Shown: one piece after another, positions 1-64,000 of the stretch
Layout: each line of letters opens with the position of its first letter
Position numbering within the stretch: position 1 is the stretch's first letter
Assembly: GCF_013343295.1 (NCBI RefSeq)
Contig: NZ_CP049074.1
Coordinates: 973,501-1,037,500, forward strand
Reading direction: 5' to 3'
Source: Metallosphaera tengchongensis
GTDB lineage: Archaea; Thermoproteota; Thermoprotei_A; Sulfolobales; Sulfolobaceae
Length of the DNA: 64,000 nt
Program-made: the position numbers and the translations under genes
Notes under the pieces: generated by a model
Told to the model about the DNA's origin: nothing
The model's input: only the letters and a program-made list of their open reading frames with translations
Database searches by the model: none

Positions 1-240
1 CTTGACCTATCTCCTCCTCGACTTGCTCAAGGGGAGATCCGCCGTTTCAACCCTCCAATGACGTCTCCCACGTCCCATCTCGTCACCGAGATTGAGACCA
101 GTGTTCATCTTCATTTCGCCAGTGGAGGGTATCGTTTCTGTGCGGTTGTCGTAGGGGCTACCCACGTCCCTCATGGGACTCCCCCTAGGCTAGAGGCTGG
201 AGTTTCCTCAGTTTCCCGTAACCCCCTGCTGGGCTCCCAA
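1..240 (-). ncRNA. rnpB: RNase P RNA, 5' part (truncated by window edge)
   Basis: This is the catalytic RNA of RNase P, which removes tRNA 5' leaders. On the minus strand the GC-rich segment carries GAGGAAACUCC (conserved region I), then CACAGAAACGAUACC, then GGUGACGAGAUGGGACGUGG and a GUUGAAACGG...GAGCAAG block. This order matches the P4/P9-P12 landmarks of the family (compare the bacterial GGUGAAA, GGUAAACUCC and GGAGCAAGGCC segments). The 3' part, with conserved region V, lies beyond base 1. The 5' end is approximate and abuts the stop codon of the upstream CBS gene on the same strand. Base composition is far richer in GC than the neighbouring genes. Two protein subunits are encoded at 42.3-43.3 kb. 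Confidence 0.85.
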
Positions 241-795
241 CTACTTTCTTGATAAGTACCCTATTAAATCGCTTCTGGTTATGATTCCTACCGGAATTAA
301 ATCTCCCTCAACCACCAAGGTTACTGAATGTTTAGTGAGGAGCTTCATTATCTGACTTATGGGTGTTGAAGGACTGACAAGTGGAGGGAGTGGGGCCATA
401 ACGTCTGATGCCCTAAATCCCTTGGACGAAGGAAGGGCTAGTTTTCTCATGAGTATGAAATCGTAAATCATCCCCACTAGTTTGTCATGGGAGTTCACTA
501 CAGGTATTTGAGATATGTTATGCTCTTCCATCATGGTTACTATGTTTCTTATAGTTTCGCTGGTCTTTACGCAAATCACTGGTCTATGCATAATATTCAC
601 AGCCGAGTCGTTAACTTCTACTAACGGAACAAGTTCATCTAAAATCTTCTTTATAATGGATAGCTTTGGGTCTATCTTTCCTGACTCTATTTTTGCAATA
701 AGCGACTGAGACACTCCTACTCTCCTAGCTAACTCGTACTGAGTTAGACCAGCCATCTCCCTCATTTTTCTGATATCAGAAAAATTAGGAAACAA
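241..795 (-). CDS. HTH (XRE-type) protein with two CBS domains
   Basis: A 184-residue probable transcriptional regulator. Residues 5-60 form a Cro/XRE helix-turn-helix (LTQYELARRVGVSQSLIAKIESG). Two CBS domains follow at about 65-118 (ending SQIPVVNSHDKLVGMI) and 122-180 (ending VGIITRSDLIGYL). CBS pairs usually bind adenine nucleotides or SAM, so ligand-dependent DNA binding is likely, but the ligand and targets are unknown. The start is TTG, 10 bases after the Sec61beta stop on the same strand, so the genes are probably co-transcribed. The stop codon touches the start of RNase P RNA. Confidence 0.88.
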   Translation of the reverse strand: MFPNFSDIRKMREMAGLTQYELARRVGVSQSLIAKIESGKIDPKLSIIKKILDELVPLVEVNDSAVNIMHRPVICVKTSETIRNIVTMMEEHNISQIPVVNSHDKLVGMIYDFILMRKLALPSSKGFRASDVMAPLPPLVSPSTPISQIMKLLTKHSVTLVVEGDLIPVGIITRSDLIGYLSRK

Positions 796-805
796 TTTAG
801 GTGAC

Positions 806-979
806 CTAAGGTGGAATTATTTTAGTTACAGCCACGATCACTGCTACCAGGATCACGCTACCTATTATTACATAGATAGGGTCAACTTTGTACTTCTCGT
901 GTTCCTCTTCATAGTACCTTATTAAACCGGCCATTGACATCATAGGCACGTTTTCTTTCTTCTTCTTACTGGAGGGCAT
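806..979 (-). CDS. Preprotein translocase subunit Sec61beta
   Basis: A 57-residue tail-anchored subunit of the Sec61/SecY protein-conducting channel. The reading frame gives a basic N-terminus (PSSKKKKEN), the family motif MMSMAGLIRYYEEE at about 13-26, and one C-terminal transmembrane helix from about residue 36 to 55 (VIIGSVILVAVIVAV). Length and layout are those of archaeal Sec61beta. The ATG sits directly downstream of the GGGP synthase stop (980), so it is in the same minus-strand operon and possibly translationally coupled. Confidence 0.93.
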   Translation of the reverse strand: MPSSKKKKENVPMMSMAGLIRYYEEEHEKYKVDPIYVIIGSVILVAVIVAVTKIIPP

Positions 980-1735
980 CTAACTCACATTAACTTTCTG
1001 TATCGACTCTATTATTTTTATTGCTCTTTCGCTATCGCTTTCAATTATATTTCCAGTTACTATGGCCTTAGCACCAGCTTTGACTAGTTCAGTAGCCCTT
1101 TCAGGGGATCTTATTCCTCCTCCAACTATTAGATTTATCCCAGAAGAGCTCGATACAATCCTAATCATGTCTGGCCTAACTGTCTCCGGAGCTCCAGAAC
1201 CTGCCTCTAGGTATAGATACTCCATTCCCATGTACTCTGCTGCTAAGGCGTAGGCTAGGGCCAACTCCGGATTGTCATATGGTATTACTCTGGCTCTTCC
1301 TATATGGGCAGCAGTTCCACCGTGCCCAACAATCAGGTAACCTGTTGGAATGGCCTCCAATTTGGCTAGTTTGACTATTAAGGATGCAGAAACTTGAGCG
1401 CCTATTACGTAATATAAATCATCTGAATTGAGGAGTGACATGAAGAGTAGGGCATCAGCTTTCTCAGTTATTAGGTTAATGTTACTTGGGAAAATTATCT
1501 TCGGTATATCGTAGTTTCTAAGAACGGTTAAGGTTGCGTCCATTTTCTCCTTAGAGACACCTAGCGTTCCTCCTATGAGAAAAGCTGAAGTTCCTGCTTT
1601 ATACAGTCTAGAAGTTACCCTATCCAGTAGATCTATGTCTGTGACTTTCTCAGGGTCAATTAAAGAAAAATGAATTGGATGACCATCCTCAATTAGTTTC
1701 TGAAGATAGTTCGCTACCTTTCCCTTCGTCTTCAT
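980..1735 (-). CDS. Geranylgeranylglyceryl phosphate synthase
   Basis: Forms the first ether bond of archaeal lipids by joining geranylgeranyl-PP to sn-glycerol-1-phosphate. It is a TIM-barrel of about 250 residues with the family motifs SLIDPEK near the N-terminus, YLEAGSGAP around 180, and the phosphate-binding loops GGGIRS and TGN near the C-terminus. I prefer the ATG at 1735 ([11 protein letters not shown]), since homologues begin M-x-x-KGKV; an in-frame ATG at 1744 is possible. Either way the start overlaps the Elf1 gene by about 50 bases. The gene providing its substrate, G1P dehydrogenase, is at 29.4 kb. Confidence 0.93.
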
Positions 1736-2033
1736 TGCCTTCATTCACTATATGCTCTCCATCCTCTTTTATTTCCAACTTTCCCTCTAGATAGAGGTCA
1801 ATGAATCTACCATAAGCGTTGGCTTCGTCATAAATAGAAGGTATTTCTAATTCGGTTTTCAGACCACAAGAACCGCATCTTATCTCAGCCATTTTAGACC
1901 TGGAGTCCTTATCCTCGAACTCCACTGTAATCGATATCTTACCACACCTAGGACATTCAAAGGTCTTGGGAAGCTTAGGTTTCGCTCTTACTATTTTAGT
2001 TCTCTTTTTTCTTTTACCTCCCACTTGAGCCAC
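1689..2033 (-). CDS. Elf1-like transcription elongation factor
   Basis: A 114-residue zinc-ribbon protein. A basic N-terminus ([14 protein letters not shown]) precedes C27-x2-C30 (CPRCGK) and C53-x2-C56 (RCGSCGL), the layout of eukaryotic Elf1, which travels with RNA polymerase. The acidic C-terminal tail (about 95-114) overlaps the start of GGGP synthase in another frame. The start is GTG at 2033, inside the end of the small membrane-protein gene. Assignment rests on fold-level motif similarity. Confidence 0.82.
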
Positions 2034-2187
2034 CTTTTCTTCCTTTTTTCACTTTAACCTCTTGTTTCTTAGGAATCCCAATAAGTATATCTTCAAACAC
2101 TATGTAGGTGACACTTCCAAGGACTACCACTACTGCCCCTATGAGCGTTATCTGAATAAGTGCCAAGTCTAGTGCCAAGTCACTCAC
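2014..2187 (-). CDS. Small single-pass membrane protein, unknown function
   Basis: A 57-codon frame with a GTG start (MSDLALDLALIQ) overlapping the last 8 bases of the SWIM gene. Its TAA stop lies inside the Elf1 start. Residues 9-31 are strongly hydrophobic (LALIQITLIGAVVVVLGS) and predict one transmembrane helix. The tail is highly basic ([18 protein letters not shown]). I recognise no family. The tight overlap on both sides and the coherent helix-plus-basic-tail design argue that it is real. An RNA-binding or ribosome-proximal membrane role is only a guess from the basic tail. Confidence 0.6.
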   Translation of the reverse strand: MSDLALDLALIQITLIGAVVVVLGSVTYIVFEDILIGIPKKQEVKVKKGRKGGSSGR

Positions 2188-2551
2188 GAAGAGAGAGTAG
2201 TTTTCTTAGTTTTAAGGATTTCCCGTATGCAAATATCTCGGTCAATATCTCCTTAAAGTCCAGGTCGCTAACATAGAGCTTCACAAAATCCTCTCGTCTA
2301 GAGGCAATAATGAAGGTTTTAATGTGTACGCAGACGTCCTTTTCTTTGTATATGGTAGAGAATAGGAAATACTCGCAATCGCAACTTCTCTCCCCGACGA
2401 TGTGGTCCTTATGGAAACCTGATTCTTTAGATAAAAAAATGAAAACTGAAGAACCATTATCTGTATTTCTCAGGTGGACTATCCTACCCTCCTTAACTGC
2501 CATCTCTGCCTCTTTGGAATACCTGGATTCTTCCCTCTTCGTCACCAACAA
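2180..2551 (-). CDS. Small SWIM-type zinc-finger protein
   Basis: A 123-residue protein with the SWIM zinc signature C57-x-C59 ... C74-x-H76 (SCDCEYF, then VCVH). SWIM domains occur in stand-alone archaeal proteins and in Rad51-paralogue partners, where they bind DNA or protein. No further function can be read here. The start is uncertain: TTG at 2551 or GTG at 2545, both inside the end of rpiA, giving an overlap of about 55 bases. It is co-directional with rpiA and the Elf1-GGGPS-Sec61beta genes. Confidence 0.72.
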   Translation of the reverse strand: MLVTKREESRYSKEAEMAVKEGRIVHLRNTDNGSSVFIFLSKESGFHKDHIVGERSCDCEYFLFSTIYKEKDVCVHIKTFIIASRREDFVKLYVSDLDFKEILTEIFAYGKSLKLRKLLSLRE

Positions 2552-3191
2552 CTATCGTATCATATAAATTTTCACAGAATATACCTGTTTCTACAATGCC
2601 CGGTATACCTCTCAATTCTTTCTCCTTATCGCACAAATCATCTGTGGGCAGATAGATATCGATTATCACATTTCCGTTGTCTGTAACTAAGGGTCCGATC
2701 TTTCCATTTGACTCTCTGGGAGTTGGTCTAAAACCTAAGAAGGAGAGCCTATCTCTAACTAGCGAGAAAGCCGCAGGTACTATCTCCACAGGGACGTTAA
2801 CAGCGATTCCTGAAAACATTTTACTAGTTTCTCCTATAAATACTCTATATTTAGAAAAAAATGATAGAACCTTTTCTCTTAATAGGGCACCGCCACCACC
2901 CTTTATAAGGATCTTACCCTTTTCTCCCTCAATTAAAAAATCAAAACTATCAATGTATATTTCTGGAATTACTCCGGAGAAGGGTGAAATAACCGACGTA
3001 GGGGATATTTTAGAGACTTGGAGATCAGTATCGACCGAACTTGTTATGAAAGATCTGTGTTCTAAATATCCCTCCTTAGCTAAGAGCTCTATTAATTTAC
3101 GAACAGTCTTACCGGTTCCCAAACCTATTACTTTCCTATCTTCAATTAAGGATAGGGCGTATTTAGCTACAACCTCCTTGGGATCATACAT
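2493..3191 (-). CDS. rpiA: Ribose-5-phosphate isomerase A
   Basis: Interconverts ribose-5-phosphate and ribulose-5-phosphate in the cytoplasm. At 232 residues it has the usual family length. It shows the N-terminal GLGTGKT loop at 23-29, the central KGGGGALLREK phosphate-binding/catalytic segment near 97-107, and the C-terminal IPGIVETGIF motif. It is the first gene of the minus-strand operon. Upstream lies an AT-rich promoter region shared divergently with tRNA-Arg. Confidence 0.93.
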   Translation of the reverse strand: MYDPKEVVAKYALSLIEDRKVIGLGTGKTVRKLIELLAKEGYLEHRSFITSSVDTDLQVSKISPTSVISPFSGVIPEIYIDSFDFLIEGEKGKILIKGGGGALLREKVLSFFSKYRVFIGETSKMFSGIAVNVPVEIVPAAFSLVRDRLSFLGFRPTPRESNGKIGPLVTDNGNVIIDIYLPTDDLCDKEKELRGIPGIVETGIFCENLYDTIVVGDEEGRIQVFQRGRDGS

Positions 3192-3244
3192 CTTGACTGT
3201 TTAGGTTAAATAGTCTTAAAAAATAAATTACGACAACAACCCGC

Positions 3245-3319
3245 GGACCCGTAGCTCAGCCAGGATAGAGCGAGGGCCTTCGGAGCCCTAGGTCGGGGGT
3301 CCGAATCCCCCCGGGTCCG
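3245..3319 (+). tRNA. tRNA-Arg (TCG)
   Basis: Acceptor GGACCCG (3245-3251) pairs with CGGGTCC (3312-3318), with discriminator G. The D arm is GCTC...GAGC. Anticodon stem AGGGC/GCCCT encloses CTTCGGA, so the anticodon is TCG. The T arm is GGGGG TCCGAAT CCCCC. No intron. CCA is not encoded, although GC/GC flanks extend the acceptor pairing. A TATA-like CTTAAAAAATAAA lies about 25 bases upstream. Confidence 0.95.
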
Positions 3320-3537
3320 CATCTTGATCAGGTTCATATTAATTCTTTCAGATTTGGAAAGATCTAAACACAAGAGTTAAGGTATGGATGAAGCCATTAA
3401 TATTCCGGTCTTCCGATGCCCTAATTTACCGCTTTAAAAGTTCGCTAAAACTTCGCCAATGATATGAGATTCATGCCGTAAAACGCCTCTAACAAGTCTA
3501 ACTCATTAGCAACACTTTGGAATTTAACTAAACGAGG

Positions 3538-3938
<401 letters not shown>

Positions 3939-4370
3939 TTATTTTTGCAGAGCTAAAGTGCAGTAAAGTACAGCCCCCGCATAAGCTATGGGACCTGGAT
4001 CACCTTTCATACCTTTTATATTTACGTACTCTCCTAAAGACTGTTCTATCTTCGTAAACCCATTCTCAATTCCAGAGAATACTATCAAGGAATTATCCTT
4101 GTAATCTACATAATCGATCTCTCTTTCGGCTAAGGGAGACATCAGATAAACTTTCCTTGGACTAAGTAGTTCTATTGCGTCCTTTAGGTCTGGTAAAACC
4201 ATGATTGACTTACCTAATTTCACAGCAATTCTTCCTACATCAGGTATTCCTGCCTGCGCAGCTGTCCCTCCTATTTTGGTTATTACTAGCCTATCTATGT
4301 TAAACCCAAAAGTCAATTTTGCGAAATCCACTAATCTCTGAGCACTGGTTACATTATGTATTGCTACCAT
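3939..4370 (-). CDS. COG4080-type SPOUT-like protein (often annotated RecB-family nuclease)
   Basis: A protein of about 143 residues starting [18 protein letters not shown], with [22 protein letters not shown] in the middle and a Gly-rich C-terminal segment [16 protein letters not shown] resembling the trefoil-knot SAM site of SPOUT methyltransferases. I recall this family as COG4080 (SpoU-like), with unknown substrate. I choose the ATG at 4370 because homologues begin M-[IV]-x-[IL]-HNV; an upstream ATG at 4379 also exists. The start overlaps the C5 methyltransferase stop by 17 bases, so it is the last gene of the aMBF1-TFE operon. Confidence 0.72.
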
Positions 4371-5319
4371 TAATCCCAAATACCTGCACCATTATAGTTG
4401 AGGCTATTCCTCTTGATAAGACTACTGGTACAGCCTCGCCCACTTGATTGTACTGCTCTTCCTTGCTTCCATAAAATATATGATCGTCCGGGTAAGACAT
4501 AAGCCTAGCTTGTTCCCTTACCGTAAGATATCTGGAATGGAAGGGATGTACAAACCTAGAATTGCCCAATACAGTGGGCGAAATATCGAATGGGTCTAAC
4601 CTAATGTGAAGCGGTATGTCTTTTTTATGCCCTCTGAACATTGTCATGTAATCCCCGTAAGAAAGATTTGCCATTTCCTTGATTTTTCTTTCATTTACCT
4701 CCGTTATTTCGTGATTTGGAACGTCGTGTCTTGACTCTAGGTCTCCTATAGCGTCCCATACACTCTTCCTTTGCCTAAAGGGGATCTCGATTTTAACATT
4801 CGAAATAAAGATTCTAGCCCTCTTGGAAGGGTTACCGTAATCCTCTGCCCTCATAAAATTAAAAAATGGCTCATACCCTACTTTCCTAAATTCATGAACA
4901 AGGGCTTCTCTCAACTCTTTAGTTTCTACGATAGAGGGTACGTTTTCCATAACGAAGACCTTAGGTCTAAGCTCTCCTACCAATCTAATGAATTCGAGAG
5001 TCAGCGATCCCCTTTCATCCAGGTACAACCTATCTAACGGGTTGTCCAATCTAAGCGGATTGGCTCCGGTAAAGGGTTCGCACGGTGGGCTACCAATGAG
5101 GACGTCTGGCTCTCTCCCCAACTCTCTAACTAGATCCCTACCCGTGATATCCCTAACGTCCTCCTCCAATACAGTAGAATCAGGAAAATTTGCTGAGTAT
5201 GTCCTAGCTGCAGCATGATTAATCTCCACAGATAAACTTACTTGAAACCCAGCGTCTCTAAATCCTCTTCCAAACCCTCCTGCTCCAGAAAATAGGTCAA
5301 CTACTTTCGGGGTTCCCAA
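4354..5319 (-). CDS. Cytosine-C5 methyltransferase, no linked restriction enzyme
   Basis: A 321-residue SAM-dependent C5 methyltransferase. Motif I is [13 protein letters not shown] (residues 8-20), motif IV is GSPPCEPF with catalytic C80, motif VI is ENV (125-127), motif VIII is KRARIF near 170, and motif X is QVGEAVP near 300. The region between motifs VIII and X is short, leaving a small target-recognition domain. The start is TTG, overlapping the TFE gene by 23 bases, and motif I begins at residue 8, so little N-terminal sequence is missing. No endonuclease gene is nearby. The operon context is transcription and tRNA modification, so an RNA substrate or epigenetic DNA role is possible. 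Confidence 0.88.
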
Positions 5320-5839
5320 TCTTAGTCTCCCTTTCGATTTCCTCTTCTATCTCTCTTATTTTGGATTCTAGGAATTCCTTCATTTTAGCAGAGTCATAAT
5401 ACGTCAACTGAACTCCGCATTTAGGACACTTGAACTCATTCTCGAACGCCTCCTCAAACGTGTATTTGCTCTTATCCTCAGGGCAAATATAGAACTCATT
5501 CGTGCTTTCGTATTCTAGCCTGGCCCTAAGCTTGTTTAAGATCTCTCTCTTTCTAGAGAGAAGTAACTCGTTTATCTGATCCACATTGGCTTTCCAGTAG
5601 TAGACATACCAGCCGGTTTCTTTGTCTCTAGTTCTCCTGTAGCTTACAAGTCCATGCTCAGCTAGTAAGTATAATTTTTTCCTGACCTCGTTAACTTTAA
5701 TGTTAAGTTTGTTAGCCATATCCTCATCCGTAAGTTCTGATCTGTTGTCTAAAAGAAATGAGAACACATCTAGCACGTCGTCTCCTAGAAGATCTTTTGC
5801 TATACTTTTCATCAGCTCGGTGGCCTTATCAACCGTCAC
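5297..5839 (-). CDS. tfe: Transcription factor E, alpha subunit (TFE)
   Basis: Homologue of TFIIE-alpha; it stabilises the open RNA polymerase complex. Residues 1-90 form the winged helix ([30 protein letters not shown]). A helical linker follows, then a zinc ribbon with CPEDKSKY and CPKCG pairs at about 118-140, and an acidic helical tail. At 180 residues it has normal crenarchaeal length. It overlaps trm56 upstream by 11 bases and the C5 methyltransferase downstream, so it is translated from a polycistronic mRNA. Confidence 0.94.
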
Positions 5840-6365
5840 GTCTAATCACCTTCTTACCTCTCTCCATTGGTATAACAGATATTTTGTTGTCTTCAAACAT
5901 TATATTTAGTTCTTCGCCCTTATATATTCTATCTAGAATTATTGCAAGAGATGCGATCTCCGAATGTGGTTGATTAGATACGGCAATGTTATAATCTGCG
6001 TGGTGATAGTACCATCCCTCTACCTTTTGTGCTCCAACTATTATTAACAAGTTATCTTCATGTTCAATCCTATCTATCATGTCCGGTAAGTTTACCCCAT
6101 ACATTGTCAGGTGAACGACCTTTCCACCCTTTCTCTTCCATAAATTAACAATTTTTTTAGGATCACTTATCATTTCTACTTTAAAGTAACTACCACCACC
6201 CCACTCCTCAAGCACTTTCTTTATGTTTTCGGTTAGCCTGTTATCTTCCCCTTCTATGAATACTCCTCTGGCTCCAAAGGCTCTAGCAACTAACGCTACA
6301 TGGGTTGTAACTCTTTTATCTCTTTCAGGCCTATGTCCTAATCTCAGGACGTAAATATTCTTCAA
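5829..6365 (-). CDS. tRNA (cytidine-56 2'-O)-methyltransferase Trm56
   Basis: A SPOUT methyltransferase that 2'-O-methylates C56 in the T loop of archaeal tRNAs. The 178-residue protein begins with the family signature [18 protein letters not shown] (about 5-22) and has [14 protein letters not shown] and [14 protein letters not shown] in the C-terminal knot, which binds SAM. It overlaps HflX upstream by 4 bases and TFE downstream by 11. Confidence 0.93.
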
Positions 6366-7417
6366 TCCGATAGGGCGAATATTTTCTCCCTCAGTGACTC
6401 TATGTTGAGCCCCTTTTTAGCTGATACTAAGATACCATCTTCAATGGGCGAGTAATATTGCCTACTGATTTCCAAAACAATTTGCAGCTTTTCTTTACCG
6501 TTCTCCCTGACCAGATCAGCCTTGTTCCCCACTACTATAATAGGTTTTCCCGTAACCCCAAGCTCTCTCAGTATTTCAAAGGAAGATCTCGCGGTATCGA
6601 TGAGCATAGTGGTATCCAAAGATATATCCATGACAAGGAGTAAAGCGTTGGCGTACTTTATCTCGGATAAAGTGACGAAGAAGGCCTCAATAATTTGAGG
6701 AGGTATTCCTCGAATGAAACCTACAGTGTCCACCAACATTACCTTCTGTGCATTATTTTTTATAGAATATCTTTTCGGGGTCGTTGTGGTGAACATTGAT
6801 TGGTCTGTTGCCTGATTTAACCCAGTAAGGGCATTAAATATCGAGGTCTTTCCAGCGTTGGTATAACCAGTGATTGCGATGTAAGGAATCTGATTCTCCC
6901 TGGTTCTGACCAGCTGTGACTCCCTTACTTTTCTAAGGTGTTCCAGTTCTCTAGTAATTCTAGATATTTTCCTCGTGTAAAGTTTTAAGGTAGATTCAAC
7001 ACCATAAGTTCCAGCCCCTAAAGGTCCCTGTTGTTCGGATTTCTTTGCATTACTATAAATATCTCTTATTATCGGTAATTCATATTTCAATCTAGCTAGT
7101 TCTATCTGTAACTTGGCTTCCTTAGATCCTGCATGTAACGCAAATATTTCTAGAAGTAGGAAAAGCTTATCCACAACTTTCTTTTCCTCTAGGTATTTGT
7201 TAAGGTTAATGAAGTGCCTAGGGGCTAGAAGATCGAATATTATAATAGTATCAGCATTATTATTTTTTATTAATTGAATTTTATCCTGTGAGATATAAGA
7301 TAGTCTATTAGGTCTATTGGGTAAAGGGAGGATGGTTTCTACAGAGTATCCTGCGGTTTCGGCTAGAGATTTAGCTTCATCTATGAATTCCATAGAGGAA
7401 AAGAGCACTGCTTTCAC
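6362..7417 (-). CDS. hflX: HflX-type ribosome-associated GTPase
   Basis: A 351-residue GTPase. The N-terminal HflX domain (about 1-160) includes the Gly-rich [14 protein letters not shown] segment and a helical hairpin. The G domain has G1 GYTNAGKTS near 182-190, G3 DTVGFIRG, G4 NKAD and G5 VSAKKG. HflX proteins bind the 50S subunit and act in ribosome rescue or splitting. It overlaps aMBF1 and trm56 by 4 bases each, which indicates translational coupling. Confidence 0.93.
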
Positions 7418-7914
7418 TTCTTCCCCTCCCTGATTTTTATGATGTCTCCGAGCGTGAGTGACTGATCCTCGTTTGTTGGGGTTGATCCTTTTCCTGAGGT
7501 TACTGTTACTATCAACTTGATTCCTAGAATTTTTTCCAGTTGCCTCGCCTCCTCTACGGTTGGTTTAAGTTTACCCTGTTCTATTCTTTTAATAACATTC
7601 TCCTGAACTTTCATCCTTTCTGCGAGTCCCTTGGTGGTTAGCTTTAATCTTTCCCTTGCCTCTCGTATTATGTTGGGATAACTGGGGTCTACATCCAGTT
7701 CTACTTCTTCGATACGAGGTTTTACGGTTTTAGTTCTATGGGGAGATTGCTTAGCTTGATTGGGAACCAGGGTAGCATGTTTCCTTATTTTTTCGTAACA
7801 ATTTCTGCATACAGTAATGGTACTACCCTCAAATTTTACGGAATAGGACGATCCGTTTATCCTAGCACCACACATCTCACAATAATTCTCTACGTCCTTC
7901 TTCACTGGACTCAT
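7414..7914 (-). CDS. Archaeal multiprotein bridging factor 1 (aMBF1)
   Basis: A 166-residue protein with an N-terminal zinc ribbon (C12-x2-C15, C36-x2-C39) and a Cro-type helix-turn-helix at about 80-135 ([33 protein letters not shown]), the architecture of archaeal MBF1. The eukaryotic relative bridges activators and TBP; archaeal MBF1 is linked to translation and ribosome binding. First gene of the minus-strand operon, divergent from PAN with only 61 bases between start codons. Confidence 0.93.
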
Positions 7915-7975
7915 ATATAATAGATAGTGATAAACATTTTTAGTCTAACTTCACTAAGATAGTAATCGATCTAGT

Positions 7976-9151
7976 TTGTCTGATGAGTTGGATATACCAA
8001 GAGATACTTCTGTGAACGATGAGCACACCATCAGGATTTTAGAAGAGAAGATAAGGGCGATGCAGATTGAGACGGAGAGTCTTAGGAAGGAATTAAATTA
8101 TTATAAATCTGAAATGGAAAAATTACTCAGCCCACCTTTAATTGAAGCTATAGTTTTAGACGTTCTGGAAGACGGTAGGGTTATAGTGAAAAGTACTTCT
8201 GGCCCAAATCTCGTTGTGAATGTATCAGATACCGTGGATTTTAAGTCAATAAGGACAGGCAAATATGTTGCGCTCAATCAGAGAGGCTCTGCCATTGTGG
8301 AAGTATTAAGGGATAGAGAAGATCCTTTGATAAAGTCAATGGAAATAATAGAAAAACCTAACGTGAAGTACAACGATATAGGGGGCTTAGATCAGCAGAT
8401 CCTAGAAGTTAGGGAAGTCGTTGAACTGCCTCTCAAAAAACCATCTTTATTCAAGGAATTGGGAATAACCCCACCTAAGGGCATACTACTTTACGGACCC
8501 CCTGGGACCGGTAAGACTATGTTGGCTAAGGCTGTGGCTGCAGAGAGCGAAGCCACCTTCATTCATGTTGTGGCATCGGAGTTCGCACAAAAGTTCGTTG
8601 GCGAGGGTGCTAGAGTTGTCAGGGACGTGTTCGAATTGGCTAGAAAGAAAGCTCCTTCAATTATATTCATAGATGAAATTGATGCAATAGGGGCAAAAAG
8701 GGTTGACTTAGGAACAAGTGGTGAGAGGGAAGTCCAAAGAACCTTGATGCAGTTGCTAGCGGAGATAGATGGTTTTCAACCACTTGATAATATAAAGATC
8801 ATAGGTGCCACAAACAGGATAGACATATTGGATCCTGCCCTGCTCAGACCAGGTAGGTTCGATAGGCTCATAGAGATACCATTACCAAACATACAAGGAA
8901 GAAAGCAAATCCTAAGAATATACCTACGAAATATGAAAATTGATGGTTCTGTTGACGTGGATGAGCTGGCAAGAATTACGGAAGGTTTCAGTGGAGCTGA
9001 CTTAAAGAACCTATGTACTGAAGCGGGATATATTGCCATAAGGGAAGGAAGTCACTTCATAAACATGACCCACTTTAAAGCGTCAATAGATAGGCTCAGA
9101 TCTAAAAAAATAAGTAAGGATGTTATCGATAGAGGAGAGAAGTATGTATGA
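7976..9151 (+). CDS. pan: Proteasome-activating nucleotidase (PAN)
   Basis: Hexameric AAA+ ATPase that unfolds substrates for the 20S proteasome. The 391-residue protein has an N-terminal coiled coil (about 15-55), an OB-like domain (55-115), Walker A GPPGTGKT (174-181), Walker B FIDEID (231-236) and an arginine-finger region near RPGRFDR. The start is TTG. The last residues are GEKYV: a Tyr sits at the penultimate position as in the HbYX docking motif, but Lys replaces the preceding hydrophobic residue. It overlaps the next gene by 4 bases. Confidence 0.95.
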
Positions 9152-9666
9152 ATAGACTAAAGCAATTTGTGACAGACCCAGAAGACGTAGGTTCTCACTT
9201 TGAATATCTGAAAAGCATTTTCGGATATCAATTCGGGGAAGAGGTTTCAGACTGTGTATTTAGGGATAACCAATTTTTCAAGATTCAAAGATCTGTAAAC
9301 ACGTGGAGAATTAGAAATGTGCTTTATGACGGTGAACTTTTTCTAGTTCTTCGACCGCAGGATGGATTATTTTCCTTAACCTTAAAATCCGCCTCTCTTA
9401 TAAAGCAGTGTGCCCCATTTCCTGACTATAGGGTCGCGGTAAAAAGAGAGGTTAAAGACGTTATACAGAATGAAACTGGCAACGTTTTCGCAAAGCATGT
9501 GGTAGAGGTCGATAGGTCACTCCGTAGTGGGGACGAAGCTATTATAGTTAGTGAAGATGACGAGTTAATAGGTGTTGGAAAGATGAGGTTGTCCGGATCG
9601 GAGGTAATGGAATATAAAAGGGGGGTTGCAGTATCAGTTAGGGAGAGGTGGAAGAAACGAAAATAG
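9148..9666 (+). CDS. PUA-domain protein, possible split subunit of archaeosine transglycosylase
   Basis: A 172-residue protein. Residues 1-85 look like the pre-PUA (C2-like) region ([20 protein letters not shown]). Residues 95-170 are a PUA RNA-binding domain with [31 protein letters not shown] and a final basic [12 protein letters not shown]. These are the parts that follow the catalytic core in full-length archaeal TGT. The TGT encoded two genes away (10338-11840) ends without them, so I infer a split enzyme. It overlaps PAN by 4 bases and the PAC2 gene by 19. Confidence 0.75.
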
Positions 9667-10373
9667 TCCTTAAAGAGATAACAGAGGAGAAGCTAAAGGA
9701 TGCCATGTTCATTTCTGGCTTTAGGACTTTAGGAGAGGTGGGTTATCTTTCAATAAGGCATCTAATTCTAAGCAGGAAAATGAAGAGAATAGGATTCGTG
9801 ATAACTAAGTATTTGCGCGATGTAACGTTCTTGGACGATTATGGTATAGCGACTCCATTTGAGTTATTCTATGATGAAGAGTTTCATACAGTTGCGCTTC
9901 TAAACCATTTACTTCCATTCCAGAGGGAGTGGAGCGAGTTCAGTCATGGGATAGTTAAGTGGTTGAAGAAAATAAGGGTCAAAGACGCAGTACTTGTAGG
10001 GGGTCTTGATAAGAGGTATAAAGATATCAACCAACCCATAAAATGGATGAAAACTAGTAAAAGTAATATAGAATTGAACTATCCATTGCTTAATAAGCAG
10101 CTTATAGTAGTAGGTCCTCTAGCGCTCTTCACAGTATATGCAGAAATTGAGGATATTCCAGCTACCGTCCTTCTCCCTTATGCTGACAGGGAAAGATTGG
10201 ATCCTGCAGCCGCAGCGATAGCTGTGGAAACGTTGAATCATATTGTAGGATTTAAGGTAGATACAAAAGAACTTTATGAAGACGCCAAAAAAATAGAGCA
10301 AGAGCTTCAGAGACAACTGGAGATGATACAGAAAGAGTTATCCAAATCCGGAGTAGATAGACATTACATGTGA
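9648..10373 (+). CDS. PAC2-family protein (proteasome assembly chaperone-like)
   Basis: A 241-residue member of the PAC2/DUF75 superfamily, with [10 protein letters not shown] in the core, [24 protein letters not shown] and [20 protein letters not shown], and a C-terminal coiled coil (about 205-232). Relatives PbaA/PbaB assist 20S assembly in other archaea. It is co-transcribed with PAN, which supports a proteasome role. The C-terminus is DRHYM, again with penultimate Tyr. The start is GTG. The 3' end runs 36 bases into the convergent TGT gene. Confidence 0.85.
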
Positions 10374-11840
10374 TAAAATAGATTTCTCACACTCCTGGAA
10401 CTTTACCTCCTTGTAATTTTTAGTTTCAATGAACTTCTTTATGAACGCAATTGTATTATTTATGGTCTCCTCGTCTATACTTTCCGGCATTTCGAATTGA
10501 GCCATTGGAAAGCTCTCTGATGGCATCACAGGAACTATTCCATAGAAAGGCAACGCTACATAAATGTCATAGTCCTTTTCGTTTTTAGCCCGTATTGATT
10601 TAACCTTTGGATCGGAGATAAATGGACTACTTAATTTATCTGCACAGATCACTAGAGCTTTTTGTTTTTTTGTGCGCAATTTTGAAATATAATTTGAATG
10701 CCTTAGCAACTCAGGTCTTGCGGCTGAATTATGATCAAATAACATTATTCCCTTTATTTCCCCCTTAACCCTTGGATCGTATTTTTCTAAGTACTCCGAC
10801 ATCTTTATTATTTCCCTGAAAGCTGAGTATAGTGCAGGATGAGAGTAAGCTTTTTGTTGTATGTATTCAAATAATCTTCCTTCCTTTATAGCTTGCTTTA
10901 CGTAATTGATTTCTTCCTTTATTTTCCAAAGGTTATGTAGAGCAAGAAGCTTAGTTCTCTGTTTATCCTCCATCTCCATTAGCTCTTTGGGGTCATATCT
11001 AGAACATACGGGACAGCTACAGGGGAAGTAATCCAAATCATCCAACCTATATGTCCTCTCCCTTGTGAGGTATCTTCCATCTCGAGCGAAAATAGCATAT
11101 GATGCTGAATCGAAGCTGTCTACGCCCAACGCTACTGCAAAGGGAATCAAGTGCGGAACGCCTCCTCCAAAGAGATGGAATACCTTCCCTCTACTCACAT
11201 TTCTTTTGGCAGCGTAGATGGCTTTCGTTAAGGTTGCGTATTTATATCTCTCCATTAAAACTGTAGGACTTCCTAGGGCTAGCATAGAAAACTCAGAATT
11301 AGCATCGGCCTGTCTTGCAGAATGTTCAACAAGATCTAGAAATGAACCTCCTTGAATTGGATGTACCCAAATTACATTCTGATTTTCCTTTACGATGTCC
11401 AAGACTTCTTTGCCTCTAGCTATTGTTAAGTCCACAGTTCTTTTGGCTTCATCCCAATCATCAATATCACCTGTCGGAACGTCAAGAAAGACCCCTATGT
11501 CAGGCTCTATACTGGCTTCATATGTAACAATTTCTCTGTTCGAAATTTCTATTTCTCCGTACTCCAGAATCTGATATGCACCAGAATCAAGCATAATTAT
11601 TGAATCCTTTCCATATATCTGGTGAATCTTATCAGGAATCAAATTATTCTTTTTTAAAATGAATGCATTAGTGATAAAATTTTTAAATCCTAAATTTTTA
11701 ATTTCCTCAACAGTGATGTCGTTTCTTGAGGGATTAATAACTGGGAAAAATGCGGGGGTTTCGAGTTTACCGGTCTTGGTCTCTAACAATCCAATCCTGC
11801 CAGCTAGATCCTCATCCTTTGTTTCAAAATCTCCAATCAT
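10338..11840 (-). CDS. tgtA: Archaeosine tRNA-guanine transglycosylase, catalytic part
   Basis: Replaces guanine-15 in the tRNA D loop with preQ0, the first step toward archaeosine. It has [12 protein letters not shown] and FLDVPTGD (active-site Asp region), [25 protein letters not shown] (second Asp), and the zinc site CSCPVC...H at about 270-300. At 500 residues it stops after the C1-like domain; the C-terminal PUA domain of full-length archaeal TGT (about 580 residues) is missing. It overlaps the Sm-like gene upstream by 4 bases and converges on the PAC2 gene with a 36-base tail overlap. Confidence 0.93.
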
Positions 11841-12277
11841 TTAACGTCTCCTTTTTTCTTCTTTGCGATATAATCATTATAGAGATCATAAATTCTTTGG
11901 GCCATTGGTCCGCTTCCTTCGACTCCACTCTCTGATACCTTTATTTTCTCCATTACAGTTATGACTCCGGCTTCCTCATATAATTTCACGTCACCCTGTC
12001 TTAATCCTAAAGTCTTTTGTAACATCTCAGCAAATTCCCTAACGTCAAACAAAGGTGGAGATTTTACGATAACTTCAGATATCATAAGACCGTTTATAAA
12101 AACCTTATAGTAGACATTATTTTCGTTGTCTTTTGCGTTAGCTAAACCGATTATAAAAGGGTTCAGCTCGTATGAGGAGAGGAGACCTGAGTAACTCCGG
12201 CCATTGCTAAGTTTTACTATCACGGTCTTGTCCAGCAAGGTATTCATGTCACCCATGATCCTTTTTGTACTGCTCAT
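11837..12277 (-). CDS. Sm-like archaeal protein with C-terminal domain (SmAP3 type)
   Basis: Residues 8-75 form an Sm fold ([33 protein letters not shown], then [13 protein letters not shown]). An extra alpha/beta C-terminal region of about 70 residues follows, the layout described for crenarchaeal SmAP3. It probably assembles as a ring that binds RNA. It overlaps the TGT start by 4 bases. Upstream, divergent promoters are shared with Rpo8 in a 47-base gap. Confidence 0.82.
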
Positions 12278-12324
12278 AAGGTTTAACCCACATAAAGTTA
12301 AAATAGGGGAATTTAAATAGTCAA

Positions 12325-12738
12325 GTGATTTCCTTGCCAGATACGTTCATATATTCAGAAGAATGCGTTGTAAGGTCTATAGAAAAGGGCCAACTAAGAG
12401 ATTTACTTATAGTTAACCTAGACTGCAACAACCTATCAATGAATTTAGATATGATATCGTCCATTAATACTCTGAACGTCAATGAGAAAGTTAATGTGAT
12501 CTTTTCTGCTAGTAAACCAGAATTCGGGGTCGATGATTTCTGCGCCCATGGTTACGTGGTAACTGAAAAAAGGAAAAAAATAGAGAATGAGGAAAATTTT
12601 GTGACAATAATTTCTTTCTTCGGCCCTTTATTACGAATTTCATCTAAAACTAGTTTTCTGGAACGGTATAAACTAAATATCATGGATCACATTTACTTCT
12701 GTATAAAGAAACAGTCAGTAGTAGTTCTTTCAAAATGA
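12325..12738 (+). CDS. rpo8: RNA polymerase subunit Rpo8 (RpoG)
   Basis: A 137-residue crenarchaeal counterpart of eukaryotic Rpb8. The diagnostic segment is [13 protein letters not shown] at about 70-82, then [16 protein letters not shown] and the end [10 protein letters not shown]. The remainder is diverged, as is usual in this family. The start is GTG; a TTG four codons later is possible. Other polymerase genes in the window: Rpo4 at 35.1 kb. Confidence 0.78.
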
Positions 12739-12900
12739 ATTTTCTAATACAGATATAAAAATATAGTTTCTAGGTACTTCACCACAGACTTGACGGAGCC
12801 TTTCGAAAGTCGATTTATTGGTATAAAGAATATTTTGAAGAGTATATCAATTAATAACTATTTTATATAAAAATATATGATGCTGGAGAGTTAAATAAGT

Positions 12901-13491
12901 TTAAGATGAGATAAACTCAGTATGTATTTTCTGGTCTAGCGAGATTGATAAAATATCAATACCATCTCCTGAAGTCACATCCCTTTCGGCAGAGGCCCTT
13001 AGTGATTTAATAGCCAACTCCCTTCCCTGAGCCAAATTCATTGATTCCTTGTACTCAGCTTCTAAAACTCCTATAGCCACTCTAGCTCCAGAGCCAACAG
13101 CTGCATATAAGTCATCAAGTAGAGAACCAAGAGGATCTAGCACAAATAGGTTTGGTTTACCCTCATCTACTCCACCAAATAGAACCTCTGAGATAAATGG
13201 CATGTACTTGTATTGGTAGAGTAATATGGAAAGGAGTTTTGCAGCAGCCTTTGTTGTAATTGGTCTATTATTGTATAATTCATAATATTTAATGTTAGCA
13301 TTCATTATTCTAGTTAAGGCCTGTAGATCCCCAAAAAGACCTGCTCCACCAATACCGAATCTACTGATAGGAAAAACTTTCTTTGCAGATTTACTTAGCA
13401 CATATCCTCCGTAGCTTAGCCTTCTCACTGCACCTAAAACTATACCGTCCTGAACCTTTAGACCTACTGCGGTAGAAGGTAACTCTTCCAT
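12901..13491 (-). CDS. psmB: Proteasome beta subunit lacking Thr1 (probably non-catalytic)
   Basis: A 196-residue 20S beta-type subunit. Aligned on the V4-G5 pair, the segment [10 protein letters not shown] puts Ser at position 1 instead of Thr, and VLGAVRRLS puts Val at position 17 in place of the catalytic Asp/Glu. Lys33, the GSGA loop (Ser129) and [11 protein letters not shown] (Asp166/Ser169 region) remain. An in-frame TAG eight codons upstream rules out a longer pro-peptide. Sulfolobales are known to have one active and one inactive beta subunit; the sequence says this is the inactive type. The active beta gene is not in the window; alpha is at 43.4 kb. Confidence 0.9.
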
Positions 13492-13548
13492 GAATATATT
13501 CCCCTATCCAATCTACATCGAGTCAGGGTTATAATATTTGTCTTAACC

Positions 13549-13602
13549 GACCAGACGCAGATTGGTTTTAGGTGGTTTTGGGCCCACGTGTTGCGTCCAG
13601 TC
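13549..13602 (-). other. Conserved-looking RNA hairpin between hisS and psmB
   Basis: An 11-bp stem pairs 13549-13559 with 13592-13602 and encloses an inner GTGG/CCAC hairpin. On the minus strand all 11 positions pair, with two G-U wobbles that become A-C mismatches on the plus strand, so the RNA is likely minus-strand. It follows the hisS stop and precedes the TATA-like element of psmB. It may be a 3' UTR structure, terminator or small RNA. Confidence 0.45.
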
Positions 13603-13610
13603 CCATTTCA

Positions 13611-14903
13611 TTATATTATAATATTTTTTGTTAATTCGTCTATCTTTAGACTTTTTTGATCTCTAGTGGAAAGATTTCTTATGGTGACTTTTCCCTCTTC
13701 CTTTTCCCTTTTGCCTATAATTACCATGTGGGTAAAGCCTTGTTCAGCATAGTACGGAACTAACTTTGAGAGGGAGAGATCTTTTACGCCAAGAACTGAA
13801 ACCAAACCCTCCTGTCTTAATAAGGAAGAGACCTTAATTCCGAAATCTACCACAGAGTTATCTAGCATAACCACCACTACCTTAACGTTTGGCTTAGGTA
13901 AATGATAATCTTTAGACAAGGCGTGTATAGTTCGTTCTATTCCTATCGCAAATCCAACAGCAGGAGTTCTTTGCCCTCCATAAATCTCAATTAGTGTATC
14001 ATACCTACCTCCACCCGCGATACTAAAAGGTAAATCGCTCTTGATTACCTCAAAAATAGGACCAGTATAATACGCCAATCCTCTTACAAATGAAAAATTA
14101 AGTTCGTATCTAATATTAAGTGAGTTTATCACTTGCGTTAAGAGCTGTAACTTTAAGAACTCATCCTTTATTTGTGCTATATTATTTTTATCTGTAAATT
14201 CTATTAGCTCTTCTAGTTTTGGTGGAGAACTTCTGTTTGTCAGTAAGAAAAACAATTCTTTGAGCTTAGGCTGACCCTCCAATCTAGGTCTAAGAATGGC
14301 CTCGGCCTCATCTAGATTACCCTTATCCATTAAATGAAGTACGTGTTCCTGATCATTTTCGTTGAGAGAGATTACATTAAATATATGTCTATAAACCCCA
14401 ATATTATTGAGTTTAATAGAAATTTTATCTTTTAATCCGAGATTATTGTAAAAATTTTCTAGGATATGAATAATTTCTATATCAGCTAAAATTGAGTCTG
14501 ATCCAAGGAGTTCCACACCTGCTTGCCTAAATTCCCTATATCTTCCCAGTTGTGGTTCATCATATCTGTAAACTCTGCCTATATAAAAGAGTCTAACAGG
14601 TTTAGGGAAATGCTGTAAGGATTTTAAATATAGTCTCACGATACTCGGTGTTATTTCAGGTCTGAGAGCTAATTCCCTATTTGCCTTGTCTTTAAATACG
14701 TACATTGTCTTTCTAAGCTCTTCCCCACCCTTTATCGAAAATAATTCAAAATCCTCAACAATGGGCGTAATGGCTTCGCTGTAGCCGGATTTTTCTACAG
14801 TTTCTCTAAATACTTTTTCTACATATCTTATGATATCTGCCTTTTCATCAAAATAGTCCTCCATTCCTCTGACAGGTTCATAATCAATCATTTGTCCATT
14901 CAC
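13611..14903 (-). CDS. hisS: Histidyl-tRNA synthetase
   Basis: Class II aminoacyl-tRNA synthetase charging tRNA-His. It shows MEDYFDEKAD near the N-terminus, motif 2 RYREFRQAGVELLG, the histidine-specific LAYYTGPIFEV, motif 3 AVGFAIGIERT and a C-terminal anticodon-binding domain (about 335-430). The 430-residue length is typical. The GTG at 14903 overlaps the upstream stop (GTGA); an ATG at 14891 (MIDYEPVRGMEDY) is an alternative start. Confidence 0.95.
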   Translation of the reverse strand: MNGQMIDYEPVRGMEDYFDEKADIIRYVEKVFRETVEKSGYSEAITPIVEDFELFSIKGGEELRKTMYVFKDKANRELALRPEITPSIVRLYLKSLQHFPKPVRLFYIGRVYRYDEPQLGRYREFRQAGVELLGSDSILADIEIIHILENFYNNLGLKDKISIKLNNIGVYRHIFNVISLNENDQEHVLHLMDKGNLDEAEAILRPRLEGQPKLKELFFLLTNRSSPPKLEELIEFTDKNNIAQIKDEFLKLQLLTQVINSLNIRYELNFSFVRGLAYYTGPIFEVIKSDLPFSIAGGGRYDTLIEIYGGQRTPAVGFAIGIERTIHALSKDYHLPKPNVKVVVVMLDNSVVDFGIKVSSLLRQEGLVSVLGVKDLSLSKLVPYYAEQGFTHMVIIGKREKEEGKVTIRNLSTRDQKSLKIDELTKNIII

Positions 14904-15289
14904 TTGTGTAAGCTGATCTCTTCAAGGTTATAATATGTTATATCTCCATACTTATCCACAATTGCCATCAATGCCTCAATTCTCATTGTCTTAGCAAAGC
15001 TAAGCACCTCTATTACTTTATTTAAATCGATGTTTTCATTTTCTGATATAGTGAAAACAATGGCATTAAGCTTGTTTGACTTATCGCTAATTCCTAGGCT
15101 TGATCCAAGGTTAAGAAAAGATACCTTCTTGCCCTTCATTCTTAAATCCAAATATACAACTAATTTGTTCCATATCATATTGTCAAAATTAAGCATTTGC
15201 CTTATGCTATCAAGAACAGTATCAGTGTCGCCTTCGAATATTCTTTCCGCTATGTTGCCTAACTGGCTACTTTCCATTTGATTGCTCAA
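14900..15289 (-). CDS. Probable structural (non-catalytic) subunit of tRNA-splicing endonuclease
   Basis: A protein of about 129 residues whose C-terminal half resembles the endonuclease fold: LVVYLDLRMKGKKV (as in YLDLRxRG), LNAIVFTISENEN at the FGxDFxVY strand, and VIEVLSFAKTMRIEALMAIVDKYGDITYYNLEE at the VRLAxSVRKxLVxAxVDxxGxVxYY segment. The catalytic His is absent and the catalytic Lys position is not conserved, as expected for the structural partner in crenarchaeal alpha2beta2 enzymes. It is coupled to hisS. Four tRNAs in this window contain introns. Family assignment is by eye only. Confidence 0.55.
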   Translation of the reverse strand: MSNQMESSQLGNIAERIFEGDTDTVLDSIRQMLNFDNMIWNKLVVYLDLRMKGKKVSFLNLGSSLGISDKSNKLNAIVFTISENENIDLNKVIEVLSFAKTMRIEALMAIVDKYGDITYYNLEEISLHK

Positions 15290-15381
15290 TTCAGCTTAGG
15301 TACTAAATTACTTTCGCTCAAATCCCCCAACTTTAACCTTTGAAAATACATGCTAATAATATCGATCTCAAAAGATTTCAT

Positions 15382-15963
15382 ATGCAACAGAAGTGTGAGA
15401 TTTGCGGATCAGATAATATAATCCACGATGAAAAGAGAGGGGAGGTCATTTGCTCGAGTTGTGGGACAGTTTTGGATCGGATTTACTCATATCAATTTCC
15501 TCCCGTCGATCCAGATATTTTAACCCTTAAGAGCCCAGTTGATATAAATGAGAATAAACAGAATACAAGACTGATTAAGGAATTCGAATATATCTTTAAA
15601 TCTACAAAGAAAGTTAGAAAAGTAAGAAAAATAAAGATAGATTTAAATCATAATGTATTTGGAAAACTAGCTCATTTCAAGCTATATACAGAGGATAGCT
15701 TGATAGCAATGGATATGTTAAAAAAGAACCCTAACGCTTTGGCGATATATAAGTATCTTAGTGACAACGGAGTATTCAGCGGAATGAAGTTTAAAAATAG
15801 GGTGATACTAGCTTTCTATTTATTGAATAATGGGGATTTAAATAAAATAAAAGATATTATTAAAGACTTACATGTAGATCTATCTAATCTCAAAAAGGTG
15901 TCAAAAAGAGTTTCCTACGACATGAGAATAAGGATCAATGAACTAGTTATGGACAATACTTGA
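15382..15963 (+). CDS. tfb3: TFB3-type truncated transcription factor B
   Basis: A protein of about 193 residues with an N-terminal zinc ribbon (C5-x2-C8, C24-x2-C27) followed by a linker and only one cyclin-like repeat (about 95-190). There is no B-reader or second cyclin fold, so it cannot replace TFB1. In Sulfolobus, TFB3 activates DNA-damage genes (ups pili, ced DNA import) as a co-activator. I choose the ATG at 15382 just before the ribbon; a TTG at 15340 would add 14 residues. It lies upstream of the thermosome gene. Confidence 0.85.
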   Translation: MQQKCEICGSDNIIHDEKRGEVICSSCGTVLDRIYSYQFPPVDPDILTLKSPVDINENKQNTRLIKEFEYIFKSTKKVRKVRKIKIDLNHNVFGKLAHFKLYTEDSLIAMDMLKKNPNALAIYKYLSDNGVFSGMKFKNRVILAFYLLNNGDLNKIKDIIKDLHVDLSNLKKVSKRVSYDMRIRINELVMDNT

Positions 15964-16010
15964 CTAGAGAATGATCGAAATACGACCCAAATACTATGGA
16001 GAATGAGGAT

Positions 16011-16061
16011 AGAAAAGTTTTTATATAACCTCTTTCTAAGAGATGCTGAAAGGTGATCGTT
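16011..16061 (+). promoter_or_regulatory. Promoter and ribosome binding site of the thermosome gene
   Basis: A purine-rich BRE (AGAAAAG, 16011-16017) directly precedes the TATA box TTTTTATATAA (16018-16028). A Shine-Dalgarno GGTGAT at 16052-16057 lies 4 bases before ATG 16062, which selects that start over the overlapping in-frame GTG at 16053. This is the clearest archaeal promoter/RBS pair in the window. Confidence 0.75.
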
Positions 16062-17726
16062 ATGGCATCACAAGCTACAGTAGCTACAACCCCAGAAGGT
16101 ATCCCCGTAATAATTTTAAAAGAAGGTTCAAGTAGAGCCTTTGGAAAGGAAGCTCTTAGGGCAAATATAGCGGCTGTGAAGGCCGTTGAGGAAGCGTTAA
16201 GGACAACCTATGGGCCTAGAGGGATGGATAAAATGTTAGTTGACAGTCTAGGAGACATTACTATTACTAACGACGGTGCTACTCTACTAGACAAGATGGA
16301 TTTACAGCACCCCGCTGCGAAACTGCTAGTGCAGATTGCTAAGGGTCAAGATGAAGAGACTGCAGATGGGACAAAAACCGCAGTCATTCTTTCAGGCGAG
16401 TTAGTTAGAAAGGCCGAGGACCTTCTATACAAAGAAGTTCACCCAACTATCATTATTAGTGGGTATAAGAAGGCTGAGGAAACCGCTATTCAAACCATCC
16501 AAGAAATTGCCCAACAGGTAACGATAAATGATGTGGACTTATTGAGAAAAGTCGCAATAACTTCTCTAAGCAGTAAGGCAGTAGCTGGGTCGAGGGAATA
16601 TCTTGCTGACGTGGTTGTGAAAGCTGTCTCTCAAGTAGCAGAACTTAGAGGGAACAAGTGGTATGTAGACTTAGACAATGTACAGGTTGTAAAGAAGGCA
16701 GGTGGAAGTATAAACGACACTACATTGGTTTATGGTATAATAGTGGATAAAGAGGTAGTACACCCTGGGATGCCTAAGAGAGTTGAAAATGCCAAGATAG
16801 CTTTGATAGACGCTCCGTTAGAGGTTGAAAAGCCTGAGCTAGACGCTGAAATAAGAATAAATGACCCCACTCAGATGGAGAAATTCTTACAAGAAGAAGA
16901 GAACATAATAAAAGAGAAAGTGGATCTAATTGCTAGAACTGGAGCAAACGTTATTATTTGTCAGAAAGGGATAGACGAGGTAGCTCAATCCTATTTAGCA
17001 AAGAAGGGTATATTAGCTGTGAGGAGGGCAAAGAAGAGTGATCTAGAGAAGTTGGCAAGAGCCACTGGTGGCAGAGTTGTCTCTAACATAGAAGAGATTT
17101 CAGAACAAGATCTAGGTCATGCAGCTCTTGTAGAGGAAAGGAAGATAGGAGAGGACAAAATGGTATTTGTTGAAGGAGCTAAGAATCCAAAAGCGATTAG
17201 CATACTTATAAGAGGTGGCCTTGAGAGAGTAGTAGATGAGACGGAAAGAGCTCTAAGAGATGCTTTAGGTACTGTCGCAGATGTAATAAAAGACGGTAGG
17301 GCCGTTGCAGGAGGCGGCGCAGTAGAGATAGAAATTGCTAAGAGACTAAGGAAGAGAGCTCCTCAAGTAGGAGGCAAGGAGCAGTTAGCCATAGAAGCCT
17401 ATGCCAATGCCTTGGAGAGTCTTGTTATGATACTAGTAGAGAACGCAGGATTTGACCCAATAGACCAGTTGATGAAGCTAAGATCTTTACATGAGAATGA
17501 GGCCAACAAGTGGTACGGAGTTGACTTGAACTCTGGACAACCAGCAGACAACTGGAATAAGGGGATAATCGAACCGGCTCTAGTCAAGATGAATGCCATC
17601 AAAGCAGCTACCGAAGCTACCACATTGATCCTCAGAATAGATGATCTGGTAGCTGCAGGGAAGAAGTCCGGAGGAGCCGGATCCAAAGAGTCAAAACCCG
17701 AAAATAAGCCTTCCGAAGAGGATTAA
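16062..17726 (+). CDS. thsB: Thermosome subunit (TF55 beta-like group II chaperonin)
   Basis: ATP-driven protein-folding chaperonin forming double rings. It is 554 residues from the ATG chosen by the GGTGAT motif. Features: TTYGPRGMDKMLVD and TNDGATLLDKMD near the N-terminus, the nucleotide-binding DGTKTAV (GDGTT equivalent), AVAGGGAVEIE in the equatorial domain, and a Lys/Ser/Glu-rich tail. The opening ATVATTPEGIPVIILKEGSSR resembles the Sulfolobus beta subunit as I recall it; alpha subunits begin differently. Strong promoter upstream; convergent with the HerA-like gene. Confidence 0.95.
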   Translation: MASQATVATTPEGIPVIILKEGSSRAFGKEALRANIAAVKAVEEALRTTYGPRGMDKMLVDSLGDITITNDGATLLDKMDLQHPAAKLLVQIAKGQDEETADGTKTAVILSGELVRKAEDLLYKEVHPTIIISGYKKAEETAIQTIQEIAQQVTINDVDLLRKVAITSLSSKAVAGSREYLADVVVKAVSQVAELRGNKWYVDLDNVQVVKKAGGSINDTTLVYGIIVDKEVVHPGMPKRVENAKIALIDAPLEVEKPELDAEIRINDPTQMEKFLQEEENIIKEKVDLIARTGANVIICQKGIDEVAQSYLAKKGILAVRRAKKSDLEKLARATGGRVVSNIEEISEQDLGHAALVEERKIGEDKMVFVEGAKNPKAISILIRGGLERVVDETERALRDALGTVADVIKDGRAVAGGGAVEIEIAKRLRKRAPQVGGKEQLAIEAYANALESLVMILVENAGFDPIDQLMKLRSLHENEANKWYGVDLNSGQPADNWNKGIIEPALVKMNAIKAATEATTLILRIDDLVAAGKKSGGAGSKESKPENKPSEED

Positions 17727-17731
17727 AATTT

Positions 17732-19309
17732 TTACATTTTTATTTTTATTATTACAGGTATTTTTATATTAGGCGCAGATATTATGGCTTCTCCTATCTC
17801 TAATTTGTCCATTGCATTGTAAAGCGAAAGGTCTAATGAAAGAGACTCCGCAAGTATTTTCTTATCAAAGTCAGATTTTATGCTATGAATAATTTTAGTA
17901 TTTGTATTTTTAAGAACTTCTGGAGTAATTGAGGAAGGCGATTGTGAAATTATGCACAAACCTAAGCCAAATTTTCTAACTTCCGTTATGAGTTTTTCTA
18001 GAAATTCATTATCTTTATGAAAGTAATTGTGGGCTTCCTCTATGACTAAGAGAGCGTTCTGACTAGGTTTATTTCTTATATAGTAATCTGAAATTATTTT
18101 AATGATAAACATACTGTAAATTCTTCTTAATCTCAAGTTAGAAATAAAACTTAAATCTATAACCGAATTTAGGAGCTCATTTGGATCCATTTTTTCAATT
18201 TGATTATCAAATATTTTTTTAGCATCGCCTACAAATAGAAGATAGATCTTTCTCAGTAGTCCATACTTGACCTCCCTCATCCAATTTGATGTTTCATCTA
18301 CACTTCGCAGGATTCGTATTAACGTTTTAAGATCAAATTTACCAACTTTCCTTATTCGTATCAAAACTGTATATAGTAGGAATTTTTGGGGGTCGGTCAG
18401 GTTAAGCACGTCACCTAATATTTCGACTATATCTTCTATATTTCCTAGCCTTAAGGGGTTTATCTTAAAGATATTGTCCTGATTTCTAATATTTAGAAAT
18501 TTTAGTTTATCAATATATTCTCCGTGCCAGTCCAGAACTATGCTCTTGTAACCTCTTTCGTATAACCTTTTAATTAGAATAGATGCCGTGGTGGATTTCC
18601 CACTCCCTGTGCTACCAAAGATCCCAATATGTCTTGTAAGATCGGCGAGTTTTATTCCTGTTTTTACATATGTTAGGTCTGTTTTCATTTCACCTAGCTC
18701 AATATCATAATCGTTGCTTAATGATAGGTTAGTCGGGGAGTCTATTATCTTATGGTAAACTTTCGCATAACCTAAGTTCCCCCAAGAAGTTGGTACGGGT
18801 ATTGATTTCTCAGATGTTGGAGAAATTTCCAGGTGTAAGTGAGGAGATACAGCCTTGCTAATGTCCTGCAGATCTCTAACTTCATTCAAGATATCATCCT
18901 CACAAGAAGAACATTCTTTAATTATCACGAGGGCAGAGGAGGCCTTTTTCTTAGAAAGGTTAGTAATTACATAATATTCAAAACCTACGTCACGCCTGCC
19001 AATGGTTTCCATCAGATTCTCTAATTCTTTTTGAAATCCCACATTATTTTTGTCTACTTCAATTCTTCCGCTTATTTTTAGAACGGCCCCCGTGAATGTT
19101 CTATTGTTGGATTTAATTTCAAAGATCTGATGTTTATTAACTGTATCTGAAATGATATTGTTCCGTCCGAGAAAGTATTGCGATAATACAGCAACTATAC
19201 TTAACAGTATTGGGAGTACTAATAGGACTAACGGGAGATGATATATCTGAAATAATAGTAGAGCGACTCCTACAGATATGAGGATTAAAGGTGGTAAACG
19301 GGAATTCAT
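17732..19309 (-). CDS. Membrane-anchored HerA/FtsK-type (DUF87) ATPase
   Basis: A 525-residue protein with two predicted N-terminal transmembrane helices (residues about 5-45: LPPLILISVGVALLLF, then a second LVLLVLPILLSIVAVL). A P-loop ATPase core follows, with Walker A GSTGSGKSTT near 230-240, SIVLDWHGEY after it, and Walker B LLVIEEAH near 420. This fits HerA/VirB4-like DNA translocases. The Sulfolobales DNA importer CedB has comparable architecture, and TFB3, which regulates ced genes, is next door; identity with CedB is not shown. Replicative HerA lacks such anchors and sits with nurA, absent here. Confidence 0.82.
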   Translation of the reverse strand: MNSRLPPLILISVGVALLLFQIYHLPLVLLVLPILLSIVAVLSQYFLGRNNIISDTVNKHQIFEIKSNNRTFTGAVLKISGRIEVDKNNVGFQKELENLMETIGRRDVGFEYYVITNLSKKKASSALVIIKECSSCEDDILNEVRDLQDISKAVSPHLHLEISPTSEKSIPVPTSWGNLGYAKVYHKIIDSPTNLSLSNDYDIELGEMKTDLTYVKTGIKLADLTRHIGIFGSTGSGKSTTASILIKRLYERGYKSIVLDWHGEYIDKLKFLNIRNQDNIFKINPLRLGNIEDIVEILGDVLNLTDPQKFLLYTVLIRIRKVGKFDLKTLIRILRSVDETSNWMREVKYGLLRKIYLLFVGDAKKIFDNQIEKMDPNELLNSVIDLSFISNLRLRRIYSMFIIKIISDYYIRNKPSQNALLVIEEAHNYFHKDNEFLEKLITEVRKFGLGLCIISQSPSSITPEVLKNTNTKIIHSIKSDFDKKILAESLSLDLSLYNAMDKLEIGEAIISAPNIKIPVIIKIKM

Positions 19310-19340
19310 GGATATGGTTAGATTTCATAAAGTGAACCTC

Positions 19341-19703
19341 TCACTCTATTGAAAATATAGAGTTTTTAGATAACGCTAGCCTCTCCTCATAAGTTTCTAT
19401 ACTAATGACATCACTAATATCTTCATCCTTGCAACATTGTATGATATAAAATTCCCCGGTGTATCCATCTGGAATTGAATTTTCCATTGCTTTTTTTATC
19501 TGATTTGTTGAATTTAGAAGAGAAAGGAAGTATAGTGTAGGGTTTTTAATCCTCCTTTTCTGGAAATTTTGGAAAAATATGTAGCATGCTTGTCTTATTA
19601 CAGACTCGGGTGGCAAATTAATCAAAGCTTGACTTACGCAATTCCCGTCATAGTATATCAGCTCAGACTTACTTCCGATATGTGAAGCTTTAATCACTCT
19701 CAT
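19341..19703 (-). CDS. Cgi121-like KEOPS subunit (probable)
   Basis: A 120-residue protein. The pattern IRQACYIFFQNFQKRRIKNPTLYFLSLLNSTNQIKKAM (about 35-72) resembles the Cgi121 core, in which a helix precedes R-x-I, E-x-LLYLSG-x-RQI and A[IL]. Cgi121 is the tRNA-recruiting subunit of KEOPS, which makes t6A37. The conserved Glu and SGxRQI are weakened here (TLYFLSLLNSTNQI). It sits between the HerA-like ATPase and the Urm1-like gene, 2 bases from the latter. Pcc1, another KEOPS subunit, is at 47.8 kb. Confidence 0.55.
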   Translation of the reverse strand: MRVIKASHIGSKSELIYYDGNCVSQALINLPPESVIRQACYIFFQNFQKRRIKNPTLYFLSLLNSTNQIKKAMENSIPDGYTGEFYIIQCCKDEDISDVISIETYEERLALSKNSIFSIE

Positions 19704-19705
19704 AC

Positions 19706-19957
19706 CTATCCGCCGTGGTTAATTGGGATGATTTCAATCAAATCATCACTGCCTAAGTTAAGGTCATACGACTTCAATAATCTAATATCCTTTCCGTTTA
19801 CTAATACCATGAAGCCGGATCTGATCCTGTTACCCTTTAAGAGAACACCTGTTTTATCGATGAACCTAAGTACATCTATTAATGACCCGGAAGGGACTTG
19901 GAGTTCCTCTCTTCCGAAAATATTTGATAGAGGCCCCTTTAGGATTATCTTTGTCAT
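19706..19957 (-). CDS. Urm1/SAMP-type ubiquitin-like modifier
   Basis: An 83-residue beta-grasp protein (MoaD/ThiS/Urm1 family) ending in the diglycine NHGG, exposed exactly at the C-terminus as needed for activation by an E1-like enzyme. SGFMVLVNGKDIRLL and DLIEIIPI are the typical strands. In S. acidocaldarius a Urm1 protein at what I recall as the equivalent locus was reported to be conjugated to proteins that are then degraded by the proteasome. It could alternatively serve molybdopterin or thiolation. No E1 gene is in the window. It follows S17e by one base. Confidence 0.82.
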   Translation of the reverse strand: MTKIILKGPLSNIFGREELQVPSGSLIDVLRFIDKTGVLLKGNRIRSGFMVLVNGKDIRLLKSYDLNLGSDDLIEIIPINHGG

Positions 19958-19958
19958 C

Positions 19959-20189
19959 TCACTCCTCTAACTGCTCTTGGTCTTCCTGCGGAGTAGAAGC
20001 TCTTTGAGTCTGTTTGGCTCTTCTTGTAATATAGCCAGCTATTCTGTTCCTGACTTTCTTAGAATAAACGTCAACTACCTGTTTCACGAGCTCTTTATTT
20101 TTTCCATAGTCAGTTGAGACCTGATCCTTGTATTTCTCGAATATTTCTTGTCCGATCCTTTTGATGTCCCTCGTGTAGATATTTCCCAT
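19959..20189 (-). CDS. rps17e: 30S ribosomal protein S17e
   Basis: A 76-residue small-subunit protein. The N-terminus MGNIYTRDIKRIGQEIFEKY and central VDVYSKKVRNRIAGYITR are diagnostic. The C-terminal 15 residues are acidic/Gln-rich (PQEDQEQLEE). A GGTGATG Shine-Dalgarno lies just before the ATG. Leads the small operon S17e-Urm1-Cgi121. Confidence 0.95.
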   Translation of the reverse strand: MGNIYTRDIKRIGQEIFEKYKDQVSTDYGKNKELVKQVVDVYSKKVRNRIAGYITRRAKQTQRASTPQEDQEQLEE

Positions 20190-20230
20190 TACATCACCAT
20201 CTCCTCTTAAGTGAGGAAAGAAATTAAAAT

Positions 20231-21382
20231 TTAGTCCATCCCTTGATCCTTGGAAGAGTATATACTAGGCTTTGCTTTAGCAACACTCTCTTCTTTCTTA
20301 AACCTATCCTTCAGTTTCTCGATTATGGTAGGTAATGTAGTATACTCCATTTCTGTGGGTTCTAGTCTATGTGGCATGAAAGGTCCATGTCTCCTCATAT
20401 AATCAGTAATTATTGTAGCTGTTCTCCTAGTTTCATCAAAGGCTGGGTCATCAAATAGATCAGAGGGTCCAGTGAGTCTACCATTTTTAACGTTAAATCC
20501 TAATCCTATTAACCTAGGCGGTCCATCAAATCGTGTGGCTTTGGCATCTCTTTGAGATACAGGCATTAAGGGACCATAATGACTCCCTCTCATCCATCCT
20601 GGAACGAGATAGGGAAATGAAAAAGCCTCTAATGCCTCTCCAAGAGCAGGAAAACCGTGTTGTAGTCTGACTATTAATACAGGGTCATCTTTTCCAACGT
20701 ATTTACCTGCAATAAGGTTTAATCTTTCAATAGACGTGACAGAACCAATCATATTGTCCGCTTTTCTATACACTCTTCTAACGACATATCTAGCAGGGGT
20801 ACCTATTAGTCCTAATAAATAGTATATCTCCTCAGGAGAATTCAAAACCACACTTTGCCCCTCATAAACATCCAAGACCTCAAATTTGAATCCCTCATTC
20901 ATCGTTGGGTCAATAACTAGACCTGCGGTGTTAAACGGATCAGCAAACATCTTGTACAGGGGGTAGTTGAACGCTCCTGGTTCGGTCTTGTCTGCCATGA
21001 AGATGGCTATTGGCTCAGAAGGTCTTTCTTCTATGTCCAGTTCGGCCATTCCAGGGCCCATTCCTTTCAGATTTCCTGAAAAGGTGTCCGAAAGGAGGTC
21101 TTGGCCCGCTGCATATAGCCCTAATTCCTTGGATACCTTTGTTGCCTCCTTGAAGGAATCCCAAGCTACTTCATGAACCTTGGAGTCGAGCTCTCCTCTG
21201 GTGTGGCTCATTATGAGTTCGAGGTCGTCCCCAACGTTGGTAATATAATAATCTAGGATTATTCCTTGTCTCTTGGCCTCAGCTAGAACCCTATTTGCTG
21301 CTGCCATGGTATCTGGGTGAACTACATGGTGACCAGCTAAACTACCTATATCAGCCTTTATTACGCTAACGGTAGTTCTCAT
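20231..21382 (-). CDS. fbp: Fructose-1,6-bisphosphate aldolase/phosphatase (bifunctional)
   Basis: The ancestral gluconeogenic enzyme that both condenses triose phosphates and dephosphorylates FBP. At 383 residues it has normal length. Diagnostic stretches: TVSVIKADIGSLAGHHVVHP at the N-terminus, metal-binding DLLSDTFSGNLKGMGPG near 95-111, ADKTEPGAFNYPL, RVYRKADN and YGPLMPVSQRDAKATRFDGPP. A TATA-like CTTTAAAAAG lies about 60-70 bases upstream on the minus strand. Confidence 0.96.
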   Translation of the reverse strand: MRTTVSVIKADIGSLAGHHVVHPDTMAAANRVLAEAKRQGIILDYYITNVGDDLELIMSHTRGELDSKVHEVAWDSFKEATKVSKELGLYAAGQDLLSDTFSGNLKGMGPGMAELDIEERPSEPIAIFMADKTEPGAFNYPLYKMFADPFNTAGLVIDPTMNEGFKFEVLDVYEGQSVVLNSPEEIYYLLGLIGTPARYVVRRVYRKADNMIGSVTSIERLNLIAGKYVGKDDPVLIVRLQHGFPALGEALEAFSFPYLVPGWMRGSHYGPLMPVSQRDAKATRFDGPPRLIGLGFNVKNGRLTGPSDLFDDPAFDETRRTATIITDYMRRHGPFMPHRLEPTEMEYTTLPTIIEKLKDRFKKEESVAKAKPSIYSSKDQGMD

Positions 21383-21383
21383 G

Positions 21384-21614
21384 TTACGACATTTCTTTAT
21401 ATGGTATTAAAAATCTTGTTGTAGAAAACGGGATTGGAATAGTTTTCAGTTTTCTTTTTAAAGTATAGTAGTTTTTAAAGGATAAGCTCGATTCCCGAAA
21501 TAACCTTGGCGCTGCGGCGTAAATTTGAAGCGTGGAATAGAGAGCGTATTGTTCTTGTTTACCATGTCTTAGTACATCTAATGTTCTCAAAAAATTTAGC
21601 ATAAGAAATATCAT
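21384..21614 (-). CDS. Small hypothetical ORF between abcE1 and fbp (doubtful)
   Basis: A 76-codon open frame that overlaps the ABCE1 stop by 4 bases (ATGA type) and ends just before the fbp start. No domain is recognisable; the middle (YALYSTLQIYAAAPRLFRES) is not obviously low-complexity. The fbp promoter element falls inside it, which argues against a gene. Kept because the stop/start overlap mimics real coupled genes here. Confidence 0.25.
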   Translation of the reverse strand: MIFLMLNFLRTLDVLRHGKQEQYALYSTLQIYAAAPRLFRESSLSFKNYYTLKRKLKTIPIPFSTTRFLIPYKEMS

Positions 21615-23422
21615 TCTGTGATGGTCTCCATCGAATAGAACTCGTTCTTCTCTCTTTGAAGTCTATCCAGGTAACTTCCCACCTTATTGGCTCTTGGTCT
21701 GCCGGTTTCTGAGTCTCTACGAAAGGTTAATCCAACCTCCCTCAAGAACTTATTCATTCCCTTGCTAACTGATAATGGGACCGACGCATGACCGGACTGC
21801 CCTGGATTTCCTGAAAACACAATTATCCTATCGGCTATATAATCATGAATAGCCAGATCATGATCCACTACAAATGTAACGCTTTTCCTTTCCCTTGTAA
21901 TTCTTTTTATTGCTTTGGCGACGATGTACCTCTCTCCCACGTCCAAGTATGATGAAGGCTCATCTAGTAAATATATCTGCGCTTCCCTAGCTAGAGCTCC
22001 TGCGACTAGAAGCTTCTGAAGTTCTCCTCCGCTTAGATTTTTAACGTGAGAGTCTAATAATTTGTGAAGATTTAATCTTCTTGTAACTTCAGTATAGAAC
22101 CAAGAGGAAGAGGAAAGGGTATCCTTGCTAACAGAATCTAAATACTCTCTAACGCTTCCGTCATAATCTGGAACGATCCTTTGTGGTTTATAGGAAAGTG
22201 CAAGTCCCTGAGGTTGTACTTCGCCGAAATCGGGCTGAATATCACCTGCAAGTATTCTGATGAACGTAGTTTTACCTATGCCGTTGGGTCCGACTATGCC
22301 AATCACCTCCCCTTCTCTGGCAGATCCTCCTTCGACTTCTAAATCGAACCCATCTAGGCTTTTTCTAATTTCATTCCACTTTATTTTATCTTGTACATTT
22401 TTATTAAAATCTATATCAGTAACCTCTTTAAGAAAGAATTCTATTTTTGTATCATTTATTCTCATATTCTCTGCAGGCAAATATCCATTTAAAAAGTTAT
22501 TGATTCCTACTCTGGCGGAGTAGGTCTTTGACACCTTTCCATAAACAGCGCTTTCTCCATATAATATAGAGATAAAGTCTGCCACATAATCTAAAACAAT
22601 AAGGTCATGATCAACAACTATGGCATACTTATTCTTAGTTAGCTCTCTTATGGCTTTAGCCATGTTTAGTCTTTCCCTGATATCCAAGTATGATGAAGGT
22701 TCATCTATAGCATAAACGTCGGCTTCCCTTGCAAGTGCAGCAGCTACGAGGGTTTTCTGAAGCTCCCCACCGCTAAGCACTCTAACATCCTTGTTCCAAA
22801 TTTTTTCCATGTAAAGCAGCTCTTTTATCTCATCTAGTTTGTTTCTCTCATCTACTTTCTTTAGCAGCTCCCCCACTTCTCCTTTAAGTAACCTGGATGT
22901 GTATTCTATGTATTGTATTTTATGTACGACTTTGATTTTTTTGTTATATAAGTTATAAAAATATGAATAGAGTTCCTTTCCCTTTAGCTGTTTAAGTACG
23001 AAATCTATTGAAGGTTGAGAGTCTAAGATTCCAAAATTTGGAATTATCTCCCCGCTAAATATTCTAAGAACAGTTGTTTTCCCAGCTCCGTTCTTTCCAA
23101 GAAGGCCGATAATATATCCACTCTTCAAAATAGGTAAACCAAACAATTCAAAGCCGTTAGTTCCATATCTATGTACTACCTCTTTACTGAAATTATCGGG
23201 AACGTTGACTATGGATATGGCCTCGAATGGGCACTTCTTAACGCAAATGTTGCACCCAATGCACGTCTCCTCATAAACTACGGGTTTGCCTTTATTTTCT
23301 TGGACTATTTCTATGGCCTTGCTGCCTGATCTGTTTATTGGACAAAATCTTACGCATTCCAGAGAACATTTGTCGGGTTTACAAGATTCGTAGTTGATTA
23401 CTGCTACTCTCAATAAAGACAC
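21611..23422 (-). CDS. abcE1: Ribosome recycling ATPase ABCE1 (RLI)
   Basis: Splits ribosomes into subunits after termination or rescue. The 603-residue protein has two 4Fe-4S cluster motifs at the N-terminus (CKPDKCSLECVRFCP and CIGCNICVKKCP), two ABC cassettes with Walker A GKNGAGKTT and GPNGIGKTT, and two LSGGELQK signatures followed by DEPSSYLD. All catalytic elements are intact. It is preceded by a small acidic ORF on the same strand. Confidence 0.97.
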   Translation of the reverse strand: MSLLRVAVINYESCKPDKCSLECVRFCPINRSGSKAIEIVQENKGKPVVYEETCIGCNICVKKCPFEAISIVNVPDNFSKEVVHRYGTNGFELFGLPILKSGYIIGLLGKNGAGKTTVLRIFSGEIIPNFGILDSQPSIDFVLKQLKGKELYSYFYNLYNKKIKVVHKIQYIEYTSRLLKGEVGELLKKVDERNKLDEIKELLYMEKIWNKDVRVLSGGELQKTLVAAALAREADVYAIDEPSSYLDIRERLNMAKAIRELTKNKYAIVVDHDLIVLDYVADFISILYGESAVYGKVSKTYSARVGINNFLNGYLPAENMRINDTKIEFFLKEVTDIDFNKNVQDKIKWNEIRKSLDGFDLEVEGGSAREGEVIGIVGPNGIGKTTFIRILAGDIQPDFGEVQPQGLALSYKPQRIVPDYDGSVREYLDSVSKDTLSSSSWFYTEVTRRLNLHKLLDSHVKNLSGGELQKLLVAGALAREAQIYLLDEPSSYLDVGERYIVAKAIKRITRERKSVTFVVDHDLAIHDYIADRIIVFSGNPGQSGHASVPLSVSKGMNKFLREVGLTFRRDSETGRPRANKVGSYLDRLQREKNEFYSMETITE

Positions 23423-23458
23423 CCCTCTTATAAATAAAAAATTTCCTTCTTCCTTAAT

Positions 23459-23656
23459 TTACCATTCGTCTTCTTCTTCCCAATCCTCTTCCCAATCTTC
23501 TTCCTCTATGTCTTCCCAATCTTCTTCCTCTATGTCTTCCCAATCTTCTTCCATCAACGCAAGCACCAATCTTTCCTTAATTGAATAGTACTTATAATTT
23601 TCGTCAAGTATCAAAACCATGATCCGACAAAAGTATTCTAGATTGTAGTCGATCAT
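23459..23656 (-). CDS. Small protein with Trp/acidic tandem-repeat tail, unknown function
   Basis: Up to 65 residues. The N-terminal half (from ATG at 23656 or 23620, MVLILDENYKYYSIKERLVLALM) is ordinary. The C-terminal 30 residues are made of EDWEDIEE-type repeats ending EDEW, with no basic residue. The underlying DNA is a 24-base tandem repeat. The gene ends 36 bases upstream of ABCE1 on the same strand and has a TATA-like ACTATACAT upstream. I recognise no family. Aromatic-acidic tails often bind basic or RNA-binding proteins, so partnership with ABCE1 or the ribosome is conceivable but unproven. Confidence 0.55.
   Translation of the reverse strand: MIDYNLEYFCRIMVLILDENYKYYSIKERLVLALMEEDWEDIEEEDWEDIEEEDWEEDWEEEDEW
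23491..23552. repeat. 24-base tandem repeat, about 2.6 copies
   Basis: Two identical 24-base units (23491-23514 and 23515-23538) begin CCCAATCTTCTTCC and continue CTCTATGTCTT; a third partial copy runs to 23552. A diverged partial copy precedes it. The period is a multiple of three, so copy changes keep the acidic ORF on the minus strand in frame. Confidence 0.85.
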
Positions 23657-23754
23657 TGGGAAATGTATAGTATCTTGCGTAGAAAACTGTTAGGCTGAAT
23701 GAAGTTATATTGATAATTTTTAATTAGATAGTCTCATAGGGAAAAACTCGTTCA

Positions 23755-23828
23755 TGGGCCCGGAGGGATTTGAACCCTCGACCACGCGGTTATGAGCCGC
23801 GCGCTCTACCTAGCTGAGCTACGGGCCC
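23755..23828 (-). tRNA. tRNA with CAT anticodon (elongator Met, or Ile2)
   Basis: Acceptor GGGCCCG/CGGGCCC with discriminator A; D arm GCTC..GAGC; anticodon loop CTCATAA; T arm GAGGG TTCAAAT CCCTC. No intron. The first pair is G-C, not the A-U of initiator tRNA, so it is elongator Met or the lysidine/agmatidine-type Ile tRNA; sequence alone does not decide which. Confidence 0.93.
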
Positions 23829-23990
23829 ACTCAACTTTCATAATCTTTTGTACATACTTAATCCCTGTTTTTAAGGCTTACGTCTTACCTGGATGTCTTG
23901 AGTAAATATAAACGCATTATTCCGTTAAATAGTGTAACTAGACCAAATCTTAGTAATCCATTGAAACGTAGTTATAAAAGGAAAAGAAAA

Positions 23991-25445
23991 CCTCGCCCTT
24001 CAGGGCGGGGTGAATGTTTTTTAAGCTTTAGCGCACACTCTTCTTCATGACACTCCCTTCTGGTCAACTCCAATACCATGAGGAGCGGGAGCCGATCTCT
24101 CCGGCAATGCCAGAGGGGAATGTCAGGACAACCGTCGTTAGGCTATTTCCAAGTGGGGCACAACAGAAGAAAATAAGGAGGTTAGCAGATGCTTCAGCGA
24201 GGCTGTACAACGAGGTAAACTATGAGAGGAGGCAACAGTTCTTCAAGGACAAGAGAGTAGACTTCAAGGGCACTTGGGACAAGTACTACGAGAAGTACAA
24301 GAGGATCCTAGGATCTGCTAACGCGCAAGCTGTACTACAGAAGGACAACGAGGCTTGGTCATCTTTCTTCTCGTTGTTGAAGAATAAAGATAGCCTACCA
24401 CCCTTCACTAAACATGTATCACCACCAGGTTACTGGAAAGAGAATGAGAAGAGGAAGTTAATCCTAGTTGTTAGGCAAGACCGCTATGAGGTCGACGAAG
24501 AGAGACGTGTACTCATCCTCAAGGACTGGAAGATGGAAATACCGTTTGCTGGTAGGCTAAGGTGGTTTGGTACACAAGGTAGACTAGAGGTACACATAGA
24601 CGGGGACAAGTTCTACGCCCACATCCCTGTTGACGTGGGTAGGGTCACGACGAAGAAGAGCAAAAGACCAATGAAGGAGTCCCTCATCGTACACGGTGAG
24701 AGGGACAGGGTACAGGTGAAAACACCTAAAGGCGAGAAAGTAGCCTCAATTGACCTCGGCATAAACATGTTAGCGACAGTCACCGTAGACGACGGTACTG
24801 TCCTCTTTTACCGTGGCTCTACCGTGAAGGCTGACTACTTCTATTTCCAGAAGAAGGTCGCGGAACTAGATAAGTTGAAGGCTGAGGCTGAGAAAGTCCA
24901 AGAAACAGAAGCTAGGGAGGAAGTGTTAAGTGAAAGGGAACGACTATTTAAGAGACTATACCGCAGGCTCCTCCACCACTACAGGGCTTTGTCCTCCCAC
25001 CTATCTAAGACGTTATGGCAGTTAGGAGTCTCAACTGTCTACCTTGGTTATCCTTACTCCATCTCTCAGGACAAGGGGAATAAGTTCACTTCAAACATCT
25101 GGTCTTACCGCAAACTGGTTGAGGCAATCACGGACAAGCTCCACGAGTATGGTATAAAGGCATACTTAACAGTTGAGTATAACACTTCACGTCTCTGTGC
25201 TCTCCACGGTGTTGTAGTTGAGAGGAAGCCTAGGGGAGTCGTCAGTTGTCCTTTAGGGCACAGACTGCACAGCGACATCAACGGTGCTCTAAACATAATG
25301 AAGTTAGGGATAAAGAGGACTGTTAACGTATTGAAAAAGCCTCTCTCTTTCCTCGTCTCTTCAAACGGAGTAACTCCCGTAAAGGGGAGTAACACCTCAG
25401 ACCTCGGTGGAACCCTCGCCCTTTAGGGCGGGGAGGAGGTCAGTA
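23991..25445 (+). mobile_element. TnpB-only insertion element (IS605/IS1341 type)
   Basis: One tnpB gene lies between two near-identical hairpins: CCTCGCCCT-TC-AGGGCGGGG at 23991-24010 and CCTCGCCCT-TT-AGGGCGGGG at 25414-25433. The right end is set at about 25445, because a decayed second copy (33711-34640) shares the sequence through GGAGGAGGTCAGT and then diverges. There is no TnpA transposase, so mobility would need one in trans. There are no terminal inverted repeats or target duplications, as expected. The left boundary is less certain. It inserted between tRNA(CAT) and the ahcY promoter. Confidence 0.85.
24047..25426 (+). CDS. tnpB: TnpB RNA-guided nuclease-like protein
   Basis: A 459-residue protein (from ATG 24047; ATG 24104, MPEGNVRTTVVRLFPSG, matches typical TnpB starts better). 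RuvC-I is KVASIDLGINMLATV with Asp near 236, and RuvC-III is HSDINGALNI with Asp near 410. At the RuvC-II strand (STVYLGYPYSISQDKGN) the usual Glu is missing; a Glu occurs instead in TVEYNTSRLCALHG. The zinc knuckle is C..H/C...H rather than four Cys. The frame is intact. The 3' end and right hairpin would supply the guide-RNA scaffold. Confidence 0.88.
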   Translation: MTLPSGQLQYHEEREPISPAMPEGNVRTTVVRLFPSGAQQKKIRRLADASARLYNEVNYERRQQFFKDKRVDFKGTWDKYYEKYKRILGSANAQAVLQKDNEAWSSFFSLLKNKDSLPPFTKHVSPPGYWKENEKRKLILVVRQDRYEVDEERRVLILKDWKMEIPFAGRLRWFGTQGRLEVHIDGDKFYAHIPVDVGRVTTKKSKRPMKESLIVHGERDRVQVKTPKGEKVASIDLGINMLATVTVDDGTVLFYRGSTVKADYFYFQKKVAELDKLKAEAEKVQETEAREEVLSERERLFKRLYRRLLHHYRALSSHLSKTLWQLGVSTVYLGYPYSISQDKGNKFTSNIWSYRKLVEAITDKLHEYGIKAYLTVEYNTSRLCALHGVVVERKPRGVVSCPLGHRLHSDINGALNIMKLGIKRTVNVLKKPLSFLVSSNGVTPVKGSNTSDLGGTLAL

Positions 25446-25512
25446 GTTCATTTAAATGTTGATATTAAAGGATCTACTCAATAGGCCAGGGAACCATGTA
25501 AGGATCATAATA

Positions 25513-25549
25513 TGATATATATTTATACTTGTTACTTTCGTTCAGATTC
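25513..25549 (+). promoter_or_regulatory. Promoter of the SAH hydrolase gene
   Basis: An AT-rich box with ATTTATAC at 25521-25528 is centred about 26 bases before the ATG at 25550, so the transcript is probably leaderless or nearly so. It begins only about 70 bases beyond the right end of the TnpB element, which therefore left it intact. Confidence 0.55.
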
Positions 25550-26800
25550 ATGCAGTATAAAATCAAGGATATTTCATTAGCTGAAGCTGGGCATGCTCAG
25601 CTGGAATGGGCTGAGATGCATATGCCAGCCCTGATGTCAATCCAAAGGGAGATTGAAAAGAATAAACCTCTATCAGGAGTATCAATTGCTGCGGTATTGC
25701 ATATCACCAAGGAGACTGGAGTTTTGGCGAAAACTTTGAAACTCGCAGGGGCTAAGGTAGCTCTAGCTGCAAGTAATCCTTTGTCTACCCAGGACGATGT
25801 TGCAGCTGCCCTAGTAAAGTATTATGGGATCAACGTGTTTGCCTGGAAGGGAGAAACGGAGGAGGACTATTATGAGAATATTAAAAAATTGATGGAATTC
25901 AAGCCAGAGGTAGTAATGGATGATGGAGGCGATCTCCACGCTTACATACATCAAAACGAGCTCTTCCAGAACATGGCTGGAGGAACAGAGGAAACCACTA
26001 CAGGTGTTATAAGACTAAAGGCTATGGAGCAGGAAAAGGTTCTAAAATATCCAGTAATAGCAGTAAACAATGCCTTTACAAAATACCTTTTTGATAATAG
26101 ATTTGGAACAGGACAAAGCGCTATCGACGGCGTACTAAGAGCTACAAATATACTGATAGCCGGTAAAACTTGTGTGGTAGTTGGGTATGGTTGGGTAGGC
26201 AGGGGGATAGCTTCGCGTCTTAGGGGCCTCGGCGGAAGAGTCATTGTCGTTGAGGCAAGTCCTCTAAGAGCTCTAGAGGCAATAATGGAAGGATTTGAAG
26301 TTATGTCAATGAGGGAAGCGGCAAAGATTGGCGACCTATTTATAACAGCTACAGGAAACATAAGGGCAATTTCAAAGGATCATATAATGGAAATGAAGGA
26401 CGGAGCCATTTTAGCAAACGCTGGTCACTTTAACGTTGAAATTGATGTAGAAGGGCTAAGATCAATAGCAACAAGGAGGAGGACTATAAGGCCTTTCACA
26501 GAGGAACATGTCTTATCAGATGGGAGGAGAATATATCTACTTGCAGATGGAAGATTAGTCAACCTAGCAGCTGGAGAGGGGCATCCTAGCGAAGTGATGG
26601 ATCTCAGCTTTTCCAATCAGGCATTATCTGTTCTTTATATAGTAAAGAAAAAAGGAACTCTTGAACCGAAAGTCTATGATGTCCCAACAGAAATCGATGA
26701 GAGGGTAGCTAGACTGAAGCTTGAGGCAATGGGTATTAAAATAGAGGAGTTAACAAAAGAGCAAGTAGAATACAGCAAGCAGTGGAAGTACGGAACTTAA
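25550..26800 (+). CDS. ahcY: S-adenosylhomocysteine hydrolase
   Basis: Reversibly cleaves SAH to adenosine and homocysteine, relieving product inhibition of the many SAM methyltransferases. It is 416 residues from ATG 25550 ([20 protein letters not shown]). Features: MPALM, DDGGDL near 130, [32 protein letters not shown] and the NAD-binding [13 protein letters not shown] near 218-230. The upstream in-frame TTG at 25529 overlaps the promoter and is rejected as the start. Confidence 0.96.
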
Positions 26801-26887
26801 TGTGATTTAAAAGTAATTGATTTATATTGTATATTTTCTTCTCCGAACTTTTCTACACCAAATAGGATAAAATTATAATTCATTTAG

Positions 26888-26910
26888 CTATGCTATTTAT
26901 TCTAGCATAG
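26888..26910. terminator. Perfect 8-bp hairpin between ahcY and tRNA-Val
   Basis: CTATGCTA (26888-26895) and TAGCATAG (26903-26910) with a 7-base loop. It lies 87 bases after the ahcY stop and 18 bases beyond the 3' end of the minus-strand tRNA-Val, so it may end transcripts from both sides. Archaeal termination is mostly U-tract driven; function is a guess. Confidence 0.4.
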
Positions 26911-26926
26911 TGGGAGACGCTAAAAG

Positions 26927-27002
<76 letters not shown>

Positions 27003-27118
27003 CCAAGTCAGTATCATGTCATACCTAACTTAAAAAATTGAGGTTTGCAAGCCGTAGTCAACAGTTTCCGTGAGACCATCATGTTTATATAATCTGGATT
27101 GTTGAGGACTTTATATAC

Positions 27119-27300
27119 CACAAGGGGTCTTGCCCTAGATGTGGGCCTGTATCCCGACAGGTCGGCAAGAGATGCGAAAAGTCGAAGATGCGCGTTCCCC
27201 CACCATCTAGGTGGGTCGGGGTTACCCCTTGGGGCGGAGGGATGAGAGCGAGTTCCCCGCTTGACCCCCGTGAAGCCAAAGGGCTGAGGGTTGATATCAA
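27119..27300 (+). ncRNA. Candidate structured non-coding RNA, family not recognised
   Basis: A strikingly GC-rich segment in AT-rich surroundings. Nested helices on the plus strand: AAGGGGT (27122-27128) with ACCCCTT (27224-27230); CCTAGATGTGGG (27134-27145) with 27199-27211, one bulged C; hairpin CCTGT/ACAGG (27146-27150, 27157-27161); TCGGC/GTCGA (27162-27166, 27181-27185) using a G-U pair; then a GCGG/CCGC arm and an AGCC/GGCT end hairpin. TATA-like boxes TTTATATAA (27083) and TTTATATACC (27110) precede it. It is not SRP, 5S or RNase P RNA by their hallmark motifs. Confidence 0.6.
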
Positions 27301-27302
27301 AC

Positions 27303-27327
27303 ATTATGAGATCCCATTATGAGATCC
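27303..27327. repeat. Short direct repeat ATTATGAGATCC, two copies
   Basis: Two 12-base copies (27303-27314 and 27316-27327) separated by one C, directly after the palindrome TTGATATCAA (27291-27300) that ends the candidate RNA. Possibly a processing or binding site; nothing more can be said. Confidence 0.6.
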
Positions 27328-27389
27328 GATGAAACTCAAGCCTTGTGTAGGTAAGGAGTAAAATTCTTTTATTATGCTCAGAGTCCCGT

Positions 27390-29324
27390 TTAAACTATCC
27401 TTATACTGTCAAGAATACCTGGGTCATAGATTGAAGATGTCCTTAAGCCTAGTCTTTCTTTCTCTCTATTGAAACTGATCCTCTTCTTGAACTCTCTGAT
27501 AGCTGTGGGCTCTCCGTGGTTCAGAAGAATGTTCTTCGGTTTGGGCGCTATATCCTCCAAGAACTTTAACAATTGTCTCTGATCCGAATGCCCAGAAAAG
27601 CCATCAATAGCTTTAACTTCCATGTTTACTTTGATATTGTCAATCCTCCCATCTCTCCCTATTATTTGAATTTCTCTAGCTCCGTCCCTTACCTTTCGGC
27701 CCAAGGTTCCTTCTGCTTGGTAACTCACAAAGATAATGCTATTTTTGCTATCTGGAGCTAGCTGTTTAAAGAACTCAACGGCAGGCCCTCCATTAAGCAT
27801 TCCAGAGGTAGCTAGAATCACTGAAGGCTCACCGCTTTCCGCTATATCATCCCTGTACCCTTCTATCCTCTTAAAGAATTCAGAGGTAAACGGATTTTCA
27901 TCTCTAAATAGGATGGAATCCCTTACTTCCTTTCCTAACCATTCAGGATACGCGGTATGAATTGCGGTGACCTCATCGAACAGTCCAGTAACGTAAACTG
28001 GAACCTCAGGTATTAGTTTCCTTTTCATTGCGTCATTTATCACCAGCATTATTTCTTGTCCCCTGCCAACAGCTAGTACTGGTATTAGCACCTTACCTCC
28101 GTTCCTTACTGTCTTATTTATTACATCCACCAAATCGCTTTCAGACTGCTCCCTATTTGTTTGAACTTGGGCTCCATATGTAGTTTCCATGATCAAAGTG
28201 TCAACTCTAGGGAACTCAGACACAGCTCTGTCCAGCAATCTAGTCCTGGCGTACTTGAAATCGCCGGTATAAACTAGGTTGTGAACACCTTCTCCTATAT
28301 GTAGATGAGCCATTGCAGAACCTATGATATGGCCAGCGTTGTAGAAAGTTAACCTAATGTCAGGAGCAATATCTGTCACCTCCTCATAGTCAAGAGTAAT
28401 GGTATGAAGAAGTTCCTTTCTCACCTCTTTCGCAGAATAGGGTAAGGGTCTTCCCTCTTTCTCAGCAACATCCAATAAGTCCAATTGCATTAAAGCCATT
28501 ATATCTCTTGTAGGTTGTGTGGTGTAAACTGGTCCTTCATATCCATACTTGAAAAGGAACGGAATCATTCCGCTGTGATCCAAATGGGCATGCGTTAATA
28601 CCACAGCGTCTACATCCTCAAGTCTAAGTTGGTCTATATCCAGCTTAGGAAACATCCTTTCTCCGAAATTCACGCTTGGATTTACCCCCACGTCCATGAG
28701 TATCCTACTTTCTGGAGTTTCTACTAGTACGGCAGATCTTCCTACTTCCTGAAACGCGCCTAAAGCTGTAATTCTAACATACCTATCTTTAAATAAAAGC
28801 TCTCTATGGATTCTCTCTCCGAAGGTTTTCAGGATCTTCGACCTATACTCAGTTTCGTTGTAAATATGAGTGAGTACTCCTTCAACTGTTCTAGATTTTA
28901 TTGGAGGTTCCCGTATAATTACAGGTCTCCAGTAAGTTTCCATGAAAATTTTTTGCTGGATTAGCCCTCTTTTTCCAATAACAAGACCGGGTTTCTTAGC
29001 CTTTATTAGAACTTCTCCCAACTCATCATCAAACTTAATGTCTGTTACTTGAGCCTCTGGAGGAACGGAGCTTTTTATTATCTCGATGGTTTCCTTTTCA
29101 TCCTTTCTCACGCTGCTGTCGGCCTTGATTACAATCCTCTTTTTTATTTCTTTCACTATTTTCTTTACTATATCCATTTTATCGTTCATAACCGAAGGGT
29201 TTTTTACATATACGGCTATCTCTGGCCCTTCAAATTCTATCCTAGTTATTCCGGCCTCTTTAGGTATTCCGTTGTATATTGATGATATTATACCTAGTCT
29301 AAAATTGGACACTCGTCTCACCAA
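27390..29324 (-). CDS. aCPSF1/FttA, KH-metallo-beta-lactamase-beta-CASP ribonuclease
   Basis: Archaeal homologue of CPSF73 that cleaves nascent RNA at U-rich 3' ends and terminates transcription. The 644-residue protein has two N-terminal KH-type domains (to about 150; [16 protein letters not shown]), the metallo-beta-lactamase core with HAHLDHSG near 245, a beta-CASP insert, and C-terminal motifs SGHSD and LNHGEP. All metal ligands appear present. Divergent from egsA with a 61-base gap. Confidence 0.96.
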
Positions 29325-29385
29325 AAACCAAGAAATACAACAACAATAGGTAATCCTTTATTATATTTAAATCTTCTTTCATTAT

Positions 29386-30441
29386 ATGGAGTTACAAGAG
29401 CATGTAATAGACCTGCCGAAGAAGGTATACGTTGGCAACGGTATACTCTCGAAGCTCGGAGACTATTTATATCAACTAAATGTGGTAGATCCTATTTTAG
29501 TAATTATAGGACCGACTGTACGGAAATTGGTACTAGGAGAGATTTTGAATAAAATAACATGGTTAGGGAAAGTTGAAATGGTAGAAGTAAACAATTCATC
29601 CATTGAGGAAGTTAATAGAACAGAGGAAATAGCCAAGAGGGTCAATCCAAAATTTATTCTTGGGATAGGCGGAGGCAAAACAATTGATGTAGCAAAGTAC
29701 GTTGCGTATAGGCTAAATATTAATTTCATAAGTATTCCAACTGCCCCATCTCATGATGGAATAACCTCTCCGTTCGCATCCATAAAGGGTTTAGGAAAAC
29801 CTGTTTCGGTTAAAGCAAAGACTCCCTACGCAATTATAGCAGATATACTCGTGTTGAGTTCAGCTCCAAGAAGGCTCATAAACGCTGGCATAGGTGATAC
29901 GATAGGAAAATTAGTGGCTATTAGAGATTGGAAGCTCGCATCTAAACTCACGGGAGAGTATTACGGTGACTATACTGCTTCGCTAGCCCTTCTTTCAGCA
30001 AAGCATGCATTAGCATGTGCTAAAATTATACATAGGGACTTGAAGTATAGTGTCAGGTTACTCACAGAAGCCTTAATCAGCAGTGGCGTTGCAATGGGTA
30101 TGGCTGGTAGTACTAGGCCAGCTAGTGGTTCGGAGCATCTGTTCGCTCATGCCGTAGATTTACTGCAGCCTAACGCAGCCATGCACGGCGAACTAGTTGG
30201 GATAGGAACGATACTAATGGCCTATGTACACGGAATTAATTGGAAAGAGATACGTAACGCCCTAAATAAAGTGGGCGCACCAACTACTGCAAGACAACTA
30301 GGGATCCCCAATGATATAATAATTAAGGCGCTGACTATTGCCCACACCATTAGGCCGGAAAGATATACCATCCTAGGAGATAGAGGTCTAACTTGGGGAT
30401 CGGCAGAAAAAATAGCGCGGGATACTGGCGTTATCGAGTGA
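29386..30441 (+). CDS. egsA: sn-Glycerol-1-phosphate dehydrogenase
   Basis: Makes sn-glycerol-1-phosphate, the backbone of archaeal lipids, from DHAP with NAD(P)H and zinc. The 351-residue protein has the cofactor loop [12 protein letters not shown] near 92-103, [13 protein letters not shown], and zinc ligands in [11 protein letters not shown] and [21 protein letters not shown] box precedes the ATG by about 25 bases. Its tail overlaps the convergent FKBP gene by 11 bases. Feeds GGGP synthase encoded at 1 kb. Confidence 0.96.
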
Positions 30442-31129
30442 GGAGCTGTTTGGTGTACGTTTCCTCATATATGACTTGGAAGTCCTCTAGCACGTAATTT
30501 ATGACTTCCCTAGCAAGTAAAAGTTTCCTTGTCTGTAGGTCTTCCAGAAGGAATATTTTGTCTGGTACACGAACCTTCAGAACCTTACTGTCGTTGAGTA
30601 GTTCGAAACCCGGCTTATCTGAGGTGGGGAACCACCTATCTATGAGAGCTTGAATCTTTTCATTTGTCTCCGTTATGTGTTTTACCACCTTGACTTTGTA
30701 AACCAAGGTTTCCCCAGCCAATGGATGATTTAAGTCTATATACACCCTGCCACCGCTCACGCTTTTTACGATTCCAAAGTTCCCATCGGAAAATCTGACA
30801 GGCATACCTGGATAAGGGGTCATACCCTGCTTCCTCAGCTCTCCCAAAGAGACTACTTTCACCTTGGACGGATCTCTTTTTCCGTAAGCATTTTCAGGTG
30901 AAATCTCTATTTCTTTTTCCTCATCCACATTCATGTTATAGAGCGCGTCTTCGAGTCCCTTGATTAACCTATGCTCTCCTAGGATGACCAATTGAGGCCC
31001 GTATTTCTTGTCTTCACTATGAATATCAGCCTTCTTAGCTTCCTCCTCAATGGTAGTGTCTATAACCCTTTCTGTGTTCTTAATTTTCCCTACATAATCA
31101 ACTAGTAGGAAATCCTTGTCCTTGAACAT
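30431..31129 (-). CDS. FKBP-type peptidyl-prolyl isomerase (SlyD-like)
   Basis: A protein of about 232 residues. The N-terminal FKBP domain ([10 protein letters not shown], then [20 protein letters not shown] and [20 protein letters not shown]) is interrupted by an insert-in-flap segment with [17 protein letters not shown], the archaeal long FKBP layout. A unique C-terminal domain of about 75 residues follows. It likely acts as folding helper in the cytosol. I prefer the ATG at 31129 over 31138. Confidence 0.9.
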
Positions 31130-31342
31130 AATAACCAAAGCAGTTACTAGCTAGAAGATTTAAAATTACTCATGGAATTGATAAAACGCTTTGTACATAA
31201 CCTTCCGGTCGGTTAATATTGAAAACGAATAATAAGAACAGAGGCTCTAGACTCGCTATATATTCTTAAGAAATAATTTGACAAATGATCAATCATGTTT
31301 ATGGAGATATAGAGTTAGTCACTATTTCCTAAGAGAAGACAG

Positions 31343-31441
31343 TGCGGGGGGCGGGATTTGAACCCGCGCAGGACTACTCCAGTAGGGGTCTCACCAAGGG
31401 TCCTGAGCCTACCCCCTTTGACCATGCTCGGGCACCCCCGC
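31343..31441 (-). tRNA. tRNA-Leu (CAG) with intron
   Basis: Acceptor GCGGGGG pairs with CCCCCGC; the long variable arm is typical of Leu. Anticodon stem GTAGG/CCTAC is interrupted after CTCAGG by about 14 bases (ACCCTTGGTGAGAC), an intron at the canonical 37/38 position. Anticodon CAG. The 3' half is identical to tRNA-Leu(TAA) at 34646. Confidence 0.92.
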
Positions 31442-31504
31442 ACATTAGATCATAAGCTTGTTTCTATTTAAAAAATCATGCGTGTTGCAGAACCCTAGAA
31501 ATAT

Positions 31505-31614
31505 CGCCGGGGGCGGGATTTGAACCCGCGCGTCTCGGAGAGACAGTAGGTCGCACGCTTGCTTGCTGGAAAAGGTCTCGAGCCTACCCCCTTAGTCCAC
31601 TCGGGCACCCCGGC
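31505..31614 (-). tRNA. tRNA-Ser (CGA) with intron
   Basis: Acceptor GCCGGGG/CCCCGGC, discriminator G, long variable arm TGTCTCTCCGAGAC. Anticodon stem GTAGG/CCTAC; after CTCGAG an insert of about 25 bases interrupts the loop, an intron at position 37/38. Anticodon CGA. Confidence 0.92.
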
Positions 31615-31644
31615 ATATAACTAAGGAAAAGTAGAGTTAAAAAA

Positions 31645-32555
31645 TCAAGCAGGAACTGTGACTGGATTGGCTTCTGTGGAGATCCTTGTTTCACTGAGTA
31701 TTCTTTCTCTGATATGTTTCGGAATATTGAATAGCATCGAGTGCGTCTCACCGTCATAAAATCTCAGTCTTCCATCAATCCTGGTTTTCAAAAGTTCGTT
31801 TACAGCATCTGAAGATAGAGTGTTAGGAGTTGTGTGATTGCTAGCATAAACGAATCCCCATAGACCATCGAAAGAAGGTACGTATGTGATAGCTACCGCT
31901 ACGTTTCTGAATACTGTCTTCATTGTATTATATATTGCAGAAAATGTTTCAACACTGAATGAAGGGGAAGTTGCCTGCGTAACAACTCCGCCATCATCTT
32001 TGACTATATTGCTTATCCTCTTGTAAAATTCTCTAGTATAGAGTTTGTAAGACGAGTTACCCTTAATTGGGTCAGTTAGATCAAGGATTATACCGTCGAA
32101 ACTCTCGCGGCTATTATCTACATAGTCAAGAGCGTCACCGATCACTATCTTGGATCTAATGTCATCGAAAGCTCCCTGATGCCATTCCGTAAGATATTTC
32201 TTGGCAAAATCTACAACAGCCTGATCTATGTCGACCATTACGACCTTTTTTACGCTTTTATGTTTTAATACTTCCCTTAGGGTAGCTCCCTCGCCTCCAC
32301 CTAGAATTAAAACTTCGGAGGGATTTTTCACCGAGAGCAACAAAGGATGAACCAGTGATTCATGGTATATGAACTCGTCAGAGACTGTAGACTGTACCTT
32401 ACCATCAATTATAAGGGATTTACCAAACCTGGTTAAATTAGCTACCATTACTCTTTGATACTTAGTGACCCGATCCTCAATAACTTGATCTATGTGATGT
32501 GCATGAAATTCAAATGACGACTGCCACTCTATATGCCAACTCCAACCGTAGTCCA

Positions 32556-32556
<1 letters not shown>
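31645..32556 (-). CDS. speE: Polyamine aminopropyltransferase (spermidine synthase family)
   Basis: Transfers aminopropyl from decarboxylated SAM to a polyamine acceptor (putrescine or agmatine in thermophilic archaea). The 303-residue protein has the SAM-site signature [18 protein letters not shown] near 84-101, VVMVDID, GDALDYV and the catalytic ILDLTDP near 165. It overlaps L37e by one base (stop/start sharing), so it is the distal gene of the SmAP-L37e operon. Confidence 0.92.
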
Positions 32557-32741
<185 letters not shown>

Positions 32742-32751
32742 CTAAACCCAC

Positions 32752-32979
32752 CTACTGTTGAATAGGGGAGATAAGAATTACATTATCTCCTCTGATGACG
32801 ATCGTTCCCATCTTTTTGCCACCACCATCGCTCTGGATTTCCTCGGAATCAGAGAGAACCAAATTCATATGTTGATCATAACTTTTTAGCATCCCTCTTA
32901 CTTCCTTGTTCCCCTTTAACTTTACTAAGACTAAGCTACCAACCGACTCAGCTAGTAGCTTATGTGCAGTTTCAGCCAT
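32752..32979 (-). CDS. Sm-like archaeal protein (SmAP1 type)
   Basis: A 75-residue minimal Sm fold: [33 protein letters not shown] is Sm1 and [15 protein letters not shown] is Sm2. It forms heptameric rings that bind U-rich RNA. A second Sm-like gene with an extra domain is at 11.8 kb. Ten bases separate it from L37e. Confidence 0.95.
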
Positions 32980-33226
32980 TAACTATGACCCCTTATAAGA
33001 GATGGTCTTTATCCTGTTTATAAATTGAGTGGATCATTGCCAGCATAAGAGCTGTTGTTGATTTTTGTCCTGTTTAGGTTCTCTGTTACTCTCGAGAAGG
33101 TACATCTGGCTTTGCTCATTTCAATTTATCCTGTATTTTGAAAGCTGGTGTAGCCTTTTCCCTTTGAAAATGAAACTAAATACAACAGCGGAAAACTTTT
33201 ATGGTCACAATGGAATTCTAACTTGT

Positions 33227-33315
33227 CCCACCGTAGCTCAGCCCGGTTTAGAGCGCCCGGCTGTAGATAAGGGGCAGTTACCGGGTGGTCCGGGGTTCAA
33301 GTCCCCGCGGTGGGA
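33227..33315 (+). tRNA. tRNA-Tyr (GTA) with intron
   Basis: Acceptor CCCACCG/CGGTGGG with C1-G72, the archaeal tRNA-Tyr identity pair; discriminator A. Anticodon stem CCCGG/CCGGG, loop CTGTAG interrupted by about 13 bases (ATAAGGGGCAGTT) then A. T arm CGGGG TTCAAGT CCCCG. Confidence 0.94.
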
Positions 33316-33710
33316 CTCTTGAAAGATCATTTTCCACATATGTATCTACGGTTTGATAGCTTTCCAATTAAAGTAAGTATTGATAATAAGTTTTAAGGCT
33401 GCCGAGCGTGTTAATCTCAGAAGAAGTAGTTGCAAAGTACCAAAAGAATTGTTACTTTTATGCAAGGTAGAGGTTCTTAGGCCTCTAACTAATATAGGTC
33501 AAGTTCAATATCGGAAAGATGGGAGAAACAGGAGTTATGCTTATCTGTGAGATCTCATCTTTCTTCTACGGTCAAACGTTATGCGAGGGGTTTTCAAGTC
33601 TTGGAGGAATTGAGGGAAAAAGACATCCCTAATCTTGACCAGTGGGGACTCTGATTGAACTAGTATCGATTTAGTGTCGAAGATCGCGTTAAGAGACTTC
33701 TGTTAAGAAA
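33316..33710. other. Gene-free spacer between tRNA-Tyr and decayed TnpB element
   Basis: About 395 bases with no supported gene on either strand. I looked for C/D boxes, tRNA-like folds and short frames and saw none convincing. Together with the neighbouring tnpB remnant it looks like a decaying insertion region. Confidence 0.5.
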
Positions 33711-34640
33711 CTGACCTCCTCCCCGCCCTGAAGGAGGGTATCACTGAGGTCTAAGGCGTTACTCCCTTCACGGGAGTTACTCCGTTTGAAGAGAGGAGGA
33801 AGGAGACAGGTCTTTTCACCTTGTCTACAACTCTCTTTATCCCTAATTTCATTATGTTGAGAGCACCGTTAACGTCACTGTGGAGCTTATGGCGTAGGAT
33901 AGTTAACTACTCCCCTAGGCTTCCTCTCATCTGAAACTTCGTGAAGTGAACAGAGACGCGAAGTGTTGTACTCGACGACTAGGGACGCCTTTATACCGTG
34001 GTTGTGGAGCTTATACACGATTGCCTCAATTAACTTAGGATAAGACCAGATGTTTGAAGTGAACTTATTACCCTTGTCCTGAGAGATGGAGTAAGGGTAA
34101 CCAAGGTAGACTGTTGAGACTCCTAACTGCCATAACGTCTTATGAGGTGAGAGGCTAAAGTCCTATAGTAATGAAGAAGTCTACTGTACAGTCTCTTAGA
34201 AAGTCTCTCCCTTTCTCTTAGCACTTCTTCCCTAGCTCCAGTCTCGTGAATTTTCTCTGCCTCAGCCTCTAGTTTGTCTAGTCCTGCGACCTTCTTCTGA
34301 AAAAGAAGTAGTGAAAAAGAAGTAGTGCTCCTTTACTGTAGAACCACGGTAGAACAGAACAGTACCATCGTCTACGGTAACAGTTGCTAACATGTTAATG
34401 CCTAAGTCTATTGAAGCTACCTTATTACCTTTAGACAAGGCTTTCTGTATCTTATCCCTCTCAACGTGAACTATGAGTGACTCCTTCATTGGCTTACCAG
34501 TCTTCTTTGTTGTAACCCTACCTACGTCAACCGGTATATGTGCGTAGGACTTGTCGTCAATATGTACCTCTAGCCTACCTTGTGCAGACCACCTTAACCT
34601 CCCCACAAACGGTATCTCGATCCTATTCCTATCACCAAAT
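33711..34640 (-). pseudogene. tnpB: Decayed 5'-truncated copy of the TnpB element
   Basis: On the minus strand the sequence matches the TnpB encoded at 24.0-25.4 kb from its residue about 155 (IEIPF-GRLRW, then GRLEVHID, KVASIDLGINMLATVTVDDGT) to the C-terminus, and continues into the same right-end GGCGGGGAGGAGGTCAGT. The first third of the gene is gone. A duplicated AAAAAGAAGTAGTG near 34296-34325 shifts the frame, and stops follow. The right-end hairpin has lost part of its 5' arm. The truncation point lies a few bases from the 3' end of tRNA-Leu(TAA). Confidence 0.88.
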
Positions 34641-34645
34641 TAAGG

Positions 34646-34745
<100 letters not shown>

Positions 34746-34829
34746 ACTAGCATACTCTATCTTACTCTCCCTTAAAGATTTATCCGAAAACTTATTTAGT
34801 TCTATTACCTTACTCTTGCCGGGTTTATA

Positions 34830-35129
34830 ATGGTAAAGCATTCTAGAGGCAACAGGACTAGAAGCAGGAAACTCCTTAAGAAGTCCCCTAGAGAACGTGG
34901 AGGTGTCCCATCTCTAGGGAAATTAATGGTGGATCTATCTCAAGGGCAGGCAGTAATAGTTGATATTAATCCATCAATTCATAATGGGATGCCACATAGG
35001 AGATATCAGGGAAGAATTGGAACTGTCTTAAATAAAAGAGGAAAGTCATACGAAATTAAAATTAAATTGGGAAAAAAGGAGAAAACAATTATAGTGAGAC
35101 CGGAACATTTACGTGTTACTAAGTCGTGA
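34830..35129 (+). CDS. rpl21e: 50S ribosomal protein L21e
   Basis: A 99-residue ribosomal protein with HSRGNRTRSRKLLKK at the N-terminus, KLMVDLSQGQAVIVDINPSIHNGMPHRRYQGRIG in the KOW-like core and IIVRPEHLRV at the end. First gene of the L21e-Rpo4-DUF655-KsgA-Mtq2-TrmJ operon, an order common in archaea. Confidence 0.96.
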   Translation: MVKHSRGNRTRSRKLLKKSPRERGGVPSLGKLMVDLSQGQAVIVDINPSIHNGMPHRRYQGRIGTVLNKRGKSYEIKIKLGKKEKTIIVRPEHLRVTKS

Positions 35130-35139
35130 TGTGATTTTT

Positions 35140-35478
35140 ATGTCTTCTTTTCACATAATAGAGGAGAACGATATTCCGTATTCAGTCGCTAAGGAAATTT
35201 TGCAGAGTTTTATACAAGGAGTATCTTCCTCCTCATTGTTACAGAAGACCTTTGAGTACCTCAATGCGCTAGAGAAGTGCACTCCAGAGAATGCTAGGAA
35301 GTTGATGGAAGACCTCTCTCAATTCGTCCAAAAAAAAGAGGTAAGGGCTATGATAAGCAGTTTATGCCCCGAAAATGCGGATGAGCTTAGGGCAATACTT
35401 GTTATGGAGGGTAGAACGTTATCTCAAGAGAATATAGAAAAAATTTTGAATCTGATAAAAAGCTATAAGAACAACTGA
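35140..35478 (+). CDS. rpo4: RNA polymerase subunit Rpo4 (RpoF)
   Basis: A 112-residue stalk subunit that pairs with Rpo7. Start at ATG 35140 (MSSFHIIEENDIPYSVAKEIL), preceded by a GTGATTT motif; an in-frame upstream TTG at 35113 would overlap L21e and is rejected. Helical HRDC-like C-terminus with CPENADELRAIL. Confidence 0.9.
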   Translation: MSSFHIIEENDIPYSVAKEILQSFIQGVSSSSLLQKTFEYLNALEKCTPENARKLMEDLSQFVQKKEVRAMISSLCPENADELRAILVMEGRTLSQENIEKILNLIKSYKNN

Positions 35479-35521
35479 TTGTCTTTAATATTTTATCTAC
35501 ATAACCATAGATTGTGGCAGT

Positions 35522-36190
35522 ATGAGTAAGAAAGGGCCAAGAGAGAGGTTTGTTTACGTTTTGGACTACCTTAGAAACGGCAATCCGGTAGATAAACATC
35601 AATGGCATAAGAACAAGCCCTTAGTTCAAGTGGTCGGGCAGGACTTCTTTATACTCATGGAGGCCATTCCCCTGAGAGAACCCTTTCAAATAGAGGAGAA
35701 GATAGATAGGGATAAGGATCCTCCTCGAATCAAGGTGGACGTGTTAATAGAGTACGATGATCTTACCTCTGTAGCAAAAGACACTTTGAATAGAGTTATT
35801 GCAAAGATAGTGGAGGAGAAGGAAAAGGAATTCGTAGCTTTCTTCAATAAGGCTGAACCTCTCACACTAAAGTTACACACCTTAGAGCTTCTGCCAGATA
35901 TAGGAAAAAAGACCTTAAGAGTTATACTGGAGCAGAGAAGGGAGTCCCCTTTTATGACCTATCAAGATATCCAGAACAGAGTAGGAATTAAAGATGTTAA
36001 AGAAATTATAATTAAACGTATTTTGACCGAGATGAAGCGAGAGGACAAGTACTACTTGTTTGTATATCCTACCGAAACGGAACAGAAGACTCAGGAGAGT
36101 AAACAGAGGATGCAAGAACAGACCCAGGATTCCAAACAGAAACAGGAGCATATTTATATAGGCTACCTCGATAAAGTTAAGGAGAAATGA
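35522..36190 (+). CDS. DUF655 RNA-binding-like protein
   Basis: A 222-residue archaeal protein always found near ksgA. The N-terminal OB-like part is GPRERFVYVLDYLRNGNP with QVVGQDFFILMEAIP. A helix-hairpin-helix follows (LELLPDIGKKTLRVILEQRRESPFMTYQDIQNRVG), then a Gln/Lys-rich tail (about 190-210). Probably binds RNA in ribosome maturation; function not established. It overlaps ksgA by 4 bases. Confidence 0.88.
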   Translation: MSKKGPRERFVYVLDYLRNGNPVDKHQWHKNKPLVQVVGQDFFILMEAIPLREPFQIEEKIDRDKDPPRIKVDVLIEYDDLTSVAKDTLNRVIAKIVEEKEKEFVAFFNKAEPLTLKLHTLELLPDIGKKTLRVILEQRRESPFMTYQDIQNRVGIKDVKEIIIKRILTEMKREDKYYLFVYPTETEQKTQESKQRMQEQTQDSKQKQEHIYIGYLDKVKEK

Positions 36191-36840
36191 GGCTTTCACA
36201 AAATTTTTTGATTAATAGATTAATTCTTTCTGATATAAAAAATTATATATCGAAATTAAGACCTTTAATAGAGATAGGATGTGGAAAAGGATATTTGTCA
36301 GCATACGTGAATCCGGACATATGCATAGAGATTGACCAGGATCTCCTTTATCTCCTAAAGGAGTACAATCCAGTTCATGCCGATGCTAGATTCCTCCCTG
36401 TTAATAGGGGACAGATCGTTTCATCTTTGCCGTATTCGATAACATACGAATTTTTTGACCAAATCACTCAATTTAGTGATATTATTAGGCTCACTCTCAT
36501 ATTGCAAGAGGACTTCGTTAAGAAGGTTTTAGAATACCCTACATATATTTCATTTCTAATTAATTTTTACTTTAACATAATGAAAGTATATTCAATACCA
36601 CCGTCTGCGTTTAGACCAGAACCTAAAGTTTTTTCATCTTTAGTAATTTTTGAAAGAAAAAGGAAATTTATTCCAGAAATAAATAGCATAATTAAGTGTA
36701 TCTCCTTCTATAGAAATAAGTCGCTCAGAAACGTATCGAGACTTTGTGGCTTAAATTCATCCAATTCCAAAAAGGTAAGAGAGTATAAGCCATGGGAGAT
36801 AGAAGAATTATTGAATTCCTTGGGTTTAAACTATGCTTAA
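36187..36840 (+). CDS. ksgA: 16S rRNA adenine dimethyltransferase KsgA/Dim1, diverged
   Basis: A 217-residue SAM methyltransferase acting on the 3'-end hairpin of 16S rRNA. Motif X is MRLSQNFLINRLIL, motif I is IEIGCGKGYLSAYV (30-43). The catalytic motif IV reads SSLPYSITY, whereas most family members have N at the first position (NLPY or NPPY). At 217 residues it is shorter than usual (250-280), with a reduced C-terminal domain. The end overlaps Mtq2 by 49 bases. Confidence 0.85.
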   Translation: MRLSQNFLINRLILSDIKNYISKLRPLIEIGCGKGYLSAYVNPDICIEIDQDLLYLLKEYNPVHADARFLPVNRGQIVSSLPYSITYEFFDQITQFSDIIRLTLILQEDFVKKVLEYPTYISFLINFYFNIMKVYSIPPSAFRPEPKVFSSLVIFERKRKFIPEINSIIKCISFYRNKSLRNVSRLCGLNSSNSKKVREYKPWEIEELLNSLGLNYA

Positions 36841-37394
36841 ACGAGAATGTATACGAGCCCGCAGAGGATTCCGAACTCCTAGCTTCCATTTTAGACCTGA
36901 CAGAGAAGGAAAAAGTAGTGGATGTGGGATCAGGGACAGGAATCTTGAGCTTAGTTTTGTCTAAACGAGATATTAGAGTCCTGGCGATTGATATAAATCC
37001 GTTTGCTAGTGAAGAGACCTTATGTTCAGCTAAAATCAACGATGTCGATATTGATGTAATTAACTGTGATGGGCTATCCTGCGTAAGGGATGGTATTGTT
37101 TTTGATGCTATAGTTTTCAACCCTCCATACCTACCTGTTCAAGAAACAAAGGAATGGATAGGATTCAGTTGGTCTGGTGGAGAAGGAGGGTTAAAGGCTC
37201 TTGAGAAGATATTGAATGATTTTAAGGCAAAGCGGGGTTATTTCGTTTACTCCAGTTTCACTGATGAGGAAAAACTCAATAAACTGTTGGAGAGTAAGAG
37301 TCTAAAATTAGTTAAAAGAAAAGAGATTGTAAAGGGTTTCGAAGTGTTAAAGGCGGTGGAGGTAGTTGTTGAGGGTTGTCCTTGTGGAGCCTGA
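36792..37394 (+). CDS. HemK/Mtq2-type glutamine methyltransferase
   Basis: Expected to methylate the GGQ glutamine of release factor aRF1. The 200-residue protein shows VYEPAEDSELL (20-30), SAM motif I VVDVGSGTGILSLVL, the catalytic NPPYLP near 112-117, and WSGGEGGL. It overlaps ksgA upstream by 49 bases and TrmJ downstream by 29, the most compressed junctions of this operon. Confidence 0.88.
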   Translation: MGDRRIIEFLGFKLCLNENVYEPAEDSELLASILDLTEKEKVVDVGSGTGILSLVLSKRDIRVLAIDINPFASEETLCSAKINDVDIDVINCDGLSCVRDGIVFDAIVFNPPYLPVQETKEWIGFSWSGGEGGLKALEKILNDFKAKRGYFVYSSFTDEEKLNKLLESKSLKLVKRKEIVKGFEVLKAVEVVVEGCPCGA

Positions 37395-38070
37395 AGGAGA
37401 GTATAATGTGGGATTTATAGCAAGATTATGTAAAAATTTTGGAGTAGACGAACTATATATAGTGAATCCTAAGTGTGATTTAAAGAAAGCAGTAGAATTT
37501 TCCGCTAAGGGTTCAAGTATTTTACTTAACTCTAAGGTTGTTGATAAGTTTACGGACGCCATTTACGATTTGGATCTTAAAATATCAACGTCGAGCATAG
37601 CAGATTCAAAAGGCGACATGTTACGGAAGTCCATTTCTCCTTGGGAAATGATAAATTATTTAGATAAAAACAAAATAGGGTTGATATTTGGGAGAGAAAG
37701 TGTAGGTTTAACGAGAGAAGAAATCTTTATGACAGATCTTCTTGTTCACATTCCTGGGAATCCAGACTATCCAGTACTTAATTTATCCCATGCTGTAGGA
37801 ATTATCCTATATGAAATATGGAGATCCAGGTTAACTAGCAAGGAAAATTCCGGGATTTATCATGGCGCAATTTCATCAGATACTCTAAAACTGATAGATA
37901 AGTACCTTCTCGCTCTTCACGACTTAGTGAGAAAGTCAGACAGTGACGGAGACATGTACTTAGCCTTAAAAAGATCCATTATTAGAGGATTAAAGGACGA
38001 AGAAGAAGGTAGAGCTATAGTGAGATTCCTCAGAAAGACCTACATGAAAATAATACATAGCAATGAATGA
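37366..38070 (+). CDS. trmJ: tRNA 2'-O-methyltransferase TrmJ (SPOUT)
   Basis: A 234-residue SPOUT enzyme that modifies ribose at tRNA position 32 (C32 in archaea). Knot motifs: PEGEYNVGFIARLCKNFG (N-terminal), LIFGRESVGLTREE and NLSHAVGIILYEIW. A C-terminal helical dimerisation extension follows. The start is TTG at 37366 or 37369, 4-7 bases after a GGAGG motif. Confidence 0.9.
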   Translation: MLRVVLVEPEGEYNVGFIARLCKNFGVDELYIVNPKCDLKKAVEFSAKGSSILLNSKVVDKFTDAIYDLDLKISTSSIADSKGDMLRKSISPWEMINYLDKNKIGLIFGRESVGLTREEIFMTDLLVHIPGNPDYPVLNLSHAVGIILYEIWRSRLTSKENSGIYHGAISSDTLKLIDKYLLALHDLVRKSDSDGDMYLALKRSIIRGLKDEEEGRAIVRFLRKTYMKIIHSNE

Positions 38071-38071
38071 G

Positions 38072-38103
38072 TTTTTATACCTTTTACAGTAGATGTTTCA
38101 TCA
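38072..38103 (+). promoter_or_regulatory. Promoter of rps3ae
   Basis: TTTTTATAC at 38072-38080 is a TATA box about 25-30 bases before the ATG at 38104, placing transcription start close to the start codon. It separates S3Ae from the preceding operon. Confidence 0.5.
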
Positions 38104-38754
38104 ATGTCAGCTAGATCCAGTGCTAAAGGTGGCAGTGGTGCTCTAAAAGATAAATGGAAGATGAAGAAATGGTTCCCCATTTACTCTCCGAAAGTTTTTG
38201 GTGAGATATCTTTAGGGTCTACACCAGCCTTTGATAGTTCTCAAGCTATCGGAAGGAAAGTAGAAGTCACATTATACGACCTTACAGGAGACCTGAGCAC
38301 TGTTTACGTTCATCTTTACTTCAAAATATCCAGAAATGAGAACGATAAATTATTTACAGACTTTGCAGGGCATGAGCTTTCAAGGGATTATGTTAGATCA
38401 CTGGTGAGAAGGAAAAGCTCGAAGATAAACAAAGTAGTGGATGTTACCACTAAGGACGGATATGTACTTAGGGTCAAGGCTTTGTCCCTCACCGCTTACA
38501 GGATTCACAGAGAGCAGACTACTGCCATAAGGAGAATCATGGAGGATATTGTTAGAAAGTCAGCGGAAAGCAAGACTTTCGATGAATTTGTTCAAGATAT
38601 GATATTCGGAAACCTGGCTAATAATATCTTTAATGAGAGTAAGAAGATAGCTCCACTTAGGAAAGCGGAGATAGAAAAATCGAAAGTGATTGCAGTCCCC
38701 TCTGTTAAGGAGGTTCAGCAGGTAGTTGAAAGTAGTAATCCTAGCAGCGGGTAA
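38104..38754 (+). CDS. rps3ae: 30S ribosomal protein S3Ae (S1e)
   Basis: A 216-residue small-subunit protein: KWKMKKWFPIYSPKVFGE near the N-terminus, GHELSRDYVRSLVRRKSSKI, then the conserved RIHREQTTAIRRIMED. The last 29 bases overlap the next gene. Confidence 0.96.
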   Translation: MSARSSAKGGSGALKDKWKMKKWFPIYSPKVFGEISLGSTPAFDSSQAIGRKVEVTLYDLTGDLSTVYVHLYFKISRNENDKLFTDFAGHELSRDYVRSLVRRKSSKINKVVDVTTKDGYVLRVKALSLTAYRIHREQTTAIRRIMEDIVRKSAESKTFDEFVQDMIFGNLANNIFNESKKIAPLRKAEIEKSKVIAVPSVKEVQQVVESSNPSSG

Positions 38755-39949
38755 AGGAGAAAGACTAGAACCTATAACCCACACTAGGCCAAAGCCGTTT
38801 GTTCCAGTTCTAGGATCAACTTTAGTTGAAAGAACTATCCAAATTATACGTAAGGCTGATCCAAAATCGGATTTTTTCATTGTAGTCCCAAAGGACAGAC
38901 CAAATGAGTATGATGCCTACTTCTCCAGGCTCCATAATATAAAATTAGTTGAGCAAGGTGAAAAAAGAGGTACTGGAGGAGCACTGTCGTCTCTCCAATC
39001 AATTGACGATGAAGTAGTCGTTGTTTACGGTGATGTTTATCTCGAAGAGATGGGGATAAGAAGAATATTCGAAACTGATGGTAATGCGATTCTCGGGGTC
39101 CGCGTGCAGAATCCTTCTGAATATGGGTCTCTGAAGATGGATAGCGAAGGCAACTTGATTGAAATCGTGGAGAAGAGCCCAAATCCGCCATCAAATATCG
39201 TCAATGGTGGAGTATATAAGTTAACCTCCGACATATTTAGTTTCATCGATAAACTAGAAAAATCTCCACGTGGAGAATACGAGTTAACTGATGCTGTAAC
39301 TAGGTTAGCTTTAACGTCTAAGGTAAAGATTGTAAAATACGACGGTTATTGGAAAGATGTGGGTAGACCCTGGGATATACTAGACATAAATAAGCATGAA
39401 CTTGAACGGCATGAGACTTCTTTGAAAGGGGAGGTTGAGGATAACGTTAAGATCTATGGAAACGTAATTATAGATGAAGGAGCCAAAGTACTCTCTGGGA
39501 CTCGAATAGAGGGTCCAGTGTATGTAGGACGGGGCAGCACAATTGGTCCCAACTCCTATATAAGACCTTTTACAGTAATGGCTAGTAACGTTAAGATAGG
39601 AACATCTGTCGAGGTAAAAGAATCAGTCATCATGGAAGATACGAAGATACCACATTTAAGTTACGTAGGTGACAGCGTAATAGGAGAAGATGTTAATTTC
39701 GGGGCAGGAACTTTAGTAGCTAACCTGAGGTTTGACGAGAAGGAGATATATGTTAACATTAAGGGAAGAAAGGAGAGCTCAGGCCGGAAGAAATTTGGAA
39801 CTATAGTTGGAGCTCACGTTAGAACCGGGATTAATGTGTCGATTCTTCCAGGAATAAAAATAGGAGCATACGCTAAAATTTATCCAGGATCTGTTGTGGA
39901 TAGAGATGTCGATAAGGCTGAATTTTTCAAAGGGTTACGCTCTAGCTAG
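38726..39949 (+). CDS. Bifunctional sugar-1-phosphate nucleotidylyltransferase/acetyltransferase (GlmU-like)
   Basis: A 407-residue protein. The nucleotidyltransferase domain begins VVILAAGKGERLEPITHTRPKP and has GTGGAL, VYGDVYLE and NGGVYKL. From about residue 235 a left-handed beta-helix with hexapeptide repeats (VKIYGNVIIDEGAKVLSGTRI...) ends in GTIVGAHVRTGINVSILPGIKIG. This is the layout of the Sulfolobus tokodaii ST0452 enzyme, which makes UDP-GlcNAc-type sugars. The start is TTG; its last 15 bases overlap the convergent GTPase gene. Confidence 0.9.
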   Translation: MKVVILAAGKGERLEPITHTRPKPFVPVLGSTLVERTIQIIRKADPKSDFFIVVPKDRPNEYDAYFSRLHNIKLVEQGEKRGTGGALSSLQSIDDEVVVVYGDVYLEEMGIRRIFETDGNAILGVRVQNPSEYGSLKMDSEGNLIEIVEKSPNPPSNIVNGGVYKLTSDIFSFIDKLEKSPRGEYELTDAVTRLALTSKVKIVKYDGYWKDVGRPWDILDINKHELERHETSLKGEVEDNVKIYGNVIIDEGAKVLSGTRIEGPVYVGRGSTIGPNSYIRPFTVMASNVKIGTSVEVKESVIMEDTKIPHLSYVGDSVIGEDVNFGAGTLVANLRFDEKEIYVNIKGRKESSGRKKFGTIVGAHVRTGINVSILPGIKIGAYAKIYPGSVVDRDVDKAEFFKGLRSS

Positions 39950-41152
39950 AGAAGATACTATCTTGATTACGTCTCCGTCTTGAAGAACGTAATCCTCGCC
40001 CAATCTGGTTTTCCTTCTTGCGTCCACAGCGTACAGAAACCCTTTGCCGAGATCGGTATGAATGCTATATGCTAAATCTTTAGCTGTTGAGCCCATTTCC
40101 AACAATAGGACATCTGGTAATACGTCTCCGTCTTTATTTGTGAATTTCTTTTCGTCCTCGACAGGATAAACCGAAATCAAATTTAAAGCACCGAAAACTG
40201 CCTCATTTATTGCTTGCTGAACTCCGGTATTTCCGTATATTTCAAGAACATTAGTCTTGATATATTCGAGTGCCTTGGCTTTCCTCTCATCCAAGTTACC
40301 CGTTAGTTTGAAGTTTCCATCTCCTGGGATGTACTTTATTATGCCAGCCTTGGCAGCCTTCCTAAGGGCTAGCTCAGATTCTGCGCTTACTGGAACTACA
40401 AAGGGGTATTTGCTCTGAAGTCTCTTTATGTTCTCCCTTGCTATTGTAACATCAGCCTTGTTTGCCGCTATTATTATTGGCTTAGAGACTTCCCTTAATT
40501 TTGAGCTAAACTTTCTTAGTCCTTCTTCTCCCCATTGAAGAAGCTTGACGTTCTCTAAACCACTTGCCTTGAGAGCTTTAATGAGATGTTTTCTGTTTAC
40601 GGAGAGACCAGAGACTTTAGTTAAGAGTGATTCTATAATATCCTTACCGCTGAGATCAGTTGTTCTAGCAAACTTTTCCCAGTCTTTCTTTAATATCGAA
40701 AAGAACCATTCATCTATTTCTTTGGTAACAAATTCAATATCAGCTTCAGGATCCCTCGAACCTGGTTGTATAGCAACACCTTCTTCGTTTGTGGAACCGC
40801 TTGCGTCTATTACATGTATTAATACATCGGCCTTCCGTAAGTCGTCGAGGAACTTGTTCCCAAGTCCTCTTCCCTCGTGGGCGCCCGGTATCAACCCAGC
40901 AACGTCCACTAGCTTGATTGGAATGAATCTGTAGTCTTCTACGCAAATAGAGTTCTTTGGGTTGCAGACTACCTTCAGTTCAGTATGGACACATTTTTTC
41001 TTAGCATAAGCGATACCAACGTTGGGCTCAATGGTAACAAAAGGTCTGTTAGCTATTTCGACGTCTAACATGGTTGCAGAGGCGAAGAACGTGCTCTTTC
41101 CAACGTTAGTTTTCCCTATTAATCCAACTGTTATCATGGTGTTTCTAGACAT
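39935..41152 (-). CDS. YchF/Obg-related GTPase with TGS domain
   Basis: About 405 residues. G1 is GLIGKTNVGKSTF, G3 is DVAGLIPGAHEGRGLGNKFLDDLR, G4 is NKAD, and the C-terminus is a TGS domain (DLAYSIHTDLGKGFLYAVDARRK...VLQDGDVIKI). Archaeal relatives probably bind ribosomes or tRNA. A TATA-like CTTAAAAAC sits 17-25 bases upstream of ATG 41152, so that ATG is a leaderless start; more upstream in-frame codons lie inside the promoter. Confidence 0.9.
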   Translation of the reverse strand: MSRNTMITVGLIGKTNVGKSTFFASATMLDVEIANRPFVTIEPNVGIAYAKKKCVHTELKVVCNPKNSICVEDYRFIPIKLVDVAGLIPGAHEGRGLGNKFLDDLRKADVLIHVIDASGSTNEEGVAIQPGSRDPEADIEFVTKEIDEWFFSILKKDWEKFARTTDLSGKDIIESLLTKVSGLSVNRKHLIKALKASGLENVKLLQWGEEGLRKFSSKLREVSKPIIIAANKADVTIARENIKRLQSKYPFVVPVSAESELALRKAAKAGIIKYIPGDGNFKLTGNLDERKAKALEYIKTNVLEIYGNTGVQQAINEAVFGALNLISVYPVEDEKKFTNKDGDVLPDVLLLEMGSTAKDLAYSIHTDLGKGFLYAVDARRKTRLGEDYVLQDGDVIKIVSSLARA

Positions 41153-41168
41153 AATTAGGTACCGTTCA

Positions 41169-41177
41169 GTTTTTAAG
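41169..41177 (-). promoter_or_regulatory. TATA box of the YchF-like GTPase gene
   Basis: CTTAAAAAC on the minus strand, centred about 21-25 bases before ATG 41152. The spacing implies a leaderless transcript and decides the start. L15e starts divergently at 41210. Confidence 0.5.
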
Positions 41178-41209
41178 TAGATGATGATTACCACTATAGG
41201 AGAAAGATT

Positions 41210-41857
41210 ATGGTAGCTTCGGCTTACTCATTTATGTCGAAAACGTGGTCTAGCGATGGCTGGAATAATGTGATGAAGAAGAGGTTAGTACTTTGGAGGA
41301 GCCAGAACACGGTTACAAGAATTGATAAACCTACTAGAATTGATAGGGCGAGGTCTCTGGGATACAAGGCTAAGCAAGGAATAGTCGTGGTTAGAGTAAA
41401 GGTCGAGAAAGGAGGTATGGAAAAGCAGAGACCGAATAGTGGAAGGAGACCAAAAAGAATGGGAGTTTACGGTTTCTCTCCAGCCAAAAGTCTGCAATTT
41501 ATAGCAGAGGAGAAGGCAGCCAAAAAGTATCCTAATTTGGAGGTGTTGGGGAGTTATTATGTCGCAGAAGATGGTTTATATAAATATTATGAGATAATAC
41601 TCGTAGATCCCAACCATCCAGTTATAGCCTCTGATCCCACATTAAAATGGGTCAGAAATCCCGCTAACAATGGAAGGGTATTTAGAGGGTTGACTTCATC
41701 TGGAAGAAGAAGCAGGGGTCTTCTCAGATCCAGAGGTCTGAAGGGTACTCCGCACCAGAAGATAGTTAAAAAGTTGAAGGAGAGGGAACAAAAGAAAAGA
41801 CATGAAGCTTCTAGGTATTATAGGCTAGCCAATTATGATAGAGTTCCAGGAAAGTAA
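41210..41857 (+). CDS. rpl15e: 50S ribosomal protein L15e
   Basis: A 215-residue ribosomal protein: [16 protein letters not shown] at the start, [36 protein letters not shown] and [18 protein letters not shown]. Leads L15e-DUF54-Rnp3-Rnp2, a conserved crenarchaeal cluster. Confidence 0.97.
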
Positions 41858-41860
41858 ATC

Positions 41861-42301
41861 ATGAGAATAAACAAGATTTCAGCCTCAGTTTTTTGCTATT
41901 CGACTGAGGATGAGGCTAGGGTACGAGATGCTCTATTACTTCTTTTTAATAACGTGATCCAGGACAATGAAATTCTAAGGATAAAAGTGGAAGGTCATTA
42001 CGGTGATCCAATCATTACCCTGAAAGCCGACCTAGAGGGTAAAAGAGCTACAGACGCTACTTCGTATCTTTTGTCTAAGCTAGATACTGCGGACATAGTT
42101 TACCTTCTCTCTACGATTACTAGCAGGAGCCAGGGGAATAGGATTTACATTAGGGTAGATAAGCAGGCTCTAATCTCTCAAAGGAAGGTCCTACTTAAGG
42201 ACGGAGAGGATGTCATAAAAATAGTTCTAAGTCTCAAGGACAATATAAAGGAATTTATGGAGGTTCTGAAACAACTTGCTAGTGGAAACATGTCTGTTTA
42301 A
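41861..42301 (+). CDS. COG1325-type RNA-binding protein (exosome-associated, predicted)
   Basis: A 146-residue member of the DUF54/RNA_binding family found beside exosome and RNase P genes. It has VEGHYGDPIITLKADLEGKRATDATSYLLSKL (about 42-73) and RIYIRVDKQALISQRKVLL. The fold is L5-like. No enzymatic role is known. The end overlaps rnp3 by about 26 bases. Confidence 0.88.
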   Translation: MRINKISASVFCYSTEDEARVRDALLLLFNNVIQDNEILRIKVEGHYGDPIITLKADLEGKRATDATSYLLSKLDTADIVYLLSTITSRSQGNRIYIRVDKQALISQRKVLLKDGEDVIKIVLSLKDNIKEFMEVLKQLASGNMSV

Positions 42302-42839
42302 CATTGACATTAAAGGCGTCCTAGACTCGCTTGGCTATAATGCGTACCTTTTGGAATCCAAAGTGAAAGTGAAGGATATTACTTTAAATGATGTAAGGAT
42401 GAGAAAGACATTTCTTCATGAGAGGGAATTTAATCGGTATTTTTCAAAAAATTCCAATACAATTTACTTCGTTAAACCTTCAAGTAGATCTGCCATAATA
42501 AAGGCTCTAAACGATCCCAGGGTGAACGGAATTTCGGTTGACAATTCTAATTACAAGTTAGTTAAGAAGAATTTATTAAATTTATCGATATCGAATAAGA
42601 AATATTTAGAGATTATACTAAATAGTTCATCATCGGAGGTTATAAGAAGGGCTATAGAGTGGGGGTATAGAGGAGCGAGGACTATTTTTTCAATATGTGT
42701 AGAAAAAGTCTCCGACATATGGTCGCCCCTCAGTGTCTTTAATTATCTGATACTTCACGGTGCATCACCTAGTTACGTAGCGTCATGGTTATTCACATAT
42801 CCATCGGAGCTGTTCATCAATGGAACAAATGTATATTGA
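42276..42839 (+). CDS. rnp3: RNase P protein component 3 (Rpp30)
   Basis: A TIM-barrel-like RNase P subunit, about 185 residues, reading FNIDIKGVLDSLGYNAYLL, YFVKPSSRSAIIKALNDPRVNGISVDN and LEIILNSSSSEVIRRAIEWGYRGARTIFSICVEK. Shorter and more diverged than euryarchaeal forms. The start is TTG 42276 or GTG 42282. It partners Rnp2 (Pop5), encoded next with a 20-base overlap, and activates the RNase P RNA seen at base 1-240. Confidence 0.8.
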   Translation: MLVETCLFNIDIKGVLDSLGYNAYLLESKVKVKDITLNDVRMRKTFLHEREFNRYFSKNSNTIYFVKPSSRSAIIKALNDPRVNGISVDNSNYKLVKKNLLNLSISNKKYLEIILNSSSSEVIRRAIEWGYRGARTIFSICVEKVSDIWSPLSVFNYLILHGASPSYVASWLFTYPSELFINGTNVY

Positions 42840-43260
42840 TCTAGGATTTCTAGTATGGTTAACTTTACTTTCTGTTATAATTTTTTATAGAACTAGAAAT
42901 TCTAGAATTCCCATAATATCGTATAAAGAAAAAAAGATTCGAAAAAATAAAAAAAGATATGTAGTATTCAGGATATTGACTTCATCAAAGAGTATAGACC
43001 CTTCACAAATTGAATTCGCGGTGAGGAATGCTGTTAAGGAGTTACTTGGTAAGATCTGGCTAGAAATTTCGAATCCTCGTATTATAGCTTACAACGAGTC
43101 TTCCTTAAGTGGCATAATCTCGACTAACACATTGGGATATAAGGTAGTTATCGCTTCTTTGCCTCTCATCAAGACAATTGGAAATGAGGAGGTTATCTTG
43201 GTACCTTTTAAAACAACCGGAAGTTTAAAAAAGGCAAGAAGCCTCATAGAATCTAGATGA
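42820..43260 (+). CDS. rnp2: RNase P protein component 2 (Pop5) with N-terminal membrane anchor
   Basis: A 146-residue protein. From about residue 44 it is a Pop5 domain (KKRYVVFRILTSSKSIDPSQIEFAVRNAVKELLG ... VIASLPLIKTIGNEEVILVPFKTTGSLKKAR). Before it, residues 7-24 (DLGFLVWLTLLSVIIFY) form a hydrophobic helix followed by RTRNSR, a predicted N-out/C-in signal anchor. No ATG, GTG or TTG occurs in frame between the helix and the Pop5 domain, so any translated product with an intact domain carries the helix. It overlaps rnp3 by 20 bases. Confidence 0.85.
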   Translation: MEQMYIDLGFLVWLTLLSVIIFYRTRNSRIPIISYKEKKIRKNKKRYVVFRILTSSKSIDPSQIEFAVRNAVKELLGKIWLEISNPRIIAYNESSLSGIISTNTLGYKVVIASLPLIKTIGNEEVILVPFKTTGSLKKARSLIESR

Positions 43261-43306
43261 TGATGCCGTCCCAGACTGCTAGGTGATGTTCCCTGCGACG
43301 ATCTGA
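43257..43306 (+). ncRNA. C/D box small RNA (2'-O-methylation guide)
   Basis: C box ATGATGA (43257-43263), 12-base guide TGCCGTCCCAGA, D' box CTGC (43276-43279), 3-base spacer, C' box GTGATGT (43283-43289), 13-base guide TCCCTGCGACGAT, D box CTGA (43303-43306). The 12-13 base spacings are exactly those of archaeal dual-guide sRNAs. By the D+5 rule the predicted targets are the U in AUCGUCGCAGGGA and the fifth base (G) in UCUGGGACGGCA. The C box overlaps the rnp2 stop codon, so processing from the rnp2 mRNA is likely. Confidence 0.75.
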
Positions 43307-43357
43307 TAAATTATGACACTTTTATTAGCCTCTAGGCGTCGTATAAATTGATGAAAT

Positions 43358-44080
43358 ATGGCATTTGGACCAGCCGCAATGGGATACGATAGGGCTATAA
43401 CAATCTTTTCTCCAGACGGTTCACTCTACCAGGTGGACTATGCCTTTGAGGCAGTAAAGAAGGGATGGACCACTTTGGGAGTTAGAACAAGGAACGCAGT
43501 TGTTATTTTGGGAGAGAAGAAAAAAGCCTCTCAGCTACTGGATGTCGATAGCATAGAAAAGGTCTTCCTATTAGATGACCACGTAGGATGTAGTTTTGCT
43601 GGATTGGCTTCGGACGGAAGGATTTTAATAGATTATGCCAGGAACTCTTCTTTGCAACACAGACTCGTTTATGACGAACCGATTAGCATTGACTATCTAA
43701 CCAAGCTGATATCCGATGTGAAACAGATGTACACTCAACATGGAGGAGTTAGACCTTTCGGTGTTGCCCTCATTATTGGGGGAGTAGATAGGGGCACGAC
43801 TAAACTTTTCATGACTGAGCCAAGCGGTCAATTCATGCCTTACCAAGCTGTTGCTATAGGTCAAGGAGGTTATAACGCAACTGACTTCCTCGAGAAAAAC
43901 TATAGGGAGGATTTAAGCACAGAAGACACTATCGTTTTAGCCTTAAATGCTTTGAAGGCTACATTGAAACCAGGAGAGAAAATAGGGCCAGGTAACGTGG
44001 AGATAGGATTTGCCACCAAGGATGGTATCTTCAGGAAGATGAGTGTTGAGGAGAGGACGGCGTATCTCCAAAAGATATAA
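43358..44080 (+). CDS. psmA: Proteasome alpha subunit
   Basis: Forms the outer rings of the 20S core and docks PAN. The 240-residue protein has MGYDRAITIFSPDGSLYQVDYAFEAVKKG (gate and alpha signature), RPFGVALIIGG and GNVEIGFATKDG. TATA-like CTTTTATTA lies at 43319-43327. Opens the archaeal proteasome/exosome superoperon; SBDS follows after 14 bases. Confidence 0.97.
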   Translation: MAFGPAAMGYDRAITIFSPDGSLYQVDYAFEAVKKGWTTLGVRTRNAVVILGEKKKASQLLDVDSIEKVFLLDDHVGCSFAGLASDGRILIDYARNSSLQHRLVYDEPISIDYLTKLISDVKQMYTQHGGVRPFGVALIIGGVDRGTTKLFMTEPSGQFMPYQAVAIGQGGYNATDFLEKNYREDLSTEDTIVLALNALKATLKPGEKIGPGNVEIGFATKDGIFRKMSVEERTAYLQKI

Positions 44081-44094
44081 GGTGATCAAAATAT

Positions 44095-44793
44095 ATGGGG
44101 CCAAAGGATTACGTAGTAATAAAGTATGAGAGCCATGGAGAAAGATTTGAAATTTTAGCTAAACCTAAAGAGGCTTCCCTCATAAGAGAGGGGAAAAACG
44201 TATCCTTATCCGATGCTGTAGTTTCTGACACTATATATAAGGACGTAAAAAAGGGACTAAAAGCCTCCCCCTCATCTCTCAAAAAGGTTTTTGGGACTAC
44301 TGATTTTGAAACAATTTGCAGGGAGATAATTATAAAGGGCGAGATCCCAATTACAGCGGAACAAAGAAAGGAGATCATGGAGAGTAAGAGGAAGCAAATA
44401 ATTGATTTCATACACAGGAATGCGATAGATCCCAAGACAAATCTTCCTATACCGCCAACTAGGCTTGAGATGGCTATGGAACAGGCTAAAGTTCAAATTG
44501 ATATCAATAAAGACGCTGAAGCGCAGGCACAACAGATAATACATGAATTGGCAAAGATAATACCCATTAAGATAGCAAGAGCGTTACTGGAAATTAAGGT
44601 GTCCCAGAAATACGCCGGAAAAGTTAAACAGAGCCTCTCTTCTTTAGGGAGTGTAAAGAGATCCAATTGGTTGTCTGACGGAAGTTTATTAGCTGAAATT
44701 GAGATACCTGCTGGTGCTCAACAAGATATTATTGATAAGTTAAATTCTATAACTAAGGGGGAAGTAGAGGTAAGAGTACTTCAAGTGAAGTGA
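44095..44793 (+). CDS. sbds: SBDS ribosome maturation protein
   Basis: Homologue of Sdo1/SBDS, which helps release aIF6 from 50S subunits. The 232-residue three-domain protein has [43 protein letters not shown] and [20 protein letters not shown]. It sits between psmA and rrp4 as in most archaea; one base separates it from rrp4. Confidence 0.95.
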
Positions 44794-44794
44794 A

Positions 44795-45526
44795 ATGTCG
44801 GGAAACACCAAGATATATCTTCAGGATAAGACAGTAGTAGTTCCAGGAGATCTAATAGCAGAGGGATCTTTCCAGATTCCTTGGTCTCCTTACATTATAA
44901 AACAAGATAACAAATATTATGCATCTGTAATAGGGATCTTAGACGTTAAGGATTCGTTCTTTGAAGTAATACCTCTAGAAGGTTCATACTACTATCCACG
45001 GATAGGAGACACGGTAATTGCCTTAGTTGAGGATATAGAGTTATATGGATGGCGAACTGACATCAAGGCACCGTATTCAGCTTATCTTCCAGCGTCGTCT
45101 CTCCTGGGAAGACCAGCAAACGTCGGAGAGGATTTAAGAAGATATATTGATATAGGCGACTACGTGATAGCCAAGGTAGACAGTTTTGATAGGACGTCTG
45201 ATCCGCAGATATCTGTTAAGGGAAAGGGACTAGGTAGAGTTACCTCAGGAACAGTAGTGGATATACTACCTGTAAAGGTTCCAAGGGTAATTGGGAAGGG
45301 TAAAAGTATGCTGGAGACGCTAACAACTGAGACCGGCTGTGATGTTTTGGTTGGACAAAATGGAAGGGTTTGGGCTAACTGTCCTTCAAAGGAGAAGGAG
45401 GAGGTACTTCTTATAGCCATTAGGACGATAGAAAAAGAGTCCCATACTAAAGGACTAACTGATAGAATTAAAAAACTGATAAAAGAATCATTAGGTGATA
45501 AGAGTGTTACAAGTTCAGAAGCCTAA
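44795..45526 (+). CDS. rrp4: Exosome RNA-binding cap subunit Rrp4
   Basis: A 243-residue cap protein of the archaeal exosome with N-terminal domain ([12 protein letters not shown]), S1 domain ([26 protein letters not shown]) and KH domain ([32 protein letters not shown]). It brings RNA, preferentially A-rich, to the Rrp41/42 ring. Its last 23 bases overlap the rrp41 start. Confidence 0.96.
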
Positions 45527-46241
45527 ATTAATCTTAGATGATGGAAGAAGGCTGGATGGTAGAAAACCAGACGAATTAAGGCCGATGAAACTAGAGATTG
45601 GAGTCCTAAAGAACGCTGACGGTTCATCTTTGGTAGAAGTTGGAAATACTAAGATAATGGCGGCTGTATACGGCCCTAGGGAAATGCATCCAAGGCATTT
45701 AGCACTTCCCAACAGAGCTACATTAAGGGTTAGATATCACATGACTCCTTTCTCAACAGATGAGAGGAAAAGTCCAGCTCCAAGTAGAAGAGAGATAGAG
45801 CTTTCAAAGGTAATAAGAGAGGCCCTAGAATCGTCAATTTTGGTGGAACAGTTTCCAAGATCCTCTATTGATATATTTATGGAAGTTATTCAGGCAGATG
45901 CAGGGACGAGACTGGCGTCATTAATGGCTGCTTCCCTTGCTGTGGTAGACGCAGGGATACCTGTTAGAGACGTTATAGCTGCTGTAGCAGTAGGGAAGGC
46001 GGACGGAGTCATCGTTCTAGATCTAAATGAACCGGAAGACATGTGGGGGGAAGCTGACATGCCCGTAGCAATGATGCCGTCTCTTGGGCAAATTAGTCTT
46101 ATTCAGCTCAATGGACACATGACGCAGGACGAATTTAAAAAAGCTCTTGATCTAGCCTATAAAGGAATAGAAACTATATATAGTATGGAAAAAGAAGTCC
46201 TGAAGAACAAGTTTTCAGAAATTCACGAAGAGGGAACGTAA
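45504..46241 (+). CDS. rrp41: Exosome catalytic subunit Rrp41
   Basis: RNase PH-type phosphorolytic subunit. About 245 residues from GTG 45504, chosen because GGTGAT (45494-45499) is a Shine-Dalgarno 4 bases upstream; an in-frame GTG at 45495 falls inside that motif. Features: [39 protein letters not shown], phosphate-binding RRIE-type [12 protein letters not shown] and catalytic DMWGEADMP. Confidence 0.96.
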
Positions 46242-47084
46242 ATGTCTATGACACCTATTAAGGAAAACGTTGTACCTTTGATTAAGAAGGAGAGCATAAT
46301 AACTCTCCTTGAGAGAGGAATTAGATCAGATGGTAGAAAATTTAATGATTACAGGCAAATTTCAATCACTCTTAATTACGCAAAAAAAGCCGATGGTTCT
46401 GCCTTGGTAAAACTGGGCGATACTACTGTCCTAGCTGGGGTTAAAATAGCGGAGGATGAACCTTATCCGGATACTCCAAATCAAGGAAATCTTGTAGTTA
46501 ATGCCGAGTTATTACCCTTAGCTTACGAAACGTTTGAACCTGGTCCTCCAGATGAAAACGCAATAGAGTTGTCCAGAGTTGTAGACAGAAGCCTGAGGGA
46601 TTCAAAGGCCATAGATTTGACTTCACTTGTTATAGACCCAGGGAAGAAGGTTTGGACAGTATGGGTTGACATATCCGTGCTCGATTATGGGGGCAACGTG
46701 CTAGACGCTTGTACATTAGCTGCTGTGGCCGCATTATATGATACTAAATTGCCAAAGGTTGTCAACGATAACGGTACCATAAACATAATAAAAGAGGAAA
46801 AAGTAAGTCCATTTCCAATAAGATATCCAGTAGCTACTTCTACTTTGGCCAAAATAGGGAAGTTTCTAGTTTTGGATCCAGATCTTGAGGAAGAGGGAAT
46901 TATGGATGCAAAAATTTCATTTTCATATATTCCTAGCGGTCACATAGTAGGAATTCAGAAATCAGGAGAGGGAAGTTTTAGTAAACAAGAGATCGAAATA
47001 GCTGAAAGCATGGCTTCGGTGGGAAGTCAGAAATTATTAGAAGAGCTTAAAAACCAGTTAGGCATTAAAGGTGGTGAAAGCTGA
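46242..47084 (+). CDS. rrp42: Exosome subunit Rrp42
   Basis: RNase PH-like, inactive partner of Rrp41 in the hexameric ring. The 280-residue protein has GIRSDGRKFNDYRQI, LVKLGDTTVLAGVKI, ELSRVVDRSLRDSKAIDLTSL and VWVDISVLDYGGNVLDAC. Its TGA shares the A with the ATG of rpl37ae, so translation is coupled. Confidence 0.96.
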   Translation: MSMTPIKENVVPLIKKESIITLLERGIRSDGRKFNDYRQISITLNYAKKADGSALVKLGDTTVLAGVKIAEDEPYPDTPNQGNLVVNAELLPLAYETFEPGPPDENAIELSRVVDRSLRDSKAIDLTSLVIDPGKKVWTVWVDISVLDYGGNVLDACTLAAVAALYDTKLPKVVNDNGTINIIKEEKVSPFPIRYPVATSTLAKIGKFLVLDPDLEEEGIMDAKISFSYIPSGHIVGIQKSGEGSFSKQEIEIAESMASVGSQKLLEELKNQLGIKGGES

Positions 47085-47302
47085 TGGCTCGTAAGAAAGT
47101 TGTGGGTGTTGCAGGCAGGTTTGGTCCTAGGTATGGATCGTCCCTTAGAAAAAGATGGAACGAAATAATGGAAAAACGATATTCGGATCACGTTTGTCCC
47201 ATTTGTAAAACCAGTGGAAAAGTCTACAGAATAGCTTCTGGGGTTTGGAGTTGCAATAAGTGTGGTAGTAAATGGGCCGGCTCGGCATATACGCCGAGTT
47301 GA
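47084..47302 (+). CDS. rpl37ae: 50S ribosomal protein L37Ae (eL43)
   Basis: A 72-residue zinc-ribbon ribosomal protein: GVAGRFGPRYGSSLRKRW, then CPICKTSGKVYRIASGVWSCNKCG. Overlaps the Brix gene by about 41 bases. An RpoP (Rpo12) gene, often next in archaea, is not present here. Confidence 0.96.
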   Translation: MARKKVVGVAGRFGPRYGSSLRKRWNEIMEKRYSDHVCPICKTSGKVYRIASGVWSCNKCGSKWAGSAYTPS

Positions 47303-47786
47303 AACTTTAATAACAAGCTCTAGGGATCCCTCATCGAGGACAAGAAGTTTACTTAACTATTTGGAATACGTTCTCCCTAACTCCTTGAAGGTCAATAGAG
47401 GGAGGAGGAGTATAGTTGAAATTTTTTCCATTGCCCAATCGATTGGGGCAAGGCTACTAATCTTAGTTAGTGTAAGAAAAGGTAACCCTGCGGTCATAGA
47501 CGTATACGGTATACCCTCCAACCAGAGGATGTATAGCTTTAGTATCAAGGCCATGAGATTAATGAGCGATTATAAAGTACCCTATTATGGAGTTACAAGG
47601 AGGAGACTCTGTATTGAGAGTAGTACAGCTAGATGCTATCAAGTCAATTCGTTTCTAGTTGACGCAGGAGCGAGGCATAAAAACATATGCGATACCTTTG
47701 CTGAAGTTTCTGAAACAAGCTTTTGCGAAATTAAGTTCAAAAATAAAAAAGGAGACGAATTACTGATGTTAGGTTTAGAGTCATGA
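47262..47786 (+). CDS. Brix-domain ribosome biogenesis protein
   Basis: A protein of up to 174 residues related to Imp4/Rpf2, predicted to bind pre-rRNA. Core: TLITSSRDPSSRTRSLLNYLEYVLPNSLKVNRGRRSI (about 16-52), then RLLILVSVRKGNPAVIDVYGIP. The GTG at 47262 is the only start codon upstream of the conserved strand and lies well inside rpl37ae. Ends by a 4-base overlap with the Pcc1-like gene. Confidence 0.85.
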   Translation: MVVNGPARHIRRVETLITSSRDPSSRTRSLLNYLEYVLPNSLKVNRGRRSIVEIFSIAQSIGARLLILVSVRKGNPAVIDVYGIPSNQRMYSFSIKAMRLMSDYKVPYYGVTRRRLCIESSTARCYQVNSFLVDAGARHKNICDTFAEVSETSFCEIKFKNKKGDELLMLGLES

Positions 47787-48025
47787 TAAAAATAAAAATT
47801 ACTTTCCAAGATATGGATAAAGAGACAAAGAGTCTTCTATCAAGTTCGTTGTTGATTGAAGATATGGACAAGAAATATGTAAACATCGAAGATGATGGTA
47901 CATCTTTTACATGCGAAACGATTTCACGATGTAGGGCAATAATGAACTCTTATATATTCTGGATTTACAGTGTGTTAAGCACTCTAAAAGAGGTAGAACG
48001 TGATGGCAGAAAGAATCCCACCTGA
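47783..48025 (+). CDS. KEOPS subunit Pcc1 (probable)
   Basis: An 80-residue protein at the position that Pcc1 takes in this superoperon (Brix - Pcc1 - prefoldin beta). [25 protein letters not shown], ... [29 protein letters not shown] resembles the Pcc1 core, in which a C-terminal helix RAxxNSxLRWI mediates dimerisation. KEOPS makes t6A at tRNA position 37. A Cgi121-like gene is at 19.3 kb. Confidence 0.75.
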
Positions 48026-48389
48026 TTTACAAACTCAGTTGTTGAAGTTGCAACAACTTCAAAGTCAATTAGAGAGGCTCACCTATGAGAAAAGCGTAAT
48101 CGAGAGCGAGCTAAGGGAAGTCAACGAAGTTTTAAAGGAGTTAGCAAGTATTCCCCAAGACTCACCGATCTACAAGATAGTAGGAAATTTATTAGTAAAA
48201 CAGAATATAAGCAATGTTCAAAATGAGTTGAACGAAAGAAAAGAACTACTTGAGCTCAAGAGCAGGACATATCAAAAACAGGAGGGTCTTCTTAGAAAGC
48301 AATTCGAGGATCTTCAGAAGAAAGTCAACGAGCTAGTCCAGAAGTACTATCCGCAGGGAACTCCGGGATCTGCGCCTCCAAAGGCTTAA
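48003..48389 (+). CDS. pfdB: Prefoldin beta subunit
   Basis: About 128 residues: two long coiled-coil helices ([29 protein letters not shown] and [30 protein letters not shown]) around a short beta hairpin ([14 protein letters not shown]). Captures unfolded proteins and passes them to the thermosome. ATG 48003 chosen; a GTG at 48000 precedes it directly. Confidence 0.94.
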
Positions 48390-48414
48390 AGTTTTTCTTG
48401 CGTACTACATAGCT

Positions 48415-49116
48415 GTGTTGAGAATTTATGTTGACACAAGGGAAGCTCAGTCAGGCATTCCTGATTTACTTAGGGAAAATGGAGTAACGGTTTTTTTCCA
48501 GCAATTATCTGTAGGGGATTACGTAATAGCTCAGGACGTTGTGATAGAACGAAAGAACGTTTTTGACTTATTGAGTTCGATTTTTGACAAGCGATTCTTT
48601 GATCAGCTAGCAAGACTGAAAACTACCTATCTTAATACATTCCTTCTAATTGAAGGAAGCTTAGAAGCGGTAAGATCAGTTACGGAGAAATGGAAAATCC
48701 TTAATTCAGCTTTAGTATCGGCAGCAATAGATTATGACGCCAAGATTATTTACTCTGCCAACAAGAAGGACAGCGCAGACGTAATTCTTTCCATTATTAA
48801 AAGATATCAAAACGGGACGAACAATAAGGGTCCCATTGTTCTCCACGATAAACCGAAATTTGAGACTATTGACCAAATTCAGCTTTATGTGGTAGAGTCT
48901 TTGCCAAGGGTAGGCGGTAAAACCGCAGTGAAATTATTGACGGAGTTCAATACCATAAAAGACCTTTGTAACTCCTCAGTAGCCGATATCGAGAAAGCCA
49001 TAGGAAGCAGGAAAACGGCTGAACTTATCTATAAGATATTCAATACTCCCTACTCCACTCGTCAATCCAATAAGATATCTTCTCTCTCTGAGTTCATAGA
49101 TAATGATAAGACGTAA
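48415..49116 (+). CDS. xpf: XPF/Mus81-type structure-specific endonuclease
   Basis: A 233-residue crenarchaeal short XPF lacking the helicase. The nuclease domain has YVDTREAQSGIP, GDYVIAQDVVIERKNVFDL (ERKxxxD catalytic signature, about 44-51) and FDKRFFDQLARLK. It is followed by tandem HhH with SLPRVGGKTAVKLLTEF. The C-terminus QSNKISSLSEFI resembles a PCNA-interacting peptide; Sulfolobus XPF is known to need PCNA. The start is TTG. Confidence 0.92.
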   Translation: MLRIYVDTREAQSGIPDLLRENGVTVFFQQLSVGDYVIAQDVVIERKNVFDLLSSIFDKRFFDQLARLKTTYLNTFLLIEGSLEAVRSVTEKWKILNSALVSAAIDYDAKIIYSANKKDSADVILSIIKRYQNGTNNKGPIVLHDKPKFETIDQIQLYVVESLPRVGGKTAVKLLTEFNTIKDLCNSSVADIEKAIGSRKTAELIYKIFNTPYSTRQSNKISSLSEFIDNDKT

Positions 49117-49427
49117 GGTACCTTAAGTTTTGGATCAGGTAAACGAAAATGAATGAAGATTGAAGGATAATTTTTCTAAATGTTTAACACATTATTAGTG
49201 ATGTCTAGGCCACACAGCAAATTAATAATTTAGCCCCATTAGCTTGTTGAATTTGTTATAATAGAACTATTTATATTCTAATGTAAAACAGGTTGATGAG
49301 GGTTTTTAAGAAATACCTTTCGTGGCTTCTATACTTGTTTAAAGTTCTAATTTTGTCTACAATTCATGATCACACTTTAATACTTCTAAATAAAGTACTA
49401 CATGTTTACGATACTAGGTGATACAGT
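49117..49427. other. Intergenic region upstream of EF-2
   Basis: No gene found in 311 AT-rich bases. The EF-2 promoter is probably the CTTTAATACTTCTAAATAAA stretch near 49374-49393. GGTGAT at 49417-49422 lies 5 bases before the TTG start and is the ribosome binding site. An isolated GTGATGT (C-box-like) near 49199 has no D box partner. Confidence 0.5.
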
Positions 49428-51638
49428 TTGCCCAAGTACAAAACATCGGAACAAGTTCTAAGCTTAATGAAGGATAGAACTAGAGTAAGAAACATTGGTA
49501 TTATAGCCCATGTGGATCACGGTAAAACAACAACCAGTGATCAATTGCTTGCCGCATCTGGTATAATTTCACCTAAAGTTGCTGGAGAAGCTCTAGCGTT
49601 GGACTATCTTTCTGTAGAGCAGCAGCGTGGTATAACTGTAAAGGCAGCAAACGTAAGCCTATATCACGAAGTGGAAGGTAAAGGTTACGTAATAAACTTG
49701 ATTGATACCCCCGGTCACGTAGACTTTAGCGGTAGGGTAACTAGAAGTTTAAGAGTATTGGACGGTTCAATAGTAGTTGTAGACTCAGTAGAAGGAGTAA
49801 TGACTCAAACAGAAACAGTTCTTAGGCAGAGTCTAGAGGAGAGAGTAAGGCCGATTTTGTTCGTCAATAAGGTGGACAGGTTAGTAAAAGAGCTGAAGCT
49901 TGGACCTCAAGAGATGATGCAAAAATTAATGGATATTATCAAAGAAGTTAATAATTTAATAAATATTTATGCGGAGCCAGAATTAAAGGAAAAGTGGTCC
50001 ATAAATCCTACCCTAGGAAACGTGGTGTTCGGTTCGGCTAAAGATAGGTGGGGATTTAGCATACCCATGGCCCAGAAAAAGGGAATTAACATGAAGCATG
50101 TAATAGATGCTTACTCCACTACAGATAAGACTAAAATCAACGAGTTGGCCTCCCAAGTTCCTATTAATGAAGCTCTATTGGATGCAGTAATCAAATTTGT
50201 TCCTAATCCAGTTGATGCCCAAAAGTATAGAATACCCAAAATATGGAAAGGAGACCTAGATAACGAGCTCGCAAAAGCCATGTTAAATGCTGACCCCAAT
50301 GGGCCAGTAGTCATGATGATAACTGATATGAAGGTAGATCCACACGCAGGGTTGGTAGCAACTGGTAGAGTGTTTTCTGGAACCATAAGACCAGGTTCAG
50401 AGGTATGGTTGGTAAACGCAAAAGCTCCACAAAAAGTACTACAGGTCAGTATTTACATGGGACAATTCAGGGAACTGGCGGACGAGATACCTGCAGGCAA
50501 CATAGCAGCAGTTCTAGGTCTTGAAAGGGCGAGATCTGGTGAAACGCTTATAGACATGAGGTTTAAGGATCTACAGGGAAGCTTTGAGAAATTGCATTAC
50601 GTCTCCGAGCCAGTCGTAACCATAGCGGTAGAGCCTAAGAATCCTAAGGATTTGACCAAAATGATTGATGCCCTTAGAAAGCTAAGCATAGAGGATCCAA
50701 ACCTTGTGGTGAAAATAAACGAAGAAACTGGAGAATATCTACTCTCAGGTATGGGCTTTCTGCATGTTGAAGTTTCGCTTCAGTTATTAAAGGACAATTA
50801 CGGAGTGGATGTTGTAACTACTCCACCTATTGTAGTCTATAGGGAAAGTATTAGAAATAAGAGCGAAGTATTCGAAGGGAAGTCTCCTAACAAACATAAC
50901 AAGTTTTACATTAGCGTGGAACCATTGAACGAGAAAACAGTAGAACTGATCTCTAATGGGACTATAAAGGAGGATATGGACTCCAAGGAGATGGCCAAAA
51001 TATTAAGGGATCAGGCCGAGTGGGATTACGATGAAGCTAAGAAGATTATTGCGATTGATGAAAACGTTAACGTTCTAGTGGATATGACCAGCGGTGTTCA
51101 GCATCTGAGAGAGATCATTGATACTATGCTTCAAGGTTACAGGTTGGCCATGAGAGAAGGTCCCTTGGCCCACGAACCAATAAGAGGGGTGAAAGTGGTT
51201 CTTCACGATGCAGTAATTCATGAAGATCCAGCTCATAGAGGTCCTGCACAGATATATCCAGCGGTTAGGAATGCCATTTTCGCATCACTACTAATGGCAA
51301 GGCCAACGCTTTTGGAACCTTTGCAAAAATTGGATATAAGAGTGCCAATGGAGTTTGTGGGTAACGTCACAGCGGTTCTAAGCCGAAAGAGGGGTAAGAT
51401 TCTAAATATGACTCAGTCAGGCAGCGTCGCTAGAGTGCTAGCCGAGATACCTGTATCAGAATCCTATGAGCTAGCCAGCGACCTCAGAGGTTCCACTGGA
51501 GGCAGAGCATTCTGGGGTACAGAGTTCAGTAAGTGGGCTCCTGTTCCAGATAGCATCCTAACTGATGTAATCCTAAAGATAAGAGAAAGAAAGGGGTTAC
51601 CCAAGGAATTACCAAAGGTTGAGGACTTCTTGTCGTGA
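49428..51638 (+). CDS. fusA: Translation elongation factor EF-2
   Basis: A 736-residue translocase GTPase. G1 is [13 protein letters not shown], switch [13 protein letters not shown]4 NKVDR. The diphthamide loop near 600 reads [20 protein letters not shown], with the modifiable His in AHRG. The start is TTG, set by GGTGAT 5 bases upstream. HAD hydrolase follows after 6 bases. Confidence 0.97.
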
Positions 51639-51644
51639 AATGAA

Positions 51645-52370
51645 ATGGAGGATTTTAATTTATTCGCGGGTACTAAAGCAGTTTTTTTCGATTATGATAA
51701 TACTCTAGTAAATTTTCAAGAAAAATCAAGGAAAGCATTAGAACAGGTCTCGTCAGACATTTTTAATTTTATTCGAGAAAATGGCTCAACATCCGTTTCT
51801 CCAGATTACTTAAAGGAAAAGCTCATCTTTATTGCTGAAAAGTTAGATTCTGAAGGGGTATACGACAGGAACGTTTGGTGGTCAGAGACACTTAAGCAAA
51901 TCGGGTTGGAAATCACTGAGAAGGAACAACTATATGAGTGGACTAACATGTACTGGTCTGTAGCAGGAGAGGCTTATCCTTACGACGATGCGCTTGATAT
52001 TATAGATTACTTGAAGGGAAAGGGCTACAAATTAGGTCTAATAACAAATAGTGATGGAGAAGGGGGGGATAAGAGGTCTAGAATTTCAAGGTTCCCATAT
52101 ATAGGTAAATTCGATATAATCATAATAGGTGGAGAAAATAATATTAAGCCTAAACCTAGCCTACAACCCTTTATAGTGGCTTGCGAAGGAGTTGGGGCAA
52201 ATAAAGAGACATGTGTTATGGTAGGAGACGATCCGGTGAAGGACTGCCTTGCAGCCAAAAGGGCTGGGCTAAAGTCTATTTTACTAGATAGAAAATCATC
52301 GGTGAAGTACCCTGAGCTGTACGCTGACTTTGTTATCAGAACTCTGAAGGAGTTAGAGGAATTCTTGTAG
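51645..52370 (+). CDS. HAD-family phosphatase, substrate unknown
   Basis: A 241-residue haloacid-dehalogenase hydrolase: motif I FFDYDNTLV with nucleophile D16 and D18, motif II ITNSDG, Lys in IKPKPS and motif IV VMVGDDPVKDCLAAKRAG. The helical cap at about 25-110 makes it a subclass C1 member. Downstream of EF-2 and probably co-transcribed. Tail overlaps the convergent gene by 18 bases. Confidence 0.9.
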   Translation: MEDFNLFAGTKAVFFDYDNTLVNFQEKSRKALEQVSSDIFNFIRENGSTSVSPDYLKEKLIFIAEKLDSEGVYDRNVWWSETLKQIGLEITEKEQLYEWTNMYWSVAGEAYPYDDALDIIDYLKGKGYKLGLITNSDGEGGDKRSRISRFPYIGKFDIIIIGGENNIKPKPSLQPFIVACEGVGANKETCVMVGDDPVKDCLAAKRAGLKSILLDRKSSVKYPELYADFVIRTLKELEEFL

Positions 52371-53696
52371 GACGTTATACATTCTATCTAAATACGTTTT
52401 TGTAAGAGTTTTTTCCAGTTCAGATCTGAAAAGTCTATGGAATTCCGTACTTTCATACCTAACTGACAGGGCAGGATAGTCCTCAGCGAAAGTTATTTTG
52501 AATTTTCTAGATATTTTATTGGCTAAAAGCAAGTGAAAAATTCCATATTTAATATTCCCAGGTAATCCCCAATACCTACCCAAGAAGCTTAGAATTATCT
52601 TGGATTGGATTAACTTTCTATCATTAAAATTCACTAGAAACGAGCGTATCTCGGGTGGCAATAATTTAATATCGTCTACGAAATCTTCTAAAATAGATTT
52701 ATTAGAAAAATTGAAATTTAGCTTTGAAATAGTTTCCAAAGTTCTTGTCTCTTTAGTTATCGCTTCTTTATTATCTGAGGAACTCGGTTCAGTAAAGTTT
52801 ACATGATATATTATGGAAGGAATACCTGCCCTGACCAATTCATATGAGATCGATAAGGGTTCGACGGGCACCCTTTTTCCCAGGTTCGATCTTAATCCCG
52901 GCCCTATTTCTATACCCCATTCACCTCCTCTAATTTCTATGGCAAGGTCAATATCAAAATTCTTGGTTTGGATTAGTTTCTCTACTGTAGAGTTCCAATA
53001 CAGTGAGGAAAATCCTGGTCTACCTGTTTCAATTCCAGACATTGATAGATATTCCCATTGGACTTCTGGATCCCTCGACAGATTTTTGAAAAGGTGCGAT
53101 GTGTATCTCCTTAAGTTATCTCTACTAATCCACGTATCGTGATTAGTGACTAGACACACTCTTCTTTTGCCGTTCTTTATGGCATGGATGGAAAACGCTT
53201 CAGAGATCTTTACATCAGAGTCAAGATAAATTTCTATTCTATCTCCATGTTTAACGTTTCCGTTCCCTAAGACGATCAAGGGCAACGGAGGTTCAGTGGG
53301 GCCCTTTTGAAGATAAGGAGGGGAGACGGAGACTAAGTTTTGGTTAAAATTTTTCAGTACTACACCTTGACATCCTTTCTCTCTAGCAACAATAATATCG
53401 TAATAAATATCTGCTAAAGAGGTTCTAACAGATAAAAGAATCTCGTTATGGCTACAGCCTAATGGGTCAACGGTTAAATTTCCCTTAAAAACTAAGCTCT
53501 TTGAATAAGGCATTGCACTAGACGTTATTTTCTCTCCATTAATAATTACTTCAAGGTACTTGGACTCCCAATATAACACTTCAGTCTTATAAGTTCTTAC
53601 CTCATCTGATGAGTCTTCCACCTGTCCCTTAAGCTCATCTATAAATCTTCTCTCATAGGGACTTCCAGCTAGCATGTGGTATTGCATATATTCCAC
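52353..53696 (-). CDS. Conserved-type protein, possibly a degenerate M28-like peptidase
   Basis: A 447-residue protein I do not recognise with certainty. Residues 100-160 resemble a PA-like insert (DIIVAREKGCQGVVLKNF). RRVCLVTNHDTWISRDN (about 180-196) could correspond to the HxD metal strand of M28 aminopeptidases, and AGIPSIIYHVNFTEPSSSDNKEAI to the late substrate loop, but the full ligand set (H, D, E-E, D/E, H) is not apparent. It may be an inactive relative. Divergent from the DUF447 gene by 20 bases. Confidence 0.6.
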   Translation of the reverse strand: MEYMQYHMLAGSPYERRFIDELKGQVEDSSDEVRTYKTEVLYWESKYLEVIINGEKITSSAMPYSKSLVFKGNLTVDPLGCSHNEILLSVRTSLADIYYDIIVAREKGCQGVVLKNFNQNLVSVSPPYLQKGPTEPPLPLIVLGNGNVKHGDRIEIYLDSDVKISEAFSIHAIKNGKRRVCLVTNHDTWISRDNLRRYTSHLFKNLSRDPEVQWEYLSMSGIETGRPGFSSLYWNSTVEKLIQTKNFDIDLAIEIRGGEWGIEIGPGLRSNLGKRVPVEPLSISYELVRAGIPSIIYHVNFTEPSSSDNKEAITKETRTLETISKLNFNFSNKSILEDFVDDIKLLPPEIRSFLVNFNDRKLIQSKIILSFLGRYWGLPGNIKYGIFHLLLANKISRKFKITFAEDYPALSVRYESTEFHRLFRSELEKTLTKTYLDRMYNVLQEFL

Positions 53697-53715
53697 TTAA
53701 TTGGATGTTAGACCA

Positions 53716-54303
53716 ATGGAAGGATTTAAGAAAGTATTTCCTGCTACGGGGATATATGAGGTTCTAGTAGGGACCTCAGGAAAATCTCCAAATATATCCC
53801 CATTAGGTCTCAGATACATGGACGAGTTTAAGTTTAAGGTGTACAGAGGTTCGATTTCTCTTGAAAATCTTCTTCAGTACCCCTACTGTTCCATTATGAT
53901 CACGGATAGGCCTGAGCTTTTCTATTTAGGGCTACGAGGACTCCTGCACCAAGATAAATTATTTTACGGTCTCCCAATAATTATCAGTTCGGAAAAAATA
54001 TATTGTACAATTATTGCTAGATGTGAATTGGTTTCCTTAGGAGATCCTTATGAGTTTAGGGTTCGCTTCCTAGAGGATAGTGGGCCATGCGATCGATCCC
54101 CTATATCTAGAGGTACTGGACTTTTTATAGACATGTTAGTTCATACGACAAGACTTGACATAGTCTCGGGGAATGAGAGGTCTAGATTACTGTATATCAT
54201 TAATTATGAGATAGATGTAATAAGGAAGACATATCCGTCCCTTTCTCAGTACCTTGATGAAATAGTGCGTCAGTTGGAGTTAAAAGGTTATAAGCTAGAC
54301 TAG
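53716..54303 (+). CDS. DUF447-type flavin-binding-like protein
   Basis: About 195 residues. IYEVLVGTSGKSPNISPLGLRYMDEFKFKVYRGSISLENLLQYPYCSIMITDRPELF matches the split-barrel layout of archaeal DUF447, thought to bind FMN. A C-terminal helical region (TTRLDIVSGNERSRLLYIINYEIDVIRKTYP) follows. The ATG at 53716 is preferred over the TTG at 53701. LeuB starts 14 bases downstream. Confidence 0.7.
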   Translation: MEGFKKVFPATGIYEVLVGTSGKSPNISPLGLRYMDEFKFKVYRGSISLENLLQYPYCSIMITDRPELFYLGLRGLLHQDKLFYGLPIIISSEKIYCTIIARCELVSLGDPYEFRVRFLEDSGPCDRSPISRGTGLFIDMLVHTTRLDIVSGNERSRLLYIINYEIDVIRKTYPSLSQYLDEIVRQLELKGYKLD

Positions 54304-54316
54304 ATAAGGCTCCACT

Positions 54317-55330
54317 ATGGTTTTCAAGGTAGCCGTAATTCCAGGAGACGGTGTAGGACCAGAGATATATTTCGAGTCTAAAAAAATACTATCCAAGCTA
54401 GTTGAAATGTATAGATTGGATGTAGAGTTTATTGAGATCGAGGCCGGGGATTCAGCTCTCTCGAGATATGGTGAAGCTCTTCCCAAGCCTGCGCTTAAGG
54501 TTATCGAATCCTCCGATATGATCCTCAAAGGCCCTGTTGGGGAGTCAGCAATGGACGTCGTGGTGAGGCTTAGGCAGATGTATGATATGTACGCCAATAT
54601 AAGACCCGCTAAATCCCTTCCTAATGTTCCCAATAGATTTGGAGATGTGGACGTGTTAATAGTTAGGGAAAATACAGAAGACTTATACAAGGGGATGGAG
54701 CATGAAATTGCTGATGGGGTCGCGATAGGATTAAAGGTGATAACAAGCAAAGCCTCTTCTAGAATAGCTAACGTTGCTTTATACTATGCGTTAAGAAGGA
54801 GAAGAAAAGTAACAGTAGTACATAAGGCTAACGTGATGCGCATTACTGATGGTTTATTCGCTAGGGCATGCAGATCCATCTTAAAGGACAAGGTAGAATA
54901 TAACGAGATGTATGTTGATGCCGCTGCGGCTAATCTAGTAAGGAATCCAAACATGTTCGATGTAATAGTGACAACGAATGTCTATGGTGACATTCTGAGC
55001 GATGAAGCCTCGCAGATAGCAGGTAGTTTAGGACTAGCCCCTTCATCAAACATAGGAGATACTAAGTCTTTATTTGAACCAGTTCATGGTGCAGCTTTCG
55101 ATATAGCAGGCAAGGGGATAGTAAATCCCACGGCTTTTCTGCTGTCTGTCGCAATGATGTTAGAGAGGATGCATGAAATATCGAAGGATCTTAAATATCT
55201 TAATGCTGCAGAATCACTAAATAAATCGATAAACGAAGTTTACAAAGAAGGGAAAAAGTTGACCGTTGATGTCGGCGGAAATTCCAAGCTAACCGATATG
55301 ATAGACGCTATTTACTCTAAGATAACGTAG
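54317..55330 (+). CDS. leuB: 3-Isopropylmalate dehydrogenase
   Basis: A 337-residue member of the beta-decarboxylating dehydrogenases. [57 protein letters not shown], the metal-binding [15 protein letters not shown] and the NAD loop [14 protein letters not shown] follow the Sulfolobus tokodaii enzyme closely as I recall it. It acts in leucine synthesis; homoisocitrate activity cannot be excluded by eye. No other leucine genes are adjacent. Confidence 0.88.
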
Positions 55331-55362
55331 TATTTTTAAATTCTCGGGACACATACCCACTC

Positions 55363-58527
<3,165 letters not shown>

Positions 58528-59268
58528 ATGTATCCTTTCCCTAGGTCACATGAACTTAACGTCGTTATTTACCCTCAAATGTTTAGTATTTATAGTAATT
58601 TATCGTTACTCACAAGGGAAATGTCAGACCTCATTAGATTTTTTTCCATAACTAGAGTCACAAAAATATATCTTGTCAAAGATCGTGGATTAGAACATAT
58701 AACTGTTTTATTCTCTAAATTATTGAAATATACACTGAAACCTCCTTATTTAAAGAAATTAATCCCTATTGATGAGGATCTAAAGAAGGTAGGTCTAACT
58801 CAACCCATCAATATTCCTTACCACGCAGTGTCCAATGGGCTAGTGGAGGGCGAGATTAGGGTTACGGAAAATCATGAAACTGGGATACGAGGAATAGAGG
58901 CATATAGCCCAAATACAAGTTTCATTATGATAATAGACTCGAAGAAGCCGGAATTTGTCGATTATGTTTCTATTTTTTATGAAGGGCCGCAACTCGAAAT
59001 CGTTAATAGTAAAAGAATTGAGCAAATGGATAATCTAATTTTGGCAAGCAGATCCGGTTACGATCCACAGGACAAGGCTAAACTACTACGGGAAATGTAT
59101 TACAGGACTGGAATCACGGTTCTTGTTGGACCGCCAGAAGGTGGGATATTGAGGAAGTTCTCAGGAATTCCTTCATTTAACTTTTTGCCCAAGCAGGGCG
59201 CAACAGATGTAAGATCTAAAGAAGCATTAATGGCCGGTTTAAGTATTTTGAACATTTTATTATCATAG
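58528..59268 (+). CDS. SPOUT methyltransferase-like protein (COG2106)
   Basis: A 246-residue relative of the eukaryotic C9orf114/SPOUT1 family. The start LNVVIYPQMFSIYSNLSLLTREMSDLIRFFSITRVTKIYLV and the end GITVLVGPPEGGILRKF ... FNFLPKQGATDVRSKEALMAGLSILN form the knot and SAM-binding loops. Predicted RNA methyltransferase; target unknown. It commonly precedes rpl3 in archaea, as here. Confidence 0.85.
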   Translation: MYPFPRSHELNVVIYPQMFSIYSNLSLLTREMSDLIRFFSITRVTKIYLVKDRGLEHITVLFSKLLKYTLKPPYLKKLIPIDEDLKKVGLTQPINIPYHAVSNGLVEGEIRVTENHETGIRGIEAYSPNTSFIMIIDSKKPEFVDYVSIFYEGPQLEIVNSKRIEQMDNLILASRSGYDPQDKAKLLREMYYRTGITVLVGPPEGGILRKFSGIPSFNFLPKQGATDVRSKEALMAGLSILNILLS

Positions 59269-59430
59269 GTTCTAGATAATTTATTTGTTAATATTATTAA
59301 AGATATAGCAAATATGTATCTTACTCGAACTTCTGGACATAAGCATGGAAAGTAACTTGATTCCAGCGAATTCAAAGACATTAGATTTATTACCCGTCTG
59401 CTTAGTGTGTGATAGAAAAAGGGGAATAGG

Positions 59431-60459
59431 ATGGGACATAGGAAGCTATCTTCGCCTAGACGAGGCTCGGCAGGTTTAAGACCAAGGAAGAGATCTGAGG
59501 AACTGTTACCATCTCCTAGATCTTATCCTACCTTAAACCTATCAAATCCTACGTTATTGGGTTTCGTTGGTTATAAGGTGGGAATGACGCATGTTTTCAT
59601 GATAGATGAGGATAGGTCCTCATCTATGTTTGGGAAGGAGATTTATGTTCCGACTGTTGTTTTGGAAACTCCTCCGTTAACCGTGTTGGCACTCAGAGCT
59701 TATGGGTTTAATCCCATGGGGGAACCAGCAGTTTTAGGAGAAGTTTGGGGAGAATTAGACGAAAATACAAAAAAATATGTACAGCGGAGGATTAAATCGC
59801 TAAAACTTGATTCTGAAAAAATAAAGAAATCCGCTGATAATATTCAATCAAAAATTGATAAAATCTTTTCGTTGAGATTACTAGTCTCGACTAAACCCTT
59901 TTTAATACCCTCTTTAGGGAAGAAGACTCCAGATATTGTCGAAATCCAAATTGGCGGTTCGGATGTAAAGAGTCAAGTGGAGTATGGTATTAAAATGCTA
60001 GGTAAGGAAATCAATATTACCGATGTCTTTAAGGAAGGACAACTAATAGATATTATTGGAGTTACTAAAGGGCATGGATTTCAAGGAGTAATAAAAAGGT
60101 ACGGTGTTCAGGAGCTTCCAAGGTGGCACAAACATAGAAAGGGAAGTAGAAAAGTAGGGACAAAGGGACCATCTTTGGGAACTCCAAGCTACGTTCCGCA
60201 ACCAGGTCAAATGGGATATCACAGAAGAACCGAATATAACAAGAGAATCCTAAAAATTTCCAACGATATTCAACAGGTCAATCCAAAGGGAGGGTTTGTC
60301 AGGTACGGATTGGTTAAGAACACCTACGTTTTGATTGAGGGATCAACCATTGGGAGCATTAAGAGGCCACTATTCCTAAGGTATCCAATAAGGCCATATT
60401 CAACACAATTGGCAGTTCCTAAAATTACATACGTGGATTTAAACAGTAAGCAGGGGTGA
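59431..60459 (+). CDS. rpl3: 50S ribosomal protein L3
   Basis: A 342-residue core ribosomal protein: MGHRKLSSPRRGSAGLRPRK, FVGYKVGMTHVFMID, then VTKGHGFQGVIKRYGVQELPRWHKHRKGSRKVG. First gene of the ribosomal operon that runs off the right edge; L4 follows after 4 bases. Confidence 0.97.
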   Translation: MGHRKLSSPRRGSAGLRPRKRSEELLPSPRSYPTLNLSNPTLLGFVGYKVGMTHVFMIDEDRSSSMFGKEIYVPTVVLETPPLTVLALRAYGFNPMGEPAVLGEVWGELDENTKKYVQRRIKSLKLDSEKIKKSADNIQSKIDKIFSLRLLVSTKPFLIPSLGKKTPDIVEIQIGGSDVKSQVEYGIKMLGKEINITDVFKEGQLIDIIGVTKGHGFQGVIKRYGVQELPRWHKHRKGSRKVGTKGPSLGTPSYVPQPGQMGYHRRTEYNKRILKISNDIQQVNPKGGFVRYGLVKNTYVLIEGSTIGSIKRPLFLRYPIRPYSTQLAVPKITYVDLNSKQG

Positions 60460-60463
60460 GAAT

Positions 60464-61258
60464 GTGTTCTTCCAATTAGTTGAAAAGAAGGCTCAGGTAA
60501 TTGACCTCTCAGGTAATAAAGTAAAGGAGATTTCTTTACCTAAGTTTTTCAGCTTTCCAGTTAGGAAAGACCTTATCAGGAGAGCTTTCCACTCCTCTTT
60601 TACAAAGGGTCTTCAACCCAAGGGACGAGATCCAGCTGCAGGCAAAAGAACTACAGCTAAGAGCTTCGGGATAAACTTAGGTTTGGCAAGGGTACCTCGT
60701 ATAAGGGGTGCGGGAGAGGGAGCCTTAGCACCCAACACGGTTGGGGGTAGGCTTGCTTTCCCCCCTTCGACTAGAGAAAGAATAGTAGAGGAAATCAACG
60801 AAAAAGAAAAAAGGCTTGCCATATTAAGCGGTTTAGCTTCCACCACTATACCAAGATTTGTTATTTCTAGAGGGCATAAAGTGAAATTAGATCTACCTCT
60901 GATTGTTACAGATGATCTCGGAAATATATCGAAATCATCAGATCTAGAAGATGTATTGACTAAGATTGGGCTAAGCGAAGAGCTCAAGAGAGCCAAAAAT
61001 AAGAGAGTCAGAGCGGGTAAAGGAAAAATGAGAGGTAGAAGATATAAGAGAACTAGGGGACCATTGCTAGTAGTTCATGATTCCAAGCTTCCCGTTGTCA
61101 AGGCAGCATCCAATTTACCTGGGGTCGATGTAATTTCAGCAAAAGAGTTAAGTATTATACATTTAGCACCAGGCGGTCATCCAGGCAGATTAGTAATATA
61201 TACCGAGTCGTCCATTAAGGAGCTGGAAAATAGATTTGGAGGGATGTCGCCAAAATGA
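60464..61258 (+). CDS. rpl4: 50S ribosomal protein L4
   Basis: A 264-residue protein lining the exit tunnel. RRAFHSSFTKGLQPKGRDPAAGKRT and GINLGLARVPRIRGAGEGALAPNTVGGR are diagnostic; GKGKMRGRRYKRTRGPLLVV follows. The start is GTG. It overlaps L23 by 4 bases. Confidence 0.97.
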   Translation: MFFQLVEKKAQVIDLSGNKVKEISLPKFFSFPVRKDLIRRAFHSSFTKGLQPKGRDPAAGKRTTAKSFGINLGLARVPRIRGAGEGALAPNTVGGRLAFPPSTRERIVEEINEKEKRLAILSGLASTTIPRFVISRGHKVKLDLPLIVTDDLGNISKSSDLEDVLTKIGLSEELKRAKNKRVRAGKGKMRGRRYKRTRGPLLVVHDSKLPVVKAASNLPGVDVISAKELSIIHLAPGGHPGRLVIYTESSIKELENRFGGMSPK

Positions 61259-61500
61259 TAAGGGAAGTTATATCGACAGAAAAGACTGTAAAGCTATTAG
61301 AATCTAATAATACGCTTGTTCTAGTAGTGGATATTGACGATAACAAGACCACAATCAAAAGAGATGTAGAAAAATCCTTTGGAGTAAAGGTCGAAAAGGT
61401 TAATACATTGATTACATCAAAAGGAGAAAAAAAGGCTTACGTGAAGTTGACGTCTGAGTTTAAGGCATCCGAGGTGGCGCAGAAGATTGGTATATTATGA
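61255..61500 (+). CDS. rpl23: 50S ribosomal protein L23
   Basis: An 81-residue protein at the tunnel exit where SRP docks: REVISTEKTVKLLESNNTLVLVVDIDDNKTTIKRDVEKSFGVKV and KKAYVKLTSEFKASEVAQKIGIL. L2 follows after 15 bases with GGTGAT before its ATG. Confidence 0.97.
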   Translation: MIREVISTEKTVKLLESNNTLVLVVDIDDNKTTIKRDVEKSFGVKVEKVNTLITSKGEKKAYVKLTSEFKASEVAQKIGIL

Positions 61501-61515
61501 TTTAAGGTGATATAA

Positions 61516-62232
61516 ATGGGAAAGAAGTTACTTCAACAAAGAGCTGGAAGAGGAAACAAGAATTTTAGGAACCCAGGTTGGTTAAGAGTTGGGGAAGTAA
61601 GGTATCCTAGGGTTAAGGGTCATCATATTGGAAAGGTAGTTGATATTTTACATAATCCAGGGATGTTAGAACCTGTTGCTAAGATAAAAATGGATACTGG
61701 GGAAAGTTTCTATATTTCTGCTGTCCAAGGTTTAGTTACTGGTCAGAAAGTGGAAATAGGTGAAGGTGCGTCTCCAGCAATGGGTAATATCCTTCCAGCC
61801 AAGGAATTACCAGAAGGGGCAAATGTTTGCAACATAGAGCTTCATAGGGGAGATGGAGGGAGATATGCTAGATCTGCTGGATCATATGCAATCGTTATAG
61901 GAAAAAGTGAGGGTAAAGTGTTAATTAGACTTCCTTCGGGGAAGATTAAGGGAGTGGATGAGGACGCTTTAGTAACAGTGGGAGTGGTTGCTGGTGGTGG
62001 GGTCTTGGAAAAGCCTCTACTTAAGGCCGGTAACAATTACTGGAAGTATAAGGTGAAGGCTAAGAAGTGGCCACACGTAAGAGGAGTTGCCATGAACGTT
62101 GTATCCCATCCGCATGGTGGAGGTCTACATCAAAGCGTTAGCAGATCAAGTACAGTTTCCAGAAATGCTCCTCCAGGGAGAAAGGTTGGGCATATTGCGG
62201 CCCGTAGAACTGGGAGGAAGGATAGGAAGTGA
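61516..62232 (+). CDS. rpl2: 50S ribosomal protein L2
   Basis: A 238-residue protein of the peptidyl-transferase region. [32 protein letters not shown] and the peptidyl-transferase-linked [18 protein letters not shown], with a basic end [17 protein letters not shown]. The GGTGAT Shine-Dalgarno is at 61505-61510. Confidence 0.97.
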
Positions 62233-62264
62233 ATTTAAATAATGTAAAGGGGATTGATTGGTAG

Positions 62265-62687
62265 ATGTCTCAAGAAATACCTGCAGAGTGGAAAAAGTTT
62301 AAGTACAGGGGTAAAGGTCTTGATGAGTTATTGACGATGCCCATGGATGAGTTTGTAAAGCTACTTCCATCAAGGCAGAGGAGGTCCTTGAAGCGAGGTT
62401 TCACTCCCTCTGAGAGGTCTTTGATTGAGAAGATCAGAAAATTAAGAAGAGAGAACAAGGTGGATAAACCCATCAAGACTCATGTGAGAAGTCTAGTAAT
62501 TCTGCCAGAAATGATAGGTCTGAAATTCGCAGTTTACAACGGTAAACAATTCGTGGAGTTCCAGGTAGTTCCTGAGATGATCGGACATTACCTCGGGGAG
62601 TTCTCTATTACCTTGCAAAAGGTTGAACATGGAGAGCCAGGACTTAAGGCTACGAGATCTAGCTTGTTTATGGCAATGAAAGGGTGA
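62265..62687 (+). CDS. rps19: 30S ribosomal protein S19
   Basis: A 140-residue protein: [36 protein letters not shown], then [27 protein letters not shown] and [11 protein letters not shown]. The archaeal N-terminal extension is present. Ends with a 4-base overlap with the frame leading into L22. Confidence 0.97.
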
Positions 62688-62692
62688 TATTC

Positions 62693-63163
62693 ATGGGATC
62701 TTGGACATATCCGGATGTAGGGCTTGATGAAAGCAGAATTGGAAAGGCTGTTGTAAGGAACGCTCCAGTATCTATTAAGGATCTTTATAACGTTTCAAGG
62801 TCAATTAGGGGAATGAATGTTAACGAGGCTAAGGAATTTCTTCAAAGAGTTCTAGACAAAAAGGAAGCAATGCCTTATTGGAGATATAATCATGGGGCTT
62901 CCCATAAATCCAATATATCCAAAAAGTGGAATGTAAAAAGTGGTAGATATCCAATCAAGGCCATTAAGTACGTGCTAAGGGCCTTGGAAAACGCTCGGGC
63001 TAACGCTCAGGGCAAAGGTCTGGACGAGGATAAGCTTAAGGTAATTCATATTGCTTCCCATAAAGGAATTATAATAAAGAGGTATTTACCTAGGGCCTTT
63101 GGGAGGGCCACTAAGAAATACAACAGGACCTCCCATATAGAGGTAATCGTTGGTGAGGTGTGA
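62693..63163 (+). CDS. rpl22: 50S ribosomal protein L22
   Basis: A 156-residue protein. ATG 62693 ([31 protein letters not shown]) is chosen; an upstream in-frame GTG at 62684 overlaps the Shine-Dalgarno-like [31 protein letters not shown], then [30 protein letters not shown] are diagnostic. Confidence 0.96.
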
Positions 63164-63166
63164 GTC

Positions 63167-63862
63167 ATGGTTGATGTAAAGAAGTATTTTCTCCAGAAGT
63201 CAATGACGAGAGTAATGGTGGACGAATTCCTAGCCAAAGAGTACTATAATGCTGAGTATGCTGGTACTGAAATAAGCAAAACGCCGATGGGTACGAGGGT
63301 TACAATATATGCGGGAAGACCTGCAATAATAATAGGCAAGGATGGAAGAACTATAAAGAGATTAGCTCAAATACTGGAGAAGTATTTCAATCTGGAGAAC
63401 CCTCAGATAACTGTAGCTCCTCCTGAGAAACCTGAATTGAACGCCAGGGTTATGGCTTTCAGGCTCGCTGTAACTCTAGAAAGGGGTTATCATTTCAGAA
63501 GGGCTGCGTTTATCACAATAAGGAAAATAATGAATGCAGGTGCAATAGGTGCTGAGGTTATTGTAAGCGGTAAAATTACGTCAGAGAGAGCAAAATTCGA
63601 GAAGTTAAAGGAAGGAATCGTCTACAAGACGGGTAATAATTTGGATGTGATGGTAGATAGGGCAATTGCGATAGCTACCTTAAAAATGGGAATATATGGT
63701 GTAGAAGTTGTTATTACTAAACCCATAAGGAGTATCGATAAGATCTCATTAAAGGAGGGTACTGAATCCTCGGGAGGAGAAGTTAGGGTAACTAACGTGA
63801 GAATAATAGATGAAGAGCAGAGACCATCACAGGGGGAGGAGAGCAGTGAGCAAGCTGAGTAA
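63167..63862 (+). CDS. rps3: 30S ribosomal protein S3
   Basis: A 231-residue protein with an N-terminal KH domain ([24 protein letters not shown]) and the C-terminal S3 domain ([29 protein letters not shown]). The tail is acidic ([14 protein letters not shown]) and overlaps rpl29 by 17 bases. Confidence 0.97.
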
Positions 63863-64000
63863 GGAACTCAGAAATAAATCTGATGAAGAATTAAAAAAGA
63901 GATTAGAGGAGTTAGAGGCAGATCTAATTAAGAATAGGGCTGAGGCTAGGATGGGTACCCTAAAGAATACATCTTTGATCAGAAACAAAAGAAAAGAGGT
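63846..64000 (+). CDS. rpl29: 50S ribosomal protein L29 (truncated by window edge)
   Basis: The frame from GTG 63846 reads [19 protein letters not shown], then [19 protein letters not shown] and [12 protein letters not shown], the helical hairpin of L29 with its conserved LR..SxEEL start and IRxxKR end. The last codons lie beyond base 64000. It continues the S3-L29 order of the archaeal ribosomal operon. Confidence 0.93.

Follow-up and report, generated by a model that had tools for sequence, protein, structure and literature searches.

IS607 transposons, MITE-like derivatives of insertion sequences and omegaRNAs are each already known. In ISDra2, an IS200/IS605 element with a Y1 transposase and a TTGAT TAM, the 3' end of tnpB and the right end give rise to a reRNA whose final ~16 nt are copied from flanking DNA and direct TnpB to the donor site (PMC8612924); the structured 3' scaffold of this omegaRNA has a pseudoknot near its end (PMC10097598). 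RAGATH-18 RNAs, the reRNAs of bacterial IS607 TnpB, lie outside the tnpB coding sequence, and a possible kink-turn has been reported in them too (PMC11061315). The halobacterial sotRNA/omegaRNA families RF02656 and RF02657, already included in Rfam, are archaeal RNAs from the 3' ends of IS200/IS605 tnpB genes (PMC12558985). ISC1904 of Saccharolobus (Sulfolobus) solfataricus belongs to the IS607 family; it combines a tnpA serine transposase with tnpB in ~1.9 kb and lacks a flanking motif (PMC4058570, PMC6188088). The Sulfolobales also contain MITEs such as SMN1 and SM3A, short tnpA-less repeats with the ends of autonomous ISs (ISC1733 and ISC1058 supplying the transposases) that are presumably mobilised in trans; terminal inverted repeats are described for them, a guide RNA is not mentioned, and the described S. 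islandicus MITEs depend on other ISs (PMC3718332).

We analysed a 64,000-nt stretch of the Metallosphaera tengchongensis genome (hereafter the window), in which an earlier note had proposed an unrecognised, stand-alone stable-RNA gene at positions 27119-27300. The feature is in fact larger, a 294-bp insert at 27051-27344 on the plus strand, to which all coordinates below refer unless otherwise stated. Very probably it derives by internal deletion from an ISC1904-like transposon of the IS607 family, as a non-autonomous (MITE-like) copy that has kept its omegaRNA scaffold. The likeness to ISC1904 is one of description rather than of sequence; complete relatives of the window element agree with it in gene content, in their length of ~1.9 kb and in the absence of a flanking motif, while the window copy keeps both ends but lacks tnpA and retains very little of tnpB. 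As in ISDra2, the 3' end of tnpB and the right end provide a structured scaffold followed by transposon-flanking DNA (PMC8612924, PMC10097598), but the window element belongs to IS607, shows no TAM, has a kink-turn-like unit and is without tnpB. Like RAGATH-18 it is probably the guide RNA of an IS607 TnpB; its scaffold, unlike the bacterial one, lies almost wholly inside the tnpB frame. It matches neither RF02656 nor RF02657.

An insertion absent from this locus in three congeners, and a repeat dispersed through the genome

The insert is sited between the genes for tRNA-Val (GAC; 26928-27002) and aCPSF1 (27390-29324; 644 aa, named as in the earlier note), both on the minus strand. Their separation is 387 nt, which falls to 93 nt on subtraction of the 294 bp. 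In three congeners that keep both genes adjacent, and in which the element is absent from this site, the corresponding gap measures 91, 85 and 93 nt. The agreement in length identifies 27051-27344 as an insertion into an otherwise conserved gap. It occurs just past the TATA-like stretch upstream of tRNA-Val (CTTAAAAAATT), which is conserved and lies outside the element. In two other congeners (G001 and G002) tRNA-Val is not kept in its arrangement with aCPSF1. A search for plasmid or phage carriers of the window copy gave no match.

The GC-rich island on which the original proposal was based is real: GC content is 60% at 27119-27300, whereas it is 40% over the window, 27% in the intergenic part on the left and 38% at 27345-27389. 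All the sequence words quoted in that proposal are present at the locus. Its exclusion of SRP, 5S, RNase P and tRNA identities also stands, and no Rfam family matches 27119-27300 at its gathering score or with a meaningful E-value. At gathering and permissive thresholds Rfam searches yielded only chance-level matches besides tRNA, and neither RAGATH-18 nor any other Rfam family gave a covariance-model match at the gathering cut-off. The known RNA family ceN65 was rejected, its 17.5 bits against a cut-off of 48 representing chance.

Rather than a gene belonging to this locus, the feature is a single member of a transposon-derived repeat family scattered through the genome. A BLAST search of its own genome (2,176,897 bp) with 27070-27320 as query gave 41 matches, namely the window itself and copies of 68-93% identity, mostly 68-82%, while a covariance model built from relatives gave 57. 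At both ends the window copy agrees with a consensus from about 30 other copies. Across 32 junctions the 12 bases to the left of the left end are almost free of information (no more than 0.22 bit at each position): no target-site consensus or TAM-like motif is seen there, and the left boundary is consequently sharp. A TAM might overlap the crossover bases. The RNA model finds matches in 32 of 60 related genomes, most of them from the same family (Sulfolobaceae), and some of these hold many copies.

Genome G004 has 17 model matches, many nearly equal in score (e.g. C1:1353087-1353222), along with 12 tnpB genes (423-426 aa) whose 3' ends fall within the RNA match. Here the complete element has multiplied in a recent burst, whereas most copies in the window's genome lack tnpB.

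Descent from tnpA-tnpB elements and anatomy of the copy

Long copies of the repeat have open frames of ~430 and ~200 aa upstream of the RNA region and in the same orientation. In a complete copy from the same genome, the former is a guided TnpB (NF040570, E 8e-36) with Cas12f1-like TNB and OrfB domains and similarity to solved TnpB structures, and the latter is an IS607 transposase (NF033518, E 4.9e-60) with a resolvase domain, in agreement with the family pattern of a serine recombinase that has an N-terminal DNA-binding domain and is accompanied by TnpB. An IS200/IS605 parent, first considered, was rejected since the full copies carry this serine recombinase. The complete elements, of ~1.9 kb, start like GCCGTTG..AACAGTTTC and end with ATGAAACCCAAACCCC, as do the short copies, and the mini-element corresponds to the 3' end of these tnpA-tnpB elements. 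Lacking a tnpA of its own within its 294 bp, the window copy can only be an IS607 derivative and is not autonomous. It is short, has many dispersed copies, contains no complete transposase gene and has its parent in the same genome, all features of a MITE. No terminal inverted repeats are present between the left end GCCGTAGTCAAC and the right end ...AAACCCAAACCCC, so we call it MITE-like only; IS607 elements are without such repeats.

The left end (27051-27083; GCCGTAGTCAACAGTTTCCGTGAGACC...) is common to the complete tnpA-tnpB elements. It is followed by the TATA box of the tnpA promoter (27084-27091) and by a second TATA-like box (27110-27117). In 32 copies, among them both complete and mini ones, the former lies at an offset of 32-34 relative to the left end; the latter is shared by most copies in the length class of the window copy. 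These two TTTATATA boxes, at 27084 and 27110, are the upstream TATA-like elements that had been noticed earlier. In complete elements the tnpA start codon follows at an offset of ~64. The mini-copies keep the left end and TATA box and then, within a few dozen bases, enter the zinc-ribbon codons TCT TGC CCT AGA TGT. The distance of this zinc-ribbon/hairpin motif from the left end is 64-67, 79 or 82-92 nt, defining at least three length classes. In the window copy the motif forms the 5' scaffold hairpin (GGTCTTGCC / GGCAAGA; 27126-27170, codons S C P R C G), which, when its frame is read against intact TnpB, derives from the first half of the TnpB zinc ribbon. Archaeal transcripts usually start ~25 nt from the TATA box; on that spacing transcription from the tnpA promoter would begin at about 27112-27118, placing the 5' hairpin roughly at the expected start.

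The 3' omegaRNA scaffold occupies 27197-27344, matched over all 154 positions by model R1 (85.6 bits, E = 4e-23) in what is the sole meaningful match in the window. Comparison with other copies and model R1 assign 27288-27344 to the right-end hairpin region and right end. In this region a 13-bp stretch, TATGAGATCC, is tandemly duplicated (27305 and 27318), and the right tip, AAACTCAAGCCTT, has several substitutions relative to the consensus given above. Erosion of the tip and the duplication may mean that this particular copy is inactive. The host flank at 27345-27364 (GTGTAGGTAAGGAGTAAAAT) would occupy the guide position if the layout of the ISDra2 reRNA applies (PMC8612924).

The minus-strand frames were rightly regarded as artefacts. 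On the plus strand part of the tnpB reading frame survives (GSCPRCGPVSRQVGK...EAKGLRVDIKHYEIPL), with its stop at 27320-27322. Among complete copies (L050:6488-6637, L075:2434-2583 and others) the TnpB frame extends ~50 aa beyond the RuvC-III motif and its stop is only ~14 nt short of the right end; almost all of the omegaRNA scaffold is thus coding sequence as well. In a different arrangement, at G000:C1:480093-481262 (L051), an intact tnpA (205 aa) directly precedes a mini-copy with its own left end, giving two left ends and one right end; the tnpA may belong to a tnpA-only element that adjoins the mini-copy or has fused with it.

A conserved, covarying RNA fold

In keeping with the strand preferred in the earlier note, the plus-strand RNA folds better than shuffled sequences (z -2.54, 3 of 200 as good) and the minus strand does not (z -0.85, 35 of 200). 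This excess in single-sequence folding is modest, and covariation among copies is the real evidence. In 21 copies, mostly tnpB-type, a 40-pair structure has 94.3% of its cells paired, with 56 double-change cells against 21 in shuffles and a covariation of 0.282 against 0.182 (0/500). Sliding the partners by 1-3 columns reduces pairing to 31-61%, although, since the structure was drawn by hand from an overlapping set of copies, this control favours the drawn structure. The fold persists without tnpB: 31 distinct copies, almost all tnpB-less, yield 14 double-changed pairs against 7.4 in shuffles and a covariation of 0.170 against 0.146 (0/500), values from an alignment that was fitted to the model and of a kind that relatedness inflates. 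Pairing in this set, at 86.5%, is lower than among the mostly tnpB-type copies.

The best-supported parts are a helix 1 of variable length, a two-stem unit with GA/GA between its stems (helices 4 and 5 of A1) and the right-end stems, where helices 6 and 7 have one double-changed pair each. In the window copy helix 1 is short (CCCACC / GGTGGG; 27199-27215); in most relatives it is longer and covaries. The two-stem unit at 27239-27268, GGG-AU-GA-G-AGCG ... CGCU-U-GA-CCC, reads as a predicted kink-turn, so named from its sequence. Both of its stems, together with the right-end hairpin, are included in the minimum-energy fold of 27115-27344. The hairpin AGCC / GGCT (27274-27285) is an alternative to one of the right-end stems. 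A GGGU/ACCC pairing of the 3' tip back onto the scaffold is also predicted, but it is invariant among copies and so unproven.

The helices listed in the earlier note can be judged against this fold. AAGGGGT at 27122 with ACCCCTT at 27224, CCTGT at 27146 with ACAGG at 27157, and AGCC at 27274 with GGCT at 27282 were all found as quoted. The words of its 12-bp helix, CCTAGATGTGGG at 27134 and CCCACCATCTAGG at 27199, are likewise present, but their pairing is not favoured, the local CCCACC/GGTGGG hairpin, whose counterpart covaries in relatives, being predicted in its place. Similarly, TCGGC (27162) with GTCGA (27181) and GCGG (27234) with CCGC (27257) exist as words but fall outside the supported fold.

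Possible roles of the mini-elements

The RNA lies at the 3' end of tnpB and the right end, on the same strand, and ends at the element boundary. By this position, by its fold and by its parentage it is best read as the putative guide RNA (omegaRNA/reRNA) of an IS607 TnpB. An internal deletion has very probably eliminated tnpA and all but the 3' tip of tnpB, so that the left end, with the tnpA promoter, now adjoins this tip, which is the omegaRNA scaffold and continues into the right end. Mobilisation, past or present, would have been effected in trans by an IS607 serine transposase. From the left-end promoter a plausible product is an omegaRNA of ~230 nt, the last ~16-20 nt of which, from 27345 on, would be a host-derived guide. 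An intact TnpB encoded elsewhere in the genome could then load the RNA of the window copy and cut the matching empty site, and repair from the occupied copy would favour retention. In the window's genome about 50 RNA copies lack an intact tnpB, while just three tnpB genes, one of them at genome positions 2144320-2145621, and two tnpA genes are intact, so that both mobilisation and guiding in trans would be possible there.

Alternatives that deny the element its transposon character fare badly. A host non-coding RNA gene of unknown family, perhaps domesticated from a transposon, would be structured, GC-rich and preceded by promoter-like boxes, as is the case here, but the empty locus in three congeners rules out a host RNA conserved at this position, and dozens of dispersed copies with the same sharp ends in unrelated places leave the idea very improbable. 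Translation of the leftover C-terminal tnpB frame as a small protein is, if anything, even harder to credit. In the window copy the frame stays open over 71 codons ahead of the anchor and 11 beyond it, yet in around half of the other tnpB-less copies indels of lengths not divisible by three interrupt it after only a few codons, and the second half of the zinc ribbon and the RuvC-III Asp are missing. Since a Pfam search with the 65-aa remnant also found no match, a residual protein was rejected.

Two readings that accept the IS607 origin deserve greater weight. To the view that the copy is a dead relic, a MITE-like IS607 derivative with a merely inherited fold, unexpressed and unused, whose kind spread only through recognition of both ends by TnpA, we give about an even chance. 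The duplication and eroded right tip of the window copy and the reduced pairing in tnpB-less copies point this way, as do the copies without a close tnpB or tnpA in G010 (11), G009 (3) and G016 (3), which indicate that copies persist without a partner; against it, the compensatory changes in tnpB-less copies exceed those in shuffles and the promoter is retained at a constant place before the scaffold. More tentatively, the tnpB-less copies may be functional, each making an omegaRNA from the tnpA promoter with its own host-derived guide, so that the few intact TnpBs would draw in trans on about 50 dispersed guides, either for protecting or homing the mini-elements or for binding host sites. The promoter at its fixed distance and a scaffold hairpin that starts 64-92 nt from the left end in each of the length classes speak for the main reading, an IS607 derivative from which an omegaRNA could be made; the partnerless copies, the eroded tip and the lack of a visible TAM argue against a general role in trans. 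If it were true, the tnpB-less copies would amount to a scattered natural guide-RNA array in an archaeon.

The locus itself is ordinary and the family moderately interesting. A supposed orphan structured RNA gives way to a testable IS607-derived mini-element whose content would be hardly more than the guide RNA for an RNA-guided nuclease, and a covariance model for the Sulfolobaceae IS607 omegaRNA, of which Rfam has none, is now supplied. Genomes with dozens of copies and few tnpB genes offer natural material for studying action in trans by stand-alone omegaRNAs. Stand-alone omegaRNAs have been discussed for IscB; in the part of the literature covered here, we found no IS607-derived stand-alone omegaRNA or MITE family in Sulfolobales.

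Elsewhere in the window, an archaeal RNase P RNA is cut by the window edge at 1-238 (minus strand, 98.5 bits). Three Rfam tRNA matches of 44-46 bits, at 31343-31441, 31505-31614 and 34646-34745 (minus strand), were unreported by ARAGORN; at 99-110 nt each, they are probably intron-containing archaeal tRNA genes.
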